Shown here piece by piece: positions 1 to 64,000 of a stretch of DNA of 64,000 bases. A model generated the notes under the pieces. It worked only from the letters and a program-made list of their open reading frames with translations. It did no database searches and was not told the origin of the DNA. The number at the start of each line of letters is the position of its first letter. Position 1 is the stretch's first letter. A program made the position numbers and the translations under genes. This DNA is from Vulgatibacter incomptus (GTDB lineage: Bacteria; Myxococcota; Myxococcia; Myxococcales; Vulgatibacteraceae). Location of the stretch: assembly GCF_001263175.1 (NCBI RefSeq), contig NZ_CP012332.1, positions 1,609,501 through 1,673,500 of the forward strand, in the 5' to 3' direction.

Positions 1-25
1 GCTTTTCTGGGTGCCCTATCCCTGA
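1..25 (+). CDS. C-terminal tail of a paralogue of the next gene (partial)
   Basis: The first bases read in frame as LFWVPYP followed by TGA at 23-25. The next gene ends with the same seven residues and a TGA at 2007-2009. The window therefore begins inside the last codons of a tandem paralogue of the 117-2009 lipoprotein. Only the tail is visible, so its length and domain content cannot be described. Bases 26-116 hold no gene; they contain the ribosome-binding site of the next gene. Confidence 0.7.
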
Positions 26-116
26 CGAGGCGGAGATCGAACCCGATCGCCGCGTCCGAGATCAAAAATCAGAACTCAACGCATCTTGCGCAGTCGACAC
101 GACTTGGAGGGGAATC

Positions 117-2009
117 TTGTACCGACATCACGTTCTTTCGTTTTTTCTGGCCGGCGCGATCGCTGGCTGCGCCGGCGAGATGGGCCCCGCCGGTCCCGCG
201 GGCCCTGCAGGTGAGGAGGCGGAATCCTGCACGGTCTCGAGCGTAGACGGCGTCGCCGTGATCATCTGCCCCGACGGCACGAGCACGACGGTCACGTGCA
301 ACGTAGAGAGCAATGGCGACGGAACCCACACCATCACCTGCCCGGGCGGTGGCTCGGTGGTGGTTCGCGACGGCGAGCAGCTCCCGAGCGGCTCGATCGC
401 GGGGACGGTGACGCGCTACGGTCTCCCCGCCATCTCCGGCATCAAGGCCGAGGTGCTCGAGCTCGATCGATCCGCGCTCACGGACGACGCGGGCCGCTTC
501 TTCCTCGATGACATCCGCCCGGGCGTCTACCGGATCCGGTTCACGTATCCTGGCTACGCTCCGCTCGAGTTGGCGAACGTGTTGGTCTTCGGCAACCGGG
601 TAGACGCGGGCGAATCGGTCCTCAAGGTGGGGCGGCTCATCGCCACCGGTGACGTCGGGTGGGAGCTGTCTCCGGACGAGTCGAAGGTGGCCGTGTTGGC
701 GAACCACGAGAGGGGAGCTCTCTCGGTGGTCGAGCTATTCCGAGGGGAGGCGCACATGGTCGCGCCTGACGCCGACGATCCGTACTTCCTGGACGATCGT
801 TTCCTCGTCTACAGAACCGGCTCCGACGCGTCGAACGTGGTCGTGTACGACTATCTGGTCGGATCGTCGACGGTAGTTGGTTCGAACGTTCACTCGATCG
901 CTGCCCTCGGCGGGCTGTTCCTCGAAGGCGAGACGGGGATCCGCTTCGTGCGTCTCCCTGGTTTCGAGACCACCGACCTCCCCGGCGTTGGGGTGACCTA
1001 CATCTCGAGGGACGGCCGCTATGTGGCGCTAGCTGACATCGGCTGGCAGCCGCTGGGCATCTTCGACACGACCAGGGGCGAGCTGATCCAGCCGGAGGAC
1101 CCCATGGATGCCTTCTACGCCGTGGATCCCGTCCGGGGTCAGATGGCGTACTTCCGCGAGATCGGCGACGTCTACTGGCTCGTCGTTCTCGATCCGGCAA
1201 CCGGCTGGTCCACGTCGGTCGAGCCGGTCCCCGGCCCCGGGGCGATCTGGTGGTCGGAGGACGGCAACCTGCTCGGCTACATTGGAACGGACGGGATCCG
1301 GATCCACGACTTGGAGGGAGGCACGGTCCTGGGCCTGGGAATCACGGACCCGTGGGGCATGAGCTTCAGCCCAACCGGGCGCTTCGTCTTCGTGCCGACG
1401 TTTTGGGGAACGACGGTCGTCGACCGCGTGAGCGGCGAGCTCTGGTCAGTGGAGAACGGCTGGGGCTGGACCTTCACCGAGTCCGAGCGGTGGGCCTTCG
1501 TGAGAACGTGGCGGAATGTCGAGATGCTCGACACGACGGACGGTTCGACACGGTGGATCGATTCCGAGCTCGACCAGTTCTTCCCTCTCCCCGGCGAGGA
1601 GCTCTTCTTCGCAGCGGCCTACGGCCAGGCCTTCTTCTACGACCCGGTCACCGAGGAGCGGACCGAGCTGGGCGAGGGCGCGAAATGGGTGCCGAGCGAC
1701 GACCACTCACGAGTGATGTTCACCGACCCGGTCACGGGGCACCTCTCGGTGCTCGACCTGGGGACCCGGACCACCTCCGATCTGGGCGTCAAGGGCGTGG
1801 CGAGCGCCCCGGCTGGCGATCACTTCCTCGCGATCACGAACATGGATCGACTCGCCTTCGGCCTGATCGGCGACGGCGCATGGTTCCCGCTCGACGAGCA
1901 GCTCGTGTACAGGGACGTGTACCGCACCGGATTCTTCTATCAGACGAGGGACTTGAGCCGACCTACGGACTCTGCCGACCTCCGGCTGTTCTGGGTGCCC
2001 TACCCCTGA
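117..2009 (+). CDS. Surface lipoprotein with collagen-like stretch, carboxypeptidase-regulatory-like domain and beta-propeller
   Basis: The product is 630 aa and starts at TTG 117, chosen because GGAGGG lies 6-11 bases upstream. The N-terminus is a lipoprotein signal with lipobox AIAGC (Cys about 18), followed by a GPAGPAGPAG collagen-like run. Residues about 90-165 look like a carboxypeptidase-regulatory-like beta-sandwich (GSIAGTVTRYGLPAISG, then FFLDDIRPGVYRIRF). The remainder is repeated beta-strand units with WSEDG and SPTGRFVF motifs, typical of a WD40-like or TolB-like propeller. It probably sits on the outer membrane; no enzymatic motif is visible and the ligand is unknown. The identical C-terminal tail just upstream shows it is one of at least two tandem copies. 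Confidence 0.85.
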   Translation: MYRHHVLSFFLAGAIAGCAGEMGPAGPAGPAGEEAESCTVSSVDGVAVIICPDGTSTTVTCNVESNGDGTHTITCPGGGSVVVRDGEQLPSGSIAGTVTRYGLPAISGIKAEVLELDRSALTDDAGRFFLDDIRPGVYRIRFTYPGYAPLELANVLVFGNRVDAGESVLKVGRLIATGDVGWELSPDESKVAVLANHERGALSVVELFRGEAHMVAPDADDPYFLDDRFLVYRTGSDASNVVVYDYLVGSSTVVGSNVHSIAALGGLFLEGETGIRFVRLPGFETTDLPGVGVTYISRDGRYVALADIGWQPLGIFDTTRGELIQPEDPMDAFYAVDPVRGQMAYFREIGDVYWLVVLDPATGWSTSVEPVPGPGAIWWSEDGNLLGYIGTDGIRIHDLEGGTVLGLGITDPWGMSFSPTGRFVFVPTFWGTTVVDRVSGELWSVENGWGWTFTESERWAFVRTWRNVEMLDTTDGSTRWIDSELDQFFPLPGEELFFAAAYGQAFFYDPVTEERTELGEGAKWVPSDDHSRVMFTDPVTGHLSVLDLGTRTTSDLGVKGVASAPAGDHFLAITNMDRLAFGLIGDGAWFPLDEQLVYRDVYRTGFFYQTRDLSRPTDSADLRLFWVPYP

Positions 2010-2022
2010 TAGCCGCCTGAAT

Positions 2023-2059
2023 CGATGCCGCTCGCCGCACTGGCCGGCGGGTGGCATCG
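2023..2059. terminator. Bidirectional terminator between convergent genes
   Basis: CGATGCC (2023-2029) pairs with GGCATCG (2053-2059), with further pairing inside the stem. The hairpin lies between the end of the lipoprotein gene and the end of the minus-strand VOC gene, the expected place for a shared terminator. There is no strong T-run. Confidence 0.55.
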
Positions 2060-2067
2060 CGAGAAGG

Positions 2068-2436
2068 TCAGCCGACCGTGTTGGGGAAGTGCGGGTTCTC
2101 GATGACGCCGAAGGCGTTGCCGAAGGGATCGCGCACGATCGCCGTGATGATGCCCTCCCCCACGTCCTGCGGCTCGTGGAGCGACTGGGCGCCGAGGCCG
2201 AGGAGCCGGGCGTACTCCTTGCGCGCGTCCCCGACGCCCCAGTAGGCGACGCCGCCGTCCACGCCGGGCTTGGCGTCCGGCACGAGACCGAGCTCGAAGC
2301 CGGCGACGTTGAAGCCGACGTAGAACGGCTGATCGAAGTACGGGGCCTTGCCCAACACCTCGATGTACCAGGCCTTGGCGGCGTCGAGGTCCGGAGCGGC
2401 GTAGCTGGCGGTGCGCAGGCCGAGATAGTGCGTCAT
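2068..2436 (-). CDS. VOC family (glyoxalase/bleomycin resistance-like) protein
   Basis: The product is 122 aa, one vicinal-oxygen-chelate subunit. The N-terminal half reads LRTASYAAPDLDAAKAWYIE and the C-terminal half ends IVRDPFGNAFGVIENP, the usual DPxGNxxGxxxNP signature. The open frame continues far upstream, but that part is antisense to the transporter gene. ATG 2436 is chosen because GGGAGG precedes it at good spacing. Family members bind metal and act on diverse small substrates, so no substrate is proposed. It is divergent from the peptide transporter, with about 100 bp of shared promoter space. Confidence 0.85.
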   Translation of the reverse strand: MTHYLGLRTASYAAPDLDAAKAWYIEVLGKAPYFDQPFYVGFNVAGFELGLVPDAKPGVDGGVAYWGVGDARKEYARLLGLGAQSLHEPQDVGEGIITAIVRDPFGNAFGVIENPHFPNTVG

Positions 2437-2538
2437 TCGTTCCTCCCTTGATTGCGCAAGGTTCCTGAACATCGGTTCCGTCGTCAAGGAGTTCCACGGT
2501 GGGAGCGCGCCGCGGCCTCTTCTGCTATGCAGGGCGAC

Positions 2539-4116
2539 ATGACGCCAGCCGCACCCGCCGCTCTGGACGCCCGCCCGAGCTTCCCCAGGCAGATCCCCTT
2601 CATCATCGGCAACGAGGCGTGCGAGCGCTTCAGCTTCTACGGGATGCGGAACATCCTCACGGCCTTCCTGGTCGGCTGGCTGCTCCTGGGAACGCCCGAC
2701 GCCGCGCAGCGACAGGCGGACGCGAAGGAGGTCTTCCACCTCTTCGTGATGGGGGTCTACTTCTTCCCCCTCCTCGGCGGCTGGCTGGCGGATCGCTGGC
2801 TCGGAAAGTACCGCACGATCCTCTGGCTGAGCCTCCTCTACTGCGTGGGCCACGCCTTCCTCGCGTTCTTCGAGTCGAGCAGGACCGGCTTCTACACGGG
2901 GCTCTTCCTCATCGCGCTGGGCTCCGGCGGCATCAAGCCCTGTGTCTCGGCCTTCGTGGGCGACCAGTTCGACCAGTCGAACAAGGCCCTCGCACGCGTG
3001 GTGTTCGACGCCTTCTACTGGATCATCAACTTCGGCTCCTTCTTCGCCTCGCTGCTGATCCCCCTCACCCTCGACGCCTACGGGCCGAGCGTGGCCTTCG
3101 GGATCCCGGGCGCGCTGATGTTCGTCGCGACGGTGATCTTCTGGGCGGGCCGCAAGCGCTACGTGAACGTTCCGCCCGCTGCGCGGGATCCGAACGGCTT
3201 CGTGGGAGTTGCGCGGACGGCGCTCCTGACGGCCCGCGCCGGTGAAGGCCGCCCGGGCCTGGCGCTGGCCGGCGGCGGCGGGGTCTTCGCCCTGGGAACG
3301 CTGGCGGCTTCGCCCTGGCTGGGCTTCGTCGCCACCCTCTGCCTGGCGATCGTGCTCTTCCTCGCGGCCTTCGGCGGCGGCGTGCTCCTGCAGCTCGAGC
3401 GGGCCCGCGGCCTCCATCCCGACGAGGACATCGAGGGGGTGCGCGCGGTGCTTCGACTCCTGGTGATCTTCGCGCTGGTGACGCCCTTCTGGTCCCTCTT
3501 CGACCAGAAGGCCTCCACGTGGGTCCTCCAGGCGCAGAACATGGAGCTCCCGGGCTGGGCCTGGTTCAAGAGCGCGTCGCAGATGCAGGCGCTGAACCCG
3601 CTGCTGGTGATGGCGCTCATCCCCTTCAACAACCTGGTCCTCTACCCCACCCTCGGGCGCCTCGGGATCCGGGTGACGCCGCTCCGCCGCATGACGGCGG
3701 GGATCGTGTTCTCGGCCCTCGCCTGGCTCGTGGTCGGTGGGATCCAGCTCACCCTGGACGGCGGCGCCACGCCGTCGATCCTCTGGCAGGTGGTGCCCTA
3801 CGCGATGCTGACCTTCGGCGAGGTGCTGGTCTCGGCCACCGGCCTCGAGTTCGCGTACAGCCAGGCGCCGGCGAAGATGAAGGGCGCCCTGATGAGCTTC
3901 TGGAGCCTGTCTGTGACGGTCGGGAACCTCTGGGTCCTCCTGGTGAACGCTGCGGTGAAGAACGAGGCGGTGACCGAGGCGATCGCGTCCACGGGGACGG
4001 GCGTCGCCGCGTTCCAGATGTTCTTCTTCTGCGCCTTTGCCCTTCTCGCGGCGGTGGCCTTCGGTCTCTACGCCAGGCGGTATCGGATGGTCGACCACTA
4101 CCGCGCGGCCGCGTGA
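2539..4116 (+). CDS. POT/PTR family proton-dependent oligopeptide transporter
   Basis: The product is 525 aa. The POT signatures are FYGMRNILTAFL near the N-terminus (the ExxERFxYYG region, here NEACERFSFYGM) and GGIKPCVSAFVGDQF. About twelve to fourteen hydrophobic segments follow. The family imports di- and tripeptides using the proton gradient across the inner membrane. ATG 2539 is preferred because AGGG stands five bases upstream; ATG 2527 and a TTG at 2452 are in frame but less likely. The pseudouridine-synthase-like gene follows 13 bases downstream and may be co-transcribed. Confidence 0.92.
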   Translation: MTPAAPAALDARPSFPRQIPFIIGNEACERFSFYGMRNILTAFLVGWLLLGTPDAAQRQADAKEVFHLFVMGVYFFPLLGGWLADRWLGKYRTILWLSLLYCVGHAFLAFFESSRTGFYTGLFLIALGSGGIKPCVSAFVGDQFDQSNKALARVVFDAFYWIINFGSFFASLLIPLTLDAYGPSVAFGIPGALMFVATVIFWAGRKRYVNVPPAARDPNGFVGVARTALLTARAGEGRPGLALAGGGGVFALGTLAASPWLGFVATLCLAIVLFLAAFGGGVLLQLERARGLHPDEDIEGVRAVLRLLVIFALVTPFWSLFDQKASTWVLQAQNMELPGWAWFKSASQMQALNPLLVMALIPFNNLVLYPTLGRLGIRVTPLRRMTAGIVFSALAWLVVGGIQLTLDGGATPSILWQVVPYAMLTFGEVLVSATGLEFAYSQAPAKMKGALMSFWSLSVTVGNLWVLLVNAAVKNEAVTEAIASTGTGVAAFQMFFFCAFALLAAVAFGLYARRYRMVDHYRAAA

Positions 4117-4129
4117 CCGGAGGCGGGGC

Positions 4130-5023
4130 GTGAAGAACCGGGGCTTCTCTTACCGCGAGACGATCGATCGGCGCGGCGCGGGCCACGTGGTCCTCGATTG
4201 GCTGGCGGCGAGCCACCAGCACTCGAGCCGCGAGACGTGGCAGGAGCGGATCCATCGCGGCGAGGTCGAGCTCGACGAACGCCCGGCTACCGAGGGCGAT
4301 CGGCTCGCCCCCGGCCAGGTGCTCGTCTGGCACCGCCCCGCCTGGGACGAGCCGGAGGTGCCGCGATCCTTCGAGGTCCTCTTCGAGGACGAAGCGATCC
4401 TGGCGGTGTCCAAGCCGAGCGGCCTCCCGACGATGCCCGCCGGCGGCTTCTACTTGAACACGCTCTGGTCGCTGGTGCGGGAGCGCGATCCGGAGGCCTC
4501 CCCCTGCCACCGCCTGGGCCGCGGGACCTCCGGGATCGTGCTCTTCACGCGGACGGCGTCGGCGAGCGCCGCCCTGTCGGCGACGTTCAGGGACAGGGGC
4601 ATCCGCAAGGTCTACCGGACGCTGGCGGAGGGGGCTCCTCCCTGGGCGGAGCTCGACATCGCGCAGCCCATCGGGCCAGTGGAGCACGCGCGGCTGGGCA
4701 CCATTCACGCCGCGAGCCCGAGCGGGAAGGCGGCGCGAAGCCGCGTGCACGTGCTCGAGCGCCGCGGCGACGCCTTCCTCGCGGACGTGGAGATCGAGAC
4801 GGGCCGGCCGCACCAGATCCGGATCCACCTCGCCTGGGCCGGTCACCCGCTGGTCGGCGATCCGCTCTACCTGCGGGGAGGCGTTCCGCGGCCGGACGCG
4901 CTCCCTGGCGACGAGGGCTACGCGCTCCACGCCCTTCGGGTCGGCTTCCCGCACCCTTCCAACGGCGATTGGACGGAGATCGAGGCGCCAGCGCCCGCCG
5001 GGCTCCTGACTCGGGCCCCCTAG
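4130..5023 (+). CDS. RluA-family pseudouridine synthase-like protein with Gly at the catalytic Asp position
   Basis: The product is 297 aa and starts at GTG 4130 with GGAGGCGG just upstream. It has an N-terminal S4-like segment and then the RluA-type core: ILAVSKPSGLPTMP, the motif-II region, GRPHQIRIHLAWAGHPLVGDPLY, and a C-terminal segment. In this family the catalytic residue is the Asp of HRLDxxTSG. Here the reading is HRLGRGTSG, so Gly stands at that place, while the surrounding motif and the HQIRIH loop are intact. It may therefore be an inactive or altered RNA-binding protein, or it may use another residue. It lies 13 bp after the peptide transporter gene. Confidence 0.85.
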   Translation: MKNRGFSYRETIDRRGAGHVVLDWLAASHQHSSRETWQERIHRGEVELDERPATEGDRLAPGQVLVWHRPAWDEPEVPRSFEVLFEDEAILAVSKPSGLPTMPAGGFYLNTLWSLVRERDPEASPCHRLGRGTSGIVLFTRTASASAALSATFRDRGIRKVYRTLAEGAPPWAELDIAQPIGPVEHARLGTIHAASPSGKAARSRVHVLERRGDAFLADVEIETGRPHQIRIHLAWAGHPLVGDPLYLRGGVPRPDALPGDEGYALHALRVGFPHPSNGDWTEIEAPAPAGLLTRAP

Positions 5024-5173
5024 CCTGCCGGGGGGACGTTTCCGCGGAAACGCGCGGGCCATACCCGACTGCCAGGCGGGCCCTCGTGCGCCTGGCGTGG
5101 AAAGGCTCTTTCCGTTCGGTGTCGTCTATGCGACGTAGGGGGCCGGGCGTTGCAAGGCCCCGGAGGAATTGCC

Positions 5174-5743
5174 GTGAGACGTGCCCCGCTCCACCTGCTG
5201 CTCGCCGCGACCCTGTCGGCGCCTCTCGCGGCGCGCGCCGAAGAGGACCCCCAGGCGCCCGTCGGGACGGAAATCGAGGCCGTCGAGGCACCTCCCGCTC
5301 CTGCCCCGGCCCCTCCCCCTGCCGAGCCCGTGCCGCTGGCTGCTCAGGTCGTCACGACTGATGGCCTGCAGGTCGCCCTCCAGCCGGAGGGCGCCGGCGA
5401 CACGAACGCCGAAGGAATCCCCGCCGAGGCGACGATCGTTCTCACCTCGGAGCACGCCCTCACCGACCTCCGGATCCGCCTGGTGGACGAGGCTGGGAAG
5501 CTCGTCCCCTCCGACGACCGCGCGACCATCGGCAAGGGCACCCGCTACGAGCTCCGGCCCCAGGGCGGCCTGGTGACCGGAACGCGCTATCGCCTCCTGG
5601 TGGACGGAAATAGCAGCTCCCACCCCTCGAGCGTCGACGGGACCACGTTTGCCGGCCGCAGCTTCTCGTTCCGAACCGCCGGCGAGAAGCCGGCGCCCCC
5701 TCCTCCGCCAGCGAAGGCGCCACGGAAGGCCAAGCGGCGGTAG
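5174..5743 (+). CDS. Secreted protein of unknown function with Ig-like C-terminal region
   Basis: The product is 189 aa. GTG 5174 is chosen because GGAGGAA lies at 5162-5168, and it gives a clean Sec signal peptide (MRRAPLHLLLAATLSAPLAARA). A Pro/Ala-rich spacer (PAPAPAPPPAEP) is followed by a domain of about 110 residues rich in beta-strand pattern (ATIVLTSEHALTDLRIRLVDEAG, then GTRYRLLVDG), like bacterial Ig-type modules. The tail is Pro/Lys-rich (PPPPPAKAPRKAKRR). I do not recognise a family function. Bases 5744-5863, before the sulfatase, hold no visible gene. Confidence 0.75.
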   Translation: MRRAPLHLLLAATLSAPLAARAEEDPQAPVGTEIEAVEAPPAPAPAPPPAEPVPLAAQVVTTDGLQVALQPEGAGDTNAEGIPAEATIVLTSEHALTDLRIRLVDEAGKLVPSDDRATIGKGTRYELRPQGGLVTGTRYRLLVDGNSSSHPSSVDGTTFAGRSFSFRTAGEKPAPPPPPAKAPRKAKRR

Positions 5744-5863
5744 CGGCAAGCGCCAGTCGCCACGCGACGACAGCCGACACGATAGGCGAAGGAGGCCGAG
5801 AGCGCTCCTTGCCCGCTCCGGGGCTGTGCATAGCTTCGAGGTTCCGCGAACAGGAGCCTCGAC

Positions 5864-7426
5864 ATGGCCGCTTCTCGAACAACGGCGGGCCCGAAGCCCA
5901 ACGTCCTCGTGATCTTCGGCGACGACATCGGGATCTGGAATCTCTCCTGCTACAGCTCCGGGATGATGGGCTATCGCACGCCCAACATCGATCGCATCGC
6001 CGCCGAAGGGATGCGCTTCACCGATTTCTACGGTGAGCAGAGCTGCACCGCGGGCCGCGCGTCGTTCGCCACGGGGCAGTCGGTATTCCGGACGGGATTG
6101 AGCAAGGTCGGGATGCCGGGCGCCGACGTGGGGCTGCAGGCGGGGGATCCGACGATCGCCGAGCTCCTCAAGCCGCTGGGCTACGCCACCGGCCAGTTCG
6201 GGAAGAACCACTTCGGCGATCTCAACAAGTACCTGCCCACGATGCACGGCTTCGACGAGTTCTTCGGGAACCTCTACCACCTGAACGCCGAGCAGGATCC
6301 CGAGGATCCGGACTACCCGGATCCGAAGGACTTCCCCCACTTCCGGGAGCGCTTCGGCCCACGCGGTGTGCTCCACGCCTGGGCGACGGACGAGGACGAT
6401 TCGACCGAGGAGCCGCGATGGGGCCGGGTCGGCAAGCAGCGGATCGAGGACACCGGCCCGCTCACCATCGAGCGCATGAAGACCTGCGACGACGAGTTCG
6501 TGGGGGCGGCGAAGGACTGGATCCGGCGGCAGCACGGCGCGAAGAAGCCCTGGTTCTGCTGGCTCAACACGACCCACATGCACCTGCGCACCCACACGAA
6601 GCCGGACAGCGTGGGCCAGGCGGGGCGGTGGCAGTCGCGCTACCACGACACGATGATCGACCACGATCGCAACGTGGGCGAGATGCTGAAGCTCCTCGAC
6701 GACCTCGGCATCGCCGACGACACCATCGTCGTCTACAGCACGGACAACGGGCCCCACATGAACTCGTGGCCCGACGGCGCGATGACGCCGTTCCGCAGCG
6801 AGAAGGACACCAACTGGGAGGGCGCCTTCCGAGTTCCGGCGCTGGTCCGCTGGCCCGGCAGGATCCCCGCGGGGAAGGTGTCGAACGACATCGTCTCGCA
6901 CCACGACTGGCTGCCCACGTTCCTGGCGGCGGCGGGCGAGTCGGACATCGTCCGGAAGCTGAAGGCCGGACACCAGGCCGCCGGAAAGACCTTCAAGGTC
7001 CACATCGACGGCTACGACCTCCTTCCCTACCTGACGGGGAAGGAGGAGAAGGGCCCGCGCGAGGGCTTCATCTACTTCAACGACGACGGCGATCTGGTGG
7101 CGCTGCGCTACGACAACTGGAAGGCCGTCTTCATGGAGCAGCGGTCCCCTGGGACGCTGGAGCTCTGGGCCGAGCCCTTCGTCGCGCTTCGAATCCCGAA
7201 GCTCTACAACCTGCGGACCGATCCCTTCGAGCGCGCCGACACGACCTCCAACTCCTATTGGGACTGGTACCTCAGCAAGTCCTACCTGATCATGGCGGCC
7301 CAGTCGGTGGTCGGCCGCTTCCTCGAGACCTTCGAGAAGTTCCCGCCCCGTCAGAAGGCGGCGTCCTTCACGATCGATCAGGTGATGGAGAAGATGGAGC
7401 GCTCGATCAGCGGCTACGGTCGCTGA
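5864..7426 (+). CDS. Cys-type sulfatase (arylsulfatase family)
   Basis: The product is 520 aa, starting at ATG 5864 with AGGAG ten bases upstream. The N-terminus carries the metal-binding segment NVLVIFGDDIG. The formylglycine motif is CTAGR at about residue 64, a C-x-A-x-R site whose Cys must be oxidised by a formylglycine-generating enzyme. Further expected elements are GKNHFGD and VVYSTDNGPH (second metal-site Asp/Asn). There is no signal peptide, so it would act in the cytoplasm unless exported by another route. The activating enzyme is not in this window. The substrate cannot be read from the sequence. Confidence 0.92.
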   Translation: MAASRTTAGPKPNVLVIFGDDIGIWNLSCYSSGMMGYRTPNIDRIAAEGMRFTDFYGEQSCTAGRASFATGQSVFRTGLSKVGMPGADVGLQAGDPTIAELLKPLGYATGQFGKNHFGDLNKYLPTMHGFDEFFGNLYHLNAEQDPEDPDYPDPKDFPHFRERFGPRGVLHAWATDEDDSTEEPRWGRVGKQRIEDTGPLTIERMKTCDDEFVGAAKDWIRRQHGAKKPWFCWLNTTHMHLRTHTKPDSVGQAGRWQSRYHDTMIDHDRNVGEMLKLLDDLGIADDTIVVYSTDNGPHMNSWPDGAMTPFRSEKDTNWEGAFRVPALVRWPGRIPAGKVSNDIVSHHDWLPTFLAAAGESDIVRKLKAGHQAAGKTFKVHIDGYDLLPYLTGKEEKGPREGFIYFNDDGDLVALRYDNWKAVFMEQRSPGTLELWAEPFVALRIPKLYNLRTDPFERADTTSNSYWDWYLSKSYLIMAAQSVVGRFLETFEKFPPRQKAASFTIDQVMEKMERSISGYGR

Positions 7427-7454
7427 GGGGGGCCGAGAGCCAGGCCCCTGCAGC

Positions 7455-8273
7455 TCAGAAGCGCGACCGCAGCTCCCCGAGGATCTTCGAGACGTCGTAG
7501 AGGACGTCGCCCCTCTCGTAGATCCGCACCGGCTCGATGGGCAGCCCGGTCTGCTCGACGAGCCGGTTGTAGCCGATGTCGAAGAGGGGCCGGAGCTGGA
7601 TGGCGTCGTAGAGGTTGTATTCGACCAGCGTGCAGAGCGCGCCCAGGTCGCGATCGTCATCCCAGCGATGCCAGAGGCGCACGGCCTCGTATCCGTCGAC
7701 GCCCTCCACCTCGCCGGGACGGGTGAGGCCCAGCCGCGCCTCGATCTTCTTGAGCCCACCCTGCTCGCCGAGGCGCTTGAACACCGAGCGCAGGTCGACG
7801 TGGACGGGCGGGATCGGCAGGCCGGGGAAGGCGCGCCGGAGGACGGGGAGGTCGAACGAGGCGCCGTTGAAGGTGACGACGACGTCGTAGCCTTCGAGCA
7901 TCTCGCCGAGCCCGTTCATGCTCACGCCGCGGACGAACGCGCGCGGGCCGTCCTCGCCGTGGACCGCCACGGAGGTCACGACGTCGGTGAAACCGTCCGT
8001 CTCGATGTCGAGGAAGCAGGTCCGCCCGAGGGCCCAGGGCCAGAGACGCCAGTGCTCGGCCGGCGAGATCCGCCTGGCCAGGCCTCGCACGTCGCCCTCT
8101 TCGAAGAGGGCCTGGAGCTCGTCGATGCCCCGGCGCAGGCCGTCGTCGAGCCGAGGCGACAGGAGGACGCCAGAGCGAGGGACCTCGTTCCACGACCGGA
8201 TCCCCTTGGCCCAGAGCTCCCGCTCTCGGGACGGCCCGATGCCGGGGAGGCCGCGGAAGGTCGAGGTGATCAT
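7455..8273 (-). CDS. Ribonuclease H-like exonuclease domain protein (YprB type)
   Basis: The product is 272 aa. The DEDD-type exonuclease motifs are FLDIETDGF (motif I, about residue 95), VVTFNGASFDLPVLRRAF (motif II) and a C-terminal YNLYDAIQLRPL (motif III Asp). The N-terminus GLPGIGPSRERELWAKGI resembles a helix-hairpin-helix. This matches the RNase_H_2/YprB family of predicted 3'-5' nucleases. Its start abuts the stop of the NUDIX gene upstream with no gap, so the two are translated together at the end of a minus-strand operon with the BamB-like and TPR genes. Confidence 0.85.
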   Translation of the reverse strand: MITSTFRGLPGIGPSRERELWAKGIRSWNEVPRSGVLLSPRLDDGLRRGIDELQALFEEGDVRGLARRISPAEHWRLWPWALGRTCFLDIETDGFTDVVTSVAVHGEDGPRAFVRGVSMNGLGEMLEGYDVVVTFNGASFDLPVLRRAFPGLPIPPVHVDLRSVFKRLGEQGGLKKIEARLGLTRPGEVEGVDGYEAVRLWHRWDDDRDLGALCTLVEYNLYDAIQLRPLFDIGYNRLVEQTGLPIEPVRIYERGDVLYDVSKILGELRSRF

Positions 8274-8672
8274 CTAGCCGAGCTCGCCCGACGCGAGGAG
8301 CGGCAGGAGCGGCAAGTCGGCCTCGCAGAAGGGAAGCTCGGGCAGCCGCGAGCGCTCGACCCAGGCGAGCTGATGGGCCTCGTAGGGCTGCGGGACCGCG
8401 TCCGGGGACATGCGCGCGCGGTACAGGGCCAGCTCCACTGCGAGGTCGGCGTAGACGTGGGCGGTCTCCCAGAGCTTGGGGCCCACCTCCACCTGGACGC
8501 CGAGCTCCTCGGAGCACTCGCGGGCGACCGCGGCCTCGTCGCTCTCGCCGGCCTCGACCTTGCCGCCGGGGAACTCCCAGAGCAGGCCGCGGCTCTTTCC
8601 CGGCGGCCGCTGCTGCACGAGGATCGTCTCGCCCCGCGACAGGAGCGCCGCCACTACCCGCACGCGCTTCAC
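8274..8672 (-). CDS. NUDIX hydrolase, MutT-like (deoxy)nucleoside triphosphate pyrophosphohydrolase
   Basis: The product is 132 aa, starting at GTG 8672. The NUDIX box runs from GGKVEAGESDEAAVAREC to SEELGV (about residues 36-59), with every catalytic Glu present. The preceding QQRPPGKSRGLLWEFPGGK is typical of MutT-type enzymes that remove 8-oxo-dGTP. It lies 30 bp downstream of the BamB-like gene and directly abuts the exonuclease gene, consistent with a nucleic-acid quality-control pair in one operon. Confidence 0.92.
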   Translation of the reverse strand: MKRVRVVAALLSRGETILVQQRPPGKSRGLLWEFPGGKVEAGESDEAAVARECSEELGVQVEVGPKLWETAHVYADLAVELALYRARMSPDAVPQPYEAHQLAWVERSRLPELPFCEADLPLLPLLASGELG

Positions 8673-8702
8673 GCTTCGGACCTCACCGCTCCGACGGACA
8701 CT

Positions 8703-9854
8703 TCAGCGCTTCTCCGCGACGAGCTCGAGCCGGTAGAAGAAGCCCAGGTCGGAGAGCGCGTAGATCGTGGACCCGATCGTTCCCGGCGGCGTCGAGAAGC
8801 CGGAGCCGGGATGGAAGCGCCCGAGGGGCTTCCCCGTCTCGGTGGCGGCGATCAGGATCCCCTCCGGACCGGACATGAGGACCACGCCGTTGATGACTAC
8901 GGGCCTCGTCACGAAGCTCTTGCCCAGATCGATGGTCCACGCGGGCGCGCCGCTGTCCGCCTGGAAGGCCCTGGCCTTCCCTGCCCCGCCGACGAGGAGG
9001 AGGCCGCCCGAGGGCGTGAGCGAAGCGGCACCCTGGGCATCGGCCCGCCAGCGGATCTTCCCGTTCGCCGCGTCATAGGCGTAGACGCCGTCGTTGAACA
9101 CCGTGGCGTAGACCACGCCGTTCTGGACGACCGGTGCGGCGAGGGAGTTCGGGAACTTCTCCAGCGAGCGCCCTGCCCCCTGCGTCTGCCAGATCACCCG
9201 GCCGTCCTCTGCGCCGAGGGCGACGACGGCGCCGTCGGAGAACCCGGCGTACACGCGGCCGTTGCTGAGCGTGATGGCGGTTCCGCCGTGGACGCCGAGG
9301 GCCGTGGGCGTGCTGCGGCGGTAGACCCAGAGCGGATCGCCGGTGGCCGGATCGAGGGCGTGGACTGCGTCGTGGTCCGTGCCGACGAAGACAGCCGAGT
9401 CCGTGACCGCCGCACGCGCGAGCACCTGCCCGCCGAGGTTCTGGGTGAAGAGGAATTCGCCGTTGAAGCGGTCGATACCGTAGAAGAAGCCGTCGGTCGT
9501 ACCGATGAACACGGCCTCTTCGCTGATCGCGGCGGAGCCGACGGGAGCCGCCTTGAGCTGGCGATTCCAGAGCTCCCGATCCCGCGCGTCGAACAGCCGG
9601 ACGAGGCCGTTCCGCGACCCCACGAAGACGTCGCCGTTGTCCGCCGCGACGGACGGGCCGGCGATCTCCCTGGGCTCGTAGCCGAGGAGCTCACGCTCGG
9701 TGAGCTCCTTCTTCCACTCGACCCTCACCACCCGGTGGCGGGTGGCGATGGCCCTGCCGCGCTTGACCTCCGGACGATCAGGGAGGCGCGAGGCCTCAGC
9801 GGCTCCGGAGAACGTCAGGAGCGTCGCCGCGGCGACCAGCGGCAGGGCGCGCAT
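8703..9854 (-). CDS. BamB-like outer-membrane PQQ-type beta-propeller protein
   Basis: The product is 383 aa. It has a Sec signal (MRALPLVAAATLLTFSGAAEA), then about seven PQQ-like blades such as GDVFVGSRNGLVRLFDAR, AVFVGTDHDAVHALDPATG and VVYATVFNDGVYAYDAANG. BamB is the propeller subunit of the outer-membrane protein assembly machine. No lipobox Cys is visible at the cleavage site, so it may be periplasmic instead of lipid-anchored. One base separates its start from the stop of the upstream TPR gene. That pairing matches the yfgM-bamB arrangement of proteobacteria, which supports the BamB assignment. Confidence 0.82.
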   Translation of the reverse strand: MRALPLVAAATLLTFSGAAEASRLPDRPEVKRGRAIATRHRVVRVEWKKELTERELLGYEPREIAGPSVAADNGDVFVGSRNGLVRLFDARDRELWNRQLKAAPVGSAAISEEAVFIGTTDGFFYGIDRFNGEFLFTQNLGGQVLARAAVTDSAVFVGTDHDAVHALDPATGDPLWVYRRSTPTALGVHGGTAITLSNGRVYAGFSDGAVVALGAEDGRVIWQTQGAGRSLEKFPNSLAAPVVQNGVVYATVFNDGVYAYDAANGKIRWRADAQGAASLTPSGGLLLVGGAGKARAFQADSGAPAWTIDLGKSFVTRPVVINGVVLMSGPEGILIAATETGKPLGRFHPGSGFSTPPGTIGSTIYALSDLGFFYRLELVAEKR

Positions 9855-9855
9855 G

Positions 9856-10638
9856 CTACTTCCCGTCGTCGGCTGCGGCCTGGGCGGCGGCAGGATGCCG
9901 GAAGTCGAGGGCGGCGAGGCGATCCGAGCTGCTGCGCGTCACCGGGCTCTCGGCGTAGCCGTCCTTGAGCTCCTGGTAGAGCTTGCGGGCGTCGTCCCAC
10001 TTCGACTGCTGCTCGAGGAGGCGCGCCTTCCCGAAGAGCGACCGGTCCTTGTAGGTCGGCGCCTCGGCGGCGAGGCGATCCATGGCGGCCATCGCGCCGT
10101 CGAAGTCCTTCTTGCCCTCGAGGGCGAGGGCCCGGCCCTCGAGCCCCATGAAGCGCAGGCTGTTGGAGCGAGGGGCCTTGGCGAGGAACTCGTCGTAGAG
10201 GGCGAGCGCCTCGTCGAAGCGGCCGAGCTTGAACTGCGCGTCGGCGAGGGAGAGCGTCGCGCCCATGGCGCTGCTCGAGCCGGCGTGATCCTTGCGCAGC
10301 TGGGTGAGGGCATCCGCCACGGCCTGCTGCTTGGCGGCCTCCGAGGGGAAGGTCTCCTCGGGCTTTTCACCGGCCTCGGCGGGAACGGCGGCGGGATGGG
10401 CGTCGACCCTCCGCTGCGCGAGCTCCAGCGCGCTGGAGAGCGCCCCGCCGGCGGTAGCGTCCACCTTCGCCTCCGAGCTGCCGAAGACGATACCCAGGGT
10501 GACGATCACGACGAGGGCGATGCCGCCCGCCGTCGCGGTCTCACGGGGATGCGTCTGCGTCCACTCCAACCACGATCCGGTCGTCGTCTCGAACTTGTCG
10601 GGGCTCTGCAGCTCCCGCTTGGTCATCTTGGTTGCCAA
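9856..10638 (-). CDS. YfgM-like membrane-anchored TPR protein
   Basis: The product is 260 aa. TTG 10638 is preferred over ATG 10626 because AGGAGG lies nine bases upstream of the TTG but 22 from the ATG. The layout is a short cytoplasmic N-terminus, one transmembrane segment (GGIALVVIVTLGIVFG), then periplasmic tetratricopeptide repeats (LSLADAQFKLGRFDEALALYDEFL and KARLLEQQSKWDDARKLYQEL). This is the architecture of YfgM, a periplasmic chaperone partner of the Sec translocon. It is the first gene of a four-gene minus-strand operon ending with the exonuclease gene. Confidence 0.82.
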   Translation of the reverse strand: MATKMTKRELQSPDKFETTTGSWLEWTQTHPRETATAGGIALVVIVTLGIVFGSSEAKVDATAGGALSSALELAQRRVDAHPAAVPAEAGEKPEETFPSEAAKQQAVADALTQLRKDHAGSSSAMGATLSLADAQFKLGRFDEALALYDEFLAKAPRSNSLRFMGLEGRALALEGKKDFDGAMAAMDRLAAEAPTYKDRSLFGKARLLEQQSKWDDARKLYQELKDGYAESPVTRSSSDRLAALDFRHPAAAQAAADDGK

Positions 10639-10678
10639 GGAATCGCGCCTCCTGGTTGGCGGCCTGAAAATCCGCGCA

Positions 10679-10707
10679 ACCGTAGAAAAACCCTGTTGGA
10701 ACGTCAA
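10679..10707 (-). promoter_or_regulatory. Sigma-70-type promoter for the yfgM-bamB operon
   Basis: Read on the minus strand, TTGACG (10707-10702) and TACGGT (10684-10679) are separated by 17 bases. The predicted transcript starts about 34 bases before TTG 10638. Confidence 0.55.
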
Positions 10708-10824
10708 CGGAGAACAGAACGCTCGATGGCGTGCGTTCGCATCCCGACGGCTCGGAGGACGGGCGAGCCGGCCGGTCCTGGCGAAGGTCGGCTCCATTGA
10801 CGTTTTGCACCTCGGGCTTGACCC

Positions 10825-11370
10825 ATGTCCGGGATCCGATCTTCGATGCCAGCCATGCGCTCGCTCCTTGCCTTGTCGATGTTCCTCCTTGCAGCCGTTC
10901 TTCCGATCGCTCCCGCGCGGGGCGACATCCTCCGCGTCGGCCTCGAGGGCGGCGTCATGGGGCCGGGCTTCGTCGGCGGCTCCATGACCGGTCCGGTGGG
11001 CCTGGCGACCGCGCGCATCGGCCTCGGCGGGCGGATGGCGCTGAGCGGAGGGGCCGGGATGCTCCGGCTGAACCCGGAAGTAGGAGATCCGACCACGGCC
11101 GCCTTCGTCCCCGTCACCCTCCAGCTCCGGTTGGACGTGGCGTCGATCACGCCCTACATCGGCGCGGGCGCGTCCTGGGTGCACGTCTTCAGCAAGGACT
11201 TGAATGGCGCTCCCGACTCGCTGAGCGCGCTGGTCGAAGCAGGCCTGGACGTTCCCCTCGCTCCCTTCCTGGCCGCCGGGCTCCACCTGATGTACGGCGG
11301 CCTCGGCGCGACCTCGGCGAGCTTCGGCGCGTCCACCCTGATCACGGCAGGTCTCTCGATCGGGATCTGA
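10825..11370 (+). CDS. Small outer-membrane beta-barrel-like protein
   Basis: The product is up to 181 aa. Three in-frame ATGs (10825, 10846, 10855) all lead into one Sec signal ending near LPIAPARG; none has a strong ribosome-binding site, so the start is uncertain. The mature part alternates short amphipathic strands with Gly-rich turns (LATARIGLGGRMALSGGAGML, FVPVTLQLRLDVASITPYIGAGASWVHVF) and ends with a strand (LITAGLSIGI). This suggests an 8-stranded barrel of the OmpW/OmpA-like type. It is transcribed opposite to its neighbours and splits der from yfgM-bamB. Confidence 0.7.
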   Translation: MSGIRSSMPAMRSLLALSMFLLAAVLPIAPARGDILRVGLEGGVMGPGFVGGSMTGPVGLATARIGLGGRMALSGGAGMLRLNPEVGDPTTAAFVPVTLQLRLDVASITPYIGAGASWVHVFSKDLNGAPDSLSALVEAGLDVPLAPFLAAGLHLMYGGLGATSASFGASTLITAGLSIGI

Positions 11371-11398
11371 GCGCTCGTGATGAATCTCACGAGCGCTC
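11369..11398. terminator. Bidirectional terminator
   Basis: A perfect 12-bp stem, GAGCGCTCGTGA with TCACGAGCGCTC and a 6-base loop, begins at the stop codon of the outer-membrane protein gene. It stands between two convergent genes. The next 25 bases (AGAGCCGAAGGAGCAGA) faintly resemble the core of the dispersed repeat described at 43050. Confidence 0.7.
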
Positions 11399-11452
11399 GC
11401 AGAGCCGAAGGAGCAGAGGAAACGGGTCGCGAACGCAGTCGCGTCGACGCGG

Positions 11453-12877
11453 CTATCGCCGCGGCCGCGTCCTGCCCGCCGCCTTCTCCTTCACCCGCTT
11501 CGGAGGCGGCCTCAGCGAGGCCTTCCGCTTGAAGACGAGCCGGAGCGGCACCTCGAGCTCGAAGACCTCCCGCAGCTTGTTCGCCACGTAGCGGCGGTAC
11601 TCGGGCGGAACGAGGTCGGGCCGGTTCGTCTGGACCACGAAGGTCGGCGGTCGGATCCCGACCTGCGCGATGTAATAGACCCGCGCACGCTGCCCGCCCA
11701 CCACTGGCAGGCCGTGGTGGTTGGAGATGTCCTCGAGGAGCCGGTTGAGCTTGGGCGTCGGCACCCGCGACGACGCTTGGTCGAAGAGGCGCACGGCGCG
11801 GTCGAGCACGCCCTTCACGTGGGCGCCGGTGAGGGCCGAGACGAAGATGGACGGCGCGAAGGCGAGGAAGGGCATCTTCCAGACGAGGTCGTCGCGGAAG
11901 GTCTGGGCCTTCTTCGCGTCACCCGCGACGAGATCCCACTTGTTGACGACCACGATGACCGGCTTGCCCTGCTCCACCGCGAGGCTGGCGATCTTCAGGT
12001 CCTGCTCCACCGCCATCTCGGTCGCGTCGAGGAGCATCACCACTACGTCCGAGGCCTCGGCCGCCTTCAGCGCCCGCACCACCGAGTAGGCCTCGACGCG
12101 CATGGCGATCGAGCGCTTGCGGCGGATGCCCGCGGTGTCGGTGAGGATGAAGTGCCGGCCCTTGTGCTCGAGCTCCGCGTCGACCGGATCGCGGGTGGTG
12201 CCGGCGATCGGGCTGGTGACGAAGCGCTCCTCGCCGATGAGCTGGTTGACGAGGGTGCTCTTGCCGACGTTCGGCCTGCCGATGATCGCGAGGCGGATCG
12301 GCCGTGCGGCCAGGTCCTCCACCACCTCCTCGGTGGCCTCCTCGTCCAACGCCTCGGGCACAGGCTCAGGCTCAGGGGCGGGCGGCAGCGCCGTCATCAC
12401 GGCGTCCAGGAGATCCTCGGTGCCGCGGCCGTGCTCGGCGGACACCGGGAGGATCCGATCGATCCCGAAGCGATGGAACTCGGAGAGGAAGCCCTCCTCC
12501 TCCCGCTTGAAGGAGTCGATCTTGTTCACGGCGAGGAAGAGCGGCTTCCCGCTTCGGCGCACCATCGACGCGATGTCCACGTCGACACCGGTGGGCCCCT
12601 CGTGGCCGTCGACCACGAGGAGCACCGCCTGGGCCTCGTCGATCGCGAGCTGCGCCTGGTCGCGCACCTGCTGGATCAGCCGGTCGGGCGTATCGGGCTC
12701 GAAACCGCCCGTGTCCACCAGGAGGAATCGCCGCCCCCCGTGCTCCGCCTCGAAGTAGTTGCGATCCCGGGTTACGCCCGGGAGGTCTTCGACGATCGCC
12801 ACCCTCTTGCCGATGATCCGGTTGAAGAGGGTCGACTTGCCCACGTTGGGCCTGCCGACGATGGCCACCACCGGCAT
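11453..12877 (-). CDS. der: GTPase Der (EngA), ribosome assembly
   Basis: The product is 474 aa with the two tandem G domains that define Der. The first has GRPNVGKSTLFNRI (about residue 7), DTGGF and NKID. The second has GRPNVGKSTLVNQL (about residue 190), DTAGI and NKWD. A KH-like C-terminal domain ends in a basic tail (KEKAAGRTRPRR). Der acts in 50S subunit maturation. ATG 12877 (MPVVAIVG) is the usual family start; a GTG at 12895 overlaps the era stop as GTGA and would add six residues. It follows era in the same operon. Confidence 0.95.
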   Translation of the reverse strand: MPVVAIVGRPNVGKSTLFNRIIGKRVAIVEDLPGVTRDRNYFEAEHGGRRFLLVDTGGFEPDTPDRLIQQVRDQAQLAIDEAQAVLLVVDGHEGPTGVDVDIASMVRRSGKPLFLAVNKIDSFKREEEGFLSEFHRFGIDRILPVSAEHGRGTEDLLDAVMTALPPAPEPEPVPEALDEEATEEVVEDLAARPIRLAIIGRPNVGKSTLVNQLIGEERFVTSPIAGTTRDPVDAELEHKGRHFILTDTAGIRRKRSIAMRVEAYSVVRALKAAEASDVVVMLLDATEMAVEQDLKIASLAVEQGKPVIVVVNKWDLVAGDAKKAQTFRDDLVWKMPFLAFAPSIFVSALTGAHVKGVLDRAVRLFDQASSRVPTPKLNRLLEDISNHHGLPVVGGQRARVYYIAQVGIRPPTFVVQTNRPDLVPPEYRRYVANKLREVFELEVPLRLVFKRKASLRPPPKRVKEKAAGRTRPRR

Positions 12878-12891
12878 GACTCGAGCTGCGC

Positions 12892-13842
12892 TCACGATCC
12901 GTACCCCAGGCGCCGAAGCGCATCCTGCCTCTCGCTCCAACGAGGCTCGACCGAGACCTGCAGCGCGAGGAAGACCTTGCAGCCAAGCAGGCGCTCCATC
13001 TCCTTGCGCGATCCGGTGCCGATCTTCTTGAGCATCTCGCCCTTGCTGCCGATCAGGATCGCCTTCTGCGAGTCCCGCTCCACGAAGATCCGCGCGAAGA
13101 TCCGCACCAGCCCGCGGCCGTCGCGCTCGGACTCGTCGAAGTCCTCGATCACCACCGCGGTGCTGTAGGGAACCTCCTGGTGCGTGGTCCGGAGGATCTG
13201 CTCGCGGACGTACTCCGACGCGATGAAGCGCTCGGCCAGGTCCGTGAGCATGTCCTCGGCGAAGATCGCCGGACCCTCGGGGAGGTGCTCGCCGATGGTG
13301 TGCAGCAGGCTCTCGACGCCGTCGCCCTTCAGGGCCGACAGCGGGAAGATCGTCGCGCCCGGGAGCTCCGCCTGCCACGCCTGGATCACGGGCAGCAGCA
13401 TCTCCTTGGGGATCGTGTCGATCTTGTTGATCCCGAGGATCGCCGGCTTTCCGCTCGCCCGGAGCCTCTCGAGGATGAACTGGTTGGCCTCGCCGATCTC
13501 CACCCGGAAGCCCGAGGGCGACGAGGAGTCCTTCATCAGCCCGGGCTCGATCAGATAGAGGACGACGTCCACCTCGGAGAGGATCCCGAGGGCCTGATCG
13601 ACCATGAAGCGGTTGAGGCTGCCCTTGGCGCGGTGGATACCGGGGGTGTCGAAGAGCGCCACCTGCAGCTCGGGGCGGTTCAGCACCCCGAGCACGCGGT
13701 TCCGCGTCGTCTGCGGCTTCGAGCTGACGATCGCGAGCTTCTCCCCGATCAGGCGGTTGAGCAGCGTGCTCTTGCCTACGTTCGGTCGCCCGATGATCGC
13801 GCAAAAACCGGCGCGATGCGGCAAATCGTCACGCTTCCTCAC
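12892..13842 (-). CDS. era: GTPase Era
   Basis: The product is about 316 aa. It has one G domain with GRPNVGKSTLLNRLIG, TTRNRVLG, DTPGIH and NKID, followed by a KH domain with the GSKG loop (AILIGSKGEMLKKIG). Era binds the 3' end of 16S rRNA during 30S assembly. GTG 13842 is preferred because GGAG sits six bases upstream; a TTG at 13845 is also in frame. der follows immediately. rnc and a cyclophilin gene are upstream on the same strand, a variant of the common rnc-era operon. Confidence 0.95.
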   Translation of the reverse strand: MRKRDDLPHRAGFCAIIGRPNVGKSTLLNRLIGEKLAIVSSKPQTTRNRVLGVLNRPELQVALFDTPGIHRAKGSLNRFMVDQALGILSEVDVVLYLIEPGLMKDSSSPSGFRVEIGEANQFILERLRASGKPAILGINKIDTIPKEMLLPVIQAWQAELPGATIFPLSALKGDGVESLLHTIGEHLPEGPAIFAEDMLTDLAERFIASEYVREQILRTTHQEVPYSTAVVIEDFDESERDGRGLVRIFARIFVERDSQKAILIGSKGEMLKKIGTGSRKEMERLLGCKVFLALQVSVEPRWSERQDALRRLGYGS

Positions 13843-13896
13843 CAAATCTCCAACCGTCCGATCCGGATTCTCCGCCCAACGCAGGGAGGAACCGAT

Positions 13897-14421
13897 TCAG
13901 GCGCCTCCGCCGGTGATCACGAGCTTCTCGAGGACCACGTCCTGCTGCGGCCGGTCGTTGGGGCCGCAGGCTACGCGAGCGATCGCGCGGACCACTTCCA
14001 TTCCCTCGATCACCTCACCGAAGATCGTGTGCCGGCCGTTCAGCCAGGGCGTCGCGATCTCGGTGATGAAGAACTGGGAGCCGTTCGTGTTGGGGCCCGC
14101 GTTCGCCATGGCCAGGAGGCCCGGCTTGTCGAACTTGCGGCCGCTCTGGAACTCGTCCTCGAACTTGTAGCCGGGCCCGCCGGTGCCGCGGCCGAGGGGA
14201 TCGCCGGCCTGGATCATGAACTCGGGGATCACCCGGTGGAAGATCGTCCCATCGTAGAGGGGCTTCTTCGTCTTCATGCCCGTGCGCGGGTCGGTCCACT
14301 CCTTCTCGCCGGTCGCGAGGCCCACGAAGTTCGCCACCGTCTTCGGCGCGTCCTCGGGGAAAAGGCGGACCACGATGGTCCCGAGGGAGGTCTCGAAAGT
14401 CGCGAGATTGGCTTCGTTCAT
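13897..14421 (-). CDS. Cyclophilin-type peptidyl-prolyl cis-trans isomerase
   Basis: The product is 174 aa. ATG 14421 ([14 protein letters not shown]) is chosen because the upstream in-frame residues are low-complexity Arg/Pro. Typical cyclophilin motifs are [21 protein letters not shown] (catalytic Arg and Phe/Met), [10 protein letters not shown] and [16 protein letters not shown]. No signal peptide is present, so it is cytoplasmic. It lies between rnc and era on the same strand, 50 bp before era. Confidence 0.94.
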
Positions 14422-14574
14422 GGCCTTGGTCCACCTTCTGCCCATACGACGGGCACACGGGCTATGCGCAGGGGCGCGGAATCTAGGCCGCGGACCCCCT
14501 GCTGGCAAGCACGAAACATCCGACCGTGTCGACTTCGTTCCGGGCCCGATCGCGCTTAGACGGGCAGCCGGCCT

Positions 14575-15267
14575 CTACCGATCGCCGAGGGCCCCGATGG
14601 CCTCCCGGGCGGCGAGCTGCTCGGCGTCCTTCTTGGAACGGCCCTCGCCCCTCCCGAAGAGGGTTTCCCCGACCCAGAGCTCGACGGAGAAGACCTTGGC
14701 GTGGTCGGGCCCCCGCTCCTCCACGAGGCGGTAGCGCGGCGCGGCACCGAGCCTCGCCTGGGCGAGCTCCTGCATCTGCGTCTTGAAATCGCGGTTCGCC
14801 AGGGACGTGCCGGCCCTCTCGAGGGAGGGAAGGAAGAGCCGGTCGACCACCGCGAGGACCTTCGGAAGCCCGCCGTCCAGATAGAGGACGGCGATCACCG
14901 CCTCGAGCGCGTCGGCCAGGAGGCTGGGCTTGGTGCGCCCGCCCGAGAGCTCCTCTCCCCTGCCCAGGAAGAGCAGCTCCCCGAGCCCGATCGAGGTCGC
15001 GACCTCGAAGAGGCCCTCTTCGTCGACGATCGAGGCCCGAAGCTTCGAGAGCGTCCCCTCGCTCGCCTCCGGGAAGCGCTCCATGAGCCGCTGGCCGATC
15101 GCCAGGTCGATCACGGCGTCGCCGAGGAACTCCAGGCGTTCGTTGTCCAACAGCCCCTCGCCGCGGTGCTCGTTGACGTAGCTCTTGTGCGTCAACGCCG
15201 CGAGGGCGGTCTGGCGATCCGGCAGCGGGATCTGGAGGCGCTGCTCGAGCTGTGCGACGGGATCCAT
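14575..15267 (-). CDS. rnc: Ribonuclease III
   Basis: The product is 230 aa. The RNase III signature NERLEFLGDAVIDLAI is at about residues 42-57, with the second-site Asp/Glu in LADALEAVIAVLYLDGG. A double-stranded RNA-binding domain fills the C-terminus (DFKTQMQELAQARL, then GRSKKDAEQLAAREAIGAL). The enzyme processes rRNA precursors. Its position upstream of era on the same strand is conserved across many bacteria. The 153 bases between it and the cyclophilin gene show no further gene. Confidence 0.95.
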   Translation of the reverse strand: MDPVAQLEQRLQIPLPDRQTALAALTHKSYVNEHRGEGLLDNERLEFLGDAVIDLAIGQRLMERFPEASEGTLSKLRASIVDEEGLFEVATSIGLGELLFLGRGEELSGGRTKPSLLADALEAVIAVLYLDGGLPKVLAVVDRLFLPSLERAGTSLANRDFKTQMQELAQARLGAAPRYRLVEERGPDHAKVFSVELWVGETLFGRGEGRSKKDAEQLAAREAIGALGDR

Positions 15268-15442
15268 GGGCGCAGCGGAATCCTACGTTCCCGGCCCGCC
15301 CGATAGGAAGCGCTTTCGGCTCCGAGGATTCCCACGCGAAGAGCCTCTCGGGACGGTTTTCCTGGGGTTCCCCTTTGCGCTCGATCTGCTAGGAAGCCCT
15401 CGGACCGGCGAACCGAGCCACCATCTCGAAGAGAGAGCCTGC

Positions 15443-16288
15443 ATGAGATCCTTCCTGATCGCCTTCGTCGCGCTCGCATCGGCGTCCAGCGCGAGCGCCG
15501 CGCCCGCCGACGAGCTGGAGGCGCGCGCCAAGACCTTGACCGTCCCGGGCGCCAAGAGCCCAGAGACCGACCAGACGGTGAAGCTGGTCGCCGAGCTCGG
15601 GACCGCCCTGGCGCGAGGCAACACCGAGACCTTCCACATCCACACCAGCGGTCGCCTGACCATCGCCCCCGGCAGGGATTGGGTCCTCGAGACCTTCGGC
15701 CACGCGCTCTTCGAGGAGTCACGCGGGTCGACCACCGCCAACAACTGGGGTCTCTCGCAGCGGGGCGATCGTTTCGTCTCCGAGCGGGTCTCGATCTTCG
15801 CGGCGGGCCAGGCCGAGAGGGACGTCTTCGCGGGCATCAAGATCCTGCTGGCGGCCCAGGTCGGCGCGACCTACCTCGCGTGGGAGACCCGCGATCCGGA
15901 GAAGGCCGAGCTGATCACCAACCGGCTCCGGCTCGAGCTCGGCGGCTACGGTGCCCGGGAGAACTTCACGCTCTCCCCGGCCGCCCCTCCCGACGCGGTC
16001 CTGACCGCGAACGACCGGAACATCTGGGCGTCCCGCGTCGCGGTCTCCTACCTCCACGCCCTCTCCCGGACCTCCACCTTCGGTTTGGATTCCGAATACA
16101 TCCAGGACTACAACGACACCGCCAACGTGGTCGTGAACACCAGCGGGTACGTGGCCGCCGCGATCAACGACAGCTTCGCGCTCAAGCTCACGGCGACCCA
16201 CCGATTCGACAACGTCCCGGCCGAGGCCCAGCCGCCGCTCAAGAAGAACGACTTCCTGCTCACGGCGGGCCTGGTCGTCACGCTTTAA
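15443..16288 (+). CDS. DUF481 (YdiY-like) outer-membrane protein
   Basis: The product is 281 aa. ATG 15443 follows GAGAG and opens a Sec signal (MRSFLIAFVALASASSASA). The mature part is a series of beta-strands ending in a hydrophobic final strand (FLLTAGLVVTL). Segments such as LVAELGTALARGNTETFHIHTSGRL and GDRFVSERVSIFAAGQAERDVFAGIKI fit DUF481 beta-barrels. The family function is unknown; E. coli YdiY is acid-induced. It is divergent from rnc with about 175 bp between. Confidence 0.82.
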   Translation: MRSFLIAFVALASASSASAAPADELEARAKTLTVPGAKSPETDQTVKLVAELGTALARGNTETFHIHTSGRLTIAPGRDWVLETFGHALFEESRGSTTANNWGLSQRGDRFVSERVSIFAAGQAERDVFAGIKILLAAQVGATYLAWETRDPEKAELITNRLRLELGGYGARENFTLSPAAPPDAVLTANDRNIWASRVAVSYLHALSRTSTFGLDSEYIQDYNDTANVVVNTSGYVAAAINDSFALKLTATHRFDNVPAEAQPPLKKNDFLLTAGLVVTL

Positions 16289-16293
16289 CGGAA

Positions 16294-16323
16294 GAGGGGG
16301 CGCGCCTGCTCGAGCGCCCCCTT
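16294..16323. terminator. Bidirectional terminator
   Basis: GGGGGCGC (16296-16303) pairs with GCGCCCCC (16314-16321), flanked by AG and TT for extra pairs. It lies between the convergent DUF481 and meaB genes. Confidence 0.7.
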
Positions 16324-16337
16324 CTCGACGCAGGGAC

Positions 16338-17378
16338 CTACCGCAGCCGCGCGGCGATGGTCTCCACCAGCGTGTAGGGATCCGCCTCGCGGCGAGCGAT
16401 GCGCGTGGCCAGCTCGTCGAGCTCGCCCTGCTCCTCGGCGATGCGCTCCAGCGCAGACGCGACCAGCCGCTCCCGAAGGATCGCGAGGAACTCGGCCCGG
16501 GCGCGGGTGGCCTCCCGGGCGAGCCTGCCGCCGGCCTTCTCCAGGTGCGCCCGGTGCTTCTCGATCGTCGCCACCAGATCGTCGAAACCCTTGTCGCGGG
16601 TCGCGATGGTCCGGACGATCTCCGGCTCCCAGGTGAAATCGTCGGCGCGGGCCTGGGCCGGCGTGGTCGCGTGGAAGCGATGGAGCGAGTCGTGATCCGT
16701 CGGCATCGTGACGTGCCGCAGCTCGATCATCCCTCGGAGCTCGCGCTCCGTGCGATCCACGCCCGGCCGGTCGGCCTTGTTGATCGCGAAGACGTCGGCG
16801 ACCTCGAGGATCCCCGCCTTGATCGCCTGGATGTCGTCGCCCATGCCGGGGACGACCACGACGATGGTGGTGTGGGCCAGGGAGGCGACGTCGATCTCGT
16901 CCTGGCCGACGCCGACGGTCTCGACGAGGATCACGTCCTTGCCCATGGCGTCCATCACCCGGATCACGTCCGAGCTGGACCGGGAGAGGCCGCCCAGCGA
17001 ACCGCGGGTCGCCAGCGAGCGGATGAAGACGCCGGGGTCGAGGGCGTGGTCCTGCATCCGGATCCGATCGCCGAGGATCGCGCCGCCGGAGAAGGGGCTG
17101 GTCGGATCGATCGCCACCACGCCGACCGTCTTGCCGGCCTTGCGGTAGTGGGCGATCAGCCGATCCGTGATGCTCGACTTGCCCGCGCCGGGGCTCCCCG
17201 TGATCCCGACGATGTAGGCGCCGCCGGTGGAGGGAAAGAGCGCCCGCAGCACCTCGACGGCGGCGGGATCGCGATCGTCGAGGCCGCGCATGAGCCGCGC
17301 CGCGGCCCGGATGTCGCCTCCCAGCACCTTCTCGGCGATCGCCTGGGCGTCGCCGTCCTTCCGCACCACCTTCGCCAT
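16338..17378 (-). CDS. meaB: Methylmalonyl-CoA mutase-associated GTPase MeaB
   Basis: The product is 346 aa, a G3E-family GTPase. The Walker A is GITGSPGAGKSS (about residue 59), followed by AIDPTSPFSGGAILGDRIRM, VETVGVGQDEIDVA and NKADRPG. MeaB protects and loads the B12-dependent methylmalonyl-CoA mutase. It is the last gene of a three-gene operon; seven bases separate it from the acyl-CoA dehydrogenase gene. The mutase itself is not in the window. Confidence 0.95.
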   Translation of the reverse strand: MAKVVRKDGDAQAIAEKVLGGDIRAAARLMRGLDDRDPAAVEVLRALFPSTGGAYIVGITGSPGAGKSSITDRLIAHYRKAGKTVGVVAIDPTSPFSGGAILGDRIRMQDHALDPGVFIRSLATRGSLGGLSRSSSDVIRVMDAMGKDVILVETVGVGQDEIDVASLAHTTIVVVVPGMGDDIQAIKAGILEVADVFAINKADRPGVDRTERELRGMIELRHVTMPTDHDSLHRFHATTPAQARADDFTWEPEIVRTIATRDKGFDDLVATIEKHRAHLEKAGGRLAREATRARAEFLAILRERLVASALERIAEEQGELDELATRIARREADPYTLVETIAARLR

Positions 17379-17385
17379 CCCGTAC

Positions 17386-18525
17386 CTACTTGAGCAGCTC
17401 GCGGCTGATCACGATCCGCTGGATCTCGCTGGTCCCCTCGCCGATCTCGCAGAGCTTGGCGTCACGGAGGTAGCGCTCCACCGGGAACTCCTTGGTGTAG
17501 CCATAGCCGCCGTGGATCTGCAGGGCCTTGTTGCACGCGCGGCTCGCCGCCTCGGAGGCGAAGAGCTTGGCCATGGAGGCCTCGCGGGTGAAGGGCTTGC
17601 CCTCGTCGGCGAGCGTGGCCGCGCGCTGCACCAGCAGGCGGGCCGCGTCCATCTCGGTCTGCATGTCGGCGAGCATGAAGCGGATCGCCTGGAAGTCCGC
17701 GATCGGGTGGCCGAAGGCCTGGCGCTCGAGGGCGTAGGCCCGTGCCTCCTCGATGGCGCCGCGCCCGAGGCCCACGGCCAGCGCGCCGATGGTGATCCGG
17801 CCGCGGTCGAGGATCTTGCACGTGTCGATGAAGCCACTGTCGACCTGGCCGATGCGGTTCGAGTCGGGGACCTCGCAGTTCTCGAAGACGAGCTCCGCGG
17901 TGTCGGACGAGCGCATGCCGAGCTTGTGCTTCACCGGCACCGTCTTGAAGCCCGGCGTTCCGGGCTCCACGACGAAGGCGGTGATGCCCTTCTGCTTCTT
18001 GGCCTTGTCCGTGGACGCGAGGACCACGTAGACGCCGCCGACGGTGCCCTGGGTGATCCACATCTTGGAGCCGTTGAGGACCCAGTGGTCGCCCTTGCGC
18101 ACCGCGGTGGTGAGCAGGCCGGCCGCGTCGGACCCCGACGCCGGCTCGGAGAGGCCCCAGGCGCCCATCGCCTCGCCGGTGGCGAGCTTCGGCAGCCACT
18201 TCGCCTTCAGCTCCTCGCTGGCGAACCACTTGATGTGGTTGGTGCAGAGGCCGTTGTGCGAGGCGACGGTCAAGCCCAGCGAGCCGTCGTAGCGCGCGAT
18301 CTCCTCGATCACCGTGGCGATCCCCAGGGAGGAGAGCCCCACCCCGCCGTATTCCTCGGGCACGCCCATGCCCAGGAGGCCGAGCTCGCCGATCTTCCGG
18401 ACGGTGGCTGCAGGGAAGCTCTCCTTCTCGTCCCACTCGCGGGCGAAGGGCTTCACCTCGGTTTCACAAAAATCGCGGACGGTCTTTCGGAGCGCGACGA
18501 GCTCCTCGGGAAGCTGAAAGTCCAT
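17386..18525 (-). CDS. Acyl-CoA dehydrogenase
   Basis: The product is 379 aa, starting at ATG 18525 ([19 protein letters not shown]). The FAD/substrate segment [20 protein letters not shown] and the C-terminal [22 protein letters not shown] are diagnostic. The Glu of [10 protein letters not shown] stands where short- and medium-chain enzymes carry the catalytic base. It lies between the carboxylase beta subunit and MeaB in one operon, with gaps of 17 and 7 bp. That context suggests a short or branched acyl-CoA from amino-acid or odd-chain breakdown, but the chain length cannot be read with certainty. Confidence 0.94.
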
Positions 18526-18542
18526 GGTTCTCTCTGCGTCGG

Positions 18543-20099
18543 TCAGACGGGGTAGACGGAGTGCTTCTTTCGGGGCCGCTCCGCCTTCTTCTCCGAATAG
18601 AGATCGAAGCGGGCGATCAGTTCCGCGCGAAGGCGGTGACCCGGGACGATTCCATCGATCACGAGCTCGCTGGCGAGCTTCTTGATGTCGATGTCTTCCT
18701 CGTACTCCTTGCGGAGCTGCTGGACGTATGCGGCGCGCTCGGCCTCGGGCTTCTCCTGGATCTTGTTGAAGAAGACCGCGTTCACCGCCGCCTCCGGGCC
18801 CATGACCGCGATCATCGCCTGCGGGAGCGCGAGCGTGCAATCCGGGGCGAAGCCCGGACCGCCCATGGCGTAGAGGCCGGCGCCGTAGGCCTTGCGCACA
18901 ATCACGCTGATCCGGGGCACCGTGGCCTCGGAGACCGCGGAGATCATCTTCGCGCCGGCCCGGATGATCCCCGCCCTCTCGACCTTGGTGCCGATCATAA
19001 AGCCCGGCACGTCGGAGAGGTAGAGGATCGGGATGTTGAAGGCGTCACAGAGCTGGATGAAGCGCGCCGCCTTGTCGGCGGAGTCGACGAAGAGCACGCC
19101 GCCCTTGTAGTTGGGCTGGTTCGCGAGGATGCCGACCGGCCTGCCGTCGAGGCGGGCGAGGCAGGTGACCATCTCCTGCGCGAAGAGCTTCTTGACCTCC
19201 ACCATCGAGTCCTCGTCGACGATCTCGGCGATGAGGTGCTTGATGTTGAAGGGCTTGTTCTGGTCGGCGGGGATCAGCTCCTCGATCGGCTTCCCGCCCG
19301 CCTTCGGGGGCTTGCCCGCGATACGGGGCGGCTGCTCGTCGCAGTTCCGCGGGAAGTAGGAGATGTACTGGCGGGCCCACTCGATGGCCTCGGCCTCGGT
19401 CTTCACCAGCACGTCGCCGCAGCCGGAGACCGAGCAGTGCATCCTCGCGCCGCCCATCTCCTCGAGGGTCACCTTCTCGCCGATGACCATCTCGGCCATG
19501 CGGGGCGAGCCCAGGTACATCGAGGCGTTCCCCTCGACCATCACCACCACGTCACAGAAGGCGGGGATGTAGGCGCCGCCGGCGGCGGAGGGGCCGAAGA
19601 GCAGGCAGATCTGCGGGACCATCCCCGACAGCTCCACCTCGTTGAGGAAGATGCGCCCGGCGCCGCGGCGGCCCGGGAACATCTCGACCTGATCGGTGAT
19701 CCGCGCCCCGGCCGAGTCGACCAGGTAGAAGAGCGGGCAGCGCAGGCTCTTGGCCTGCTCCTGGATCCGAAGGATCTTCTCGACCGTGAGCTTGCCCCAC
19801 GAGCCCGCCTTCACGGTGGAGTCGTTGGCCATCACGGCGACGGTGCGGCCTTCGATCCGCGCGAGGCCCGTGACCACGCCGTCGGCAGGGAGCTCCGGGT
19901 CGAGGCAGTTCGCGAGGAGGCCGTCCTCCACGAACGAGCCCTCGTCCACGAGGAGCCGGATCCGCTCCCGGGCGAAGAGCTTGCCCGACTCGGCGTTCTT
20001 CTCGTGATACTTCTTCGCACCACCGGTGAGAACGCGGGCTTCGAGCCCTTCCAGCTCACGATCCCGCGATCCCGGCGGATTCTTCGAATCAGCGCTCAC
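18543..20099 (-). CDS. Acyl-CoA carboxylase, carboxyltransferase (beta) subunit
   Basis: The product is 518 aa. GTG 20099 is chosen because GGGAGG stands about eight bases upstream. The two crotonase-like halves of biotin-dependent carboxyltransferases are present. The N-half carries FYLVDSAGARITDQVEMFPGR and FGPSAAGGAYIPAFCD; the C-half carries LYLSDVPGFMIGTKVERAGIIRAGAKM and RKAYGAGLYAMGGP. The AGGAYIPAF form is closer to the methylcrotonyl/geranyl-CoA type than to the classical propionyl-CoA type. The linked MeaB gene nevertheless points to propionyl-CoA, so the substrate stays open. No biotin carboxylase gene lies nearby. Confidence 0.9.
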   Translation of the reverse strand: MSADSKNPPGSRDRELEGLEARVLTGGAKKYHEKNAESGKLFARERIRLLVDEGSFVEDGLLANCLDPELPADGVVTGLARIEGRTVAVMANDSTVKAGSWGKLTVEKILRIQEQAKSLRCPLFYLVDSAGARITDQVEMFPGRRGAGRIFLNEVELSGMVPQICLLFGPSAAGGAYIPAFCDVVVMVEGNASMYLGSPRMAEMVIGEKVTLEEMGGARMHCSVSGCGDVLVKTEAEAIEWARQYISYFPRNCDEQPPRIAGKPPKAGGKPIEELIPADQNKPFNIKHLIAEIVDEDSMVEVKKLFAQEMVTCLARLDGRPVGILANQPNYKGGVLFVDSADKAARFIQLCDAFNIPILYLSDVPGFMIGTKVERAGIIRAGAKMISAVSEATVPRISVIVRKAYGAGLYAMGGPGFAPDCTLALPQAMIAVMGPEAAVNAVFFNKIQEKPEAERAAYVQQLRKEYEEDIDIKKLASELVIDGIVPGHRLRAELIARFDLYSEKKAERPRKKHSVYPV

Positions 20100-20177
20100 C
20101 TTCGACCTCCCGAGAGGCGGGTTTTGTCGTCCACGCAAGCGGGCAAGTCAACCGCCGTGTGCACCTCTCAGAGCGTA

Positions 20178-20277
20178 TGAAGCGATCGCCCCCGCGGTGC
20201 GGGCGCGGTCGCTTCATCTCGCGCTACGCGCGAGAGGCGCTCCTTTCTTCGTTTGCTCGCCTCCGGCTCGCGAGAGG
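20178..20277 (+). repeat. Composite double-hairpin repeat, copy A
   Basis: A long hairpin (20178-20216) has an 18-bp stem with one mismatch, opening TGAAGCGA and closing TCGCTTCA. A second hairpin, CTCGCGC-TAC-GCGCGAG (20218-20234), follows. Then comes a core reading CGCTCCTTT, TTCGTTTGCTC and CCTCCGGCTCG (20238-20270). The same order recurs at 43050-43150 (reverse) and 47984-48120. It sits in the 260-bp divergent gap between the carboxylase and acetyltransferase genes. Confidence 0.75.
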
Positions 20278-20359
20278 GGGAGCCTCCCGGCGCCTGCCTC
20301 GAAGCGCGTTGCCTGGATGACCGGCGAATGGCAGCATCGCCCGTTTCCCGAGGACTCTC

Positions 20360-21538
20360 ATGGAAAATTCGACCGCGTTCGGCGTCCCCTCGCCTGCTGA
20401 GAAAGACACGCTGGCCGGGATCCTGGCCCTGGCCTTCGCCTTTCCGGTGGAGGATTCGCGGGCCTGGCTGGATCGCGTGTTGATCGAGAACGTCCGGGTC
20501 CATCGGGAGGACGAGCGGGTCGCGGGCGGCCTCATCGCCTACCCCCTGGGCCAGTGGTTCGGCGGCCGGAGCGTGCCCATGGCCGGGATTGGAGGCGTGG
20601 GCGTCGAGCCCGCGGCCCAGGGCAAGGGCGTCGCCACCCGGATGATGCGGACGGCCATGCGGGAGCTCGCTGCCGAGGGCTACGCCCTCTCCTGCCTCTA
20701 TCCGGCGACGCAGCCGCTCTACCGGCGGGCCGGCTACGAGAGGGCGGGCTCGAACTTCGAGATCCGCGTCCCCGCCAACCTGCTCGCCCTCGGCGATCGC
20801 TCCCTGCCTCTTCGCCCCGCGACGCCCAAGGACCTGGAGGCGATCCGCGCCCTCCACCGTGAGCACGGCCGCGCGAGGCCGGGCTCGGTGGACCGTTCGC
20901 CGCAGCTCTGGCAGCGGATCCTGGATCCCTGGAGGACGCCGAAGCCGACCGGCTTCGTGGTCGAGCGCGACGGAGCCATCGACGGCTACTGCTTCTTCGC
21001 CCGTACCCACAAGCCCGAGGGTCGGCAGGCGCTCAAGGTCAACGACATGGTGGCCGCATCGCCCCAGGCCGCGACTCGCCTCCTCACCTTTCTCGGCGAT
21101 CACCAGAGCCTCGTCGACGACGTGAGCTGGTCTGGTGGCGACGCCGATCCCCTCCTCGCGCTCCTGCGCGAGCCGCGCCATTCGGTGGAGATCCGCGACG
21201 TGTGGATGCTCCGGATCCTGAACGTCGCCAAGGCGCTTTCGGCGCGGGGCTATCCGCGCGGGTTCTCCGCGTCGCTCGACCTCGAGATCTTCGACGAGGT
21301 GATCCCGACCAATCGCGGTCGCTTCGTCCTCGACGTGGCGGGGGGCGAAGCCCGGGTTCGCTCGGGCGGCGACGGGAGCCTGAAGATGCACGTGAGGGGT
21401 CTCGCCCCCCTCTACACCGGCTACCTCCCGGCTTCGAATCTGGCGCTCATCGGGCTGCTGGAGGGAGACGAGGCCGCGCAGGAGCTCGCCACGGCGCTCT
21501 TCGCCGGGCCGGCCCCCGCCATGAGCGACTTCTTCTAA
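20360..21538 (+). CDS. Eis-like GNAT N-acetyltransferase
   Basis: The product is 392 aa. The N-terminal GNAT domain contains the acetyl-CoA loop GVGVEPAAQGKGVATRMM (about residues 75-92), followed by LYPATQPLYRRAGYER. A second GNAT-like half follows (LRPATPKDLEAIRALHREHG). The C-terminal 110 residues (FSASLDLEIFDEVIPTNRGRFVLDV) form a sterol-carrier-like domain, and the protein ends with FF. This three-part layout and C-terminal aromatic residue match the Eis (enhanced intracellular survival) family, whose members acetylate amines including aminoglycosides. The natural substrate is unknown. Confidence 0.88.
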   Translation: MENSTAFGVPSPAEKDTLAGILALAFAFPVEDSRAWLDRVLIENVRVHREDERVAGGLIAYPLGQWFGGRSVPMAGIGGVGVEPAAQGKGVATRMMRTAMRELAAEGYALSCLYPATQPLYRRAGYERAGSNFEIRVPANLLALGDRSLPLRPATPKDLEAIRALHREHGRARPGSVDRSPQLWQRILDPWRTPKPTGFVVERDGAIDGYCFFARTHKPEGRQALKVNDMVAASPQAATRLLTFLGDHQSLVDDVSWSGGDADPLLALLREPRHSVEIRDVWMLRILNVAKALSARGYPRGFSASLDLEIFDEVIPTNRGRFVLDVAGGEARVRSGGDGSLKMHVRGLAPLYTGYLPASNLALIGLLEGDEAAQELATALFAGPAPAMSDFF

Positions 21539-21587
21539 GCGACCGACCTTCGGCGTGTGCCCCGCTCGGATCGGGTCGGCGTCCGAT

Positions 21588-21616
21588 TTGAAGTTGACTC
21601 TGCCTCTCAACTTCAA
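21588..21616. promoter_or_regulatory. Perfect 10+10 bp palindrome, candidate operator of the heme operon
   Basis: TTGAAGTTGA (21588-21597) and TCAACTTCAA (21607-21616) are perfect inverted copies separated by nine bases. The site lies 35 bases before the first gene of the heme operon. The AT-rich arms contrast with the local GC content. The position suits an iron- or heme-responsive repressor, although the sequence is not a textbook Fur box. There is no T-run, so it is unlikely to be a terminator for the acetyltransferase gene. Confidence 0.6.
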
Positions 21617-21650
21617 CTATACCCGCTTCGCAACGAAGGGAGACCTCGAC

Positions 21651-21812
21651 ATGAACGGCTCCGACGCCCGTGAGGAAGGCTGCGAAGAGGTTCGCTGCCT
21701 CTGCGGAAACCTCCTCGCCCGCCTCGTCCCCGGTGGTGTCGAGCTGAAGTGCCGCCGTTGCAAGAGGAGCATCACCCTGCCCCTCCAGAGCGGTGGGGAG
21801 GACCTCCCCTGA
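21651..21812 (+). CDS. Com-like small zinc-ribbon protein
   Basis: The product is 53 aa, starting at ATG 21651 with a GGGAG ribosome-binding site. It carries CLCGNLLARL followed by ELKCRRCKRSI, a CxC and CxxC pair that would bind one zinc. This matches the Com family, named after the phage Mu translational regulator of mom. The protein is the first gene of the heme-uptake operon. Other bacteria often place the small activator HemP/HmuP at that place. A regulatory role is inferred from position and family only. It is 135 bp upstream of the TonB receptor gene. Confidence 0.82.
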   Translation: MNGSDAREEGCEEVRCLCGNLLARLVPGGVELKCRRCKRSITLPLQSGGEDLP

Positions 21813-21947
21813 CGAATCCGCCGCCCGACGGCGGATCGACACCCCTGCGGGAGCCGCGCTCCCGACCCGCCTAGCGGCCAGAGGCCCTCGCGCCCAGCGC
21901 CCGGTTCGAACGCATCCGACCGGAAGTTTCGCTGCCCCGAGGATCCC

Positions 21948-23882
21948 TTGTCCGCCCACGTCACGCGCCTCGCGCTCCTCAGCTCCTGCGCCCTGGCGCT
22001 CGTCCCCGCCGCCAGCCTCGCCGACGACGTCTCGGAGGTCGCCTCCGACGCTCCCGAGTTCGAGACGGTGATCACCGGCTCCCGCTCGGCGGTCTCGGTC
22101 GACGAGTCCCCCGTCGACACCCTCGTGATCACGCGGCGCGACATCGAGGCGTCCGGCGCCCGCGACGTGGCGGAGGCCCTCGCGAGCCAGCCCGGCGTCG
22201 AGCTCGTGCGCGACGGCGTCAGCGGCGTCGGCGTCCGCCTCCAGGGCCTCCAGCCGGAGCACGTGCTGATCCTGGTGGATGGCCAGCGGGTCCCCGGGCG
22301 GAGCCGGGGCGTCATCGACCTCTCGCGCTACGCAGCCGATCGCGTCGCGTGGATCGAGGTGGTGAAGGGCCCGACCTCGTCGCTCTACGGCTCGGACGCC
22401 ATGGGCGGCGTGGTGAACATCGTCACGAGGCGGGACCCGAGGCGCCCGGTCGAGGCGAGCCTCCAGGCACGGACGGACTCCCTCGGCGCCTACGAGCTCG
22501 ACGGGAGCGCGGCCGTCCGCAAGGGAGCTTCGAGCGCGCTCCGGCTCGCTGCCGGTCTTCGCCGAAGCAGCGCCTTCCGCCTCGTTCCCGAAAGCGTCTC
22601 CACCAGCGGCAGCTCACGAGACGAGCTCGACCTCGAGTTCCAGGGCGAGCAGGCCCTCGGCGAAGGTCTTCGCGTCTCGGGCAGCGCGTCCTGGCTCTCG
22701 ACCGATCGGGAGAGCGTGGACCTGGGCTCCGGGGGCGCCACCTTCGACCGCTACGATCGCACCCGGATCTACTCGTTCACGCTGGAGCCGAGGATCTCCC
22801 TCGGCGGCAGCGGTGCGCTCCTCCTCACCCTCCACCACTCGCGCCTCGACAACCAGCTCCTCCAGGATCAGCGCGGCTCGAACGCCCTGGATCAATACCA
22901 GCACAGCGTCGAGGGCCTCTGGCAGGGAGGCGTCCAGCACAACGTCCAGCTCGGCAGCCACCGCCTCACGTCCGGTGCCGAGCTCCTCTTCGAGGATCTC
23001 GAGTCGCCGAGGCTCGACGGCGGCAGGGGGGATCGCTTCCGCCCCGCCCTCTTCGTCCAGGACGACTGGGTCCTGTCGGGCGAGACCTCGCTGGCCCTGA
23101 CGCCCGGCCTCCGCCTCGACCACGACTCGCGCTTCTCCACCGCGCTCTCGCCCAAGATCTCCGCCCGCTACTCCCCGTTGGAGGAGCTCCAGCTCCGCGC
23201 GAGCTACGGCTGGGGCTTCCGGGCGCCCAGCTTCCAGGAGCTCCTGCTCCGCTTCGAGAACCCTTCTGCGGGCTACGTCGTCGAGGGCAACCCCGACCTC
23301 CAGCCCGAGACCTCGCGAGGAGGCAGCGTCGGCGCCTCCTACCGGGCCACCCGGTGGCTGGATCTCTCGGCGAGCGTCTTCCGCAACGACATCCGCCAGC
23401 TCATCACCAGCGGGACGATCGCCGAAGGCGCTCCTGGGCAGCCGGCCCGCTTCGGCTATCTCAATGTCGCCTCGGCGATCACGCAGGGAGTCGAGGCGGG
23501 CGCGACGGTCCGGCCATTGCGCGGCGTCTCCGTGACGGCCGGATACCAATTGCTGGACGCGCGGGATCTCTCCTCGGATCGGCTGCTGGAGGGCCGCGCC
23601 CGCCACAACGTCACGCTCGCCGCCTCGTGGATCGAGCGGCAGTCGGGGCTCTCCGCGAGCGCCCGCGGGGAGTGGGTGGGTGAGAGGCCCTTCTACTCCC
23701 TGGAGGACGGATCGAGCCGAGTGGCCGAGTCGCATGTCTTCGCGAGCGCCCGCGTCGCCAAGGAGCTGGGCGGCGGCTTCACCGCCTTCGTCGGGGCCGA
23801 GAACCTCTTCGACGCCGGCGATCCCGAGGACTTCGCAATTCCCCCGCGCTCGATCTTCGCGGGGGCCTCCGTCCGCTACTGA
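21948..23882 (+). CDS. TonB-dependent heme/hemophore receptor (HmuR-like)
   Basis: The product is 644 aa, starting at TTG 21948 after a GAGGA site, with a Sec signal ending near SLADD. The plug domain (about residues 40-165) contains RDVAEALASQPGVELV, LILVDGQRVPG and VEVVKGPTSSLYGSDAMGGVVNIVTR. The rest is a 22-strand barrel type with C-terminal FAGASVRY. The heme-receptor FRAP motif (GWGFRAPSF) and an NPDL motif (EGNPDLQPE, in the place of NPNL) are present. No His lies between them, although classical heme receptors have one there. The following hmuY-to-hmuV genes support heme as cargo. Confidence 0.92.
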   Translation: MSAHVTRLALLSSCALALVPAASLADDVSEVASDAPEFETVITGSRSAVSVDESPVDTLVITRRDIEASGARDVAEALASQPGVELVRDGVSGVGVRLQGLQPEHVLILVDGQRVPGRSRGVIDLSRYAADRVAWIEVVKGPTSSLYGSDAMGGVVNIVTRRDPRRPVEASLQARTDSLGAYELDGSAAVRKGASSALRLAAGLRRSSAFRLVPESVSTSGSSRDELDLEFQGEQALGEGLRVSGSASWLSTDRESVDLGSGGATFDRYDRTRIYSFTLEPRISLGGSGALLLTLHHSRLDNQLLQDQRGSNALDQYQHSVEGLWQGGVQHNVQLGSHRLTSGAELLFEDLESPRLDGGRGDRFRPALFVQDDWVLSGETSLALTPGLRLDHDSRFSTALSPKISARYSPLEELQLRASYGWGFRAPSFQELLLRFENPSAGYVVEGNPDLQPETSRGGSVGASYRATRWLDLSASVFRNDIRQLITSGTIAEGAPGQPARFGYLNVASAITQGVEAGATVRPLRGVSVTAGYQLLDARDLSSDRLLEGRARHNVTLAASWIERQSGLSASARGEWVGERPFYSLEDGSSRVAESHVFASARVAKELGGGFTAFVGAENLFDAGDPEDFAIPPRSIFAGASVRY

Positions 23883-23929
23883 CCCGCGGTCCCTACCTAC
23901 GAGCGCCACCGGCGCTCCCTGGAGAACAG

Positions 23930-24502
23930 ATGAAACGATTCCTTTTCGTAGCCATCGCCAGCCTCGCCTTCGCCGCCTGCGGCGACGATCTCAGGGACGA
24001 TCACCCTTCCATCGACGACCCTGGCGAGAACGAGACCGGCCTGGTGGATGTGCAGGAGGAGGCCGGCGGCAGTTTCCTCGTCCGGGTGGACGCGACCTCC
24101 GAGACGGACTGGGTCTTCCTCGACATCGAGTCGAGAAAGGAAGCAGATCAGGCGGGTCCATGGCACCTGGCCTTCCGCCGCCAGAACGTGGTTGCCAACG
24201 GTCCGGCCGGCGTGGGCGTGGCGTGGGCCGCAGGCAGCGATCCCTCGGCCACGGAGGTGCCGCCGCCCTCCTCCTTCCGCTTCGACGGGCCGCTCGACCA
24301 GCCTGCCGCGGAGGGCGCCTTCCAGAGCGACGACGCCTGGTACGCCTACGACCCTGTCACCCACACGCTCACTCCCAGGAGCCGCGTCTATTACGTCTAC
24401 ACCCCGAGTCATCACGTCTACGCGCTGGTCTTCCAGCGCTACTACGACGCCGCCGGGACCTCGGGCTTCCCCACCTTCCGCCTCACCCCCGTGAACCACT
24501 GA
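23930..24502 (+). CDS. HmuY-like heme-binding lipoprotein
   Basis: The product is 190 aa. The signal ends with lipobox AFAAC (Cys 17), so it is lipid-anchored. The family hallmark DLAFRR-N appears as WHLAFRRQNVVANGPAGVGVAW at about residues 85-106. The C-terminal half has several Tyr and His (YYVYTPSHHVYALVFQRYYD) that could ligate heme; which ones do so cannot be read from one sequence. HmuY proteins are hemophore-like lipoproteins that pass heme to an HmuR-type receptor, matching its place between the receptor and hmuS genes. It is 47 bp after the receptor gene. Confidence 0.85.
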   Translation: MKRFLFVAIASLAFAACGDDLRDDHPSIDDPGENETGLVDVQEEAGGSFLVRVDATSETDWVFLDIESRKEADQAGPWHLAFRRQNVVANGPAGVGVAWAAGSDPSATEVPPPSSFRFDGPLDQPAAEGAFQSDDAWYAYDPVTHTLTPRSRVYYVYTPSHHVYALVFQRYYDAAGTSGFPTFRLTPVNH

Positions 24503-24515
24503 AACGAGAAGAGAC

Positions 24516-25541
24516 ATGAACGAAATCGAGATCAGGCAGCAGCTCGAGGCGATCCGCGCCGCCGAGCCGGGCATCCGGGCCCGCGACGCCGCCCTGCGGC
24601 TCGGGATCAGCGAGGGCGAGCTCGTGTCCTCCACGCCCGGCAACACCCGGCTCCGGCCCGACTTCGCGTCGATCCTGGGCGAGCTTCCCGCGCTGGGTGA
24701 GGTCCTCGCCATCACCCGCAACGAGGCTGCCGTCCACGAGAAGCGGGGGATCTACCCGGCACCCGAGCCCGAGGAGGGATCGATCCTCGTCCACTCACGC
24801 GACATCGACCTGCGCGTCTTCCTCCACGGCTGGGCCAGCGCCTTCGCCGTTCGGGACGAGGCCCGGGGGAAGCCGCGGCACAGCCTCCAGTTCTTCGATG
24901 GCGCCGGAGACGCGGTGCACAAGATCTGGCTGGAGGAATCGAGCGATCTCGCCGCGTTCGAGCGCCTGGTGGAGCGGTTCGCGTCACCTGCCGAGCGCCT
25001 CGAGGTGCGGCCCATCGAGGCCCGCCCTAATCGCCCGGACGAAGAGATCGACGCGGCGGGGCTCCGGGCGGCGTGGGAGGCCCTGACCGACACCCACGAG
25101 TTCTTCGGGATGCTGAAACGCTTCGGTGCAGGGCGCCTGCAGGCGTTGCGGCTCGTCGGCGGCGGCCTCGCCCAGCGCGTGCCGAACGCGATCACGTCCG
25201 CGCTCCTCCACCACGTAGCGGCCAAGGAGGTCCCGATCATGGTCTTCGTCGGGAGCCGTGGCGTGATCCAGATCCATAGCGGTCCGGTGCGCCGGGTGGC
25301 AGCGAAGGGCGGTTGGCTCAACGTCCTCGACCACGGGTTCAACCTGCACCTGCGCGAGGACCTCGTGGCGGAGAGCTGGATCGTCCGCAAGCCGACCGCG
25401 GACGGATTCGTGACCTCCCTGGAGCTCTTCGACGCCAAGGGGGAGGTGATCGCCCTCTTCTTCGGCGAGCGAAAGCCCGGGATTCCCGAGGCGGAGAGCT
25501 GGAGACAGGCGCTGGCTCACGTCGAGAGGAGCGTCTCGTGA
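24516..25541 (+). CDS. hmuS: Hemin-degrading/heme-trafficking protein HmuS (ChuS/HemS family)
   Basis: The product is 341 aa with the two-repeat layout of HemS/ChuS. The N-terminal unit runs RAADAALRLGISEGELVSS-like (here RARDAALRLGISEGELVSS) into LGELPALGEVLAITRNEAAVHEKRGIY. The C-terminal unit is VFVGSRGVIQIHSGPVRRV and NVLDHGFNLHLREDLVAESWIVRKPT. The family binds heme in the cytoplasm and either degrades or hands it on. The HmuT start overlaps its stop as GTGA, showing tight coupling within the heme operon. Confidence 0.92.
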   Translation: MNEIEIRQQLEAIRAAEPGIRARDAALRLGISEGELVSSTPGNTRLRPDFASILGELPALGEVLAITRNEAAVHEKRGIYPAPEPEEGSILVHSRDIDLRVFLHGWASAFAVRDEARGKPRHSLQFFDGAGDAVHKIWLEESSDLAAFERLVERFASPAERLEVRPIEARPNRPDEEIDAAGLRAAWEALTDTHEFFGMLKRFGAGRLQALRLVGGGLAQRVPNAITSALLHHVAAKEVPIMVFVGSRGVIQIHSGPVRRVAAKGGWLNVLDHGFNLHLREDLVAESWIVRKPTADGFVTSLELFDAKGEVIALFFGERKPGIPEAESWRQALAHVERSVS

Positions 25542-26386
25542 TCGCGGGCTTCCTCTTGATCGCGCTCGCGGCCTCGAGCCCTGCGTCGGCTGCCGATCCA
25601 GCGCAGGCGCGGATCGTCACCCTCGGCGGCCCCGTGACCGAGGCGGTCTTCGCGCTGGCGGCCGGCTCGCGCGTGGTCGGCGTCGACGACTCGAGCCAGG
25701 CGGTGGAGGGCGCGGCGGCCCTGCCGAAGGTCGGCTACTACCGCACCGTCGGCGCCGAGGGGATCCTCTCGCTGCGGCCCACGCTGGTGATCGCCACCGA
25801 AGAGGCCGGTCCGAAGGCGGCCCTCGATCAGCTCCGCAGCGCCGGAGTCCCCGTGCTGCTGCTGCCCGCCGAGGCCACGGTGGAGGGCGCGAAGCGAAGG
25901 ATCCGCGCCGTCGCCGAGGCGCTGGATCTCCGTGCGGAGGGGGCCGCCCTCCTCGCCCGCATGGACGTCGATCTGGCCGAGGCCGCCTCGCAGATCGGGT
26001 CCTCGTCCGACCACCCCAAGGTGCTCTTCCTCTTCGCACCGGGGCAGAACGCGCTCTCGGCCTCGGGGCGCGGCACCGCCGCCGACGAGATGATCCGCCT
26101 GGCCGGGGCGACCAACGCAATCGACGGCTACCAGGGCTACAAGCCGCTCTCCGCCGAGGCGGCGATCGCCGCGCAGCCCATGGTGATCTTGGTCACGACC
26201 TCCACGCTCGCGAGGCTGGGCGGAAAGCCAGGAGTCCTCGCGCTGCCCGGCCTCTCCGCTACACCAGCCGGACGCGCCGGGCGCGTGGTGGCCCTGGAGG
26301 ATCTCTTCCTCCTCGGCTTCGGTCCCCGAACCGGCGCCGCGGTGAAGGCCCTGGCGGAGCAGCTTCGCGGGGCCGACGTCCAGTGA
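25538..26386 (+). CDS. hmuT: Heme ABC transporter periplasmic binding protein HmuT
   Basis: The product is 282 aa. GTG 25538 overlaps the hmuS TGA by four bases and follows GAGAGGAG. A short Sec signal (IAGFLLIALAASSPASA) precedes a class III periplasmic binding fold. Characteristic segments are RIVTLGGPVTEAVFALAAGSRVVGVD, LRPTLVIATEEAGP and AADEMIRLAGATNAIDGYQGYKPLSAEAA. It delivers heme to HmuU. The next gene again overlaps by GTGA. Confidence 0.93.
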   Translation: MIAGFLLIALAASSPASAADPAQARIVTLGGPVTEAVFALAAGSRVVGVDDSSQAVEGAAALPKVGYYRTVGAEGILSLRPTLVIATEEAGPKAALDQLRSAGVPVLLLPAEATVEGAKRRIRAVAEALDLRAEGAALLARMDVDLAEAASQIGSSSDHPKVLFLFAPGQNALSASGRGTAADEMIRLAGATNAIDGYQGYKPLSAEAAIAAQPMVILVTTSTLARLGGKPGVLALPGLSATPAGRAGRVVALEDLFLLGFGPRTGAAVKALAEQLRGADVQ

Positions 26387-27522
26387 AGGCGCCGGCTGCC
26401 CTCGGCTCTCGGAGCGTGCCTGCCGACCCCGGCGGGCACGCTCCACCGAATCCCATCCGGCCGATCGAGACCCGGCGCATCCGCCGGGCACGTCTTATAG
26501 TGCTCGGCCTCGCCTTCGGGCTCGCCGCGGTCTCGATCGTGGCGGCGGGGATCGGAGCTGTGTCGATCCCGCCCGGCGAGCTCGTCGAGATCCTCGGCCA
26601 ACGCCTCGGCCTCGCGGACCCAGCCGCGATCGATCCCGGCCGAGCCGCGATCCTCTTCGCGGTCCGGCTGCCCCGGGTGGTCCTCGGAACCCTCGTCGGC
26701 GCCGCGATAGGCCTCTGCGGCGTGCTCCTCCAGGGCCTCTTCCGCAACCCGCTGGCGGATCCGGGGCTCCTCGGGATCTCCGGCGGCGCGGCCCTCGCAG
26801 CCGCGACGGCCACCGTCTTCGGGGACTCGCTCGGCAGCGCCTTCGGCATCTCGCTCGGCGGCGCGTCCCAGCCTGCCGTCGCCTTCCTGGGGGCGCTCGC
26901 CACCACGTGGATCGTCCGCCGCGTCGCCCTCGCCGGCGGCCGCACCGATGTTTCCACCCTGCTTCTCGCAGGCGTCGCCCTCGCCTCCCTCGCCGGGGCG
27001 GGAACCGGTCTCCTCAGCCACCTCGCCACGGAGAGCCAGCTTCGCAGCATCACCGCCTGGAGCCTGGGCAGCCTCGGCGGCGCGACCTGGCAGACGGCTG
27101 CGTGGGTCGCCGTGCCGGTGATCCTGCTCCTCGCGAGCGCCCCGCGCCTCTACCGTCCCCTCGACGCCCTCCTCCTGGGCGAGCGCGAGGCCGGGCACCT
27201 GGGCATCGAGGTGGAGTCCCTCAAGGCCCGGATCGTGATCCTCGCGTCCCTGGCGGCGGGCGCCGCCGTCGCCTCCTCGGGGATCATCGGCTTCGTCGGC
27301 CTCGTGGTGCCCCACCTGCTTCGGCAAGTCATCGGCCCGGGGCATCGCTTCCTCCTCCCGGCCTCCGCCCTGGGCGGCGCGATCCTCCTCCTCTGCGCCG
27401 ACCTGGTCGCACGAACCGCGGTGGCACCCGCCGAGCTCCCGATCGGCGTGCTCACCTCCGCCATCGGCGCGCCCTTCTTCCTCTTCCTCCTCGTCCGCAA
27501 CAAGCGACGACACGCGGAGTGA
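26383..27522 (+). CDS. hmuU: Heme ABC transporter permease HmuU (FecCD family)
   Basis: The product is 379 aa with about nine to ten membrane segments. FecCD signatures are RLPRVVLGTLVGAAIGLCGVLLQGLFRNPLADPGLLGISGGAALAA and, near the end, GIIGFVGLVVPHLLRQVIGPGHRFLLPASALGGA. GTG 26383 overlaps the hmuT stop. The N-terminal 35 residues are hydrophilic and longer than usual. It pairs with HmuV to bring heme across the inner membrane. Confidence 0.93.
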   Translation: MKAPAALGSRSVPADPGGHAPPNPIRPIETRRIRRARLIVLGLAFGLAAVSIVAAGIGAVSIPPGELVEILGQRLGLADPAAIDPGRAAILFAVRLPRVVLGTLVGAAIGLCGVLLQGLFRNPLADPGLLGISGGAALAAATATVFGDSLGSAFGISLGGASQPAVAFLGALATTWIVRRVALAGGRTDVSTLLLAGVALASLAGAGTGLLSHLATESQLRSITAWSLGSLGGATWQTAAWVAVPVILLLASAPRLYRPLDALLLGEREAGHLGIEVESLKARIVILASLAAGAAVASSGIIGFVGLVVPHLLRQVIGPGHRFLLPASALGGAILLLCADLVARTAVAPAELPIGVLTSAIGAPFFLFLLVRNKRRHAE

Positions 27523-27527
27523 GCTCC

Positions 27528-28327
27528 ATGCTGAACGCCTCGTCCCTCACCGTCACCAGGGGATCACGGACGATCCTCGACTCGATCGACCTCGAGGTCC
27601 GCCCCGGCGAGCTCCTCGCCCTCCTGGGCCCGAACGGCGCCGGCAAGTCGACCCTCCTCTCCGTCCTCGCCGGCGAGCGGGAGCCGCTGCGGGGCAGCTT
27701 GGGCCTCGAGGGCCGTGAGCTCCGCTCGATCCCCGTGGCCGAGCGGTCCCGGACCCTCGCCCTGCTCCCGCAGGAGAGCCGGATGGACTTCGCCTTCACC
27801 GCGTTCGAGGTCGTCCTCCTCGGCCGAACCCCACACGCCTTCGCGCGCGGCGCGATCGCGGATCAGACCATCGCCCGAGCTGCTCTCCGCCGCACCGGGA
27901 CCTCCCACCTCGCCGAGCGGTTCTTCCCCACCCTCTCCGGCGGTGAGCGGCAGCGGGTCCAGCTCGCCCGGGTCCTGGCCCAGCTCTGGGACGCGCCTCC
28001 GGCGGGCGCGCGCTATCTCTTCCTGGACGAGCCGGTCTCGAGCCTCGACCCCGCCCACCAGCACGCCACCCTCGATCTCGCGCGCCGGCTCTCCCGCGAA
28101 GGCATCGCGGTGGTCGCGGTGCTCCACGACCTGAACCTCGCCGCCCAATACGCGGATCGGGTCGCGCTCCTGCATCGCGGAAGGCTGGACGGCGCCGGTC
28201 CGCCGGCGGACGTCCTCACAGAAGCCTCGATCGAACGGGCCTATGGCCTGCGGACGCGGGTGCTCGTCCACCCCGAGCTCGGCTGCCCCTGGGTGCTGCC
28301 CCTCGGCGAACCTTCCGCGATCCCGGC

Positions 28328-28343
<16 letters not shown>
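27528..28343 (+). CDS. hmuV: Heme ABC transporter ATP-binding protein HmuV
   Basis: The product is 271 aa. ATG 27528 has GGAG nine bases upstream; a GTG at 27519 is possible. The Walker A is GPNGAGKST (about residue 38), the signature [18 protein letters not shown], the Walker [13 protein letters not shown] and the switch His in [13 protein letters not shown]. The ATPase energises HmuU. Its last 16 bases overlap, in antisense, the 3' end of the enoyl-CoA hydratase gene. It is the last gene of the heme operon. Confidence 0.93.
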
Positions 28344-29110
<767 letters not shown>

Positions 29111-29177
29111 GTCTTCCTCCCTGCTCTTGGATCGATCCCTCTACCAGCTCGCCCCCACCCCGGCGCGGCTTTCGGGG

Positions 29178-30098
29178 TCAGGCCCCGAAGAGGCCTCGCA
29201 CCACCGCCGCGATCGCCAGCGGCGTGCCGATCTGATCGTCGAAGAGCGGGTGCAACGCCATGGCGAAGGCGCCTGCGTCGTGGAAGCGCTGGTCCGGCAC
29301 CGGATGCAGTGCCATACGCAGCACGCTCTCCACCGCCTCGGGGATCTCCGGCCGGAGGTCGGTGACGGCCGGCGGATCGGAGTCCAGGATCTCCTTGCCG
29401 ATCTCCTCGATCGTCTCCCCCGCGAACGGCCGGCAGAGCGTGAGCAGCTCGTAGAGCATCACTGCCGCCGCCCACACGTCGGCCTGGGGCAGCACGTCCT
29501 CGTTCCGGAGCAGCTCCGGCGAGGCGTAGTGCACCTTCCCCCAGATCCCCTTGCGCCGGGAGGGATCGACCGAGCGGACCTTCGCGATGCCGAAGTCCCC
29601 CAGCTTGATCTCGCCGGTCTTCGAGATGAAGAGGTTCGAGGGCGAGACGTCGCAGTGGACCACGTGCAGCCGCTGCCCGGTGGGCGAGGTGGCCTTGTGC
29701 GCGGCGTCCAGCGCCAGGAGGAGCTGGTGGGTCAGGAAGAGCGCGAAGTCCACCGGGAGGAGGATCTGCCGCTCCCGGCACCGGCCCAGGATCGCGCCGA
29801 GATCCCGGCCGTCGACGAACTCCATCGCCATGAAGAAGGTGCCGTCGACCTGCCCCGACTCCAGCACCTCCACGATGTTCGGGTGGACGAGGCTCTTCGA
29901 GAGCTCCGCCTCGGCGCAGAAGAGCTCGACGTACTGCTTGTTCCCCACGTACTCCGGGAGGAGGCGCTTCACGGCGACGGCCCGCCCCGCGCCGGGGCCC
30001 TCCTTGACGACCGCGCGGGAGACCTCGGCCATCCCCCCGCGGCCGATCCGGCTCAGGAGCTCGAATCGCCCGAATCGCGCTGGCTGCTCGGTCGGCAT
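29178..30098 (-). CDS. Serine/threonine protein kinase
   Basis: The product is 306 aa, a kinase domain without a transmembrane or sensor extension. It has the Gly loop IGRGGMAEV, the VAIK-type Lys in RAVAVKRL, the Glu of helix C in CAEAELSKSL, and DFG in KLGDFGIAKV. The catalytic loop reads HCDVSPSN, where HRDxxxxN is usual; the catalytic Asp is present but the preceding Arg is Cys. APE appears as ASPEL. Free-standing cytoplasmic kinases of this type are common in myxobacteria. It lies 97 bp after the two histidine kinase genes on the same strand. Confidence 0.92.
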   Translation of the reverse strand: MPTEQPARFGRFELLSRIGRGGMAEVSRAVVKEGPGAGRAVAVKRLLPEYVGNKQYVELFCAEAELSKSLVHPNIVEVLESGQVDGTFFMAMEFVDGRDLGAILGRCRERQILLPVDFALFLTHQLLLALDAAHKATSPTGQRLHVVHCDVSPSNLFISKTGEIKLGDFGIAKVRSVDPSRRKGIWGKVHYASPELLRNEDVLPQADVWAAAVMLYELLTLCRPFAGETIEEIGKEILDSDPPAVTDLRPEIPEAVESVLRMALHPVPDQRFHDAGAFAMALHPLFDDQIGTPLAIAAVVRGLFGA

Positions 30099-30195
30099 GC
30101 TGCTTCCGCGTCCTTCTCCCCCCGCGCCTGGGACGGCGCATTTCGGCGGGAAAGTAGCAGCGTGCGCGCGGGCGACACAAGGGACGACGTGTGTC

Positions 30196-31767
30196 CTACC
30201 CCTCCTTCTCCTCGCCGAACGGCAGCGCGATCGTGAAGGTGGAGCCCTCCCCCGGCGCGCTCTCCACCCGGATGATGCCGCCGTGGGCCTCGATGATCTG
30301 GCGGACGATGTAGAGGCCCAGACCCATGCCGCGGACCTTCTTGGCCTGGTCCGTGCGCTCGAAGCGCTCGAAGATCCGCTCGAGGTCCTCGGCGTCGATT
30401 CCGATGCCCCGGTCGCGCACCCGTATCGTCGCCATCTCCCCCTGCCGCCGCACCGAGAGGTCGATCGGCTCGCCCGCGCCGAACTTCAGGGCGTTGGTGA
30501 TGAGGTTCGTGACCACCTGATCGATCCGCAGGCGGTCCCAGCAGCCAATCACCGGATCCGGCGCCGAGAGCTCGATTGACGACCCGACCGCCGTCGCCTC
30601 CTCGGAGAAGCGGGAGGCGATCTCGATGGCCAGGCGAGCGAGGTCGAACTCCTCCCGCTCGAGCTCGATGCCCCCTTCGCGGAGCCGCGACACGTCGAGG
30701 AGCTGGACGATCAGCCGTCCCAGCTTGTCCACCTGCCGGGACGCGGACTCGAGGCGCGGAACCACGTCATCCAACTCCGAGGCGCCCTTCTTCTTCAGCT
30801 TTCGCAGCGTCATCCCGAGTTGGAGCCCGAGCGACGACACGGGGGTCTTCAGCTCGTGAGAGGCCACCGAGAGGAACTCGTCCCGCGCCTGGACCGCCTC
30901 GACCGCCTGCTGGTAGAGCGCCTCCCGCTCCACCTCCGCGCGCTTGTTCTCCTCGATGTCGGTGAAGGTGCCGAGCCATGCGTCCACGGCGCCGGCGGGC
31001 CCCCGCTCGGGCACGGCGCGGCACAGGTGCCAGCGATAGCCTCCCTCTGCCGCCCGCAGCCGGTACTCGCCCTCGAAGACGCGGGCCTCGGACAGCGCCG
31101 CCCGCCAATCCTCCCTGCAGCGCTCCCGGTCCTCGGGGTGCACCGCGGAGAGCCACGAACCGGCCCTGTCGCCGGAGGAGGAGCCCGTGAGCTCGTACCA
31201 ACGGCGGTTGTAGTAGTCGACCACTCCGTCCCGATCCGCGGTCCAGACCACGTTGGGGACGGCATCCGCCAGCCGGCGGTAATGGCGCTCCCCCGCGATC
31301 TCCAGCTCCCGCAGCGCCAGCTCCCTCTCCTTCTCCTCGGCCACGAGGAGCCGGGCCGTCTGATCCTCGAGGCGCAGGCGCTGCCGGTGGAGGTCAGCGA
31401 AGACGCCCACCTTGGCCCTCAGCTCCTCCGGGACCACCGGCTTCACCAGGAAGTCGACGGCGCCCATCGCGTAGCCCTTCTCGATGGTGGACCGGTCGGC
31501 CTCTGCGGTCACGAAGATCACGGGCATGGCGGCGGCCCGCGGGCGCTCCCGGACCCGCGACACCAGCTCGAGGCCGCTCATCCGCGGCATGGCCACGTCG
31601 ACGACGAGGACCGCGAACTGCCGCTGGAGCATCCAGGCGAGGGCCTCCTCCCCGGACTTCGCTTCGACGAGCTCGTAGCCCTCCCTGCCGAGCATCGCCC
31701 GCATGGCGGCGCGCTCGCTCGCGGAGTCGTCCACGACCAGTACGGCGACGGGGGGCGATCCATCCAT
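30196..31767 (-). CDS. Response regulator-PAS-histidine kinase hybrid
   Basis: The product is 523 aa. An N-terminal receiver domain (about residues 8-125) has the phospho-acceptor Asp in VLVVDVAMPRMSG and the conserved Lys in FLVKPVVP. A coiled segment leads to a PAS domain (about 165-290; PNVVWTADRDGVVDYYNRRWYELTG). HisKA follows with FLSVASHELKTPVSSLG, then HATPase with N, G1 (DRGIGIDAEDLERIFERF) and G2 (GMGLGLYIV) boxes. There is no membrane segment. It starts nine bases after the poly-HAMP kinase gene, so the two probably form a phosphorelay unit. Confidence 0.94.
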   Translation of the reverse strand: MDGSPPVAVLVVDDSASERAAMRAMLGREGYELVEAKSGEEALAWMLQRQFAVLVVDVAMPRMSGLELVSRVRERPRAAAMPVIFVTAEADRSTIEKGYAMGAVDFLVKPVVPEELRAKVGVFADLHRQRLRLEDQTARLLVAEEKERELALRELEIAGERHYRRLADAVPNVVWTADRDGVVDYYNRRWYELTGSSSGDRAGSWLSAVHPEDRERCREDWRAALSEARVFEGEYRLRAAEGGYRWHLCRAVPERGPAGAVDAWLGTFTDIEENKRAEVEREALYQQAVEAVQARDEFLSVASHELKTPVSSLGLQLGMTLRKLKKKGASELDDVVPRLESASRQVDKLGRLIVQLLDVSRLREGGIELEREEFDLARLAIEIASRFSEEATAVGSSIELSAPDPVIGCWDRLRIDQVVTNLITNALKFGAGEPIDLSVRRQGEMATIRVRDRGIGIDAEDLERIFERFERTDQAKKVRGMGLGLYIVRQIIEAHGGIIRVESAPGEGSTFTIALPFGEEKEG

Positions 31768-31776
31768 CGCGCGCCC

Positions 31777-34700
31777 CTACTCCGACCCGAGGTTCCGGAG
31801 GATCGCGGTAGCGAGCTCGCCGATCTCCACGGGCTTCGCCACGAAGTCGCTGCCCCCCGCCTCGAGCGCTCGTTCGCGATCGCTCTGGCTCACCTTCGCC
31901 GTGAGGATGATGATCGGGATCTCGGAGGCCTCCGGCATCTCGCGGATCGTCGACGTGGCCTCGTAGCCATCGATCTCCGGCATCATCAGGTCCATGAGGA
32001 TCACGTCGAAGTCCGGATGCTCCTCCAAGGAACGATAGGCCACGCGTGCGCTCGAGGCGGGCGAGACCTCCATGCCGAAGCTCTCGAGGAGCGCGGTGAT
32101 CGAATAGAGATTCCGGACATCGTCCTCGACCACCAGCACCTTCTTCCCCTGGAGCTGCTCTCGCGCCTCGGCGGGCATGCCAGCGGGCTCGCCCGGCTCC
32201 TTCGCCCCCTCTTTCTCCGGCTCCCGCTCCATCGGGACCTCGCCGCGATCCGCTACGGTCAGGGGAAGCCGTAGTGTGAAGGTGCTGCCCTTGCCTTCCT
32301 CGCTCTCGACCTCGATGTCGCCGCCGAGGAGCCGCGCGTACTCCCGGCTGATCGTGAGGCCCAGGCCCGTGCCCTCGTATCGCCTCGTCATCGATCCATC
32401 CACCTGATGGAACGCCTCGAAGATGCGGCGACGCTGGTCGGGAGCGATGCCGATCCCCGTGTCCGAGACGGCGAACTCCAGGGTCTCCTCATGGCTCTCG
32501 ATCGAAAGCCGGACCTGGCCCTCCTTGGTGAACTTGAACGCGTTCGAGAGGAGGTTGACGAGGACCTGCCCGAGCAGCTGCCGATCCGTCGCGACGCGAC
32601 GGGGTACGTCCTCCCCCACGTCGATCCGGAACTCGAGGCCCTTCTGCAGCGCCACCGGCCGAAAGGTCCGCTCGACCAGCTGCCGGATCCCCTCGATGGG
32701 CACGGCCTCCTCGTGGGGCTCGATCCGGCCGGCCTCGATCTTGGAGAGGTCGAGGACCTGGTTGATGAGCGAGAGGAGCTCCTTGCCCGCTGCGTGGATG
32801 GCGGACGCCCACTCCTGCTCGCGGTCGCCGAGCCGCTCCTTCTCGTTTGCGGCGAGCATCTGGGCGAGGATCAGCATGCTGTTCAGCGGCGTCCGGATTT
32901 CGTGGGACATGTTCGCCAGGAACTGGGACTTGTACTTGGAGACCTGGGCGAGCTCCTCGGCCTTCTCCTCGAGGGACTTGCTGGCCCGGGCGACGTCGCG
33001 GTTCCGCGCCTCCAGCTCCTGCGCCTTGTCCTCCAGCTCGCGCCGGCGGCCCTCGAGCTCCACGTTGGATCCGCGGAGCTGCTCCAGGAGCTGCTCGGTC
33101 CGCACGCTGGCGCCGATCAGGTTGATGGCGAGGCCGAGATTCATCACGAGCTGCTCGACGAAGTTCACCTCGATCTGCGTGAACCGCCGGAAGGTGCCGA
33201 GCTCGATGACGCCCTTCACCTGCTCCTCGTAGAGGATCGGGAAGACCGCGATCTCGCGCGGCGGCGACTCGCCGAGCCCCGAGCCGATGTGCACGTAGTC
33301 CTTGGGGACGTCCTCGACCACGATCGTCTTCTTCTCGAGGGCGCACTGGCCGACGAGGCCGTCACCGAGACCGAAGCGATTGGACAGTCCCTTGCGCCGC
33401 CGGTACGCGTAGGTGCTCGTGAGCCGGAGCTCCTTGTCCTCGTCGTCGAAGAGATAGAACGCTCCGTGGGTGGCGCCGACGAGGGGCGTGAGCTTGGACA
33501 TCACCTGATCCGTCAGCGACTCGAGGCTCGGCTGCCCCTGGAGGATCGGGAAGAAGTTGGCCAGGTTCGTCTTGAGCCAGTCCTGCTCCGTGTTCTCGCG
33601 GGTGGTATCGCGGAGGTTCGCGATCATCTGGTTGATGGTGTCCTTGAGCGCGAGCACCTCACCGCGGGCCTTCACGTCGATGGTCCGGCTGAGATCACCT
33701 TCGGTCACGGAGGCCGCCACGTCCGCGATCGCGCGGACCTGGGTCGTGAGGTTCGCCGCGAGCTGGTTCACGTTGTCCGTGAGATCCCTCCACGTGCCGG
33801 CGGCCCCTGGAACGCTGGCCTGCCCGCCCAGCTTGCCCTCGATCCCCACCTCCCGGGCCACGCTCGTCACCTGATCGGCGAAGGTGCGGAGCGTGTCCGT
33901 CATGTCGTTGATCGTGTCGGCCAGGGTCGCGATCTCCCCCTTCGCCACGAGGATGAGGCGCTTCGAGAGATCGCCGTTCGCCACCGCCGTCACGACCCGG
34001 CCGATGCCGCGCACCTGATCCGTCAGATTCGCGGCCATGATGTTCACGTTCTCCGTGAGCCCCTGCCAGGTCCCCGAGACGCCCGGCACCTCGGCCTGCC
34101 CGCCCAGCTGGCCGTCCGTCCCCACCTCCTTCGCGACCCGCGTCACTTCCGAGGCGAAGGTGCGGAGCTGCTCCACCATTCCGTTGATGGTCTCCTTCAG
34201 TGTCTCGATCTCTCCCTTCGCCTCGACCGTGATCTTCCTGGAGAGATCGCCCTTGGCCACGGCGGTGGTCACCAGCGCGATGTTGCGGACCTGCGCCGTG
34301 AGGTTCCCGGCGAGCATGTTCACGTTCTCGGTGAGGTCCTTCCACGTTCCGGCGGCGCCCGGCACCGAGGCCTGCCCTCCGAGCTGACCCTCCATGCCGA
34401 CCTCACGCGCCACCGTCGTCACCTGTTCGGCGAAGACCTTGAGGTTGTCGGTCATCCCGTTGATGGTGTCGGCCAGCGCCTCGATCTCACCGCTGGCCTT
34501 CAGCACCAGGCGCCGCGAGAGATCGCCTTCCGCAACGGCGGTCACCACCGCCACGATGCCGCGGACCTGGCTGGTCAGGTTCGAGGCCATGGTGTTCACG
34601 CTCTCGGTGAGCTCCTTCCACGTGCCGGCAACGCCCGGTACGCGCGCCTGGCCGCCGAGCTTTCCCTCGGTCCCCACCTCCCGGGCGACGCGGGTCACCT

Positions 34701-35460
34701 CGTCGGCGAAGGTCCGGAGCTGGTCGACCATCGCGTTCATCGTGTTCTTGAGGTCGGCGACGTCGCCCTTCGCCTCGACGGTGATCTTCTGAGAGAGGTC
34801 CCCCGAAGCGATCGCCGTCGCGATCTGGGCGATGTCCCGGACCTGCACGGTGAGGTTGCTGGCCAAGAGGTTCACGCCGTCGACCAGCTCTCGCCAGGGC
34901 CCGGAGACGCCCGACACATGGGCCTGGGCGCCGAGCTTCCCGTCGACGCCCACCTCCCGCGCCACGCGGATGACCTCGGCCGAGACGGAGCGGAGCTGGT
35001 CCGCGGTGGCCTCTACCGCCTTCTTCAGCGCCAGCACGTCGCCGTCCGCCTGGATGTCGAAGCGCTCGGAGAGATCGCCCTTCGCGATCTTGCCGAGGAT
35101 GCGGGTCGTCTGGAGCATGGGCGAGGTGAGGCGATCGATCAGCCGGTTGACGGAGTCCACGGCGTCGGTCCATCCGCCCTCGCACCAGCTGTCGTCCGCC
35201 CTCGCGCCCAGCTTGCCCTCCGTCCCCACGGCGAGGCAGACGTCCTCCAGCTCCTCGACCAGCCGCTCGTTGCGGGCGGCGAGCGCGTTGAACGCCCGAG
35301 CGACCTCCGCGTGCAGACCCTCGCCTCCGTCGACCGGGAGGCGCACCGAGAAGTCGCCCAGGGCGGCCGCACGGAGCGCGTCCCGAATCGACACGAGGCC
35401 GCCGGATTCCGCTTCCTCCTCTGCCTCTGGAGGCGTCTCCTGCTGTGGGCCGTCGGACAT
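31777..35460 (-). CDS. Soluble poly-HAMP hybrid histidine kinase (HAMP x7-GAF-HisKA-HATPase-REC)
   Basis: The product is 1227 aa. Residues about 30-640 hold seven HAMP-type units of roughly 92 residues with the repeated pattern GDLSxxxxxxAKGE...LxxTIxxM...VTxVAREVGxxGxLGGQAxVPG. A GAF domain follows (about 650-800), then a coiled coil and HisKA with [16 protein letters not shown]. HATPase has [22 protein letters not shown] and GTGLGLTIS. The C-terminal receiver has [14 protein letters not shown] and AKPVE. There is no signal or membrane segment. The layout resembles fungal group III (Nik1-type) osmosensing kinases. The receiver could feed the adjacent kinase gene. Confidence 0.95.
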
Positions 35461-35573
35461 CGAGGCATCCCTTGGGATTGGGGCGCACCGCGACCGGGCG
35501 GGCGGTCGAAGCCTGCAAGCTGGGCCCGACGAGGAGGCGCTTCAAGGTCGTGAAAATGCCCCATCCACGGCGC

Positions 35574-35602
35574 TTGACCCCGCAGGGGTCCGCTCGTACG
35601 CT
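35574..35602 (+). promoter_or_regulatory. Sigma-70-type promoter upstream of the 6S RNA
   Basis: TTGACC (35574-35579) and TACGCT (35597-35602) are 17 bases apart. Transcription would begin near 35609, giving a precursor whose 5' end lies about 110 bases before the folded 6S core. The rest of 35461-35720 has no gene; it holds one small hairpin, GGGTCC-AATTC-GGACCC, at 35620-35636. Confidence 0.45.
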
Positions 35603-35720
35603 CCGCACCATCGCCAACGGGGTCCAATTCGGACCCACGTCTGGCCTGCGCCGACCTCTGGCCCGAGCGAATGGATCGCCCGGACCGCGGGTTGGTGCTG
35701 AAGTTCTCACCCCTGCCTGG

Positions 35721-35888
35721 TTCGTGATTGGGTAGCTGAAATTCGAACCGATAACGCGTCCAAGGGGGCGCTCCCTGACGGGCCATGTGCAAGCCCTCGA
35801 CCTCGGTCGAGAAGGAAGCCTGACGGTTCGCCATAGATGACCCCCACCTGCTTTGCGGCAGGGTTCAATGGACGCTGCCCACACGGCC
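35721..35888 (+). ncRNA. ssrS: Probable 6S RNA
   Basis: The stretch folds like 6S RNA. The closing stem pairs CGTG (35723-35726) with CACG (35882-35885), GGGTAGC (35730-35736) with GCTGCCC (35874-35880), and GAACC (35745-35749) with GGTTC (35862-35866). An unpaired 5' strand (GATAACGCGTCCAA) faces a small hairpin CCTGC/GCAGG (35847-35861), as in the 6S central bubble. GGGGG/CCCCC then opens the upper arm, which ends in CTCGAC-CTCG-GTCGAG (35796-35811). Words shared with E. coli 6S include CCGATA, GGCGCTCC, CGAGAAG and GGGTTCAA. It sits directly upstream of 5-formyl-THF cyclo-ligase, the conserved ssrS-ygfA order. 6S RNA binds RNA polymerase in stationary phase. Confidence 0.78.
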
Positions 35889-35954
35889 GAGGCGGGGGAT
35901 TTTTTGCCGGCGGCGCCGACGGGATCCGATTCGCGGGCGCCTGCCAGGTCGACC

Positions 35955-36530
35955 ATGCGCATCCCCCACCCCACGAAGGCGCCGCTCCGGGACTCCCTGC
36001 GGGCGATGCGCCGGTCGTTCGGGGAGGACGCCCTCTCCCGGGGATCCGCCGCGATCGCCCTGCGCGTCCTCGAGCTCCCGGAGCTCGGGGCCCTTCGCAC
36101 CATCGCCCTCTACCAGTCGCTCCCCGGTGAGGTTCGGCTCACGCCCCTCTGGGAGGAGCTCGCGAGCCGCGGAACGCGCTGCGTCTTCCCCCGGGTGGTC
36201 CGCGGGACCAGGCGCCTCGACTTCGCCCCGGTGGTCGACCCCGCCGAGCTCGTGGCCGGCGTGCTCGGGATCCGGGAGCCCTCCGGCCCCGGCGTAGAGC
36301 TGCAGGAGATCGACGCATTCCTGGTGCCGGGCCTGGCCTTCGATCCGGGCGGCGGCCGGCTGGGCCAGGGAGGCGGCTACTACGACGCCACCCTCGCCGC
36401 GGCGCCCCGGGCCCTGCGCATCGGCGCCTGCCTGGACGAGCAGCTCCTGGACGAGGTCCCGGTGGAGGTCCACGACGCCCGTGTGGACATCGTGATCACG
36501 CCCACGCGGACCTTTCGCGCCCCGCGCTAG
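35955..36530 (+). CDS. 5-formyltetrahydrofolate cyclo-ligase
   Basis: The product is 191 aa from ATG 35955 (MRIPHPTKAPLRDSLRAMRR); an earlier in-frame ATG at 35853 would fall inside the 6S RNA and is rejected. The family motifs are KAPLRDSLRAMRR (N-terminal Lys/Arg), ALYQSLPGEV and the ATP-binding LVPGLAFDPGGGRLGQGGGYYD. The enzyme recycles 5-formyl-THF to methenyl-THF. It is preceded by the 6S RNA with a gap of about 65 bases and followed by tyrS. Confidence 0.92.
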   Translation: MRIPHPTKAPLRDSLRAMRRSFGEDALSRGSAAIALRVLELPELGALRTIALYQSLPGEVRLTPLWEELASRGTRCVFPRVVRGTRRLDFAPVVDPAELVAGVLGIREPSGPGVELQEIDAFLVPGLAFDPGGGRLGQGGGYYDATLAAAPRALRIGACLDEQLLDEVPVEVHDARVDIVITPTRTFRAPR

Positions 36531-36572
36531 CCGGGCGCCCCCTACGATTGCCCGCCGAAGGCTCCTCGCGGG

Positions 36573-37838
36573 ATGTTAGAAGCGCAAGGAATGAGCGACC
36601 TTCTTCGTCAGGCGACCCCGCAGGAGCAGCTCCAGGAGCTCGCCCGGGGCGCGATCGATCTCGTCACCTCCGAGGAGCTCCTCGCGCGGCTCCAGAAGTC
36701 GGTCGACGCGGGGGTTCCACTCACGGTGAAGGCGGGCTTCGACCCCACCGCTCCCGATCTCCACCTCGGCCACACCGTGCTCCTCCAGCGGATGGCGCGG
36801 TTCCAGCGCTTCGGGCACCGCGTGGTCTTCCTCATCGGCGACTTCACCGGCCGGATCGGCGATCCCACCGGTAAGAGCGCAGCTCGGCCTCCGCTCACGC
36901 AGGAGCAGGTCCTCGCCAACGCCGAGACCTACAAGACCCAGGTCTACCGGGTGCTCGATCCGGAGGCCACGGAGATCCGCTTCAACAGCGAGTGGTTCGG
37001 CGCCATGAGCTCCGCCGACATGATCGGCCTCGCGGCGCGTTACCCGGTGGCGCGGATGCTCGAGCGCGACGACTTCGCCAAGCGCTACCGCGAGGGGCGC
37101 TCGATCGCGATCCACGAGTTCCTCTACCCGCTGGTCCAGGGCTACGACTCGGTGGCGCTGAAGGCGGACGTCGAGCTCGGCGGGAGCGATCAGCTCTTCA
37201 ACCTCCTGGTGGGACGCGACCTCCAGCGCGACTTCGCCCAGCGGCCGCAGGTGGTGATCACCGGCCCGCTCCTCGAGGGCCTCGACGCGCGCCTCGATCC
37301 CGCCACCGGCAAGATCGTCGGCGACAAGATGTCGAAGTCCCTCGGCAACTACGTGGGGATCGCCGAGGCGCCGCAGGAGCAGTTCGGCAAGCTGATGTCG
37401 ATCACCGACGACCTGATGTGGCGCTACTACGAGCTGCTCTCGGGCCGCAGCCTCTCGGAGATCGCCGCGCTGAAGCAGGGGCATCCCAAGGCGGCAAAGG
37501 TCGCCTTCGCGAAGGAGATGGTGGCGCGCTTCCACAACGCCGCCGCCGCGGACGCCGCCGAAGCCCACTTCGAGCAGGTGATCGTCCGCAAGGAACGGCC
37601 CGACGAGGTCGAGATCCGCATGATGGCGCTGCCCGAGGGACAGGAGCGGATGCCGCTTGCCGCCGTCCTCGAGGGAGCGGGCCTCGCGTCGTCGCGGGGC
37701 GAGGCGCGTCGCCTGGTCGCCCAGGGAGGCGTGTCCATCGACGGCGCCCGCGCGGGCGATCCACAGGCCGAGCTGGCCGCCGGCACCTACGAGCTCAAGG
37801 TCGGCAAGCGCCGCTTCATGCGGGTCACGATCGCGTAA
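36573..37838 (+). CDS. tyrS: Tyrosyl-tRNA synthetase
   Basis: The product is 421 aa. The class I signatures are the HIGH-type [10 protein letters not shown] (about residue 50) and KMSKS (about residue 250). The C-terminal S4 domain ([23 protein letters not shown]) binds the tRNA anticodon arm. The sequence [29 protein letters not shown] is the TyrRS active site. ATG 36573 is used; ATG 36591 is an alternative. It is charged with tyrosine-tRNA formation. No tRNA gene or T-box leader is seen beside it. Confidence 0.96.
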
Positions 37839-37888
37839 CGCCCGAGCGCAGGCCTTCGAACTTGGCTCATCGCGGACGCCGCGTCGGG

Positions 37889-38515
37889 TCACGTCGGCGC
37901 TGCGCGCCGGACCGAGCGCCACCCGACCCGGAGCAGCCATGAGTGCGGGAGGGAGACGGTCGGATCTCCAGGACCGGCCGCGAAGGGGTCCGCGGCGATC
38001 GGAGCCGGCCGGCCCTGCCGCAGCGCGTGGACGCGGGCGTTGCCCAGCACGTAGGCGATGGCGTTCCGAACCTCGCGCGGCGTGCGCAGCACGTGCGAGT
38101 GGAAGCGGTCGGCGAACACCCTGCCCTTGCGCTTCATGAGGCGGTTGAGGCCGCGCGCGATCCGCACGCAGAGGCCCTGCACCCCGCGCGAGAGCGCCTG
38201 GCCGTCCCGCGCCTCGACGACGAGGTGGAGGTGGTTCCCCTGCACCGAATGGTGCGTGAGCCTCATGCCCAGCCGGTCCGAGCCCGCGAACAGCGCCTTC
38301 TCGAGGATGCGGTAACAGCGCTGCGTCCGAAGGTTCCAGACCTCGTCCCGCATCCGCAAGGTCACGTGGACCGGATACCGGCTCGCAAGCGGTCCGCGTG
38401 CCTCGTGCGAAACGCCCGCCCTCGACCCGGCGGGCTTCCGCCCGGCGCCGGCACGCTTCCCTCCCCACGTCGGCAGTCGAAACTCCATCTGCGTGGCTTT
38501 GGTCCGCTTCGCCAT
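37889..38515 (-). CDS. REP-associated Y1-type transposase (RAYT/IS200-like)
   Basis: The product is 208 aa, starting at ATG 38515 with GGGGGAA at good spacing. The N-terminal RxGAGRK motif (GGKRAGAGRKPAG) and PVHVTLR are typical of chromosomal TnpA_REP proteins. The HUH motif appears as HLHLVVEA (about residue 105). The candidate catalytic Tyr is in NAIAYVLGNARVHA (about residue 165). These single-copy, non-mobile relatives of IS200 transposases act on REP palindromes. Three copies of a palindromic repeat lie elsewhere in this window, although none directly flanks the gene. Confidence 0.88.
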   Translation of the reverse strand: MAKRTKATQMEFRLPTWGGKRAGAGRKPAGSRAGVSHEARGPLASRYPVHVTLRMRDEVWNLRTQRCYRILEKALFAGSDRLGMRLTHHSVQGNHLHLVVEARDGQALSRGVQGLCVRIARGLNRLMKRKGRVFADRFHSHVLRTPREVRNAIAYVLGNARVHALRQGRPAPIAADPFAAGPGDPTVSLPHSWLLRVGWRSVRRAAPT

Positions 38516-38608
38516 TGCGTTCCCCCCGGAACTTGATTCGGCAATGATTCTCTCACGAATGGCAGACCGGCACAAGGGGTGTCGGGTTTGATCCGGGGTC
38601 CAGACCGG

Positions 38609-38684
38609 GTACATCTCTGACACTCGAGCCCGGGGACATTCCTGACGCTCTTCTTCGAAAGCCCATAGACATCCGTGACACTCG
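38609..38684. repeat. Three imperfect 17-bp direct repeats upstream of the transposase gene
   Basis: The pattern ACATnnnTGACnCTC occurs at about 38611-38625 (ACATCTCTGACACTC), 38636-38650 (ACATTCCTGACGCTC) and 38669-38683 (ACATCCGTGACACTC). The region 38516-38747 has no gene. The words resemble outer ends of insertion elements whose ends read GTGTCAGAGATGTACCC, so a degraded element or stacked ends is likely; this is inference. Confidence 0.55.
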
Positions 38685-38747
38685 TCCGATGCCCTGGAAC
38701 GAGACAGACGTGGACACGGAAAGAGCGTGGGGACGCCGCTGGCGCCT

Positions 38748-39068
38748 CTAGCCGATCGTCCGCTCGCGGCGGAGCTCCACGATCACCTCGCGGGCCCCCG
38801 AGACCTTCCGACAGTTCCAGGTGAAGCCGAGCTGGCGGGCCTGGAGAAACAGGGCCATCACCTTCGGGAAGAGCGGCACCCCGACCGCGGCAGCGGCGAC
38901 GCCCAGCTTCGTTCCGGGGAAGAGGCGCCTCGCGATCCCCGGGAGCATCGCGGCGCGGCGCCCCTCCACGATCAGATCGACGTCCGCGCCCTTCGAGGCG
39001 GCCTCGAGGAACCGCGCCGAGAGCTCGAACGCGGGCAGGGATTCGCGGAGGAGGACGACGTCGGGCAC
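38748..39068 (-). CDS. Orphan hypothetical protein
   Basis: The product is 106 aa, starting at GTG 39068; no clear ribosome-binding site is seen. It begins MPDVVLLRESLPAFELSARFLEAASKG and has a hydrophobic middle (TKLGVAAAAVGVPLFPKVMALFLQ). The amphipathic pattern looks like a folded protein, but I do not recognise it. It lies alone between the transposase patch and the nucleotidyltransferase module. Confidence 0.5.
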   Translation of the reverse strand: MPDVVLLRESLPAFELSARFLEAASKGADVDLIVEGRRAAMLPGIARRLFPGTKLGVAAAAVGVPLFPKVMALFLQARQLGFTWNCRKVSGAREVIVELRRERTIG

Positions 39069-39116
39069 GGCGCCCAGTCAACCTTTCGCCCGGGCCGCCG
39101 TCAACGACGTAGCCGT

Positions 39117-39686
39117 TCAGTCCTCGGATTCTCTTCGTGCCTTTTCGAGGAGGTCATCTACCCCCAGAGCGGCAGACCAGCGGGCGAGGTAATCCCCGTC
39201 CAACTCCGGCCCCGAGATCCGGAAGACTTGCACGACATCCCGCCATTGCGTGCTGGAGAGCTCGCCACCGGAACGGAACCAGAGCAGCTTGCGGAGGATG
39301 GTGTCCTCCGCGGATTTGACGAACAGCCGATGTCCCGGGCGAATCTCGATGGCCCTTCGTCTGGTGAACTCCTCCTCGTCAAAGGGGCCAGAGCGGCGGA
39401 TGAAGAGGTCGATCTTCAGGGCGGTGGGAAGGTAGAAGATGTTCCAGGAGCTCTTTTGGGCTGCCGCTTCCCGGAGCGCCTCGTCGTCGACCTCGAAATC
39501 GGGGCCAAGCGCGGAGACGAGGGCGCTCACCTGATCGGGCCGCAGGTCGACGACGAAATCCAAGTCGTTCGTCGCGCGGGGCTCGCCCTGCAGCGAGCTC
39601 GCCAGGCTACCTCCGAGAAAGTAGCCGGCGCCGATTCGTTCGAACGCGCTCCCGAGTCGGAGCGCGACGTCGAGGATGTTCTCCAT
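39117..39686 (-). CDS. Nucleotidyltransferase-fold protein of a two-gene module
   Basis: The product is 189 aa, starting at ATG 39686. The signature of pol-beta-type nucleotidyltransferases is FLGGSLASSL followed by TNDLDFVVDL (about residues 24-48), giving the GGS and DxD elements. LKIDLFIRR supplies the third acidic position (about residue 94). The C-terminal half is helical (SAEDTILRKLLWFRSGG, then QWRDVVQVFRISG). It starts two bases after the stop of the small upstream gene, so they are co-translated. The pair resembles MNT/AbiEii-type toxin-antitoxin modules, but neither role is shown by sequence. Confidence 0.82.
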   Translation of the reverse strand: MENILDVALRLGSAFERIGAGYFLGGSLASSLQGEPRATNDLDFVVDLRPDQVSALVSALGPDFEVDDEALREAAAQKSSWNIFYLPTALKIDLFIRRSGPFDEEEFTRRRAIEIRPGHRLFVKSAEDTILRKLLWFRSGGELSSTQWRDVVQVFRISGPELDGDYLARWSAALGVDDLLEKARRESED

Positions 39687-39688
39687 CG

Positions 39689-39922
39689 TCAGCCTCCCGA
39701 CTCTCGGCTCCGAGACCGGACTCCGTAGACGACCTCCATGAACCGCTCTCGGAGCTCGACGTCGGAGGCATTCGGATGACGAGCCCGGATCCCCAGCCGG
39801 GTCATCTCCCGGGCCGCCGACGTCAACGAGGCGGCCGCCTCCAGGCGCTCGACCTCGGACTTGGAGCGGAGCAGCTCGACGTAGCGGCGACGGGCTTCGG
39901 GGCGAGTGTCCTGTTCCATCAT
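39689..39922 (-). CDS. Small helical partner of the nucleotidyltransferase
   Basis: The product is 77 aa, starting at ATG 39922 (or 39919). It is charged and helical ([28 protein letters not shown], then [20 protein letters not shown]). Small proteins with the pattern RYxELLRxxxxxxRLxxA...RxRHPxxSxxELxxRF are often encoded directly before nucleotidyltransferase genes; that memory needs a search to confirm. Position and size fit an antitoxin or cofactor. Confidence 0.72.
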
Positions 39923-39997
39923 GTGAACAGGATACCATCCTCCCGCCGGAGCACCGTTCCGTTGGCCTTTTGCGACCATCATCACTAGAGTCCCGCC

Positions 39998-40082
39998 ATT
40001 CGCTCGGGGCGCGTCCGCAGACGGACGCTGAGATGAACCCGTGGAACCTGATCCGGTTCGAACCGGCGGAGGGAAGCGATGC
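39998..40082 (+). promoter_or_regulatory. TPP (THI-box) riboswitch
   Basis: The conserved words are present in order: CTCGGGGCGC, GACGCTGAGATGAACCC (CUGAGA pyrimidine-sensing bulge), GAACCTGATCCGGTTCGAACCGGCGGAGGGAAGCGA. P1 pairs TCGCT (40000-40004) with AGCGA (40075-40079). It lies 50 bases before thiC and should lower thiC expression when thiamine pyrophosphate is abundant. Confidence 0.95.
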
Positions 40083-40131
40083 GTGGGCACGTCCGTCCTC
40101 CGACTCAAGCTACCTGCCCGGAGGACATTCG

Positions 40132-41892
<1,761 letters not shown>

Positions 41893-41902
41893 CGGGCACC
41901 CC

Positions 41903-41928
41903 GGGCGCTCGTGACGAAACGAGCGCCC
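41903..41928 (+). terminator. thiC terminator
   Basis: GGGCGCTCGT and ACGAGCGCCC form a perfect 10-bp stem around GACGAA, followed by TT. It begins 11 bases after the thiC stop. Confidence 0.8.
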
Positions 41929-42021
41929 TTCCCCGCCCGCCCCGTCCCGGGCTCGGCGGCCGGAAAACACAACGCCCACCCTCCAGTCGTCCCGGTGGAC
42001 GAGTGGGGAGCGGGCGTCGGG

Positions 42022-42044
42022 CCGGCTTTGCTCTCGAAAGCCGG
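42022..42044 (-). terminator. Possible terminator of the sigma factor gene
   Basis: CCGGCTTT (42022-42029) pairs with AAAGCCGG (42037-42044) immediately after the stop of the minus-strand sigma gene. There is no T-run, so the call rests on position and stem. Confidence 0.5.
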
Positions 42045-42046
42045 GC

Positions 42047-42754
42047 CTACGCGGCCTCGTGGAGGTCCTCGAGGGCGCGGCGCAAAAAGGTGCGGGTCTG
42101 GAGCTCCACCTGGCGCACGCGCTCGCGGGAGAGTCCCCACCGCTTGCCGATCTGCTCCAGGGTCTGCGGCGTGTCGGAGCTGAGGCGCTCCTCGAGGATG
42201 TCCCAGCCCAGGGGGCCGATCCGCTTGCGGTAGCGCTCGAGGCGGCTCCGGACCAGGTCGGAGGACTCCGCGGCGAAGTACGAGTCGTCGGGGGCCGGGC
42301 CCTCGTCGGGGAGCCGATCGAGGCCGGTGATCTCGCCCTCCTCGTCCACCGCAACGTCGAGGGAGATGTCCCGCAGGCCGCGGCGCTTCCCGTCCTCGCC
42401 GCCTCGCACAGAGGAGTGGACCTCCTTCAGGTACTTCTGGATGTAGGCGCGGATCCACCAGATGGCGTAGGTCGAGAACCGGGTCCCTTTGTGCGTGTCG
42501 AACTTCTCGACCGCGCGCATCAGCCCGATGTTCCCCTCCTGGACGAGGTCGTCGAGGCGCGCGCCGCGGCCCATGCTCCGCTTGGCGACGGCCACCACGA
42601 AGGGGAGGTTCCTCTTGATCAGCTCGTCGCGCGCCCGGGAATTTCCTTTGCGGGCGAGGAGCGCGAGATCCCGCTCCTCTTCCCGGCTCAGGGCCTGGTA
42701 GCGCGGAAGAGCTCGCAAGTACCTCTGAAGCTCTTCGAACTCGCTCTTGACCAT
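42047..42754 (-). CDS. RpoH-like sigma-70 family factor
   Basis: The product is 235 aa. Region 2 contains RARDELIKRNLPFVVAVAKRSMGRGARLDDLVQEGNIGLMRAVEKFD and the -10 recognition helix RFSTYAIWWIRAYIQKYLKE. Region 4 ends with TLEQIGKRWGLSRERVRQVELQTRTFLRRAL, the -35-binding helix-turn-helix. Region 1.1 is absent and region 3 is short, as in RpoH-type alternative factors. The regulon cannot be predicted from sequence alone; myxobacteria use several such factors in heat shock and development. Confidence 0.92.
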   Translation of the reverse strand: MVKSEFEELQRYLRALPRYQALSREEERDLALLARKGNSRARDELIKRNLPFVVAVAKRSMGRGARLDDLVQEGNIGLMRAVEKFDTHKGTRFSTYAIWWIRAYIQKYLKEVHSSVRGGEDGKRRGLRDISLDVAVDEEGEITGLDRLPDEGPAPDDSYFAAESSDLVRSRLERYRKRIGPLGWDILEERLSSDTPQTLEQIGKRWGLSRERVRQVELQTRTFLRRALEDLHEAA

Positions 42755-43049
42755 TTTAGAAGCCTCTTTCTCCCGGCGGGTCCCGCCGCCAGGCTACGTT
42801 ACGTCACGTCATGGGATGACCGAGCGCTCCATTGGTTTCGCTTCGAAACTCATTTGTGCCCTTGGCTCGCCCTTCATCCGGGCCCGGCGGAGCGACGACG
42901 CACACGGGCGCTCGGCAGGCGCCCCGGGAACGCGGTCTTCGGCCCGTGCCGATCCTCCGGGAAGCCCATAACACCGGAGGCGGGATATTCTGCCCGCCCG
43001 GACCCGGGGAGTAGCCAACGCAATACGATGTTGAAGGGGCCGGCATCTC

Positions 43050-43150
43050 CCCCGAGCGAAGCCGAAGGCGGAGCAGACAAAAAAGGAGCGTTTCCGCGCG
43101 GAGCGCGGCTGAAGAAATCGGCCCCGCTTCAAGCGGGACCGACTTCTTCA
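43050..43150 (-). repeat. Composite double-hairpin repeat, copy B
   Basis: Read on the minus strand, a long hairpin (43150-43110) opens TGAAGAAGTCGG and closes CCGATTTCTTCA, with a stem of about 18-20 bp and two mismatches. A second hairpin, CCGCGC-TCC-GCGCGG (43108-43094), follows. The core reads CGCTCCTTTTTTGTCTGCTC and then CCGCCTTCGGCTTCGCT (43090-43053). Order and core match copies A and C. It lies in the 443-bp gap 42755-43197, which has no gene. Confidence 0.78.
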
Positions 43151-43197
43151 CACGCTCTGAGCCGGCTGCTGAGGAAATCTTCCCCCCGGGAGGAAGC

Positions 43198-44571
43198 CTA
43201 CAGGAAGATCTTCCCCGGATTGAGGATCCCGAGGGGATCGAAGACGCCCTTCAGGGCGCGCTGGAGCCCGATCAGCCCTTCCCCCTGCTCGAGCGGGAGG
43301 AAGTCGCGCTTGGCGAGGCCGACGCCGTGCTCGCCCGTGATGGTGCCCCCGAGGTCGAGGGCCACCCGGATCACGTCGTCCACGCAGGCGTTCACCCGGG
43401 GCCGCTCCTCTTCGCGGTCGAAGAGCACGTTGGCGTGTAGGTTGCCGTCGCCTGCGTGCCCATAGGTGGCCACCGTCAGCCCGTGCGTCCGGCCGAGGGC
43501 CTTGAGCCGCTCCACCGCCTCGGGGATCCGCGACCGCGGAACCACGATGTCCTCGCTCACCTTGAGGGGATGGAGGAGCCGAAGGGCCTCGGAGACCCGG
43601 CGCCTCGTGGCCCAGAGGTCGCGGCGCTGGGTCTCCGTCTGGGCGACCAGGACGTCGATCGCCCCGCTCTCGAGGGCGATCCCGCCGAGGCGCTCGAGCT
43701 GCCGCATCACGGCCTCGCCCTCGTCGCCATCGGTCTCTGCGAGGATGGCGGACCGCGCGCCGTCCGGAAAGCGGTACGGCCCCTTGCGCGAGCTGGCGTC
43801 GATGGAGCAGTCGTCGAAGAGCTCCAGGGTGCGGGGGAGGATCCCCGCGCCGAGGATCCCGGCCACCGCACGGGCGGCGGAGCCCTCGTCGGGGAAGATG
43901 CAGAGCGCGGTGCGGATCTCCCGCGGCAGGGGCACGAGCCGCAAGGTGATCTCGGTGATCACCGCGAGGGTGCCCTCGCTGCCCACCAGGAGCGCGGTGA
44001 GGTCGTAGCCCGCGACGCCCTTGATCGTCCGCTTGCCGGTCCGCACCACCTCGCCGGAGGGGAGCACGGCCTCGAGCCCGAGCACGTAGTCCCGGGTAAC
44101 GCCGTACTTGAGGGCCCTCGGGCCCCCGGCGTTCTCGGCGACGTTGCCACCGATGCTGCACGTCTCCCAGGAGTTGGGATCGGGTGGATAGAAGAGGCCG
44201 GCCTCTTCCGCGGCGGCCATCACCTGACCGGTGACGCAGCCTGGCTGGACCACCAGGGTGAGGTCCTCGCGTGAGAGCTCGAGGATCCGGTTCATCCGCT
44301 CCATCGAGAGCGCGATCCCGCCGGGGAGCGGGAGGGAGCCGCCGCTCTTCCCCGTCCGCGCCGCGCAGGGCGTCACCGGGATCCGATGGGCGGAGGCGAA
44401 GCGCATCACCTCCGCGACGTCTTCGGTTGACGACGGGAAGACGACCGCCGCCGGAGCGTGGGCCCCGAGGCCCGACTCGTCGCGGGCGTAGGCCCCCAGG
44501 GTCTCGGGATCCCACGGCCGGACCTTCTCCGCACCGATCCGCGCCGAGAGCTCACTCCACCGTGGGTCCAT
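43198..44571 (-). CDS. FAD-binding oxidase (glycolate oxidase GlcD/D-lactate dehydrogenase type)
   Basis: The product is 457 aa. The FAD-binding PCMH domain has VVFPSSTEDVAEVMRFA, PVTPCAARTGKSGGSLPLPGGIAL and SWETCSIGGNVAENAGGPRALKYGVTRDYVLGLEAVLPSG. The C-terminal cap has ATYGHAGDGNLHANVLF and GGTITGEHGVGLAKRDFLPLE, with the metal/substrate His residues. The family oxidises 2-hydroxy acids. It starts four bases after folE in the queD-folE operon, an unexpected partner; the substrate is not readable. Confidence 0.92.
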   Translation of the reverse strand: MDPRWSELSARIGAEKVRPWDPETLGAYARDESGLGAHAPAAVVFPSSTEDVAEVMRFASAHRIPVTPCAARTGKSGGSLPLPGGIALSMERMNRILELSREDLTLVVQPGCVTGQVMAAAEEAGLFYPPDPNSWETCSIGGNVAENAGGPRALKYGVTRDYVLGLEAVLPSGEVVRTGKRTIKGVAGYDLTALLVGSEGTLAVITEITLRLVPLPREIRTALCIFPDEGSAARAVAGILGAGILPRTLELFDDCSIDASSRKGPYRFPDGARSAILAETDGDEGEAVMRQLERLGGIALESGAIDVLVAQTETQRRDLWATRRRVSEALRLLHPLKVSEDIVVPRSRIPEAVERLKALGRTHGLTVATYGHAGDGNLHANVLFDREEERPRVNACVDDVIRVALDLGGTITGEHGVGLAKRDFLPLEQGEGLIGLQRALKGVFDPLGILNPGKIFL

Positions 44572-44575
44572 TTCG

Positions 44576-45196
44576 CTACCTCCCGGAGATCCGCCCGACG
44601 AAGCGCTCGCGCAGCTCCGGCCGCGACGCGAACTCCCCCGTGAAGGCCTCGGTGATCGCGCGCGCCTGGGAGCGCCGCTCCCCGCGAGTCGTCATGCAGG
44701 TCTGCTCGGCCTCCAGGACCACGGCCGCGCCGGCGGATCCCAGCTCCCGCCGGATCGCTTCCGCGATCTCCCGAGCCAGCGTCTCCTGGAGGATCAGCCG
44801 ATGGGCGAAGGCGTCCACGAGGCGTGCGAGCCGCGAGAAGCCGACCACACGCCCTGCGGGGAGGTACGCCACGTGCGCCACGCCGCGATACGGGAGCAGG
44901 TGGTGGGGGCACATCGACTGGAAGTCGATCGAAGTGACCACGACCATCTCGTCGGCTGCGGGCTTTCGCTCCTCGTAGAAGTCGCCGAGGACCTCGCGTG
45001 CGCTCCGGTCGTAGCCATCGAGGAACTCCTCGGCCCAGGCCTTGGCCACGCGATGCGGCGTCTCCCGCACGTTGGCGTCGGAGAGATCCACGCCGCAGCC
45101 CTCGAGGAAGAGGCGGATCCCCGCCGCCATCTTCTCGGGATCGGGAGGGGCGATCCGCGGCGTCTCGCCAGGGGCGGCGTCGCGATCAGCTCCCAT
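44576..45196 (-). CDS. folE: GTP cyclohydrolase I
   Basis: The product is 206 aa. The zinc site CPHHLLPYRGVAHVAYLP (Cys and His at about residues 95-98) and the later Cys in AEQTCMTTRG are present, as are SIDFQSMC and VVGFSRLARLVDAFAHRLILQE. It makes 7,8-dihydroneopterin triphosphate from GTP for folate or queuosine. Its start overlaps the end of queD by 11 bases. Confidence 0.96.
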   Translation of the reverse strand: MGADRDAAPGETPRIAPPDPEKMAAGIRLFLEGCGVDLSDANVRETPHRVAKAWAEEFLDGYDRSAREVLGDFYEERKPAADEMVVVTSIDFQSMCPHHLLPYRGVAHVAYLPAGRVVGFSRLARLVDAFAHRLILQETLAREIAEAIRRELGSAGAAVVLEAEQTCMTTRGERRSQARAITEAFTGEFASRPELRERFVGRISGR

Positions 45197-45554
45197 GTCC
45201 CGCTCCTCGGTAGACCACCGAGTACTCGGGCGTCTCGAAGAGCACGATCTCCTTGAGCCCCGGGATCTTCGGCGCGAGCTCGCCCCACATCCAGACCACG
45301 ATGTTCTCGGCGGTGGGGTTCTCGAGGAAGTCGTTGAGCGTGTGGTGGTCGCAGCGGTCGAGCGCGTGCTCCCACACCTGCAGCCGGAGGTCCTCGAAGT
45401 CCATCACCATGCCGGTGGCCGGATCGACCTCGCGCTCCACCGTCACGAGCAGTTTGTAGTTGTGCCCATGCATGCGGAAGCAGACTCCCTTGTGGAAGGG
45501 AAGCCGATGGGCCGCCGAGAAGAGGAACTCGACGCGAAGCTCGACCTTGGGCAT
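45186..45554 (-). CDS. queD: 6-carboxytetrahydropterin synthase QueD (PTPS family)
   Basis: The product is 122 aa. Zinc-binding His residues occur in FSAAHRLPFHKGVCFRMHGHNYKL (about residues 15-33). The catalytic Cys is in KGVCFRMHGHNY, and the second catalytic set is LDRCDHHTLND with PTAENIVVWMW. It converts dihydroneopterin triphosphate for queuosine synthesis. Overlap with folE places consecutive pathway steps together. Confidence 0.93.
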   Translation of the reverse strand: MPKVELRVEFLFSAAHRLPFHKGVCFRMHGHNYKLLVTVEREVDPATGMVMDFEDLRLQVWEHALDRCDHHTLNDFLENPTAENIVVWMWGELAPKIPGLKEIVLFETPEYSVVYRGAGHGS

Positions 45555-45628
45555 GGGGGCACGATCTCCTTGCGGGCCGCCTGCCTGCGCGAAGGATCGA
45601 GCCCTTCCGAAGGCGCCGTGCGGACCAG

Positions 45629-45656
45629 GGGGCAGAGGTAGCGAAACCCCTGCCCC
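45629..45656 (-). terminator. Hairpin downstream of the DUF2203 gene
   Basis: GGGGCAGAGG (45629-45638) and CCCCTGCCCC (45647-45656) pair with one mismatch. The hairpin lies 64 bases past the stop of the minus-strand DUF2203 gene and 75 bases before queD. There is no T-run; it may end the upstream transcript or sit in the queD leader. Confidence 0.4.
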
Positions 45657-45719
45657 GGCGCAATGCCTTCCCGCTCCCCTGGCGATCGGTTCGCCGACGG
45701 GCGCCGCCCAGCTTGTCGA

Positions 45720-46169
45720 CTAGTGCAACACGGGGTGTGCATCCGGGAGCGGCGCCCGCGACTCGAAGCCGTCGTCCAGCTCGTGGAAGTACTCGACCGC
45801 GTGCTCGCCGTACTGCCAGGAGAGCAGCACGACCCGGCCGTCGAAGAGCGAGGGAAAGTCGACCATGCCGGGATCCAGCTCCTGGATGATCACCCCCTGC
45901 GCCACCACCGACTCCACCGCCTCGCCCAGCTCGACGATCAGGCTCTGCAGCTTCTCGATCCGCGGCTCCTCACCGGGAGGCACCGGCTCCTCGCCGCGCA
46001 GGATCCCGGCGATCCGCGTCGGATCGCCGCTCGCGAGGTCGGCGAGCAGCTCCTCCACTCCGCTCCTCATCTCGGAGATCGTGGCGAACGAGAGCTGCAA
46101 CGTCGGGACGAGAGAGTTGGCCTCGCTCTGCGAGAAGAGGCGCGAGGGCACGGGGGTGGTGGTATCCAT
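45720..46169 (-). CDS. DUF2203 family protein
   Basis: The product is 149 aa. It begins with the family pattern LFSQSEANSLVPTLQLSFATI. It ends GVIIQELDPGMVDFPSLFDGRVVLLSWQYGEHAVEYFHELDDGFESRAPL, matching the conserved GLVDFPxxxxGxxVxLCWxxGE block. The middle is helical. No function is known for this family. It is a single gene between queD and the TPP-dependent enzyme. Confidence 0.85.
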   Translation of the reverse strand: MDTTTPVPSRLFSQSEANSLVPTLQLSFATISEMRSGVEELLADLASGDPTRIAGILRGEEPVPPGEEPRIEKLQSLIVELGEAVESVVAQGVIIQELDPGMVDFPSLFDGRVVLLSWQYGEHAVEYFHELDDGFESRAPLPDAHPVLH

Positions 46170-46312
46170 GGCACCTCCAGGGCCGGGGGCGCGCGCGAAT
46201 CCGAGCCGCGTGCATCCCTGAACCTAAGGCGCCGGGCATACCCCGATAAGAGGGCCCCGGAGGGCGCGCGAGGGCCCGCCTGCCTCCTCCCATCGCGTCC
46301 GTCGGGAACTCT

Positions 46313-47956
46313 CTACACCGCGTAGCCCATCATTCCGGCCTTCATCGGCGCGTCCGGATCCAGCATCACGTTCACGCAGGCGACCTTGCCCGAGGCCAGG
46401 GCGCGCTCCAGCGCCGGCCGGATCCCCTCTGGCTCGGTGACCAGCTCGCCGTGGCCGCCGAAGGCCTCCACCACCCGGTCGTAGCGCGTGGGCGCGAGGC
46501 GGGTGCCGGGGCTCTTCTCCGCGCCGAAGATCGCCACCTGCGGCAGGCGGATCTGGCCCCACGCCGCGTCGTTGCCGACCACCACGACCATCGGCAGCTC
46601 GAAGCGCACCGCGGTCTCGAAGTCGAAGCCGTTCAGGCCGAAGGATCCATCGCCCTGGATCACGAAGACCGGCTGGTCGCGGTGGAGCAGTTTGGCAGCG
46701 ATCGCGAAGGGCGCCCCCACCCCGAGGCATCCCAGCGGGCCGGGGTCCAGCCATCGCCCGGGGCGCTTCAGCCGGACGGTCTTGGCCGCCATCGCCACGA
46801 AGTTCCCGCCGTCCGCCACGAAGATCGGATCGCGCCCGTCCGCGTTCGCGAAGTCCGAGAGCTCGCGGGCCAGGCGCGAGTGGTGGATCGGCGTGCCGGA
46901 GTCCCGCTCGAATTGCTCGAGCTTCTGCTGCTTCTTGTCCTCTCGCTCTCGCAGAGAACGGAGGAAGTCGCTTCGGTCCGGCCCCTTCCCCAACCCCGCC
47001 GCGATCGCCTCCAGCGCCAGGCGGGAGTCGGCCCAGATCCCGACCTCCACCGCGCGGTTCCTTCCGATCTCCGCCGGATCGGCGTCGATCTGGATCAGGC
47101 GGGCGTCCGGGCGGAAGGCCTCGCCGTAGCCGAGGCGGAAGTCGAGGGGCGTGCCGATCACCACCACCACGTCCGCCTCCGCGAGGGCCTCCTTGCGGCA
47201 GTGCTGGAAGAAGAGCGGATGATCCGGCGGCATCGAGCCGCGGCCGGCGCCGTTCAGGAAGACCGGGATCTGCGCCTTCTCCGCCAGCGCCACCAGGGCC
47301 GCGGCGGCGTCGTCCCACCAGATCGAGGATCCCGCGATCACCGCCGGATGCCGGGCGCTCTCCAGCACCGAGCACGCACGGGCCACGTACTCGGGATCCG
47401 GGGCCGCGCGGGCGCGGCTGCGGTAGCCCACCGGGATCGCCGGATCCTCCACGCCGTTCGAGAGCACGTCCCAGGCGATCTCGAGGAAGACCGGGCCGGG
47501 CCGTCCGGTGAGCATCGTCCGGAAGGCCTTCGCCAGGTACGCGGGCACGAGCTCGGGCGAGGGGATCCGGTCGGCCCACTTCGTGATGCGGAGGAAGAGG
47601 TCGACCTGCTCCATCTCCTGGAGCGCGCCCCGGGACTGGTTGAACGTCGGCGCGGCGCCGCCGATGAGGAGCAGCGGAACGCTCGCGGCGTAGGCGTTGG
47701 CGACGCCCGTCACCGCGTCGGTGACGCCGGGTCCCGCGGTCACCACTGCGACACCGGGACCCCGCGTCAGGCGGGCATAGGCGTCCGCCGCGTGGACCGC
47801 GGCCTGCTCGTGGCGGGTGTCCACGATCGCGATCCCCTCCTCCACGCAGCCGGCGTAGATCGGGGCCACGTGGAGCCCCGAGAGCGTGAAGACGTGCCGG
47901 ATCCCTTCCGCCGCGAGCATCTTCGCGACGAGGGCTCCACCGGTGAGCGCCGCCAT
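46313..47956 (-). CDS. Thiamine pyrophosphate-dependent enzyme (acetolactate synthase/2-hydroxyacyl-CoA lyase-like)
   Basis: The product is 547 aa. The N-terminal Pyr domain has the catalytic Glu in DTRHEQAAVHAADAYAR and GPGVTDAVTGVANAYAASVPLLLIGG. The central FAD/nucleotide-like domain has FLNGAGRGSMPPDHPLFF. The PP domain carries the diphosphate motif GDGSFGLNGFDFETAVRFELP. Segments such as GALQEMEQVDLFLRITKWA match IlvB-like proteins and 2-hydroxyacyl-CoA/oxalyl-CoA lyases. No small subunit gene is adjacent, so a biosynthetic acetolactate synthase role is doubtful. Confidence 0.88.
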   Translation of the reverse strand: MAALTGGALVAKMLAAEGIRHVFTLSGLHVAPIYAGCVEEGIAIVDTRHEQAAVHAADAYARLTRGPGVAVVTAGPGVTDAVTGVANAYAASVPLLLIGGAAPTFNQSRGALQEMEQVDLFLRITKWADRIPSPELVPAYLAKAFRTMLTGRPGPVFLEIAWDVLSNGVEDPAIPVGYRSRARAAPDPEYVARACSVLESARHPAVIAGSSIWWDDAAAALVALAEKAQIPVFLNGAGRGSMPPDHPLFFQHCRKEALAEADVVVVIGTPLDFRLGYGEAFRPDARLIQIDADPAEIGRNRAVEVGIWADSRLALEAIAAGLGKGPDRSDFLRSLREREDKKQQKLEQFERDSGTPIHHSRLARELSDFANADGRDPIFVADGGNFVAMAAKTVRLKRPGRWLDPGPLGCLGVGAPFAIAAKLLHRDQPVFVIQGDGSFGLNGFDFETAVRFELPMVVVVGNDAAWGQIRLPQVAIFGAEKSPGTRLAPTRYDRVVEAFGGHGELVTEPEGIRPALERALASGKVACVNVMLDPDAPMKAGMMGYAV

Positions 47957-47983
47957 GTGATTCCCCCGAGACCTCCGAGCAGA

Positions 47984-48120
47984 TGAAGGACTCGGCCCCG
48001 CGGAAGCGGGCCCGACTCCTTCAGCCGCGCTTCGCGCGATCGCGCCTTTACTTGGCTCCGCCTTCGGCTGCGCGTGCGCGGAACCGCTCCGTTTTCGTCT
48101 GCTCCGCCTTCGGCTCCGCT
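47984..48120 (+). repeat. Composite double-hairpin repeat, copy C
   Basis: A long hairpin (47984-48023) opens TGAAGGACTCGG and closes CCCGACTCCTTCA. A small CGCGC-TTC-GCGCG hairpin follows, then an inserted stretch. The core reads CGCTCCGTTTTCGTCTGCTC and CCGCCTTCGGCTCCGCT (48085-48120). Copy C lies in the divergent gap between the TPP-enzyme gene and the 42-aa gene. Confidence 0.78.
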
Positions 48121-48236
48121 TTCCGTTTTGCTCGAGCGAAAAGCGGGCGAGCCGGCATCCTATCCCTCTTCGACGGCGGCTGCCGGCCCGGCTCCCGCCG
48201 GTCCGAAAACCCCTCGTGAATTCCAGCGCTTTTTTC

Positions 48237-48264
48237 TTGCAGGGCCATCGTCCGCAGCTAGACT
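48237..48264 (+). promoter_or_regulatory. Sigma-70-type promoter for the 42-aa gene and ATP-grasp gene
   Basis: TTGCAG (48237-48242) and TAGACT (48259-48264) are 16 bases apart. Transcription would begin near 48271, about 30 bases before ATG 48301. Confidence 0.5.
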
Positions 48265-48300
48265 CTGTCGCCTATTTCCCCCCAGGCGAGCCCCACCGCG

Positions 48301-48429
48301 ATGGAAACTCCTTCCAACCCCGATCCCAAGTATCAGGACGCCCGCGCGCTCCCCGCGCCTCCGGCCGCCCTCTGGACCTTTGGCGTCCTCCTGGCGGTCT
48401 CGGCGGTATGGGCCATCCTCCACTCCTAG
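48301..48429 (+). CDS. 42-residue single-pass membrane miniprotein
   Basis: ATG 48301 opens a 42-codon frame ending TAG at 48427-48429. The N-terminal 20 residues are polar and Pro-rich (METPSNPDPKYQDARALPAP). The C-terminal 19 form a transmembrane helix (LWTFGVLLAVSAVWAILHS). The ribosome-binding site is weak (GGCGAG). The candidate promoter is 30 bases upstream and the ATP-grasp gene starts inside its last codons, so it would be the first gene of the transcript. I do not recognise a family; in size and layout it resembles small envelope regulators. Confidence 0.55.
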   Translation: METPSNPDPKYQDARALPAPPAALWTFGVLLAVSAVWAILHS

Positions 48430-49910
48430 CGCCCCACCCCCTCCTGCACGCGCTCTCGGGCCTCACGCCGTCCAAGCGTGATCGGCTGGCGGATGCCTTT
48501 GCCGCTCGCGCCTTCGACCTCGGCCTCGCCTACCTGGGTGTAGACGGGTCTCGCCCGATCCCGGTCGCCTTCCCGCCGGTGATCGAGCCCCGAGCCGCGA
48601 CGATCGGCCGCGCCTCTCGCGTCCGCGCCGTGACCGCCGCCCTCGCAGCCGTGGCGGAGCGGATCCTGGGCGGCGCCCTCGGCAGCGCCCGCGCCGAATC
48701 CCTGCTCTCGGAGCTCGCGCCGGTGGAGCGCGAGATCGTGATGTCGCGCCACGGCGTCACGCCGAGGCTCGCCACCGTCCGCGCCGATCTTTTCCTCGAC
48801 GGCCAGGGCCGCGACAGGCTCCTCGAGCTCAACGCCACCATCCCTGCGATGCAGGGCTACTCCGACATCGCGGCACAAGCGTTCGCGGAGAGCGTCGCCG
48901 AGCTCGCGGGCGCGTCGATCGACTCGAGGGCGTTCCTCGCAGCGAACGGCTCCAACGCCCTCGACCTCCTGCGCTCCCTGCTCGCGTGCTACCGCGCCGA
49001 GGGCGGCGCCGACGAGAAGCCCTCCATCGCCCTCGTCCACCGGCCATCGGACTCGCAGCTCTCCGAGCTCCGCTACATGGCCGCGCGCTTTCGCGAGGAA
49101 GGCCACGACGCGCGCACGATCGAGGTCGGAGAGATCGCGCTCGGAGCCGACGGCCGCGCGGTCGTATCGGGACCTGCGGATTCCGCGCCGTTCCGCCCCG
49201 CGATCCTCTATCGCCACGTCTTCGCCACCCGGGTCGACCCTTCGTCCGCCTTCGGCTCGATCCTGCGCAGGCCCGACGGCCACTTCCTCTTCAACCCGGT
49301 GGATCCCCACCTCGAGCAGAAGTCCATGCTCGCCGAGCTCTCCGCCGCCTCCCGCGATCCCGACGCGGCTCGTGTCCTCGGCCTCGCCCCCGACGCCGCG
49401 GCCCTCGTGAACGAGATGGTGCCCTGGACCCGCCGCCTCCAGGCCGGCGCGTCCACCGACGCCGACGGCCGGCCCCTGCGCGAGCTCGTCGATCACGTTC
49501 GGAGCTCACCCGCCTCGATGGTGATCAAGCGGAGCTGGGACTTCGGCGGCAAGGGCGTCTTCCTCGGCGCCGAATACGGCGACGAGGGCTCCCGGTTCAG
49601 GTCCCGCGCCCGCTTCGGCCGTGAGCTCGACTGGGCCGCCCTCGTGGACGCCTGCGTCGACGAAGGCGGCTGGGTGGTACAGGAGCGGGTCACGCTCGCG
49701 GCGCGGCCGCTCTGGCTCCGCACCGGCGACGGAGTGGTCAGCAAAGACGCCTACGTCGACCTCTCCGCCTACACCAACCTGGGCGTCGAGCCGGCCCCCA
49801 CCGGCGGCGTCTGCCGCGCCTCCCTCTCGCCCATCGTCAACATCCAGAGCGGCGGCGGCGTGGTCCCGTTCCTTTCGGCCGAAGCCGCCGACCTGCTGGC
49901 GATCGGGTAG
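48408..49910 (+). CDS. ATP-grasp-like protein of unknown substrate
   Basis: The product is 500 aa, starting at ATG 48408, which overlaps the 42-aa gene by 22 bases. The C-terminal half has FLFNPVDPHLEQKSMLAEL, NEMVPWTRRLQAG, MVIKRSWDFGGKGVFLGAEYG and GWVVQERVTLAARPLWL. The KxxxDxGGKGV block looks like the Gly-rich nucleotide loop of ATP-grasp ligases, and the last Asn (VNIQSGGGVVPF) could be a metal ligand. The N-terminal half (LLELNATIPAMQGYSDIAAQAF, then VHRPSDSQLSELRYMA) resembles the acceptor domain of glutathionylspermidine-synthase-like ATP-grasps. The substrate is unknown. Confidence 0.72.
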   Translation: MGHPPLLAPHPLLHALSGLTPSKRDRLADAFAARAFDLGLAYLGVDGSRPIPVAFPPVIEPRAATIGRASRVRAVTAALAAVAERILGGALGSARAESLLSELAPVEREIVMSRHGVTPRLATVRADLFLDGQGRDRLLELNATIPAMQGYSDIAAQAFAESVAELAGASIDSRAFLAANGSNALDLLRSLLACYRAEGGADEKPSIALVHRPSDSQLSELRYMAARFREEGHDARTIEVGEIALGADGRAVVSGPADSAPFRPAILYRHVFATRVDPSSAFGSILRRPDGHFLFNPVDPHLEQKSMLAELSAASRDPDAARVLGLAPDAAALVNEMVPWTRRLQAGASTDADGRPLRELVDHVRSSPASMVIKRSWDFGGKGVFLGAEYGDEGSRFRSRARFGRELDWAALVDACVDEGGWVVQERVTLAARPLWLRTGDGVVSKDAYVDLSAYTNLGVEPAPTGGVCRASLSPIVNIQSGGGVVPFLSAEAADLLAIG

Positions 49911-49958
49911 CGGATACCGCCGGCAGCAAGGACGCGCCTTGGCGGGCCGCCCCGCGGC

Positions 49959-51374
49959 TCACCGGTAGAGCTTCCGGATGTAGACCTCACGGGAATAGTA
50001 GAGGTCCCACGTGACCAGGTACACGTTGCCGTCACGATCGCGGAAGACCAACGGGACGACATCCGAGCGGGTTCGAACGGGCCCGCCATCGGCGAAGTCG
50101 AGATCCACGCCTCCAGCGGCAGTGAGCCCGTGAAGCCTGGTCCCGGACGCAAGCGACGTCCTTGCAGCGAGAAACAAAGTGCCCGTGGACGTGGGCAACA
50201 CCGCGAGGCCTGTGCCTACTTCATCAAACAGGACCGGCAGCGCACCCTTATCGGCATGGCCCCACAAAAGATCGGCCCCGTCTCTGGTCCAGTGGCCGAC
50301 GAAGGGGTAGTCGAGAAAATTGCCGCAGGCATAGAAGCCGCCTGCGCCGTCCGACGAGGCATCCGAGACTTCCGCCCATCCGATATCTACGGCGCCAGCT
50401 TCGCCGAAGGTCGGGACCGGTTTGGCTTCCCGATCGAAGCGCCGCAGTGCAGTTGAATCCTGCGTCACGAACCCATCGTCGAGGAGCCGCCCAAAGATGG
50501 TCCCGTCGAGGAGGACCTGGTCGATTCGCTCGACTCTCCCCGCGGGTCCCAGCTGTACCTGGTTCACCGTCTCTTTCGTGCGCTCCAGGAACCTCAAGCG
50601 ATCTCCATCAGCCTGAAGGTCGAGGAGCGTCGCGCCAGGTTCCCGTTCGAGCACTCCTTGGACGCCCCACCCTTGCTCCAGGCGGCCATCGGTGCCCAGA
50701 GCCAGGACGACCTGGCGGCGCCCGTCGCCGACCTGGCGCGAATACGCGAGGAAGATCCGCGTCTCGGACGTGGCCACAAAGGGGAGATCCTCGAGATCGA
50801 CGAAAGACTGGCCTTGGAAGGACGGGTCCACTGACCCCTCCTGCTGCAGGCGCATGAGGTCGTGCCCTCCGGTACTCGGCTGAAGCAGGAGGATTCGCCC
50901 CGAGGGGTCCACCGCTACCGGAATGTGGTCCCACGGCAGGGTGACGAAGCCTGCATCCCCGTACGATTGTACGGGCCGCCCGGACGCGCGGACCGAGGCG
51001 ACGATCTCTCTTCGACGAGTGATTTCGCCGGCACGAACCACGACGAACGCCGGCCTCGAGACGGTCCCAGCGCCATCCTCCGCGTGAAGCCTGAGCAAGA
51101 CCGACTCATGGAGGACCGTGAGATCCTCGGAGGTCGCCGAAACACCCTCAGGCAGCCCTTCGATCTCGATCCGGAGCGTCCCGAGGCTGAGATCGCGGTC
51201 CAAGATCGAGACCCGGAGAAGCTCACTCTGCCCCGGCCTCAGCTCGATCGTCTCCGCAAAGAGATGGATGCGGAAGGGTTCGGGCTCGATGGGCGAGTCT
51301 CGGTCTCCGTCGCCGCGTCCGCATGCGACGAGCAGGATCGCAATCCCCAAAGAAAATAGACCAGGCCTCCTCAT
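49959..51374 (-). CDS. Lipoprotein with Ig-like N-terminus and propeller-like repeats
   Basis: The product is 471 aa. Lipobox LLVAC (Cys 18) follows a hydrophobic signal. Residues about 35-130 are an Ig-like beta-sandwich (FAETIELRPGQSELLRVSILDRDLSL). The rest repeats the unit DPSGRILLL, LGTDGRLEQGWG, FGEAGAVDIGWAEV and LDFADGGPV, as in delta-60-type propeller repeats of secreted myxobacterial proteins. No catalytic motif is seen. It is a single minus-strand gene. Confidence 0.75.
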   Translation of the reverse strand: MRRPGLFSLGIAILLVACGRGDGDRDSPIEPEPFRIHLFAETIELRPGQSELLRVSILDRDLSLGTLRIEIEGLPEGVSATSEDLTVLHESVLLRLHAEDGAGTVSRPAFVVVRAGEITRRREIVASVRASGRPVQSYGDAGFVTLPWDHIPVAVDPSGRILLLQPSTGGHDLMRLQQEGSVDPSFQGQSFVDLEDLPFVATSETRIFLAYSRQVGDGRRQVVLALGTDGRLEQGWGVQGVLEREPGATLLDLQADGDRLRFLERTKETVNQVQLGPAGRVERIDQVLLDGTIFGRLLDDGFVTQDSTALRRFDREAKPVPTFGEAGAVDIGWAEVSDASSDGAGGFYACGNFLDYPFVGHWTRDGADLLWGHADKGALPVLFDEVGTGLAVLPTSTGTLFLAARTSLASGTRLHGLTAAGGVDLDFADGGPVRTRSDVVPLVFRDRDGNVYLVTWDLYYSREVYIRKLYR

Positions 51375-51454
51375 TGCCCCTCCTCCCTTGGCTTCCCTCT
51401 ACCACGCAGAGGGGGGAGAAGAAGCCCGAAGAAGGCGCCTCCCGGTTCGCGGCG

Positions 51455-51829
51455 CTACCGGACGGTGGGGAGCTTCGACTCCGCGGGCTTCTCCGCGGGC
51501 TTACGGATCTTGCTGAAGTCCATCCGCAGGCGCTCCACGGGGCGGCCGCCCACCAGGTGCTCCTCGACGATGGTCTCCACGTCGTCGAGGGAGACGGGGC
51601 CGTACCACACCGCCTCCGGATAGACGACCACGCTCGGCCCGCACTCGCAGGCCTCCAGGCAGCCCGAGGCGTTGGCGCGGATCTCCTGGTTGAGGCCCCG
51701 CTTGGCGAGCGCCTTCTTGAAGGCGTCGCGGATGGCCTCGCTGCCGCTGGCGGCGCAGGACTGGCGCGGGGCGTCGGGGGGCCGACGGTTCGTGCAGATG
51801 AAGACGTGGCGGCGGTACGGAGGGGCCAT
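51455..51829 (-). CDS. Thioredoxin-like [2Fe-2S] ferredoxin
   Basis: The product is 124 aa, starting at ATG 51829 (MAPPYRRHVFICTNRRPPD). The cluster Cys residues are in FICTNRRPPDAPRQSCAASG and later in GCLEACECGPSVVVYPEAVWYG. This is the thioredoxin-fold [2Fe-2S] family, like the NuoE C-terminal domain. It is single and has no neighbouring oxidoreductase gene, so its electron partner is unknown. Confidence 0.9.
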   Translation of the reverse strand: MAPPYRRHVFICTNRRPPDAPRQSCAASGSEAIRDAFKKALAKRGLNQEIRANASGCLEACECGPSVVVYPEAVWYGPVSLDDVETIVEEHLVGGRPVERLRMDFSKIRKPAEKPAESKLPTVR

Positions 51830-52021
51830 TCGGGCCTTCGATAACCTCCGGCCGCCGAAATTGCCAGCGTTTCGAGGGCCGATCCGGCGTGACCCTACAC
51901 GCATTGTAATGGCACCCTGGACCCGGGTGGCCAACTGTGCGAAAAGACTACGAATCCACAGACTAACCACAGCCCGTTGTGGCTCGCAGCGGCCTGACCC
52001 CAACATATCGTGCCTTGGGCC

Positions 52022-52051
52022 TTGACGAGGGGCGTCAGGCTCTGGTTCTAT
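52022..52051 (+). promoter_or_regulatory. Possible sigma-70-type promoter of nrdJ
   Basis: TTGACG (52022-52027) and TTCTAT (52046-52051) are 18 bases apart, giving a leader of about 160 bases. The gap 51830-52219 holds no gene. Upstream, at 51952-51986, lie DnaA-box-like words: GAATCCACA, CTAACCACA and the reversed TGTGGCTCG. No cobalamin riboswitch was recognised here. Confidence 0.35.
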
Positions 52052-52219
52052 GGCGGGCGTTTCGGACGGACGCCTGCCGGGAGAGCCCCGGTCGGGCATG
52101 GCAGAAATGGCACCCTGGAGGGCCTATGCCGCCGTCGGGGGTTCAATAGTTCATCGGCAGGGAGAGGGTCCGGCGGAGTCGCCGGCTTTCGGCCGTGCCA
52201 CGTCGGAAGGGTCGAACAG

Positions 52220-55048
<2,829 letters not shown>

Positions 55049-55069
55049 TCGGCGACGACTTTTGAATTC

Positions 55070-55116
55070 GGCGCGGCCCGGCGAGCCAGGAATGGCTGGC
55101 TGGGCCGCGCCGTTTT
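55070..55116 (+). terminator. Intrinsic terminator of nrdJ
   Basis: GGCGCGGCCC (55070-55079) pairs perfectly with GGGCCGCGCC (55102-55111), with an inner AGCCAG/CTGGCT hairpin, followed by GTTTT. Confidence 0.92.
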
Positions 55117-55262
55117 ACGGACTCACCAACGACCCTGGGTGGCATCGGACGGGCCGCGCCCATCCGGGGCGCGAACGGCTCAGCGGCCGGTCGCCATCCG
55201 CATCTTCGAGGCTCCCCGGCCCGCTCTAAGCCGGGAGCCTTCACCCCTCATAGGAGCGTCCG

Positions 55263-55445
55263 ATGGCAACTCGACCGTCGTTCAACAAGCGGCAAAAGGA
55301 ACAGGCGCGACAGGAAAAGAAGAAGCGCAAGGACGAAAAGCGCGAGCAGCGGGACGTGGAGAAGGCCACCCGCCCGACGTCCGCCACGGGAGAGGATCCC
55401 GACATCGCCGGGATCGTCCCCGGTCCCCAGCCCGCCGTCGACTAG
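55263..55445 (+). CDS. Small highly charged protein
   Basis: The product is 60 aa, starting at ATG 55263 with GGAG upstream. It begins FNKRQKEQARQEKKKRKDEKREQR, a strongly basic coiled segment, and ends with a polar tail (DPDIAGIVPGPQPAVD). Short proteins opening with RPxFNKRQKExxRQ are common in deltaproteobacteria-like genomes, but I know no function. The preceding 146 bases hold a GGCTCCCCGGC/GCCGGGAGCC hairpin at 55210-55239. A terminator follows at 55460. Confidence 0.72.
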   Translation: MATRPSFNKRQKEQARQEKKKRKDEKREQRDVEKATRPTSATGEDPDIAGIVPGPQPAVD

Positions 55446-55459
55446 TCCAAGCGGGTGAT

Positions 55460-55497
55460 GCGGCCTCGAGCGGATGATCATGTCCGCGCGAGGCCGC
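55460..55497. terminator. Bidirectional terminator, duplicated at 57696
   Basis: GCGGCCTCG (55460-55468) pairs with CGAGGCCGC (55489-55497), with inner CGGA/TCCG. It lies between the small protein gene and the first RCC1 gene, which converge. A near-identical copy follows the next RCC1 gene. Confidence 0.8.
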
Positions 55498-55503
55498 TTC
55501 GAA

Positions 55504-57564
55504 TCAGAACTGCACGGCGGTCGGGACGGAAACGGAGTTGACGAGAGGGTTTCCGATCCCGAGCTGGCCACGCGCATTCGATCCCCAGCAATAGATCGTC
55601 CCGTCGGTCGCGACGGCGCACGTCTGCTCGTCCCTGGCTTCGATCGCAGCGAACGTGAGACCGCCGGCGACCCGAACCGGCGAGCTCGCCGATCCCCCCG
55701 GGCGGCCGAGCTGGCCGTTTCCGTTCTCCCCCCAGCACCAGGCGACTCCCGTCGAATCCAGCGCACAGGTGTGGCTCGAGCCGCCCGTGATGGCGACGAA
55801 GGTCACGCCGGAAGGGGGAGTGACCAGATTGGGCGAGTAGGTCTGGCTTCCGCTCGCGCTCGAACCGAGCTGACCGGAGTAGTTGGCTCCCCAGCAATAC
55901 GTGGTTCCGGCGCTCGTGATTGCGCAGGTGTGGCTGCCGCCCAGGCCGAACGCGTCGACGGGTCCGGGGAGAGGCGGCCGAACCGGCCGCGAGACGACAC
56001 TGTCGTGCCCGATTCCGAGCCGGCCGGAGTTGTTGAACCCCCAGCAATAGAGGTCACCGCTCGAAGTGACACCACAGGTATGGAAGACGCTGCTCTTGAG
56101 TAGAGACAGCTCGAGCAGGGGCTGTCCTGCTCCCGGCGATTGGACCTGGAGTGGCACCTCGCTCTCGTCGGTGGAGGAGCTGCCGAGCTCGTGATCGCTG
56201 GAGTTGTACCCCCAGCAATACGGGTTCCCCTGCAGATTGGTGGCGCAGTTGGAGTAGTAGCCCGACGCCATCGAGCTGAAGGAGCTCGACGAAATGCGAA
56301 GCGGAACTACCGAGTAGTCGAGAAACGGGTCGCCGAGCTCCAGGTTTCCGTTCTCGCCCCAGCAATAGACCTCGTCGTCCAAGGTGACGCCGCACGTGAA
56401 ATCGCTCCCCGCCGAGATCGAGCGGAACGAGAGGCCGATGGTCGCTTGCACGGCCCCGAACTCGTCGTCGCCCTCCGCGCCCATTCCGAGCTGTCCGAGG
56501 TCGTTGCTTCCCCAGCACCAGATCTCTCCCGTACGGAGCAGCGCGCACGTGTGGGTCTCGCCCATCGCGAGCTGCACCGCGGGCCGACGCGGCGTCACGG
56601 TGATCATGGCCTGGCCCTGTCGACCGCTGGTCGACGCCGTGATCGTGGCGACGCCGGCGGCGACCGCCGTGGCCGTTCCGGTCGAGTCGACCGACGCGAC
56701 GTTCGGATCCGAAGATGACCAGGCGATGGTCCTGCCCTGTAGAACCGTCCCAGTGTCGTCGACGGCCTGTACCTGCAACGTCACCAGGTCACCGACACTC
56801 AGTGTGAAGGGTCCACCCAAAACATAAACGGCGGAGACGTCTGCCTGGTTCACGACGACGTCGAGCTCGGCCTCCACTCCGTCGACCGTGGCGGTGATCG
56901 TTGCCGTGCCCAAGTGGACGCCGGTCACCCGTCCGGCGGCGTTCACCAGCGCGATCCCGTGGTTGGACGATGCCCACGCGACCGTCTTGCCGGTGACCTC
57001 GCGATCGCCTTCGTCGTAGGCCCTGGCCGTGAGCTGGATCGACTTGTTCTCCTTCACCGTCGGTGCGACAGGCGTCAGGTCGACCCGGACGACCACGCCA
57101 ACGTTGCCCTCGTCTCCAGCGCCCCCGCCGACGCCACCCTCGCCCCCGTGCCCGGAAACGCCCCCTTCACCGCCGGCGCCATCGCCCCCCGAGCCTCCCG
57201 TCTCGCCGGAGCCGCCCTCGCCACCGTGGCCCGCATCGCCGCCGTGTCCACCCGCGCCGGCGTCGCCACCACCGTGCCCGCCGGAGCCGCCCTGCCCACC
57301 GCCGCCGTGCCCAGCGTGACCTCCGCCGCCGCCCTGCCCAGCGGAACCGCCGTCCCCGCCCGCTCCAGCTTCTCCACCGCCGCTCCCGGCGATACCGCCA
57401 CTGCCTCCATCGCCGGACGTGCCGGGATCGCGGTGTGACGACGAACCGCCACAAGCGGCGGCGACCAGCAGAAGGAGGGAAGCGAGCATGGCCGCCCCTC
57501 CTCCTGCTCCGCGCGGAGCGACCATCCGCCGTTCGTGTGAACCAACCAGAAGCGTGCGGGCCAT
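55504..57564 (-). CDS. RCC1-repeat lipoprotein 1 (Gly-rich linker, two BIG2 domains, seven-blade propeller)
   Basis: The product is 686 aa, starting at ATG 57564 with GGAAG upstream. A signal with lipobox VAAAC (Cys about 38) is followed by about 110 residues of Gly/Ala/His-rich linker (GGxGGxGG). Two bacterial Ig-like BIG2 modules follow, each ending VGTATITA-like. Then come seven RCC1 blades of pattern HTCAL...YCWGxNxxGQLG. Each blade carries two Cys, which could form one disulfide per blade. The seven blades would close a propeller on the cell surface. The ligand is unknown. It is closely related to the next two genes and arose by tandem duplication. Confidence 0.9.
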   Translation of the reverse strand: MARTLLVGSHERRMVAPRGAGGGAAMLASLLLLVAAACGGSSSHRDPGTSGDGGSGGIAGSGGGEAGAGGDGGSAGQGGGGGHAGHGGGGQGGSGGHGGGDAGAGGHGGDAGHGGEGGSGETGGSGGDGAGGEGGVSGHGGEGGVGGGAGDEGNVGVVVRVDLTPVAPTVKENKSIQLTARAYDEGDREVTGKTVAWASSNHGIALVNAAGRVTGVHLGTATITATVDGVEAELDVVVNQADVSAVYVLGGPFTLSVGDLVTLQVQAVDDTGTVLQGRTIAWSSSDPNVASVDSTGTATAVAAGVATITASTSGRQGQAMITVTPRRPAVQLAMGETHTCALLRTGEIWCWGSNDLGQLGMGAEGDDEFGAVQATIGLSFRSISAGSDFTCGVTLDDEVYCWGENGNLELGDPFLDYSVVPLRISSSSFSSMASGYYSNCATNLQGNPYCWGYNSSDHELGSSSTDESEVPLQVQSPGAGQPLLELSLLKSSVFHTCGVTSSGDLYCWGFNNSGRLGIGHDSVVSRPVRPPLPGPVDAFGLGGSHTCAITSAGTTYCWGANYSGQLGSSASGSQTYSPNLVTPPSGVTFVAITGGSSHTCALDSTGVAWCWGENGNGQLGRPGGSASSPVRVAGGLTFAAIEARDEQTCAVATDGTIYCWGSNARGQLGIGNPLVNSVSVPTAVQF

Positions 57565-57695
57565 TGATCTCTTCCTTTCGGCGGCTTCAATGCGGAATGG
57601 ACCGCCCCTCGAGCTAGATGATTCCTCGTTGCGACGGGACGAAGTTCCGCCAACCGCCCAAGGACCGATTCGCAAACCAATTCCAGACAAAAGAA

Positions 57696-57733
57696 GCGGC
57701 CTCGAGCGGATGATCGTGTCCGCGCGAGGCCGC
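57696..57733. terminator. Terminator copy after RCC1 gene 2
   Basis: GCGGCCTCG (57696-57704) and CGAGGCCGC (57725-57733) repeat the hairpin at 55460 almost base for base, including the loop ATGATC-GTGTC. It follows the stop of RCC1 gene 2 (minus strand). Confidence 0.8.
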
Positions 57734-57739
57734 CTCGAA

Positions 57740-59788
57740 TCAGAACTGCACCGCGGTCGGGACGTCGACCCAGTCGACGAAATCGCCGATCCCGAGCTGC
57801 CCGCCCCAGTTGTCGCCCCAGCAGTAGATCGATTCGTCCGTGGCGACCGCGCACGTCTGGTCGGCGCGCGCCGCGATTGCACGGAACGTCAGGTCGCCGG
57901 ATACGAGTACCGGAACGCTCGAGTCGCCACCCGGTCGCCCGAGCTGGCCGGACCAATTCCCGCCCCAGCACCACGCGGAGCCGGTCGAGTCCAGAGCGCA
58001 GGTGTGTTCCTCCCCTGCTGCGATTGCCACGACGGACAAACCGGGAGGCAGCGCTACCGGAGTGGGCGTCGGGATCCGGGTACTGGTTCCTCCCGTGCCG
58101 AGCTGACCGTTCAGGTTTCGTCCCCAGCAGCTCACCTCGCCGGAGTCCATGACTGCGCAGGTGTGGGCCACGCCCAATGCGAAGTCGACGACTCCACCCG
58201 CCTTTGTCGCGAACGGTCTCTCGACGACATTGGTGTTTCCAGTCCCGACCTGGCCTCGATTGTTGTATCCCCAGCAGAAGAGCTCGCCGGCTTCGGTCGC
58301 TCCGCAGGTGTGGTACGCGCCGCCTCGGATCGCCGTGAGCGCGAGAAGGGGCTGCCCCGCCGCTGGCGACGAGACCTGAACCGGATCCGCGCTGCCCCAG
58401 ATGGTCGGGGCGCCGAACTCGTGATCGTCCGAGTTGTAGCCCCAGCAATAGGGGTTCCCCTGGAGGATTGTCGCACAAGTTGAGAAATACATAGCGCCGA
58501 CGAGAGCAAACGGGGTCGACGAGACGTGGGTCGGTTCCCAGGTGTACTCGACGTCAGGATCCCCGAGCTGCAAGTCCTCGTTCTCGCCCCAGCAGTAGAC
58601 CTGGTCGTCGAAGGTAACCCCGCAGGTATGCTGGCTCCCGGAGGTCAGCGAGCGGAAGGAGAAGCCCGCGGCTGCCGGTACCGGCGCATACTCCGCGATG
58701 CCGGCGAGCTCAGAGCCAAGCTGCCCGGAAAAGTTGATGCCCCAGCACCAGACGTCTCCCGTACCCAGCAGAGCGCAGGTGTGGGCTTCGCCCATGGCGA
58801 GGCTCACCTCCGGGGCCGGCGGGGTAACGGTGACGGTGGTTTGCCCCATGCGTCCTCCTACCGCGGCCGAGATCGTAGCGATGCCATGGCTCAGCGCCGT
58901 CGCGGTACCGTTCGAGTCGACGGAGACCAAATCGGGATCGGCAGAAGACCAGGTCACGGTCCTGCCCTGTAGAACCGTCCCGGTGTCGTCGACTACCTGC
59001 ACCTGCAGTGTCACAACGTCACCGACCCTCAGGGTGTAGGGCCCGCCTAGAATGTAGACGGCGGAGACGTCTGCCTGGTTCACGACGACGTCGACCTCGG
59101 CCTCCACTCCGTCGATCGTGGCGGTGATCGTGGTCGTTCCCGCGTGGACGCCGGTCACCCGGCCGGCGGAGCTCACCAGCGCGATCCCGTGGTCGGACGA
59201 TGCCCACGTAACCGCCTTGCCGGTGACCTCGCGATCGCCTTCATCGTAGGCCCTGGCCGTGAGCTGGATCGACTTGTTCTCCTTCACCGTCGGTGCTGCG
59301 GGCGTCACCGCAACCCGGACGACCACGCCAACGTTACCGTCGTCACCAGCGCCCCCGCCGGCGCCGGCCTCGCCCTCGCCCCCGTGCCCGGCAGCGCCAC
59401 CTTCACCGCCAGCGCCGCCTTCGCCTGCCGCTCCTCCCGTCCCGCCGTGGCCCGCATCGCCGCCGTGTCCACCGGCGCCGGCATCGCCACCGCCGTGCCC
59501 GCCGGAGCCTCCCTGCCCGCCGCCGCCGTGCCCCGCGTGACCTCCGTCGCCTCCCTGCCCTGCGGAACCGCCGTCCCCGCCCGCTCCAGCTTCACCACCG
59601 CCGCTCCCGGCGATGCCGCCAGAGCCTCCGGTGGATGTGCCGGGATCGTGATGGGACGAAGAACCGCCACAAGCGGCGGCGACCAACAGAAAGAGAGAAG
59701 CGAGCATGGCCACCCCTCCTCCTGCTTCGCGCGGAGCGACCGTCGGCCGTTCGAGTGAACCAACCAGACGCGTGAAGGGACTCGCCAT
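57740..59788 (-). CDS. RCC1-repeat lipoprotein 2
   Basis: The product is 682 aa, starting at ATG 59788 with AAAGGATG upstream. It has the same domain order as copy 1: lipobox AAACG after MLASLFLLV, a Gly/Ala/His-rich linker, two BIG2 modules and seven Cys-paired RCC1 blades ending PTAVQF. Large parts of the linker and the BIG2 region are nearly identical to copy 1 at the DNA level, whereas the blades have diverged. That pattern suggests relaxed linkers or gene conversion. The terminator at 57696 belongs to this copy. Confidence 0.9.
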   Translation of the reverse strand: MASPFTRLVGSLERPTVAPREAGGGVAMLASLFLLVAAACGGSSSHHDPGTSTGGSGGIAGSGGGEAGAGGDGGSAGQGGDGGHAGHGGGGQGGSGGHGGGDAGAGGHGGDAGHGGTGGAAGEGGAGGEGGAAGHGGEGEAGAGGGAGDDGNVGVVVRVAVTPAAPTVKENKSIQLTARAYDEGDREVTGKAVTWASSDHGIALVSSAGRVTGVHAGTTTITATIDGVEAEVDVVVNQADVSAVYILGGPYTLRVGDVVTLQVQVVDDTGTVLQGRTVTWSSADPDLVSVDSNGTATALSHGIATISAAVGGRMGQTTVTVTPPAPEVSLAMGEAHTCALLGTGDVWCWGINFSGQLGSELAGIAEYAPVPAAAGFSFRSLTSGSQHTCGVTFDDQVYCWGENEDLQLGDPDVEYTWEPTHVSSTPFALVGAMYFSTCATILQGNPYCWGYNSDDHEFGAPTIWGSADPVQVSSPAAGQPLLALTAIRGGAYHTCGATEAGELFCWGYNNRGQVGTGNTNVVERPFATKAGGVVDFALGVAHTCAVMDSGEVSCWGRNLNGQLGTGGTSTRIPTPTPVALPPGLSVVAIAAGEEHTCALDSTGSAWCWGGNWSGQLGRPGGDSSVPVLVSGDLTFRAIAARADQTCAVATDESIYCWGDNWGGQLGIGDFVDWVDVPTAVQF

Positions 59789-59931
59789 GGATCACATCCT
59801 TTCGACGACTTCAGATCGTTACGGACCTACCTTCGAGCTCGCGATTTCCTCGATGCCGGCGATATTCCACGGCGCCGGATTCCCGGACTTCCCGCGGTCC
59901 CGCGTGAATGAACATCGAGAATCGATTGAAC

Positions 59932-59950
59932 GTGTCACACAGTGTGCCAC
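59932..59950. promoter_or_regulatory. 19-bp near-perfect palindrome upstream of RCC1 gene 2
   Basis: GTGTCACACAGTGTGCCAC reads the same on both strands except for the centre and one mismatched pair. It lies 144 bases before the start of the RCC1 gene 2, in the 257-bp gap 59789-60045, which holds no gene. A dimeric regulator could bind it. Confidence 0.45.
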
Positions 59951-60000
59951 ACCAAGAGAGCCAGATCACTCCTGCCCGGCCGTTCAGCGCGTAGGCGCGC

Positions 60001-60033
60001 CTCGGGCGACCGGTTTCGAACCAGCCGCCCGAG
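60001..60033 (-). terminator. Terminator of RCC1 gene 3
   Basis: CTCGGGCG (60001-60008) pairs with CGCCCGAG (60026-60033), with an inner GGTT-TCG-AACC. It is 13 bases past the stop of the minus-strand RCC1 gene 3. Confidence 0.6.
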
Positions 60034-60045
60034 ATGCTCCATGCG

Positions 60046-62091
60046 TCAGAATTGCACGGCGGTTGGAACGTCGACAGAAACGAGGTCGGGACGGCCGATT
60101 CCTAGACGCCCATCGATGATCGTCGAATCGTTGGCGTTCGAGCCCCAGCAGTAGACGGATCCGTCGGTCGCAATCGCGCAGGTCTGGTGCTCCCTCGCCG
60201 CGATCTGCGTGAAGGTGAGATCGCCTGCTACCTGAACCGGGACCTCGGACGCGGGGCCCGGCCGTCCGAGCTGCCCGCGGGCGTTCGAGCCCCAGCACCA
60301 GGCAGCGCCCGACGAGTCGAGCGCGCAGGTGTGTTGAATGCCTCCGGTGAAGGCGACGAAGGCGACTCCCGGATTCGAGACCTGGACGGGATTCGAGCGG
60401 TTCGCGCCGGCGGTTCCGTTCCCGAGCTTGCCCATGGTGCTCTCCCCCCAGCAGACGCTGGTGCCGCTCGGGTCGTTGGCACAGACGTGGTTCTCTCCCG
60501 TCCCGAACACGTCGAGCGTCAGTCCTGGGAACGGCGACGTAGGGCGAAGTCGCGCGGAGAAGTCTCCGGTGGCGAGCTGCCCGTAGCCGTTGTAGCCCCA
60601 GCAGATGAGCTCGCCGGAGCTCGAGAGTCCGCACGTGTGGTTCAGCCCACCGCTCAGCCAGGCGAACTCGATCGGCTGCATTCCATCAACCGGCGATGCG
60701 ACCTGCAGCGGAACGCTGCTGTAATTCGTCTCCCCCGGATACCCCAGCTCGCGGTCGCTGGAGTTGTAGCCCCAACACCAGGCGTGACCCTGGAGATCGG
60801 CGGCGCAGTTGAAGCGGTACGAAGAGGTGACGAAGGCGAAGGGGTCCGGAACCACGAGGATCGGCTGCGCGGAGCTGGAGATCCCGCTCCTTCCGAGCTG
60901 CAATCGATCGTTCCGTCCCCAGCAGTAGAGCTCGTCATCGACGGTGACACCGCAGGTGTGGTCCTCGCCGGCGGAGAGGGACCGGAACGCGAGGCCGAAG
61001 GTCGACTGAACCGGCGCGTACACATTGGCGCCGCTGGCGCCGGTGCCGAGCTGGCCGTAGGCGTTGCTGCCCCAGCACCAGACCTCCCCATTCTGCAGGA
61101 GGCACGTGTGGTTTCGGCCCATCGCCAGCTCCATGTTGGCCGTGGCCGCGTGGACCGTGACGGACGTCTCGGCGCGAGCGCTCCCGACCTCGACGGCGAC
61201 CGTCGCAACGCCTGGCGCGATCGCGGAGAGGTTCCCCTCCGAATCGACGGATGCAATGGCGGCGTTCGACGAGGACCAGGTCGGCGTCCGGCCCAGGAGC
61301 GGCAGACCCTCGTTGTCGACGACGCTGGCCACCAAGAAGCGGACCTCGCCGACGACGAGGTCGTACGGACCATTGAGGATGATCACGCGGGCCACCGCGG
61401 CCTCGGCGACCGTCACGGTGGTCTCGCCCGCCACGCCTTCGATCTCGGCGGTGATCTTGACGGTGCCGACACGCAAGCCCGTGACGACACCCGCGGAGCT
61501 CACCCGCGCGACGTGAGCGTCGGAGGTTCGCCATTGCACCGTCCGGTCGGCGACCTTCGCGCCGTGCTGATCGAATGCGTCGGCGTTCAGCCGAATGGAC
61601 TTGTTTTCGAGCACGGTCGGAGCGGACGGCGTCACATCCACCCGGACCACTACGACCTCGCCCTCGCCACCTCCGGAGCCTCCGGTTCCCGTATCGCCGC
61701 CCGTTCCGGTTTCACCGCCCGTGCCTGTGTCGCCGCCCGTTCCGGTGTCACCACCCGTGCCTGTGTCGCCACCCGTGCCGGTGTCGCCACCCGTGCCTGT
61801 GTCGCCCCCCGTGCCGGTGGTGCCACCCGTGCCTGTGTCGCCACCCGTGCCTGTGTCGCCACCTGTGCCGGTAGTGCCACCCGTGCCCGGGTTGCCACCG
61901 GTTCCGGGGTCTCCACCCACTCCTCCCGAGCCGGCATGTCCGCCCGTGCCGCCCGTTGACACTTCGGAGTCGTGCCCCGCCGAATCGCTGCAAGCGGGCG
62001 CGAGTGTAAGAGCGAGGGCGGCTGCCATTGCCAACCCGAACGCAGGAAGATCGAGCCTGCGCCGAACCATGCGAGCAAATGCGCGTTCCAT
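60046..62091 (-). CDS. RCC1-repeat lipoprotein 3 with 18-bp minisatellite linker
   Basis: The product is about 681 aa. ATG 62091 is preferred because GGGGA lies five bases upstream; ATG 62103 is also in frame. The signal ends LTLAPAC. The linker is not the Gly/His type of copies 1 and 2 but about 13 units of DTGTGG and variants. Two BIG2 modules and seven RCC1 blades (HTCLLQNGEVWCWGSNAYGQLG and similar) follow, ending VPTAVQF. The propeller is homologous to copies 1 and 2 but more distant. No catalytic residue is recognised. Confidence 0.9.
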   Translation of the reverse strand: MERAFARMVRRRLDLPAFGLAMAAALALTLAPACSDSAGHDSEVSTGGTGGHAGSGGVGGDPGTGGNPGTGGTTGTGGDTGTGGDTGTGGTTGTGGDTGTGGDTGTGGDTGTGGDTGTGGDTGTGGETGTGGDTGTGGSGGGEGEVVVVRVDVTPSAPTVLENKSIRLNADAFDQHGAKVADRTVQWRTSDAHVARVSSAGVVTGLRVGTVKITAEIEGVAGETTVTVAEAAVARVIILNGPYDLVVGEVRFLVASVVDNEGLPLLGRTPTWSSSNAAIASVDSEGNLSAIAPGVATVAVEVGSARAETSVTVHAATANMELAMGRNHTCLLQNGEVWCWGSNAYGQLGTGASGANVYAPVQSTFGLAFRSLSAGEDHTCGVTVDDELYCWGRNDRLQLGRSGISSSAQPILVVPDPFAFVTSSYRFNCAADLQGHAWCWGYNSSDRELGYPGETNYSSVPLQVASPVDGMQPIEFAWLSGGLNHTCGLSSSGELICWGYNGYGQLATGDFSARLRPTSPFPGLTLDVFGTGENHVCANDPSGTSVCWGESTMGKLGNGTAGANRSNPVQVSNPGVAFVAFTGGIQHTCALDSSGAAWCWGSNARGQLGRPGPASEVPVQVAGDLTFTQIAAREHQTCAIATDGSVYCWGSNANDSTIIDGRLGIGRPDLVSVDVPTAVQF
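61680..61930. repeat. 18-bp minisatellite inside RCC1 gene 3
   Basis: About 13 tandem copies of an 18-base unit (plus strand GTGTCGCCACCCGTGCCG with variants) encode the DTGTGG linker. Because each unit is six codons, gain or loss of units changes linker length without a frameshift. Confidence 0.85.
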
Positions 62092-62277
62092 GTCGGTCCC
62101 CATTTCTGCCGACGTCGCCTCGTCTCACCCGCCCGCAACGCATCGACCGCCCAACCGAAATCAGCGCAGTCAAAACATCGGCACTTCAAAGACTATCACG
62201 TACGGCGATAGGGATCACGCACGCGGGATCCGCCTGACCGGACGTGCGGCGAAGACTCGTCCATGAGAACGGGAGGG

Positions 62278-62697
62278 CTACCGAGGCTCGACGCGAACCT
62301 TGGTGACGCCCTTCGAGACGAAGCCCAGCTCGTGGGCCAACGATCGGGAGAGATCGATCACCCTCCCCTTCGAGAACGGGCCACGGTCGTTCACGCGGCA
62401 GGAGACGGCCTTGCCGTTCTCGAGTCGGGTGACCCGGAGCCACGTGCCGAAACGGTGGGTCCGATGGGCGCAGGTGGCGGCGGCGCCGTCGTACCTCTCG
62501 CCGCTCGCGGTCTTCCGACCTTCGAGCGAGCGGGCGTAGAACGAGGCCATGCCCACCTCGGTCCCGTCACGCGGCGCCGTCTCCTTGGGGCCGCCGGTCG
62601 TCCGCGGAGTGGGCTCGCCCCCCGGGCGCCCTCCCGGCTTCGGCGCCGTGGCGCACGCACCGAGCGAGAGGAGAAGGAGGGGGAGCACCATGCGCAT
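62278..62697 (-). CDS. rlpA: RlpA-like septal ring lipoprotein/lytic transglycosylase
   Basis: The product is 139 aa. ATG 62697 follows GGAAGG. Lipobox LGAC (Cys about 15) is followed by a Pro/Gly spacer and the double-psi beta-barrel: GMASFYARSLEGRKTASGERYD, then VNDRGPFSKGRVIDLSRSLAHELGF. RlpA cleaves denuded peptidoglycan strands; the Asp of VNDRGPF is the expected catalytic position. The SPOR domain is absent, so it is a short form. It sits between RCC1 genes 3 and 4. Confidence 0.93.
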   Translation of the reverse strand: MRMVLPLLLLSLGACATAPKPGGRPGGEPTPRTTGGPKETAPRDGTEVGMASFYARSLEGRKTASGERYDGAAATCAHRTHRFGTWLRVTRLENGKAVSCRVNDRGPFSKGRVIDLSRSLAHELGFVSKGVTKVRVEPR

Positions 62698-62839
62698 GTC
62701 GGATCCTTCCGTTGGAGGGCACTGCATGGGAGAGCCTATCCCATGCGGCGGTGCAAGCCCTCCTGGAAAGAGGCCCGGAGCCAGGCGCAGGGCGGAACGG
62801 CCGCTGGGCTCGGCCGAGCAACAGCGCAGGACGCGCGAA

Positions 62840-62866
62840 CGCCCTGTGAAGAACGCTCACAGGGCG
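62840..62866 (-). terminator. Hairpin downstream of RCC1 gene 4
   Basis: CGCCCTGTGA (62840-62849) and TCACAGGGCG (62857-62866) form a perfect 10-bp stem. It lies about 95 bases past the stop of the minus-strand RCC1 gene 4. The rest of 62698-62960 shows no gene. Confidence 0.6.
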
Positions 62867-62960
62867 TCGACGCTAAACCTGGATCACGCTCCGGCGTGAA
62901 AGGAGCGCGATCGACCTCGGTTCCATGGGAGCCGCGATTTCCATCGCGAGCTCCCAGGCT

Positions 62961-64000
62961 TCAGAACGACACCACCTGGGTGGGCTGATCGACGTTGCCC
63001 GTCCGGCCGATGCCGAGCTGGCCAGACGAGTTGTTCCCCCAGCAGTAGACGTTCGCATCGGTGCCGATGGCGCAGGTGTGGCTGGAGCGCGCCGCGATCT
63101 TCCTGAAGCGGAGGTTCCCGGCCACCTGGACCGGCACGTTGGAGTTGGCGCCGGTCCGGCCGAGCTGCCCGTTGGAGTTGGAGCCCCAGCACCAGGCCGC
63201 CCCAGTGGCGTCCAGACCGCATGTGTGAGATTCGCCGCCGGCAAAGCGGGTGAAGCTCACACCGCCCGAGATCTGGGCAGGAGTCGACTGCTGGGTGGTG
63301 CTATTGTTTCCGAGCTGCCCGCTCGAGTTTTGGCCCCAGCAATAGCTTACGCCGGCGGAGTTGGTCGCGCAGGATTGAGCATACCCCAGACCCAACACGC
63401 TCGCGTTCTGCATCGCCCGCACGGGACGGGCCTGCGACGTGGTCGTGCCGTTGCCGCACTGTCCGTAGGGATTCCAGCCCCAGCAGTAGACCTCGTCGGC
63501 GACGGTCAGTCCGCAGGTGTGGTAGACCCCACTCCCACGGAGCTCTCGGAACACGAGCGGCGACTGCCCCGCCACAGGAGCGGAGACCTGGAGCGGAGTC
63601 GCACTGCTGGAGGAGTTGTTCGGGTCTCCGAGCTCGTGGTCGCCGGAATTGTACCCCCAGCACCACGCGTTCCCCTGAGGGGTGAGCGCGCAGTTGAAGT
63701 TGTTCGCCGAGACGATGGAGTCGAACGGCCCAGCGGCGGCGAGCGCCGGCGTCCCGGAAGAGGACGGGCTAGTTCGGCCGAGCTGATAGCTGCCGTTGTT
63801 ACCCCAGCACCAGGCCTCGCCTGAGAGGGTAATGCCGCACGTGTGCGAGTCTCCGGCGGAGATCGCCTTGTAGAGCTGGTTGCCCGAGACCCGCACCGGG
63901 CTCTGCGCGCTCCCAGTGGTCGTACCGATCCCGAGCTGGCCGTACCCGTTGCTGCCCCAGCACCACACTTCCCCGCTGCCCTTGAGGGCACAGGAATGGG
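62961..64000 (-). CDS. RCC1-repeat protein 4 (partial, N-terminus outside the window)
   Basis: The visible part is 346 residues, open to the window edge. It begins HSCALKGSGEVWCWGSNGYGQLG and continues through seven Cys-paired RCC1 blades ending WGNNSSGQLGIGRTGNVDQPTQVVSF. The blades are shorter and more regular than in copies 1-3, with two Cys per blade. The signal, linker and any Ig-like modules lie beyond position 64000. It is separated from copy 3 by rlpA. Confidence 0.9.
   Translation of the reverse strand, partial: HSCALKGSGEVWCWGSNGYGQLGIGTTTGSAQSPVRVSGNQLYKAISAGDSHTCGITLSGEAWCWGNNGSYQLGRTSPSSSGTPALAAAGPFDSIVSANNFNCALTPQGNAWCWGYNSGDHELGDPNNSSSSATPLQVSAPVAGQSPLVFRELRGSGVYHTCGLTVADEVYCWGWNPYGQCGNGTTTSQARPVRAMQNASVLGLGYAQSCATNSAGVSYCWGQNSSGQLGNNSTTQQSTPAQISGGVSFTRFAGGESHTCGLDATGAAWCWGSNSNGQLGRTGANSNVPVQVAGNLRFRKIAARSSHTCAIGTDANVYCWGNNSSGQLGIGRTGNVDQPTQVVSF

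Follow-up and report, generated by a model that had tools for sequence, protein, structure and literature searches.

What does a 53-aa protein with two cysteine pairs do at the head of a heme-uptake operon in Vulgatibacter incomptus, and on which nucleic acid might it act? A preliminary description of the locus had named the protein a Com-type zinc ribbon, placed its gene at the HemP position of the operon, and suggested an unrecognized heme or iron regulator acting on DNA or mRNA. We analyzed the locus within a window, i.e. the whole stretch of 64,000 nucleotides, from a host genome represented by a single 4.35-Mb contig (Table 1). The claimed ORF exists, its translation was confirmed, and it contains both the C-x-C and the C-x-x-C pair; start codons assigned to small ORFs are guesses. 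Pfam assignments agree that it precedes the genes for a TonB receptor, HmuY, HemS, and HmuTUV, and thus heads a heme-uptake operon. The HemP domain (PF10636) matched neither the 53-aa protein nor anything in the whole genome, with a positive E. coli control, and the HemP position is indeed filled by the Com-like gene.

Table 1. Features of the heme-uptake locus, with positions counted from the first nucleotide of the window
Feature	Position	Strand	Remarks
Inverted repeat TTGAAGTTGA-N9-TCAACTTCAA	21588..21616	.	candidate operator upstream of the Com-like gene
Com-like zinc ribbon	21651..21812	+	53 aa, CxC...CxxC; translation MNGSDAREEGCEEVRCLCGNLLARLVPGGVELKCRRCKRSITLPLQSGGEDLP
Conserved RNA hairpin GGC-CAGA-GGC-CCUCGC-GCC-CAGC-GCC	21876..21901	+	26 nt; candidate target of the Com-like protein, no binding data
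Second predicted hairpin CCGGTTCGA-ACGCA-TCCGACCGG	21901..21923	+	after the conserved hairpin; prediction only
GAGGA, likely ribosome-binding site of the TonB receptor gene	21939..21943	+	aligns with GGAGGAC-N-ATG of Myxococcaceae leaders
TonB-dependent receptor (Plug + beta-barrel)	21948..23882	+	Pfam; TTG start
HmuY-family lipoprotein	23930..24502	+	Pfam PF14064, E 2e-8
HemS/ChuX heme-handling protein	24516..25541	+	Pfam PF05171 and PF06228
Heme ABC transporter periplasmic binding protein (HmuT-like)	25532..26386	+	Pfam PF01497
FecCD-type permease (HmuU-like)	26383..27522	+	Pfam PF01032
ABC ATPase (HmuV-like)	27516..28343	+	Pfam PF00005

The gene upstream of the Com-like gene (20360-21538, same strand) encodes an Eis-like GNAT acetyltransferase with an SCP2 domain. 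In phage Mu, the target of Com is Mom, which likewise resembles acetyltransferases. This resemblance looks coincidental, since the fetched heme loci of relatives show no such neighbor.

Comparison of the window with 52 homologues over a 25-codon core revealed differences at 15%, 9%, and 57% of the first, second, and third codon positions, respectively, i.e. third positions vary four times more than first and six times more than second ones. Judged by this excess, the Com-like ORF is under purifying selection at the protein level; the cysteines and basic residues are invariant among its relatives. By hhalign, a profile of 14 relatives matched 8 phage Com proteins with a probability of 95.8% (E 7.5e-9), whereas 40 shuffles that kept the cysteine columns reached at most 14%. 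On the strength of this profile comparison, we consider that the protein is homologous to phage Com. Curated models do not recognize it: searches of Pfam and NCBIfam gave zero matches for the 53-aa protein, which does not pass the cut-off of PF10122 (Zn_ribbon_Com), and its matches to the PHROG Com families were weak (E 0.013 and 0.03). PF10122 matched only 2 of the 14 relatives, with a best E of 0.055, and retrieved nothing from 60 related genomes; this branch escapes the curated model. The four cysteines are kept, whereas the first zinc knuckle reads C-x-C in the aligned relatives and C-x-x-C in phage Com. The label "Com-type" thus stands by profile comparison but not by curated models, and we use the name "Com-like" because the protein is homologous to Com, yet does not reach the curated cut-off and has no CxxC in its first knuckle.

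The AlphaFold structure prediction for the 53-aa protein has a core pLDDT of about 90, three strands, and a pTM of 0.48. The model has no significant match in PDB, the top weak one being the zinc ribbon of aIF2-beta; it neither proves nor disproves a zinc ribbon and only fails to contradict one. Searches of phages and plasmids with the 53-aa protein found no relatives, and a recent prophage origin of the gene is unsupported. No description of the Com-like gene, or of the hairpin element discussed below, was found in the open-access literature.

A profile search identified strong Com-like members in 59 of the 195 Myxococcota genomes. The gene is present in 44 of the 48 genomes that carry a close HemS; of the four that lack it, G109 and G110 still have a complete heme operon. 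The fetched loci of Myxococcaceae share one gene order (Com-like, TonB receptor, HmuY, HemS, HmuT, HmuU, and HmuV), the exceptions being L053, a degenerate copy, and L088 and L089, which do not lie in heme operons; all fetched Myxococcaceae heme loci begin with the Com-like gene, save in two genomes that have neither the gene nor the RNA element. A lack of association with TonB or heme loci had been set in advance as grounds for refutation; this comparison was run, and the association holds. The Myxococcus heme operon (L037 and L106) contains three tandem HmuY-like genes. The degenerate ORF (L053:8639-8839, genome G050) has no Fur box, hairpin, or heme operon nearby and is apparently a relic left by operon loss.

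Outside Myxococcaceae, the Com-like gene precedes other outer-membrane or unknown genes and adjoins iron genes. Its neighbors include (i) an OprB porin, (ii) OMP-like genes with FeoA/FeoB (L049 and L085), (iii) DtxR-FeoA and FeoB (L087), (iv) ExbB (L044), and (v) a Fur-family gene that lies immediately 5' in four loci (L049, L050, L086, and L088) and nearby in L085. For some proteins without a Pfam match, the label "OMP" was assigned from a signal-peptide-like start and from reading of the sequence. In the Anaeromyxobacter family, Com-like genes can stand alone with their own Fur-box-like site (L046-L048). Given the Feo, Fur, ExbB, and porin neighbors, the role seems to concern iron in general more than heme alone; that the protein is a regulator remains an inference.

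Several proteins were observed in these neighborhoods. A family of predicted secreted proteins with the motif EDNSFL-EEAYNQE is encoded after the Com-like gene in several iron loci (L085:8072-9034; L049:8963-9829 and L052:1408-2232, both on the minus strand); Pfam recognizes neither the L049 nor the L052 protein, and the family is a candidate for a new iron-related outer-membrane family. In two other loci (L180:2225-3022 and L166), an unannotated OMP-like protein with the motif PE-VAEALFL-D-LPPG is encoded immediately 5' of FeoA-FeoB. A DtxR-type iron repressor with a FeoA domain (L087:4527-5270) is encoded upstream of FeoB and the Com-like gene.

Candidate operators were scored by their identities to the 19-bp E. 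coli Fur box, the highest-scoring position being taken at each locus; dinucleotide shuffles almost never reach a score of 13 or more. Fur-box-like sites with at least 13 of 19 matches were found upstream of the Com-like gene in 47 of the 58 distinct loci. The window has, in the place of this site, a perfect inverted repeat with 10-bp arms that matches the E. coli Fur box poorly (9/19 only) and has the same inner TTGA-N9-TCAA frame as the Fur-type sites of the relatives. From its position and this frame, it is inferred to be a putative Fur site. The repeat is unique in the host genome at 0 mismatches. One further copy at 3 mismatches (L216, G000:C1:2791111-2791139), located near a gene resembling an ECF sigma factor, may mark another site bound by the same regulator. 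The homology to phage Com, the purifying selection, the association with iron and TonB genes, and the Fur-box-like sites of the relatives are direct results of sequence comparison.

Between the Com-like gene and the next gene lies a newly found element, a short RNA hairpin first spotted by side-by-side comparison of Com-like-to-receptor gaps. Its fold consists of GGC, CNGM (where M is A or C), a 3-bp inner stem closing the loop C(C)NNGA, and then CNGM and GCC on the 3' side. No Rfam 15 family matches it at the gathering score. A model of the element, of which the window is itself a row, matches positions 21868-21909 with an E of 7.8e-8. When pairing was required, the hairpin was found at most 150 nt after the Com-like gene in 50 of the 58 distinct loci; base shuffles predict 3.6. 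A second search, with fixed flanks and a free inner stem, found the inner stem paired in 47/47 sites, in four versions: GGC/GCC, GGU/ACC, GGA/UCC, and GAC/GUC. Changes on both sides were observed at two inner pairs (28 rows) and never in slid controls. Pair counts outside Myxococcaceae rest on few lineages; the covariation is therefore convincing in kind and modest in number. RNAalifold recovered the element, and little else, from the Myxococcaceae leaders. A single consensus fold for the whole Myxococcaceae leader was rejected, as MAFFT misaligns the region 3' of the element. Weak model matches elsewhere were treated as chance because the loci fetched for many of them (L157-L165, L167-L168, L179, L181, L187, L213, and L214) fall within coding sequence or have neither a Fur-box-like site nor an iron gene.

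The gene and the hairpin occur almost exclusively together. Among the 195 genomes, 55 have both, 4 the gene alone, 1 the hairpin alone, and 135 neither (Fisher p 1.6e-42); this p value is only descriptive, since the species do not count as independent samples and sites of this kind went into building the model. The heme operons without a Com-like gene (G109 and G110) also lack a hairpin before the receptor. In a 297-genome sample of a second phylum, six genomes have the Com-like gene; the best hairpin match in this phylum falls within one of the six (G252), and another of them (G195) has two hairpin copies. In L176 and L175 the hairpin again follows the Com-like gene, the L175 copy being seen by eye only. 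The matches in two second-phylum genomes without the gene (G431 and G368) look like chance. No hairpin was recognized near the Com-like genes of L050, L053, and L043, or near the stand-alone genes L046-L048. In two genomes of the Anaeromyxobacter family (L180 and L166), a Fur-box-like site, the hairpin, an OMP-like gene, FeoA, and FeoB follow each other in this order, and the Com-like gene with its own Fur-box-like site is found elsewhere. Because the gene and the hairpin-bearing OMP-FeoA-FeoB operon lie apart in the same genomes, this arrangement argues for a Com-like protein that may act in trans. At both of these sites, the third, innermost inner pair is an A-G mismatch.

A possible output step was suggested by four lineages, in which the hairpin overlaps an intrinsic terminator (L044, with two copies, L085, L086, and L089). 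The terminators have stems of 15-18 bp followed by T-runs, and the terminator stem begins with the 3' strand of the hairpin (AGAGCCC or variants). The two folds are mutually exclusive and the bare hairpin is far weaker; thus, a protein holding the hairpin would prevent termination. The BglG/LicT antiterminators work on the RAT hairpin, which is weak, about 30 nt long, and excludes an overlapping intrinsic terminator. The arrangement described here is similar in that a weak hairpin competes with an overlapping terminator for the 5' arm of the latter and would need a protein to win, whereas it differs in the absence of CAT/PRD domains, in the signal, which is iron status instead of the sugar PTS, and in the restriction of the overlap to four lineages. 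No overlapping terminator was found in the window leader or in the folded Myxococcaceae leaders, where the next hairpin is not followed by a T-run; this holds also for the second predicted hairpin of the window. Exposure of the ribosome-binding site, as for Mu mom, was dropped: forcing the hairpin in 38 leaders raised the accessibility of this site in 9 and lowered it in 16, i.e. gave no exposure, so that folding lends no support to a Mu-type translational output in the window. The near one-to-one co-occurrence of gene and hairpin, the compensatory changes, and the terminator overlap in four lineages are observed in genomic data alone.

Com of phage Mu, the closest characterized relative, is an RNA-binding zinc-finger protein; it turns on translation of mom, the neighboring gene (PMC6483171). 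SELEX with the H. sputorum Com domain selected 5'-CC(N)2-3GAG-3' in a hairpin loop, the GA dinucleotide being crucial, and the mom RNA duplex has internal GA steps within tandem A-C/G-U pairs (PMC6483171). Most hairpin loops of Myxococcaceae read CC-N2/3-GAG, and the internal loop offers further GA or GC steps; the window loop, CCUCGC, is off consensus and has GC in place of the expected GA. Of the two nucleic acids originally considered, DNA or mRNA, the latter is thus favored by a covarying hairpin that lies in the transcribed leader and whose loop corresponds to the Com-selected motif (PMC6483171). The features shared with phage Mu Com are the homologous four-cysteine module, the size of about 60 aa, the position of the gene directly 5' of its presumed target, and the RNA hairpin with the CC(N)2-3GAG loop (PMC6483171). 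Unlike phage Com, the Com-like proteins have a CxC first knuckle instead of CxxC and fall below Pfam detection; they belong to a host chromosome and an iron regulon rather than to phage DNA modification; the associated hairpin contains an additional symmetric internal loop (CNGM/CNGM); terminator overlap is seen in several lineages; and no ribosome-binding-site exposure is predicted.

Two further systems are comparable in gene arrangement. In Pseudomonas, Com-like genes assigned to PF10122, with an unexplored role, precede llpA bacteriocin and levansucrase genes (PMC6240691). These are also host-encoded Com relatives located immediately before unrelated target genes, but that report describes neither an iron link nor an RNA element (PMC6240691). 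In the E. meliloti and C. violaceum models, HmuP/ChuP acts on a conserved 5'UTR element of the TonB receptor gene, and ChuP also acts in trans (PMC9131926). As in the HemP/HmuP/ChuP-HPRE system, a small (here presumed) regulator heads a heme operon, which is Fur-controlled there and putatively so here, and a conserved 5'UTR element precedes the receptor. This likeness is functional and is not kinship: HemP belongs to an unrelated family (PF10636, no match here) without a zinc ribbon, and the HPRE sequence as quoted in PMC9131926 does not show the Com-like hairpin.

These observations bear on several other roles for the Com-like protein. A DNA-binding transcription factor acting at the operon promoter, or together with Fur, would be in keeping with the ability of small zinc ribbons to bind DNA and with the conserved palindromes of the upstream region. 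However, the upstream palindrome of the relatives is of the standard Fur-box type and is explained by Fur, whereas the element that accompanies the gene is located 3' of it, within the transcribed leader, and its compensatory changes and terminator overlap fit RNA; we regard such a factor as unlikely. Even with RNA as the target, the gene-hairpin evidence is silent on the sign of regulation. The protein might be a repressor or an autoregulator working via the hairpin, e.g. switching uptake off at sufficient iron or heme, with a zinc site that responds to redox state or metal, and a weak bare hairpin facing a strong terminator could mean a fine-tuning device. On the other hand, the Fur-box-like sites predict the highest expression of the Com-like gene in low iron, when uptake is wanted, and both the closest characterized relative, Mu Com (PMC6483171), and the positional analogue, HmuP/ChuP (PMC9131926), are activators; repression seems equally improbable.

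A small metal or heme chaperone or sensor, with the hairpin being read by a ribosomal, Rho-, or RNase-related process, would suit the many kinds of iron genes to which the Com-like gene is tied, as well as the binding of heme by the positional analogue ChuP (PMC9131926). But the gene and the hairpin are gained and lost jointly across genomes, the protein is homologous to an RNA-binding family, and the hairpin loop matches the Com-selected motif, so we rate this role as very unlikely. Finally, the ORF lies directly 5' of a hairpin and a terminator, like the leaders of classic attenuation, and could chiefly serve as a leader peptide: its translation would decide what the attenuator does, and the protein as such would have no task. 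Strong protein-level selection with invariant cysteines and basic residues speaks against this, as does the separation of gene and hairpin in the Anaeromyxobacter family, and we give a mere leader peptide almost no credence.

We consider it reasonably probable that a Com-like RNA binder, derepressed from Fur, activates outer-membrane iron/heme uptake via the leader hairpin, both binding and activation being inferred. According to this proposal, Fur would leave its site in low iron and the Com-like protein would be produced. The protein would then bind the nascent leader hairpin of the next gene or, alternatively, act in trans on the leader hairpin of the OMP-feoAB operon, and transcription would proceed into the genes for the receptor or OMP. 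In lineages with an overlapping terminator, the protein-bound hairpin would be an antiterminator; in the window and in Myxococcaceae, where such an overlap was not detected, the output may be Rho-dependent termination, translation, or mRNA stability. The Com-like protein and Fur would together form a feed-forward loop. For the broader proposal, that host Com-like proteins are widely used RNA antiterminators or translational activators of genes for outer-membrane iron uptake, working in cis and in trans via one common hairpin motif as a second, post-initiation layer below Fur in a control system not described before, we see the chances as evenly balanced.

If the proposed mechanism is true, the Com fold would gain a role outside phages with a concrete RNA target, which would hint at why com-like genes precede unrelated genes in other bacteria, and myxobacteria would have an independent solution to the problem handled by HmuP/HPRE in proteobacteria. 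The near-constant pairing of the Com-like gene and the hairpin suggests an overlooked RNA-based switch for iron uptake in many soil bacteria. For myxobacterial iron uptake, it adds a candidate RNA regulator, the short hairpin of which may be used to find further genomic targets.

Follow-up and report, generated by a model that had tools for sequence, protein, structure and literature searches.

A probable MenAT1-type toxin–antitoxin operon in Vulgatibacter incomptus, with fused and order-reversed relatives

In the window analysed here, a 64,000-nucleotide stretch of the Vulgatibacter incomptus genome, a gene for a small helical protein is followed almost directly by a gene for a nucleotidyltransferase, and the question is what such a pair does. 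The first-pass annotation read it as a toxin–antitoxin or phage-defence module and ranked it as the most plausible undescribed system of the stretch. The toxin–antitoxin part of that reading is backed by the fold, the catalytic residues, the co-occurrence of the two genes, the disrupted toxins found beside intact antitoxins and the patchy distribution, and the pair is very probably (a probability of about 0.82) an operon of the MenAT1 type. Its kind is already described, with structures 8AN4/8AN5 in the PDB and two papers devoted to it (PMC10435456, PMC11375011). Phage defence fared worse: neither protein matched the PADLOC models (2023 library), 50,697 phage records gave no match, and a scan of viral contigs with a 28-row profile returned 17 pattern matches and no relative.

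The source genome is a single contig of 4.35 Mb with one copy of the pair (Table 1). Both open reading frames, with the two bases between them, lie where they had been annotated, and they can be taken as real genes because the same pair recurs in the same order in Myxococcus, Pyxidicoccus, Archangium and a Myxococcales MAG, with identities of 53–61% for the toxin and 39–49% for the partner. A GGGAGG read from the sequence precedes the toxin ATG inside the final codons of the antitoxin gene, so that coupled translation of the two genes is plausible. Promoter and terminator scans at the operon found none, and the repeats listed around it look like chance matches. An inverted repeat (AGGAT-acc-ATCCT, 39929–39941) lies just upstream of the antitoxin start, and could be an operator or a product of chance. 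The pair had also been placed beside transposase remnants; a transposase-like frame does lie about 500 bp away (NF047646, 35.6 bits, below the cut-off of 80), but the wording was loose, as an unmatched 106-aa frame intervenes. The near-repeats acatctctgacactcg / acatccgtgacactcg at 38611–38684 resemble old insertion-sequence ends. The G+C content is 0.615–0.65 over the toxin and about 0.69 in the surroundings, a weak sign that this region may be of foreign origin.

Table 1. Features of the operon, of its surroundings and of the fused relatives. Positions in the first seven rows refer to the window; those of the fusions are given by locus.
Feature	Position	Strand	Evidence or remark
MenT1-like nucleotidyltransferase, putative toxin, 189 aa + stop	39117..39686	minus	ORF, second gene of operon
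MenA1-like (PF18993) putative antitoxin, 77 aa + stop	39689..39922	minus	ORF, first gene of operon
Two-base gap between antitoxin and toxin genes	39687..39688	minus	sequence
REP-associated tyrosine transposase-like ORF, 244 aa, HLH (HUH-type) motif	37889-38623	minus	weak NF047646 match
106-aa ORF between transposase-like ORF and toxin	38748-39068	minus	no Pfam/NCBIfam match
tyrS			transposase-side neighbourhood of operon
TPP riboswitch of divergent thiC	39995-40091	plus	other flank of operon
Fusion ORF, L018/L104	1224-2042	minus
Fusion ORF, L068	1707-2555
Fusion ORF, L070	1710-2570
Fusion ORF, L071	1614-2576
Fusion ORF, L072	1710-2564
Fusion ORF, L073	1695-2570

The putative toxin scores 20.9 bits against the Pfam AbiEii model (PF08843), under the cut-off of 22.5, which makes it a remote relative of the family rather than a model-level member. 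AbiEii is the DUF1814 superfamily of MenT toxins. An AlphaFold2 model built only from this protein and four of its relatives (mean pLDDT 91.9) bears out the pol-beta fold first assigned to it, as the model of the partner bears out its helical nature. Among 350,542 PDB chains, the top five Foldseek matches of the toxin model are all MenT1/MenAT1 chains (best E 3.8e-7), and a second structural alignment again puts MenT1 first (8an4_A, Z 15.3, 174 aligned residues, rmsd 3.9), followed by ANT(2'')-Ia (Z 13.2), 5uvd (13.0), MenT3 (6y5u, 11.9) and MenT4 (6y56, 8.3). A sequence profile of 28 toxin homologues also matches 8an4, with an E of 3.3e-6. Points against the MenAT1 reading include the identity to MenT1, which is only about 20%, and the position of ANT(2'')-Ia, a drug adenylyltransferase, close behind MenT1 in fold; the weak structural match of the partner to MenA1 and the changed contact residues, both described below, also count against it. 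As this enzyme and 5uvd are the closest non-MenT folds, it could be argued that the gene encodes an ANT(2'')/LnuA-like nucleotidyltransferase that modifies antibiotics, and that its small neighbour is unrelated to it. That is very improbable, since MenT1 comes first in both structure comparisons, the profile finds MenT1 by sequence and no drug enzyme, and a conserved partner would be left unexplained.

The register of the same profile places E35, R37, T39, D41 and D43 at MenT1's own residue numbers (in the numbering of the papers), within the motif G25-G26-S27 ... R37-A-T39-N-D41-L-D43 ... K91-I-D93 ... E127-D128 ... K133 ... Q147-W-R-D150. Across 56 aligned homologues R37, S/T39, K133 and D150 are invariant, while D41 is kept in 54 and D43 in 55. 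In MenT1 the phosphate is accepted by T39, the metal is held by D41 and D43, and toxicity depends on D41, K137 and D152 (PMC10435456, PMC11375011). Order and spacing, rather than a residue-level superposition, make K133 and D150 the likely counterparts of K137 and D152.

The partner had been placed outside the classical antitoxin families, a view that is not supported: it matches PF18993, 'Rv0078B-related antitoxin', with 28.1 bits against a curated cut-off of 27.1 (E 2e-6). It is also above the cut-off in a PF18993 search of its own genome, and 12 of 30 members of the partner family match the model at E 0.01. Rv0078B is MenA1, the antitoxin of Mycobacterium tuberculosis MenAT1 (PMC10435456). 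The AlphaFold2 model of the partner consists of three helices (residues 8–19, 23–48 and 54–66), and its best structural match is MenA1 (8an5_C), a weak one (Z 5.5 over 50 residues, Foldseek E 9.6), in which partner residues 19–68 align with MenA1 2–51. Because the match covers only these residues, the N-terminal helix, which carries a conserved D-T-x-P-x-x-x-x-R-Y stretch, is an addition. Sequence searches with the partner were less informative: against the PDB they returned only repeat-protein (PPR) artefacts, with single-stretch i-Evalues in the thousands, and did not reach MenA1, and tblastn against plasmids gave nothing at E 0.01. With so short a query tblastn is blind at this distance, as fused copies do exist on plasmids and none was found.

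Two small adjacent genes, one of them for a minimal nucleotidyltransferase, also make up the well known HEPN-MNT (type VII) pairing (PMC2701414, PMC7641770), where the nucleotidyltransferase is the antitoxin and AMPylates a small HEPN RNase toxin. Such a reversal of roles is hardly credible here. The partner matches PF18993 and no HEPN family, its sole R-x6-H (R42-H49) is not kept among its homologues, where the position of H49 is taken by H, F, Y, N, M, E or G, and the genes found disrupted are the toxins, not the partners.

A failure of homologues of the two proteins to co-occur had been named in the first-pass annotation as grounds for abandoning its reading; in a sample of 195 Myxococcota genomes they do co-occur. 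In a first round, 36 of 44 toxin places (E<=1e-20) had the partner next to them in the same orientation (upstream in 33, downstream in 3), and of 34 partner places (E<=1e-10) 32 had an adjacent toxin. With a better profile made from 30 partners the toxin places that have one rise to 39–40 of 44, through gains at L074 and L075 (downstream), L079 (upstream) and, marginally, L077. Weak PF18993 matches also come from the small frames upstream of the toxin at L076 (E 0.0012) and L078 (E 0.063). At L076, L077 and L078 the upstream partner is 52–68 aa long, nearer to the length of MenA1, and is devoid of the N-terminal helix stretch. Eight nucleotidyltransferases of 59–86 bits with no detected partner (L080, L085, L087–L092) were set aside as outside the family or uncertain, and are not counted as orphans. 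Of 149 good Myxococcota genomes 45 carry the module, a patchy distribution, and it is absent from the sole other genome of the source's family.

The way in which these loci decay bears on which of the two genes is toxic. Away from contig ends, and as measured by profile coverage, an intact partner stands beside a truncated or split toxin at L048, L057, L081, L095, L098, L107 and L108, and at about four further loci the partner is present with no toxin. The reverse, an intact toxin with its partner missing, was seen three times (L093, L069 and L080). In the clearest orphan, L093 of genome G059, the active-site D43 is replaced by A, turning DxD into DxA, and K91 by E, so that this nucleotidyltransferase looks inactivated; at L069, on a Planktothrix plasmid, an IS701 transposase gene lies directly upstream of the partnerless toxin; and the L080 toxin is very divergent. 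Toxins disrupted and antitoxins kept is the asymmetry to be expected of a nucleotidyltransferase that does harm when the small protein is missing. It supports the assignment of the nucleotidyltransferase as the toxin and falls short of proof, because assembly errors in draft genomes could swell the disrupted class.

The proposed model takes the tRNA target, the nucleotide, the complex, the phosphorylation and the growth arrest from MenAT1, while the family, fold, catalytic residues, pairing, gene order and disruption asymmetry are observed at this locus and its relatives. The toxin would bind NTP-Mg through D41 and D43 and add nucleotides to the 3' CCA end of tRNA, pyrimidines and mainly C by analogy with MenT1; the extended tRNAs could not be charged, and translation would stop. 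The helical partner of 77 aa, whose gene comes first on the shared mRNA, would bind across the active-site face and block it, and would also push the T39 loop toward the bound nucleotide, causing the enzyme to auto-phosphorylate on T39. If the antitoxin or ATP were lost, the toxin would be set free and growth would be arrested.

The relatives include forms that depart from this two-gene arrangement. A tblastn search of plasmids with the toxin returned six homologues, five of which are fusions of 282–320 aa whose N-terminal part matches the partner profile (Herpetosiphon, E 6.7e-9; two from Nostoc, 4.6e-6 and 5.9e-6; Calothrix, 6.1e-10; Pseudanabaena, 1.4e-4). The Myxococcota locus L018/L104, in a draft genome, is also a single open frame (partner-profile E 1.2e-18). 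The fusions span Myxococcota, Chloroflexota and Cyanobacteria, and a tree built from 48 toxin domains needs at least three changes of state to place them, which points to three or more origins. On the same tree five order-reversed pairs, with the toxin first (L035, L036, L074, L075, L094), form one clade with a support of 100/98; the reversed order is also seen at L095–L097. The fusions at L068 and L071 follow a gene for an XRE-family regulator. Two fusions, L068 and L072, have lost D41; these two, from Herpetosiphon and Pseudanabaena, have G at this position. In MenT1, replacement of D41 by A ends toxicity (PMC10435456).

These fused relatives sit oddly with an addiction module. The pair could instead be a tRNA- or RNA-modifying enzyme whose activity is set by a permanent regulatory subunit, a standing inhibitor or activator that responds, for instance, to the ATP level. 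Proteins arising from at least three independent partner–enzyme fusions would be unable to free a toxin through antitoxin decay, and MenAT1 itself shows a nucleotide-dependent inhibition by MenA1, via auto-phosphorylation, and no transcriptional autoregulation (PMC11375011). For the two-gene pair this explanation is nevertheless unlikely, given the patchy distribution, with absence from the only other same-family genome, the disrupted toxins beside intact antitoxins, and the toxicity of the relative MenT1, from which MenA1 rescues (PMC10435456). The preferred reading is a toxin–antitoxin operon of the MenAT1 type. For the wider family a bolder view can be put forward only tentatively, with the odds against it: MenAT1 may be a small offshoot of a large family that spans several phyla and whose inhibitory helix has been repeatedly fused to the enzyme (at least three times independently) or moved downstream of it, and the fused forms may act as self-inhibited, nucleotide-sensing tRNA nucleotidyltransferases, or as dead-enzyme regulators where D41 is lost, and not as addiction-type toxin–antitoxins.

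The pair is, on good support, ordinary in kind, a MenAT1-type toxin–antitoxin in a new lineage. The authors of the MenAT1 study counted only 21 MenA1 homologues, 15 of them adjoining a menT gene (PMC10435456), and the system has so far been studied in one pathogen. A sequence family that shares its fold, its active-site residues and its partner is now seen to be common among Myxococcota and to occur in Chloroflexota and Cyanobacteria as well, which offers harmless model organisms and many natural variants (order-reversed, fused, D41-less) for testing how the antitoxin helix controls the enzyme. Neither fusions of the two proteins nor Myxococcota were found mentioned in PMC10435456, PMC11375011 or the searched titles and abstracts, a search outside which most subscription papers lie; although the kind is known, the branch in myxobacteria and their relatives, with its swapped and fused cousins, was not found described in the searchable papers. 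A specialist's second look would best go to the fused and D41-less relatives.

Among known systems, HEPN-MNT (HepT-MntA) shares the two-gene module with a minimal nucleotidyltransferase, and differs in its roles, which are reversed, and in its HEPN domain and conserved RX4-6H, neither of which is present here. MenAT3 and MenAT4 (Rv1044-Rv1045, Rv2827c-Rv2826c) and AbiE have in common with this pair the DUF1814/AbiEii-superfamily toxin fold and an S/T phospho-acceptor before DxD, but they carry large AbiEi/COG5340 antitoxins and toxins of about 290 aa, whereas the partner here has no such domain. Membership of AbiE or MenAT3-4 was considered and rejected, as the partner has 77 aa and three helices and matches PF18993 only, and the toxin is under the PF08843 cut-off. 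The MenA1-MenT1-like fusions (Haur_5016 on the Herpetosiphon plasmid pHAU01, and those on Nostoc, Calothrix and Pseudanabaena plasmids) contain both domains in the order antitoxin then toxin; they differ in forming one chain, annotated as hypothetical proteins, and in the loss of D41 in Herpetosiphon and Pseudanabaena. MenAT1 (Rv0078B-Rv0078A of M. tuberculosis; PDB 8AN4, 8AN5, 8RR5) is the nearest system. It shares the small helical PF18993 antitoxin gene upstream, a DUF1814/AbiEii-type nucleotidyltransferase of about 190 aa with the fold over its full length and a helical C-terminal domain, and the positions of E35, R37, T39, D41 and D43. Apart from the low identity and the extra N-terminal helix ahead of the MenA1-like part of the partner, the differences concern the contacts: F28 and F38, which hold MenA1 in MenT1, are L28 and A38 here, and the gamma-phosphate contact R40 is replaced by N40. 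As F28, F38 and R40 are not conserved, the interface of the Vulgatibacter pair must differ in its details from that of MenAT1.
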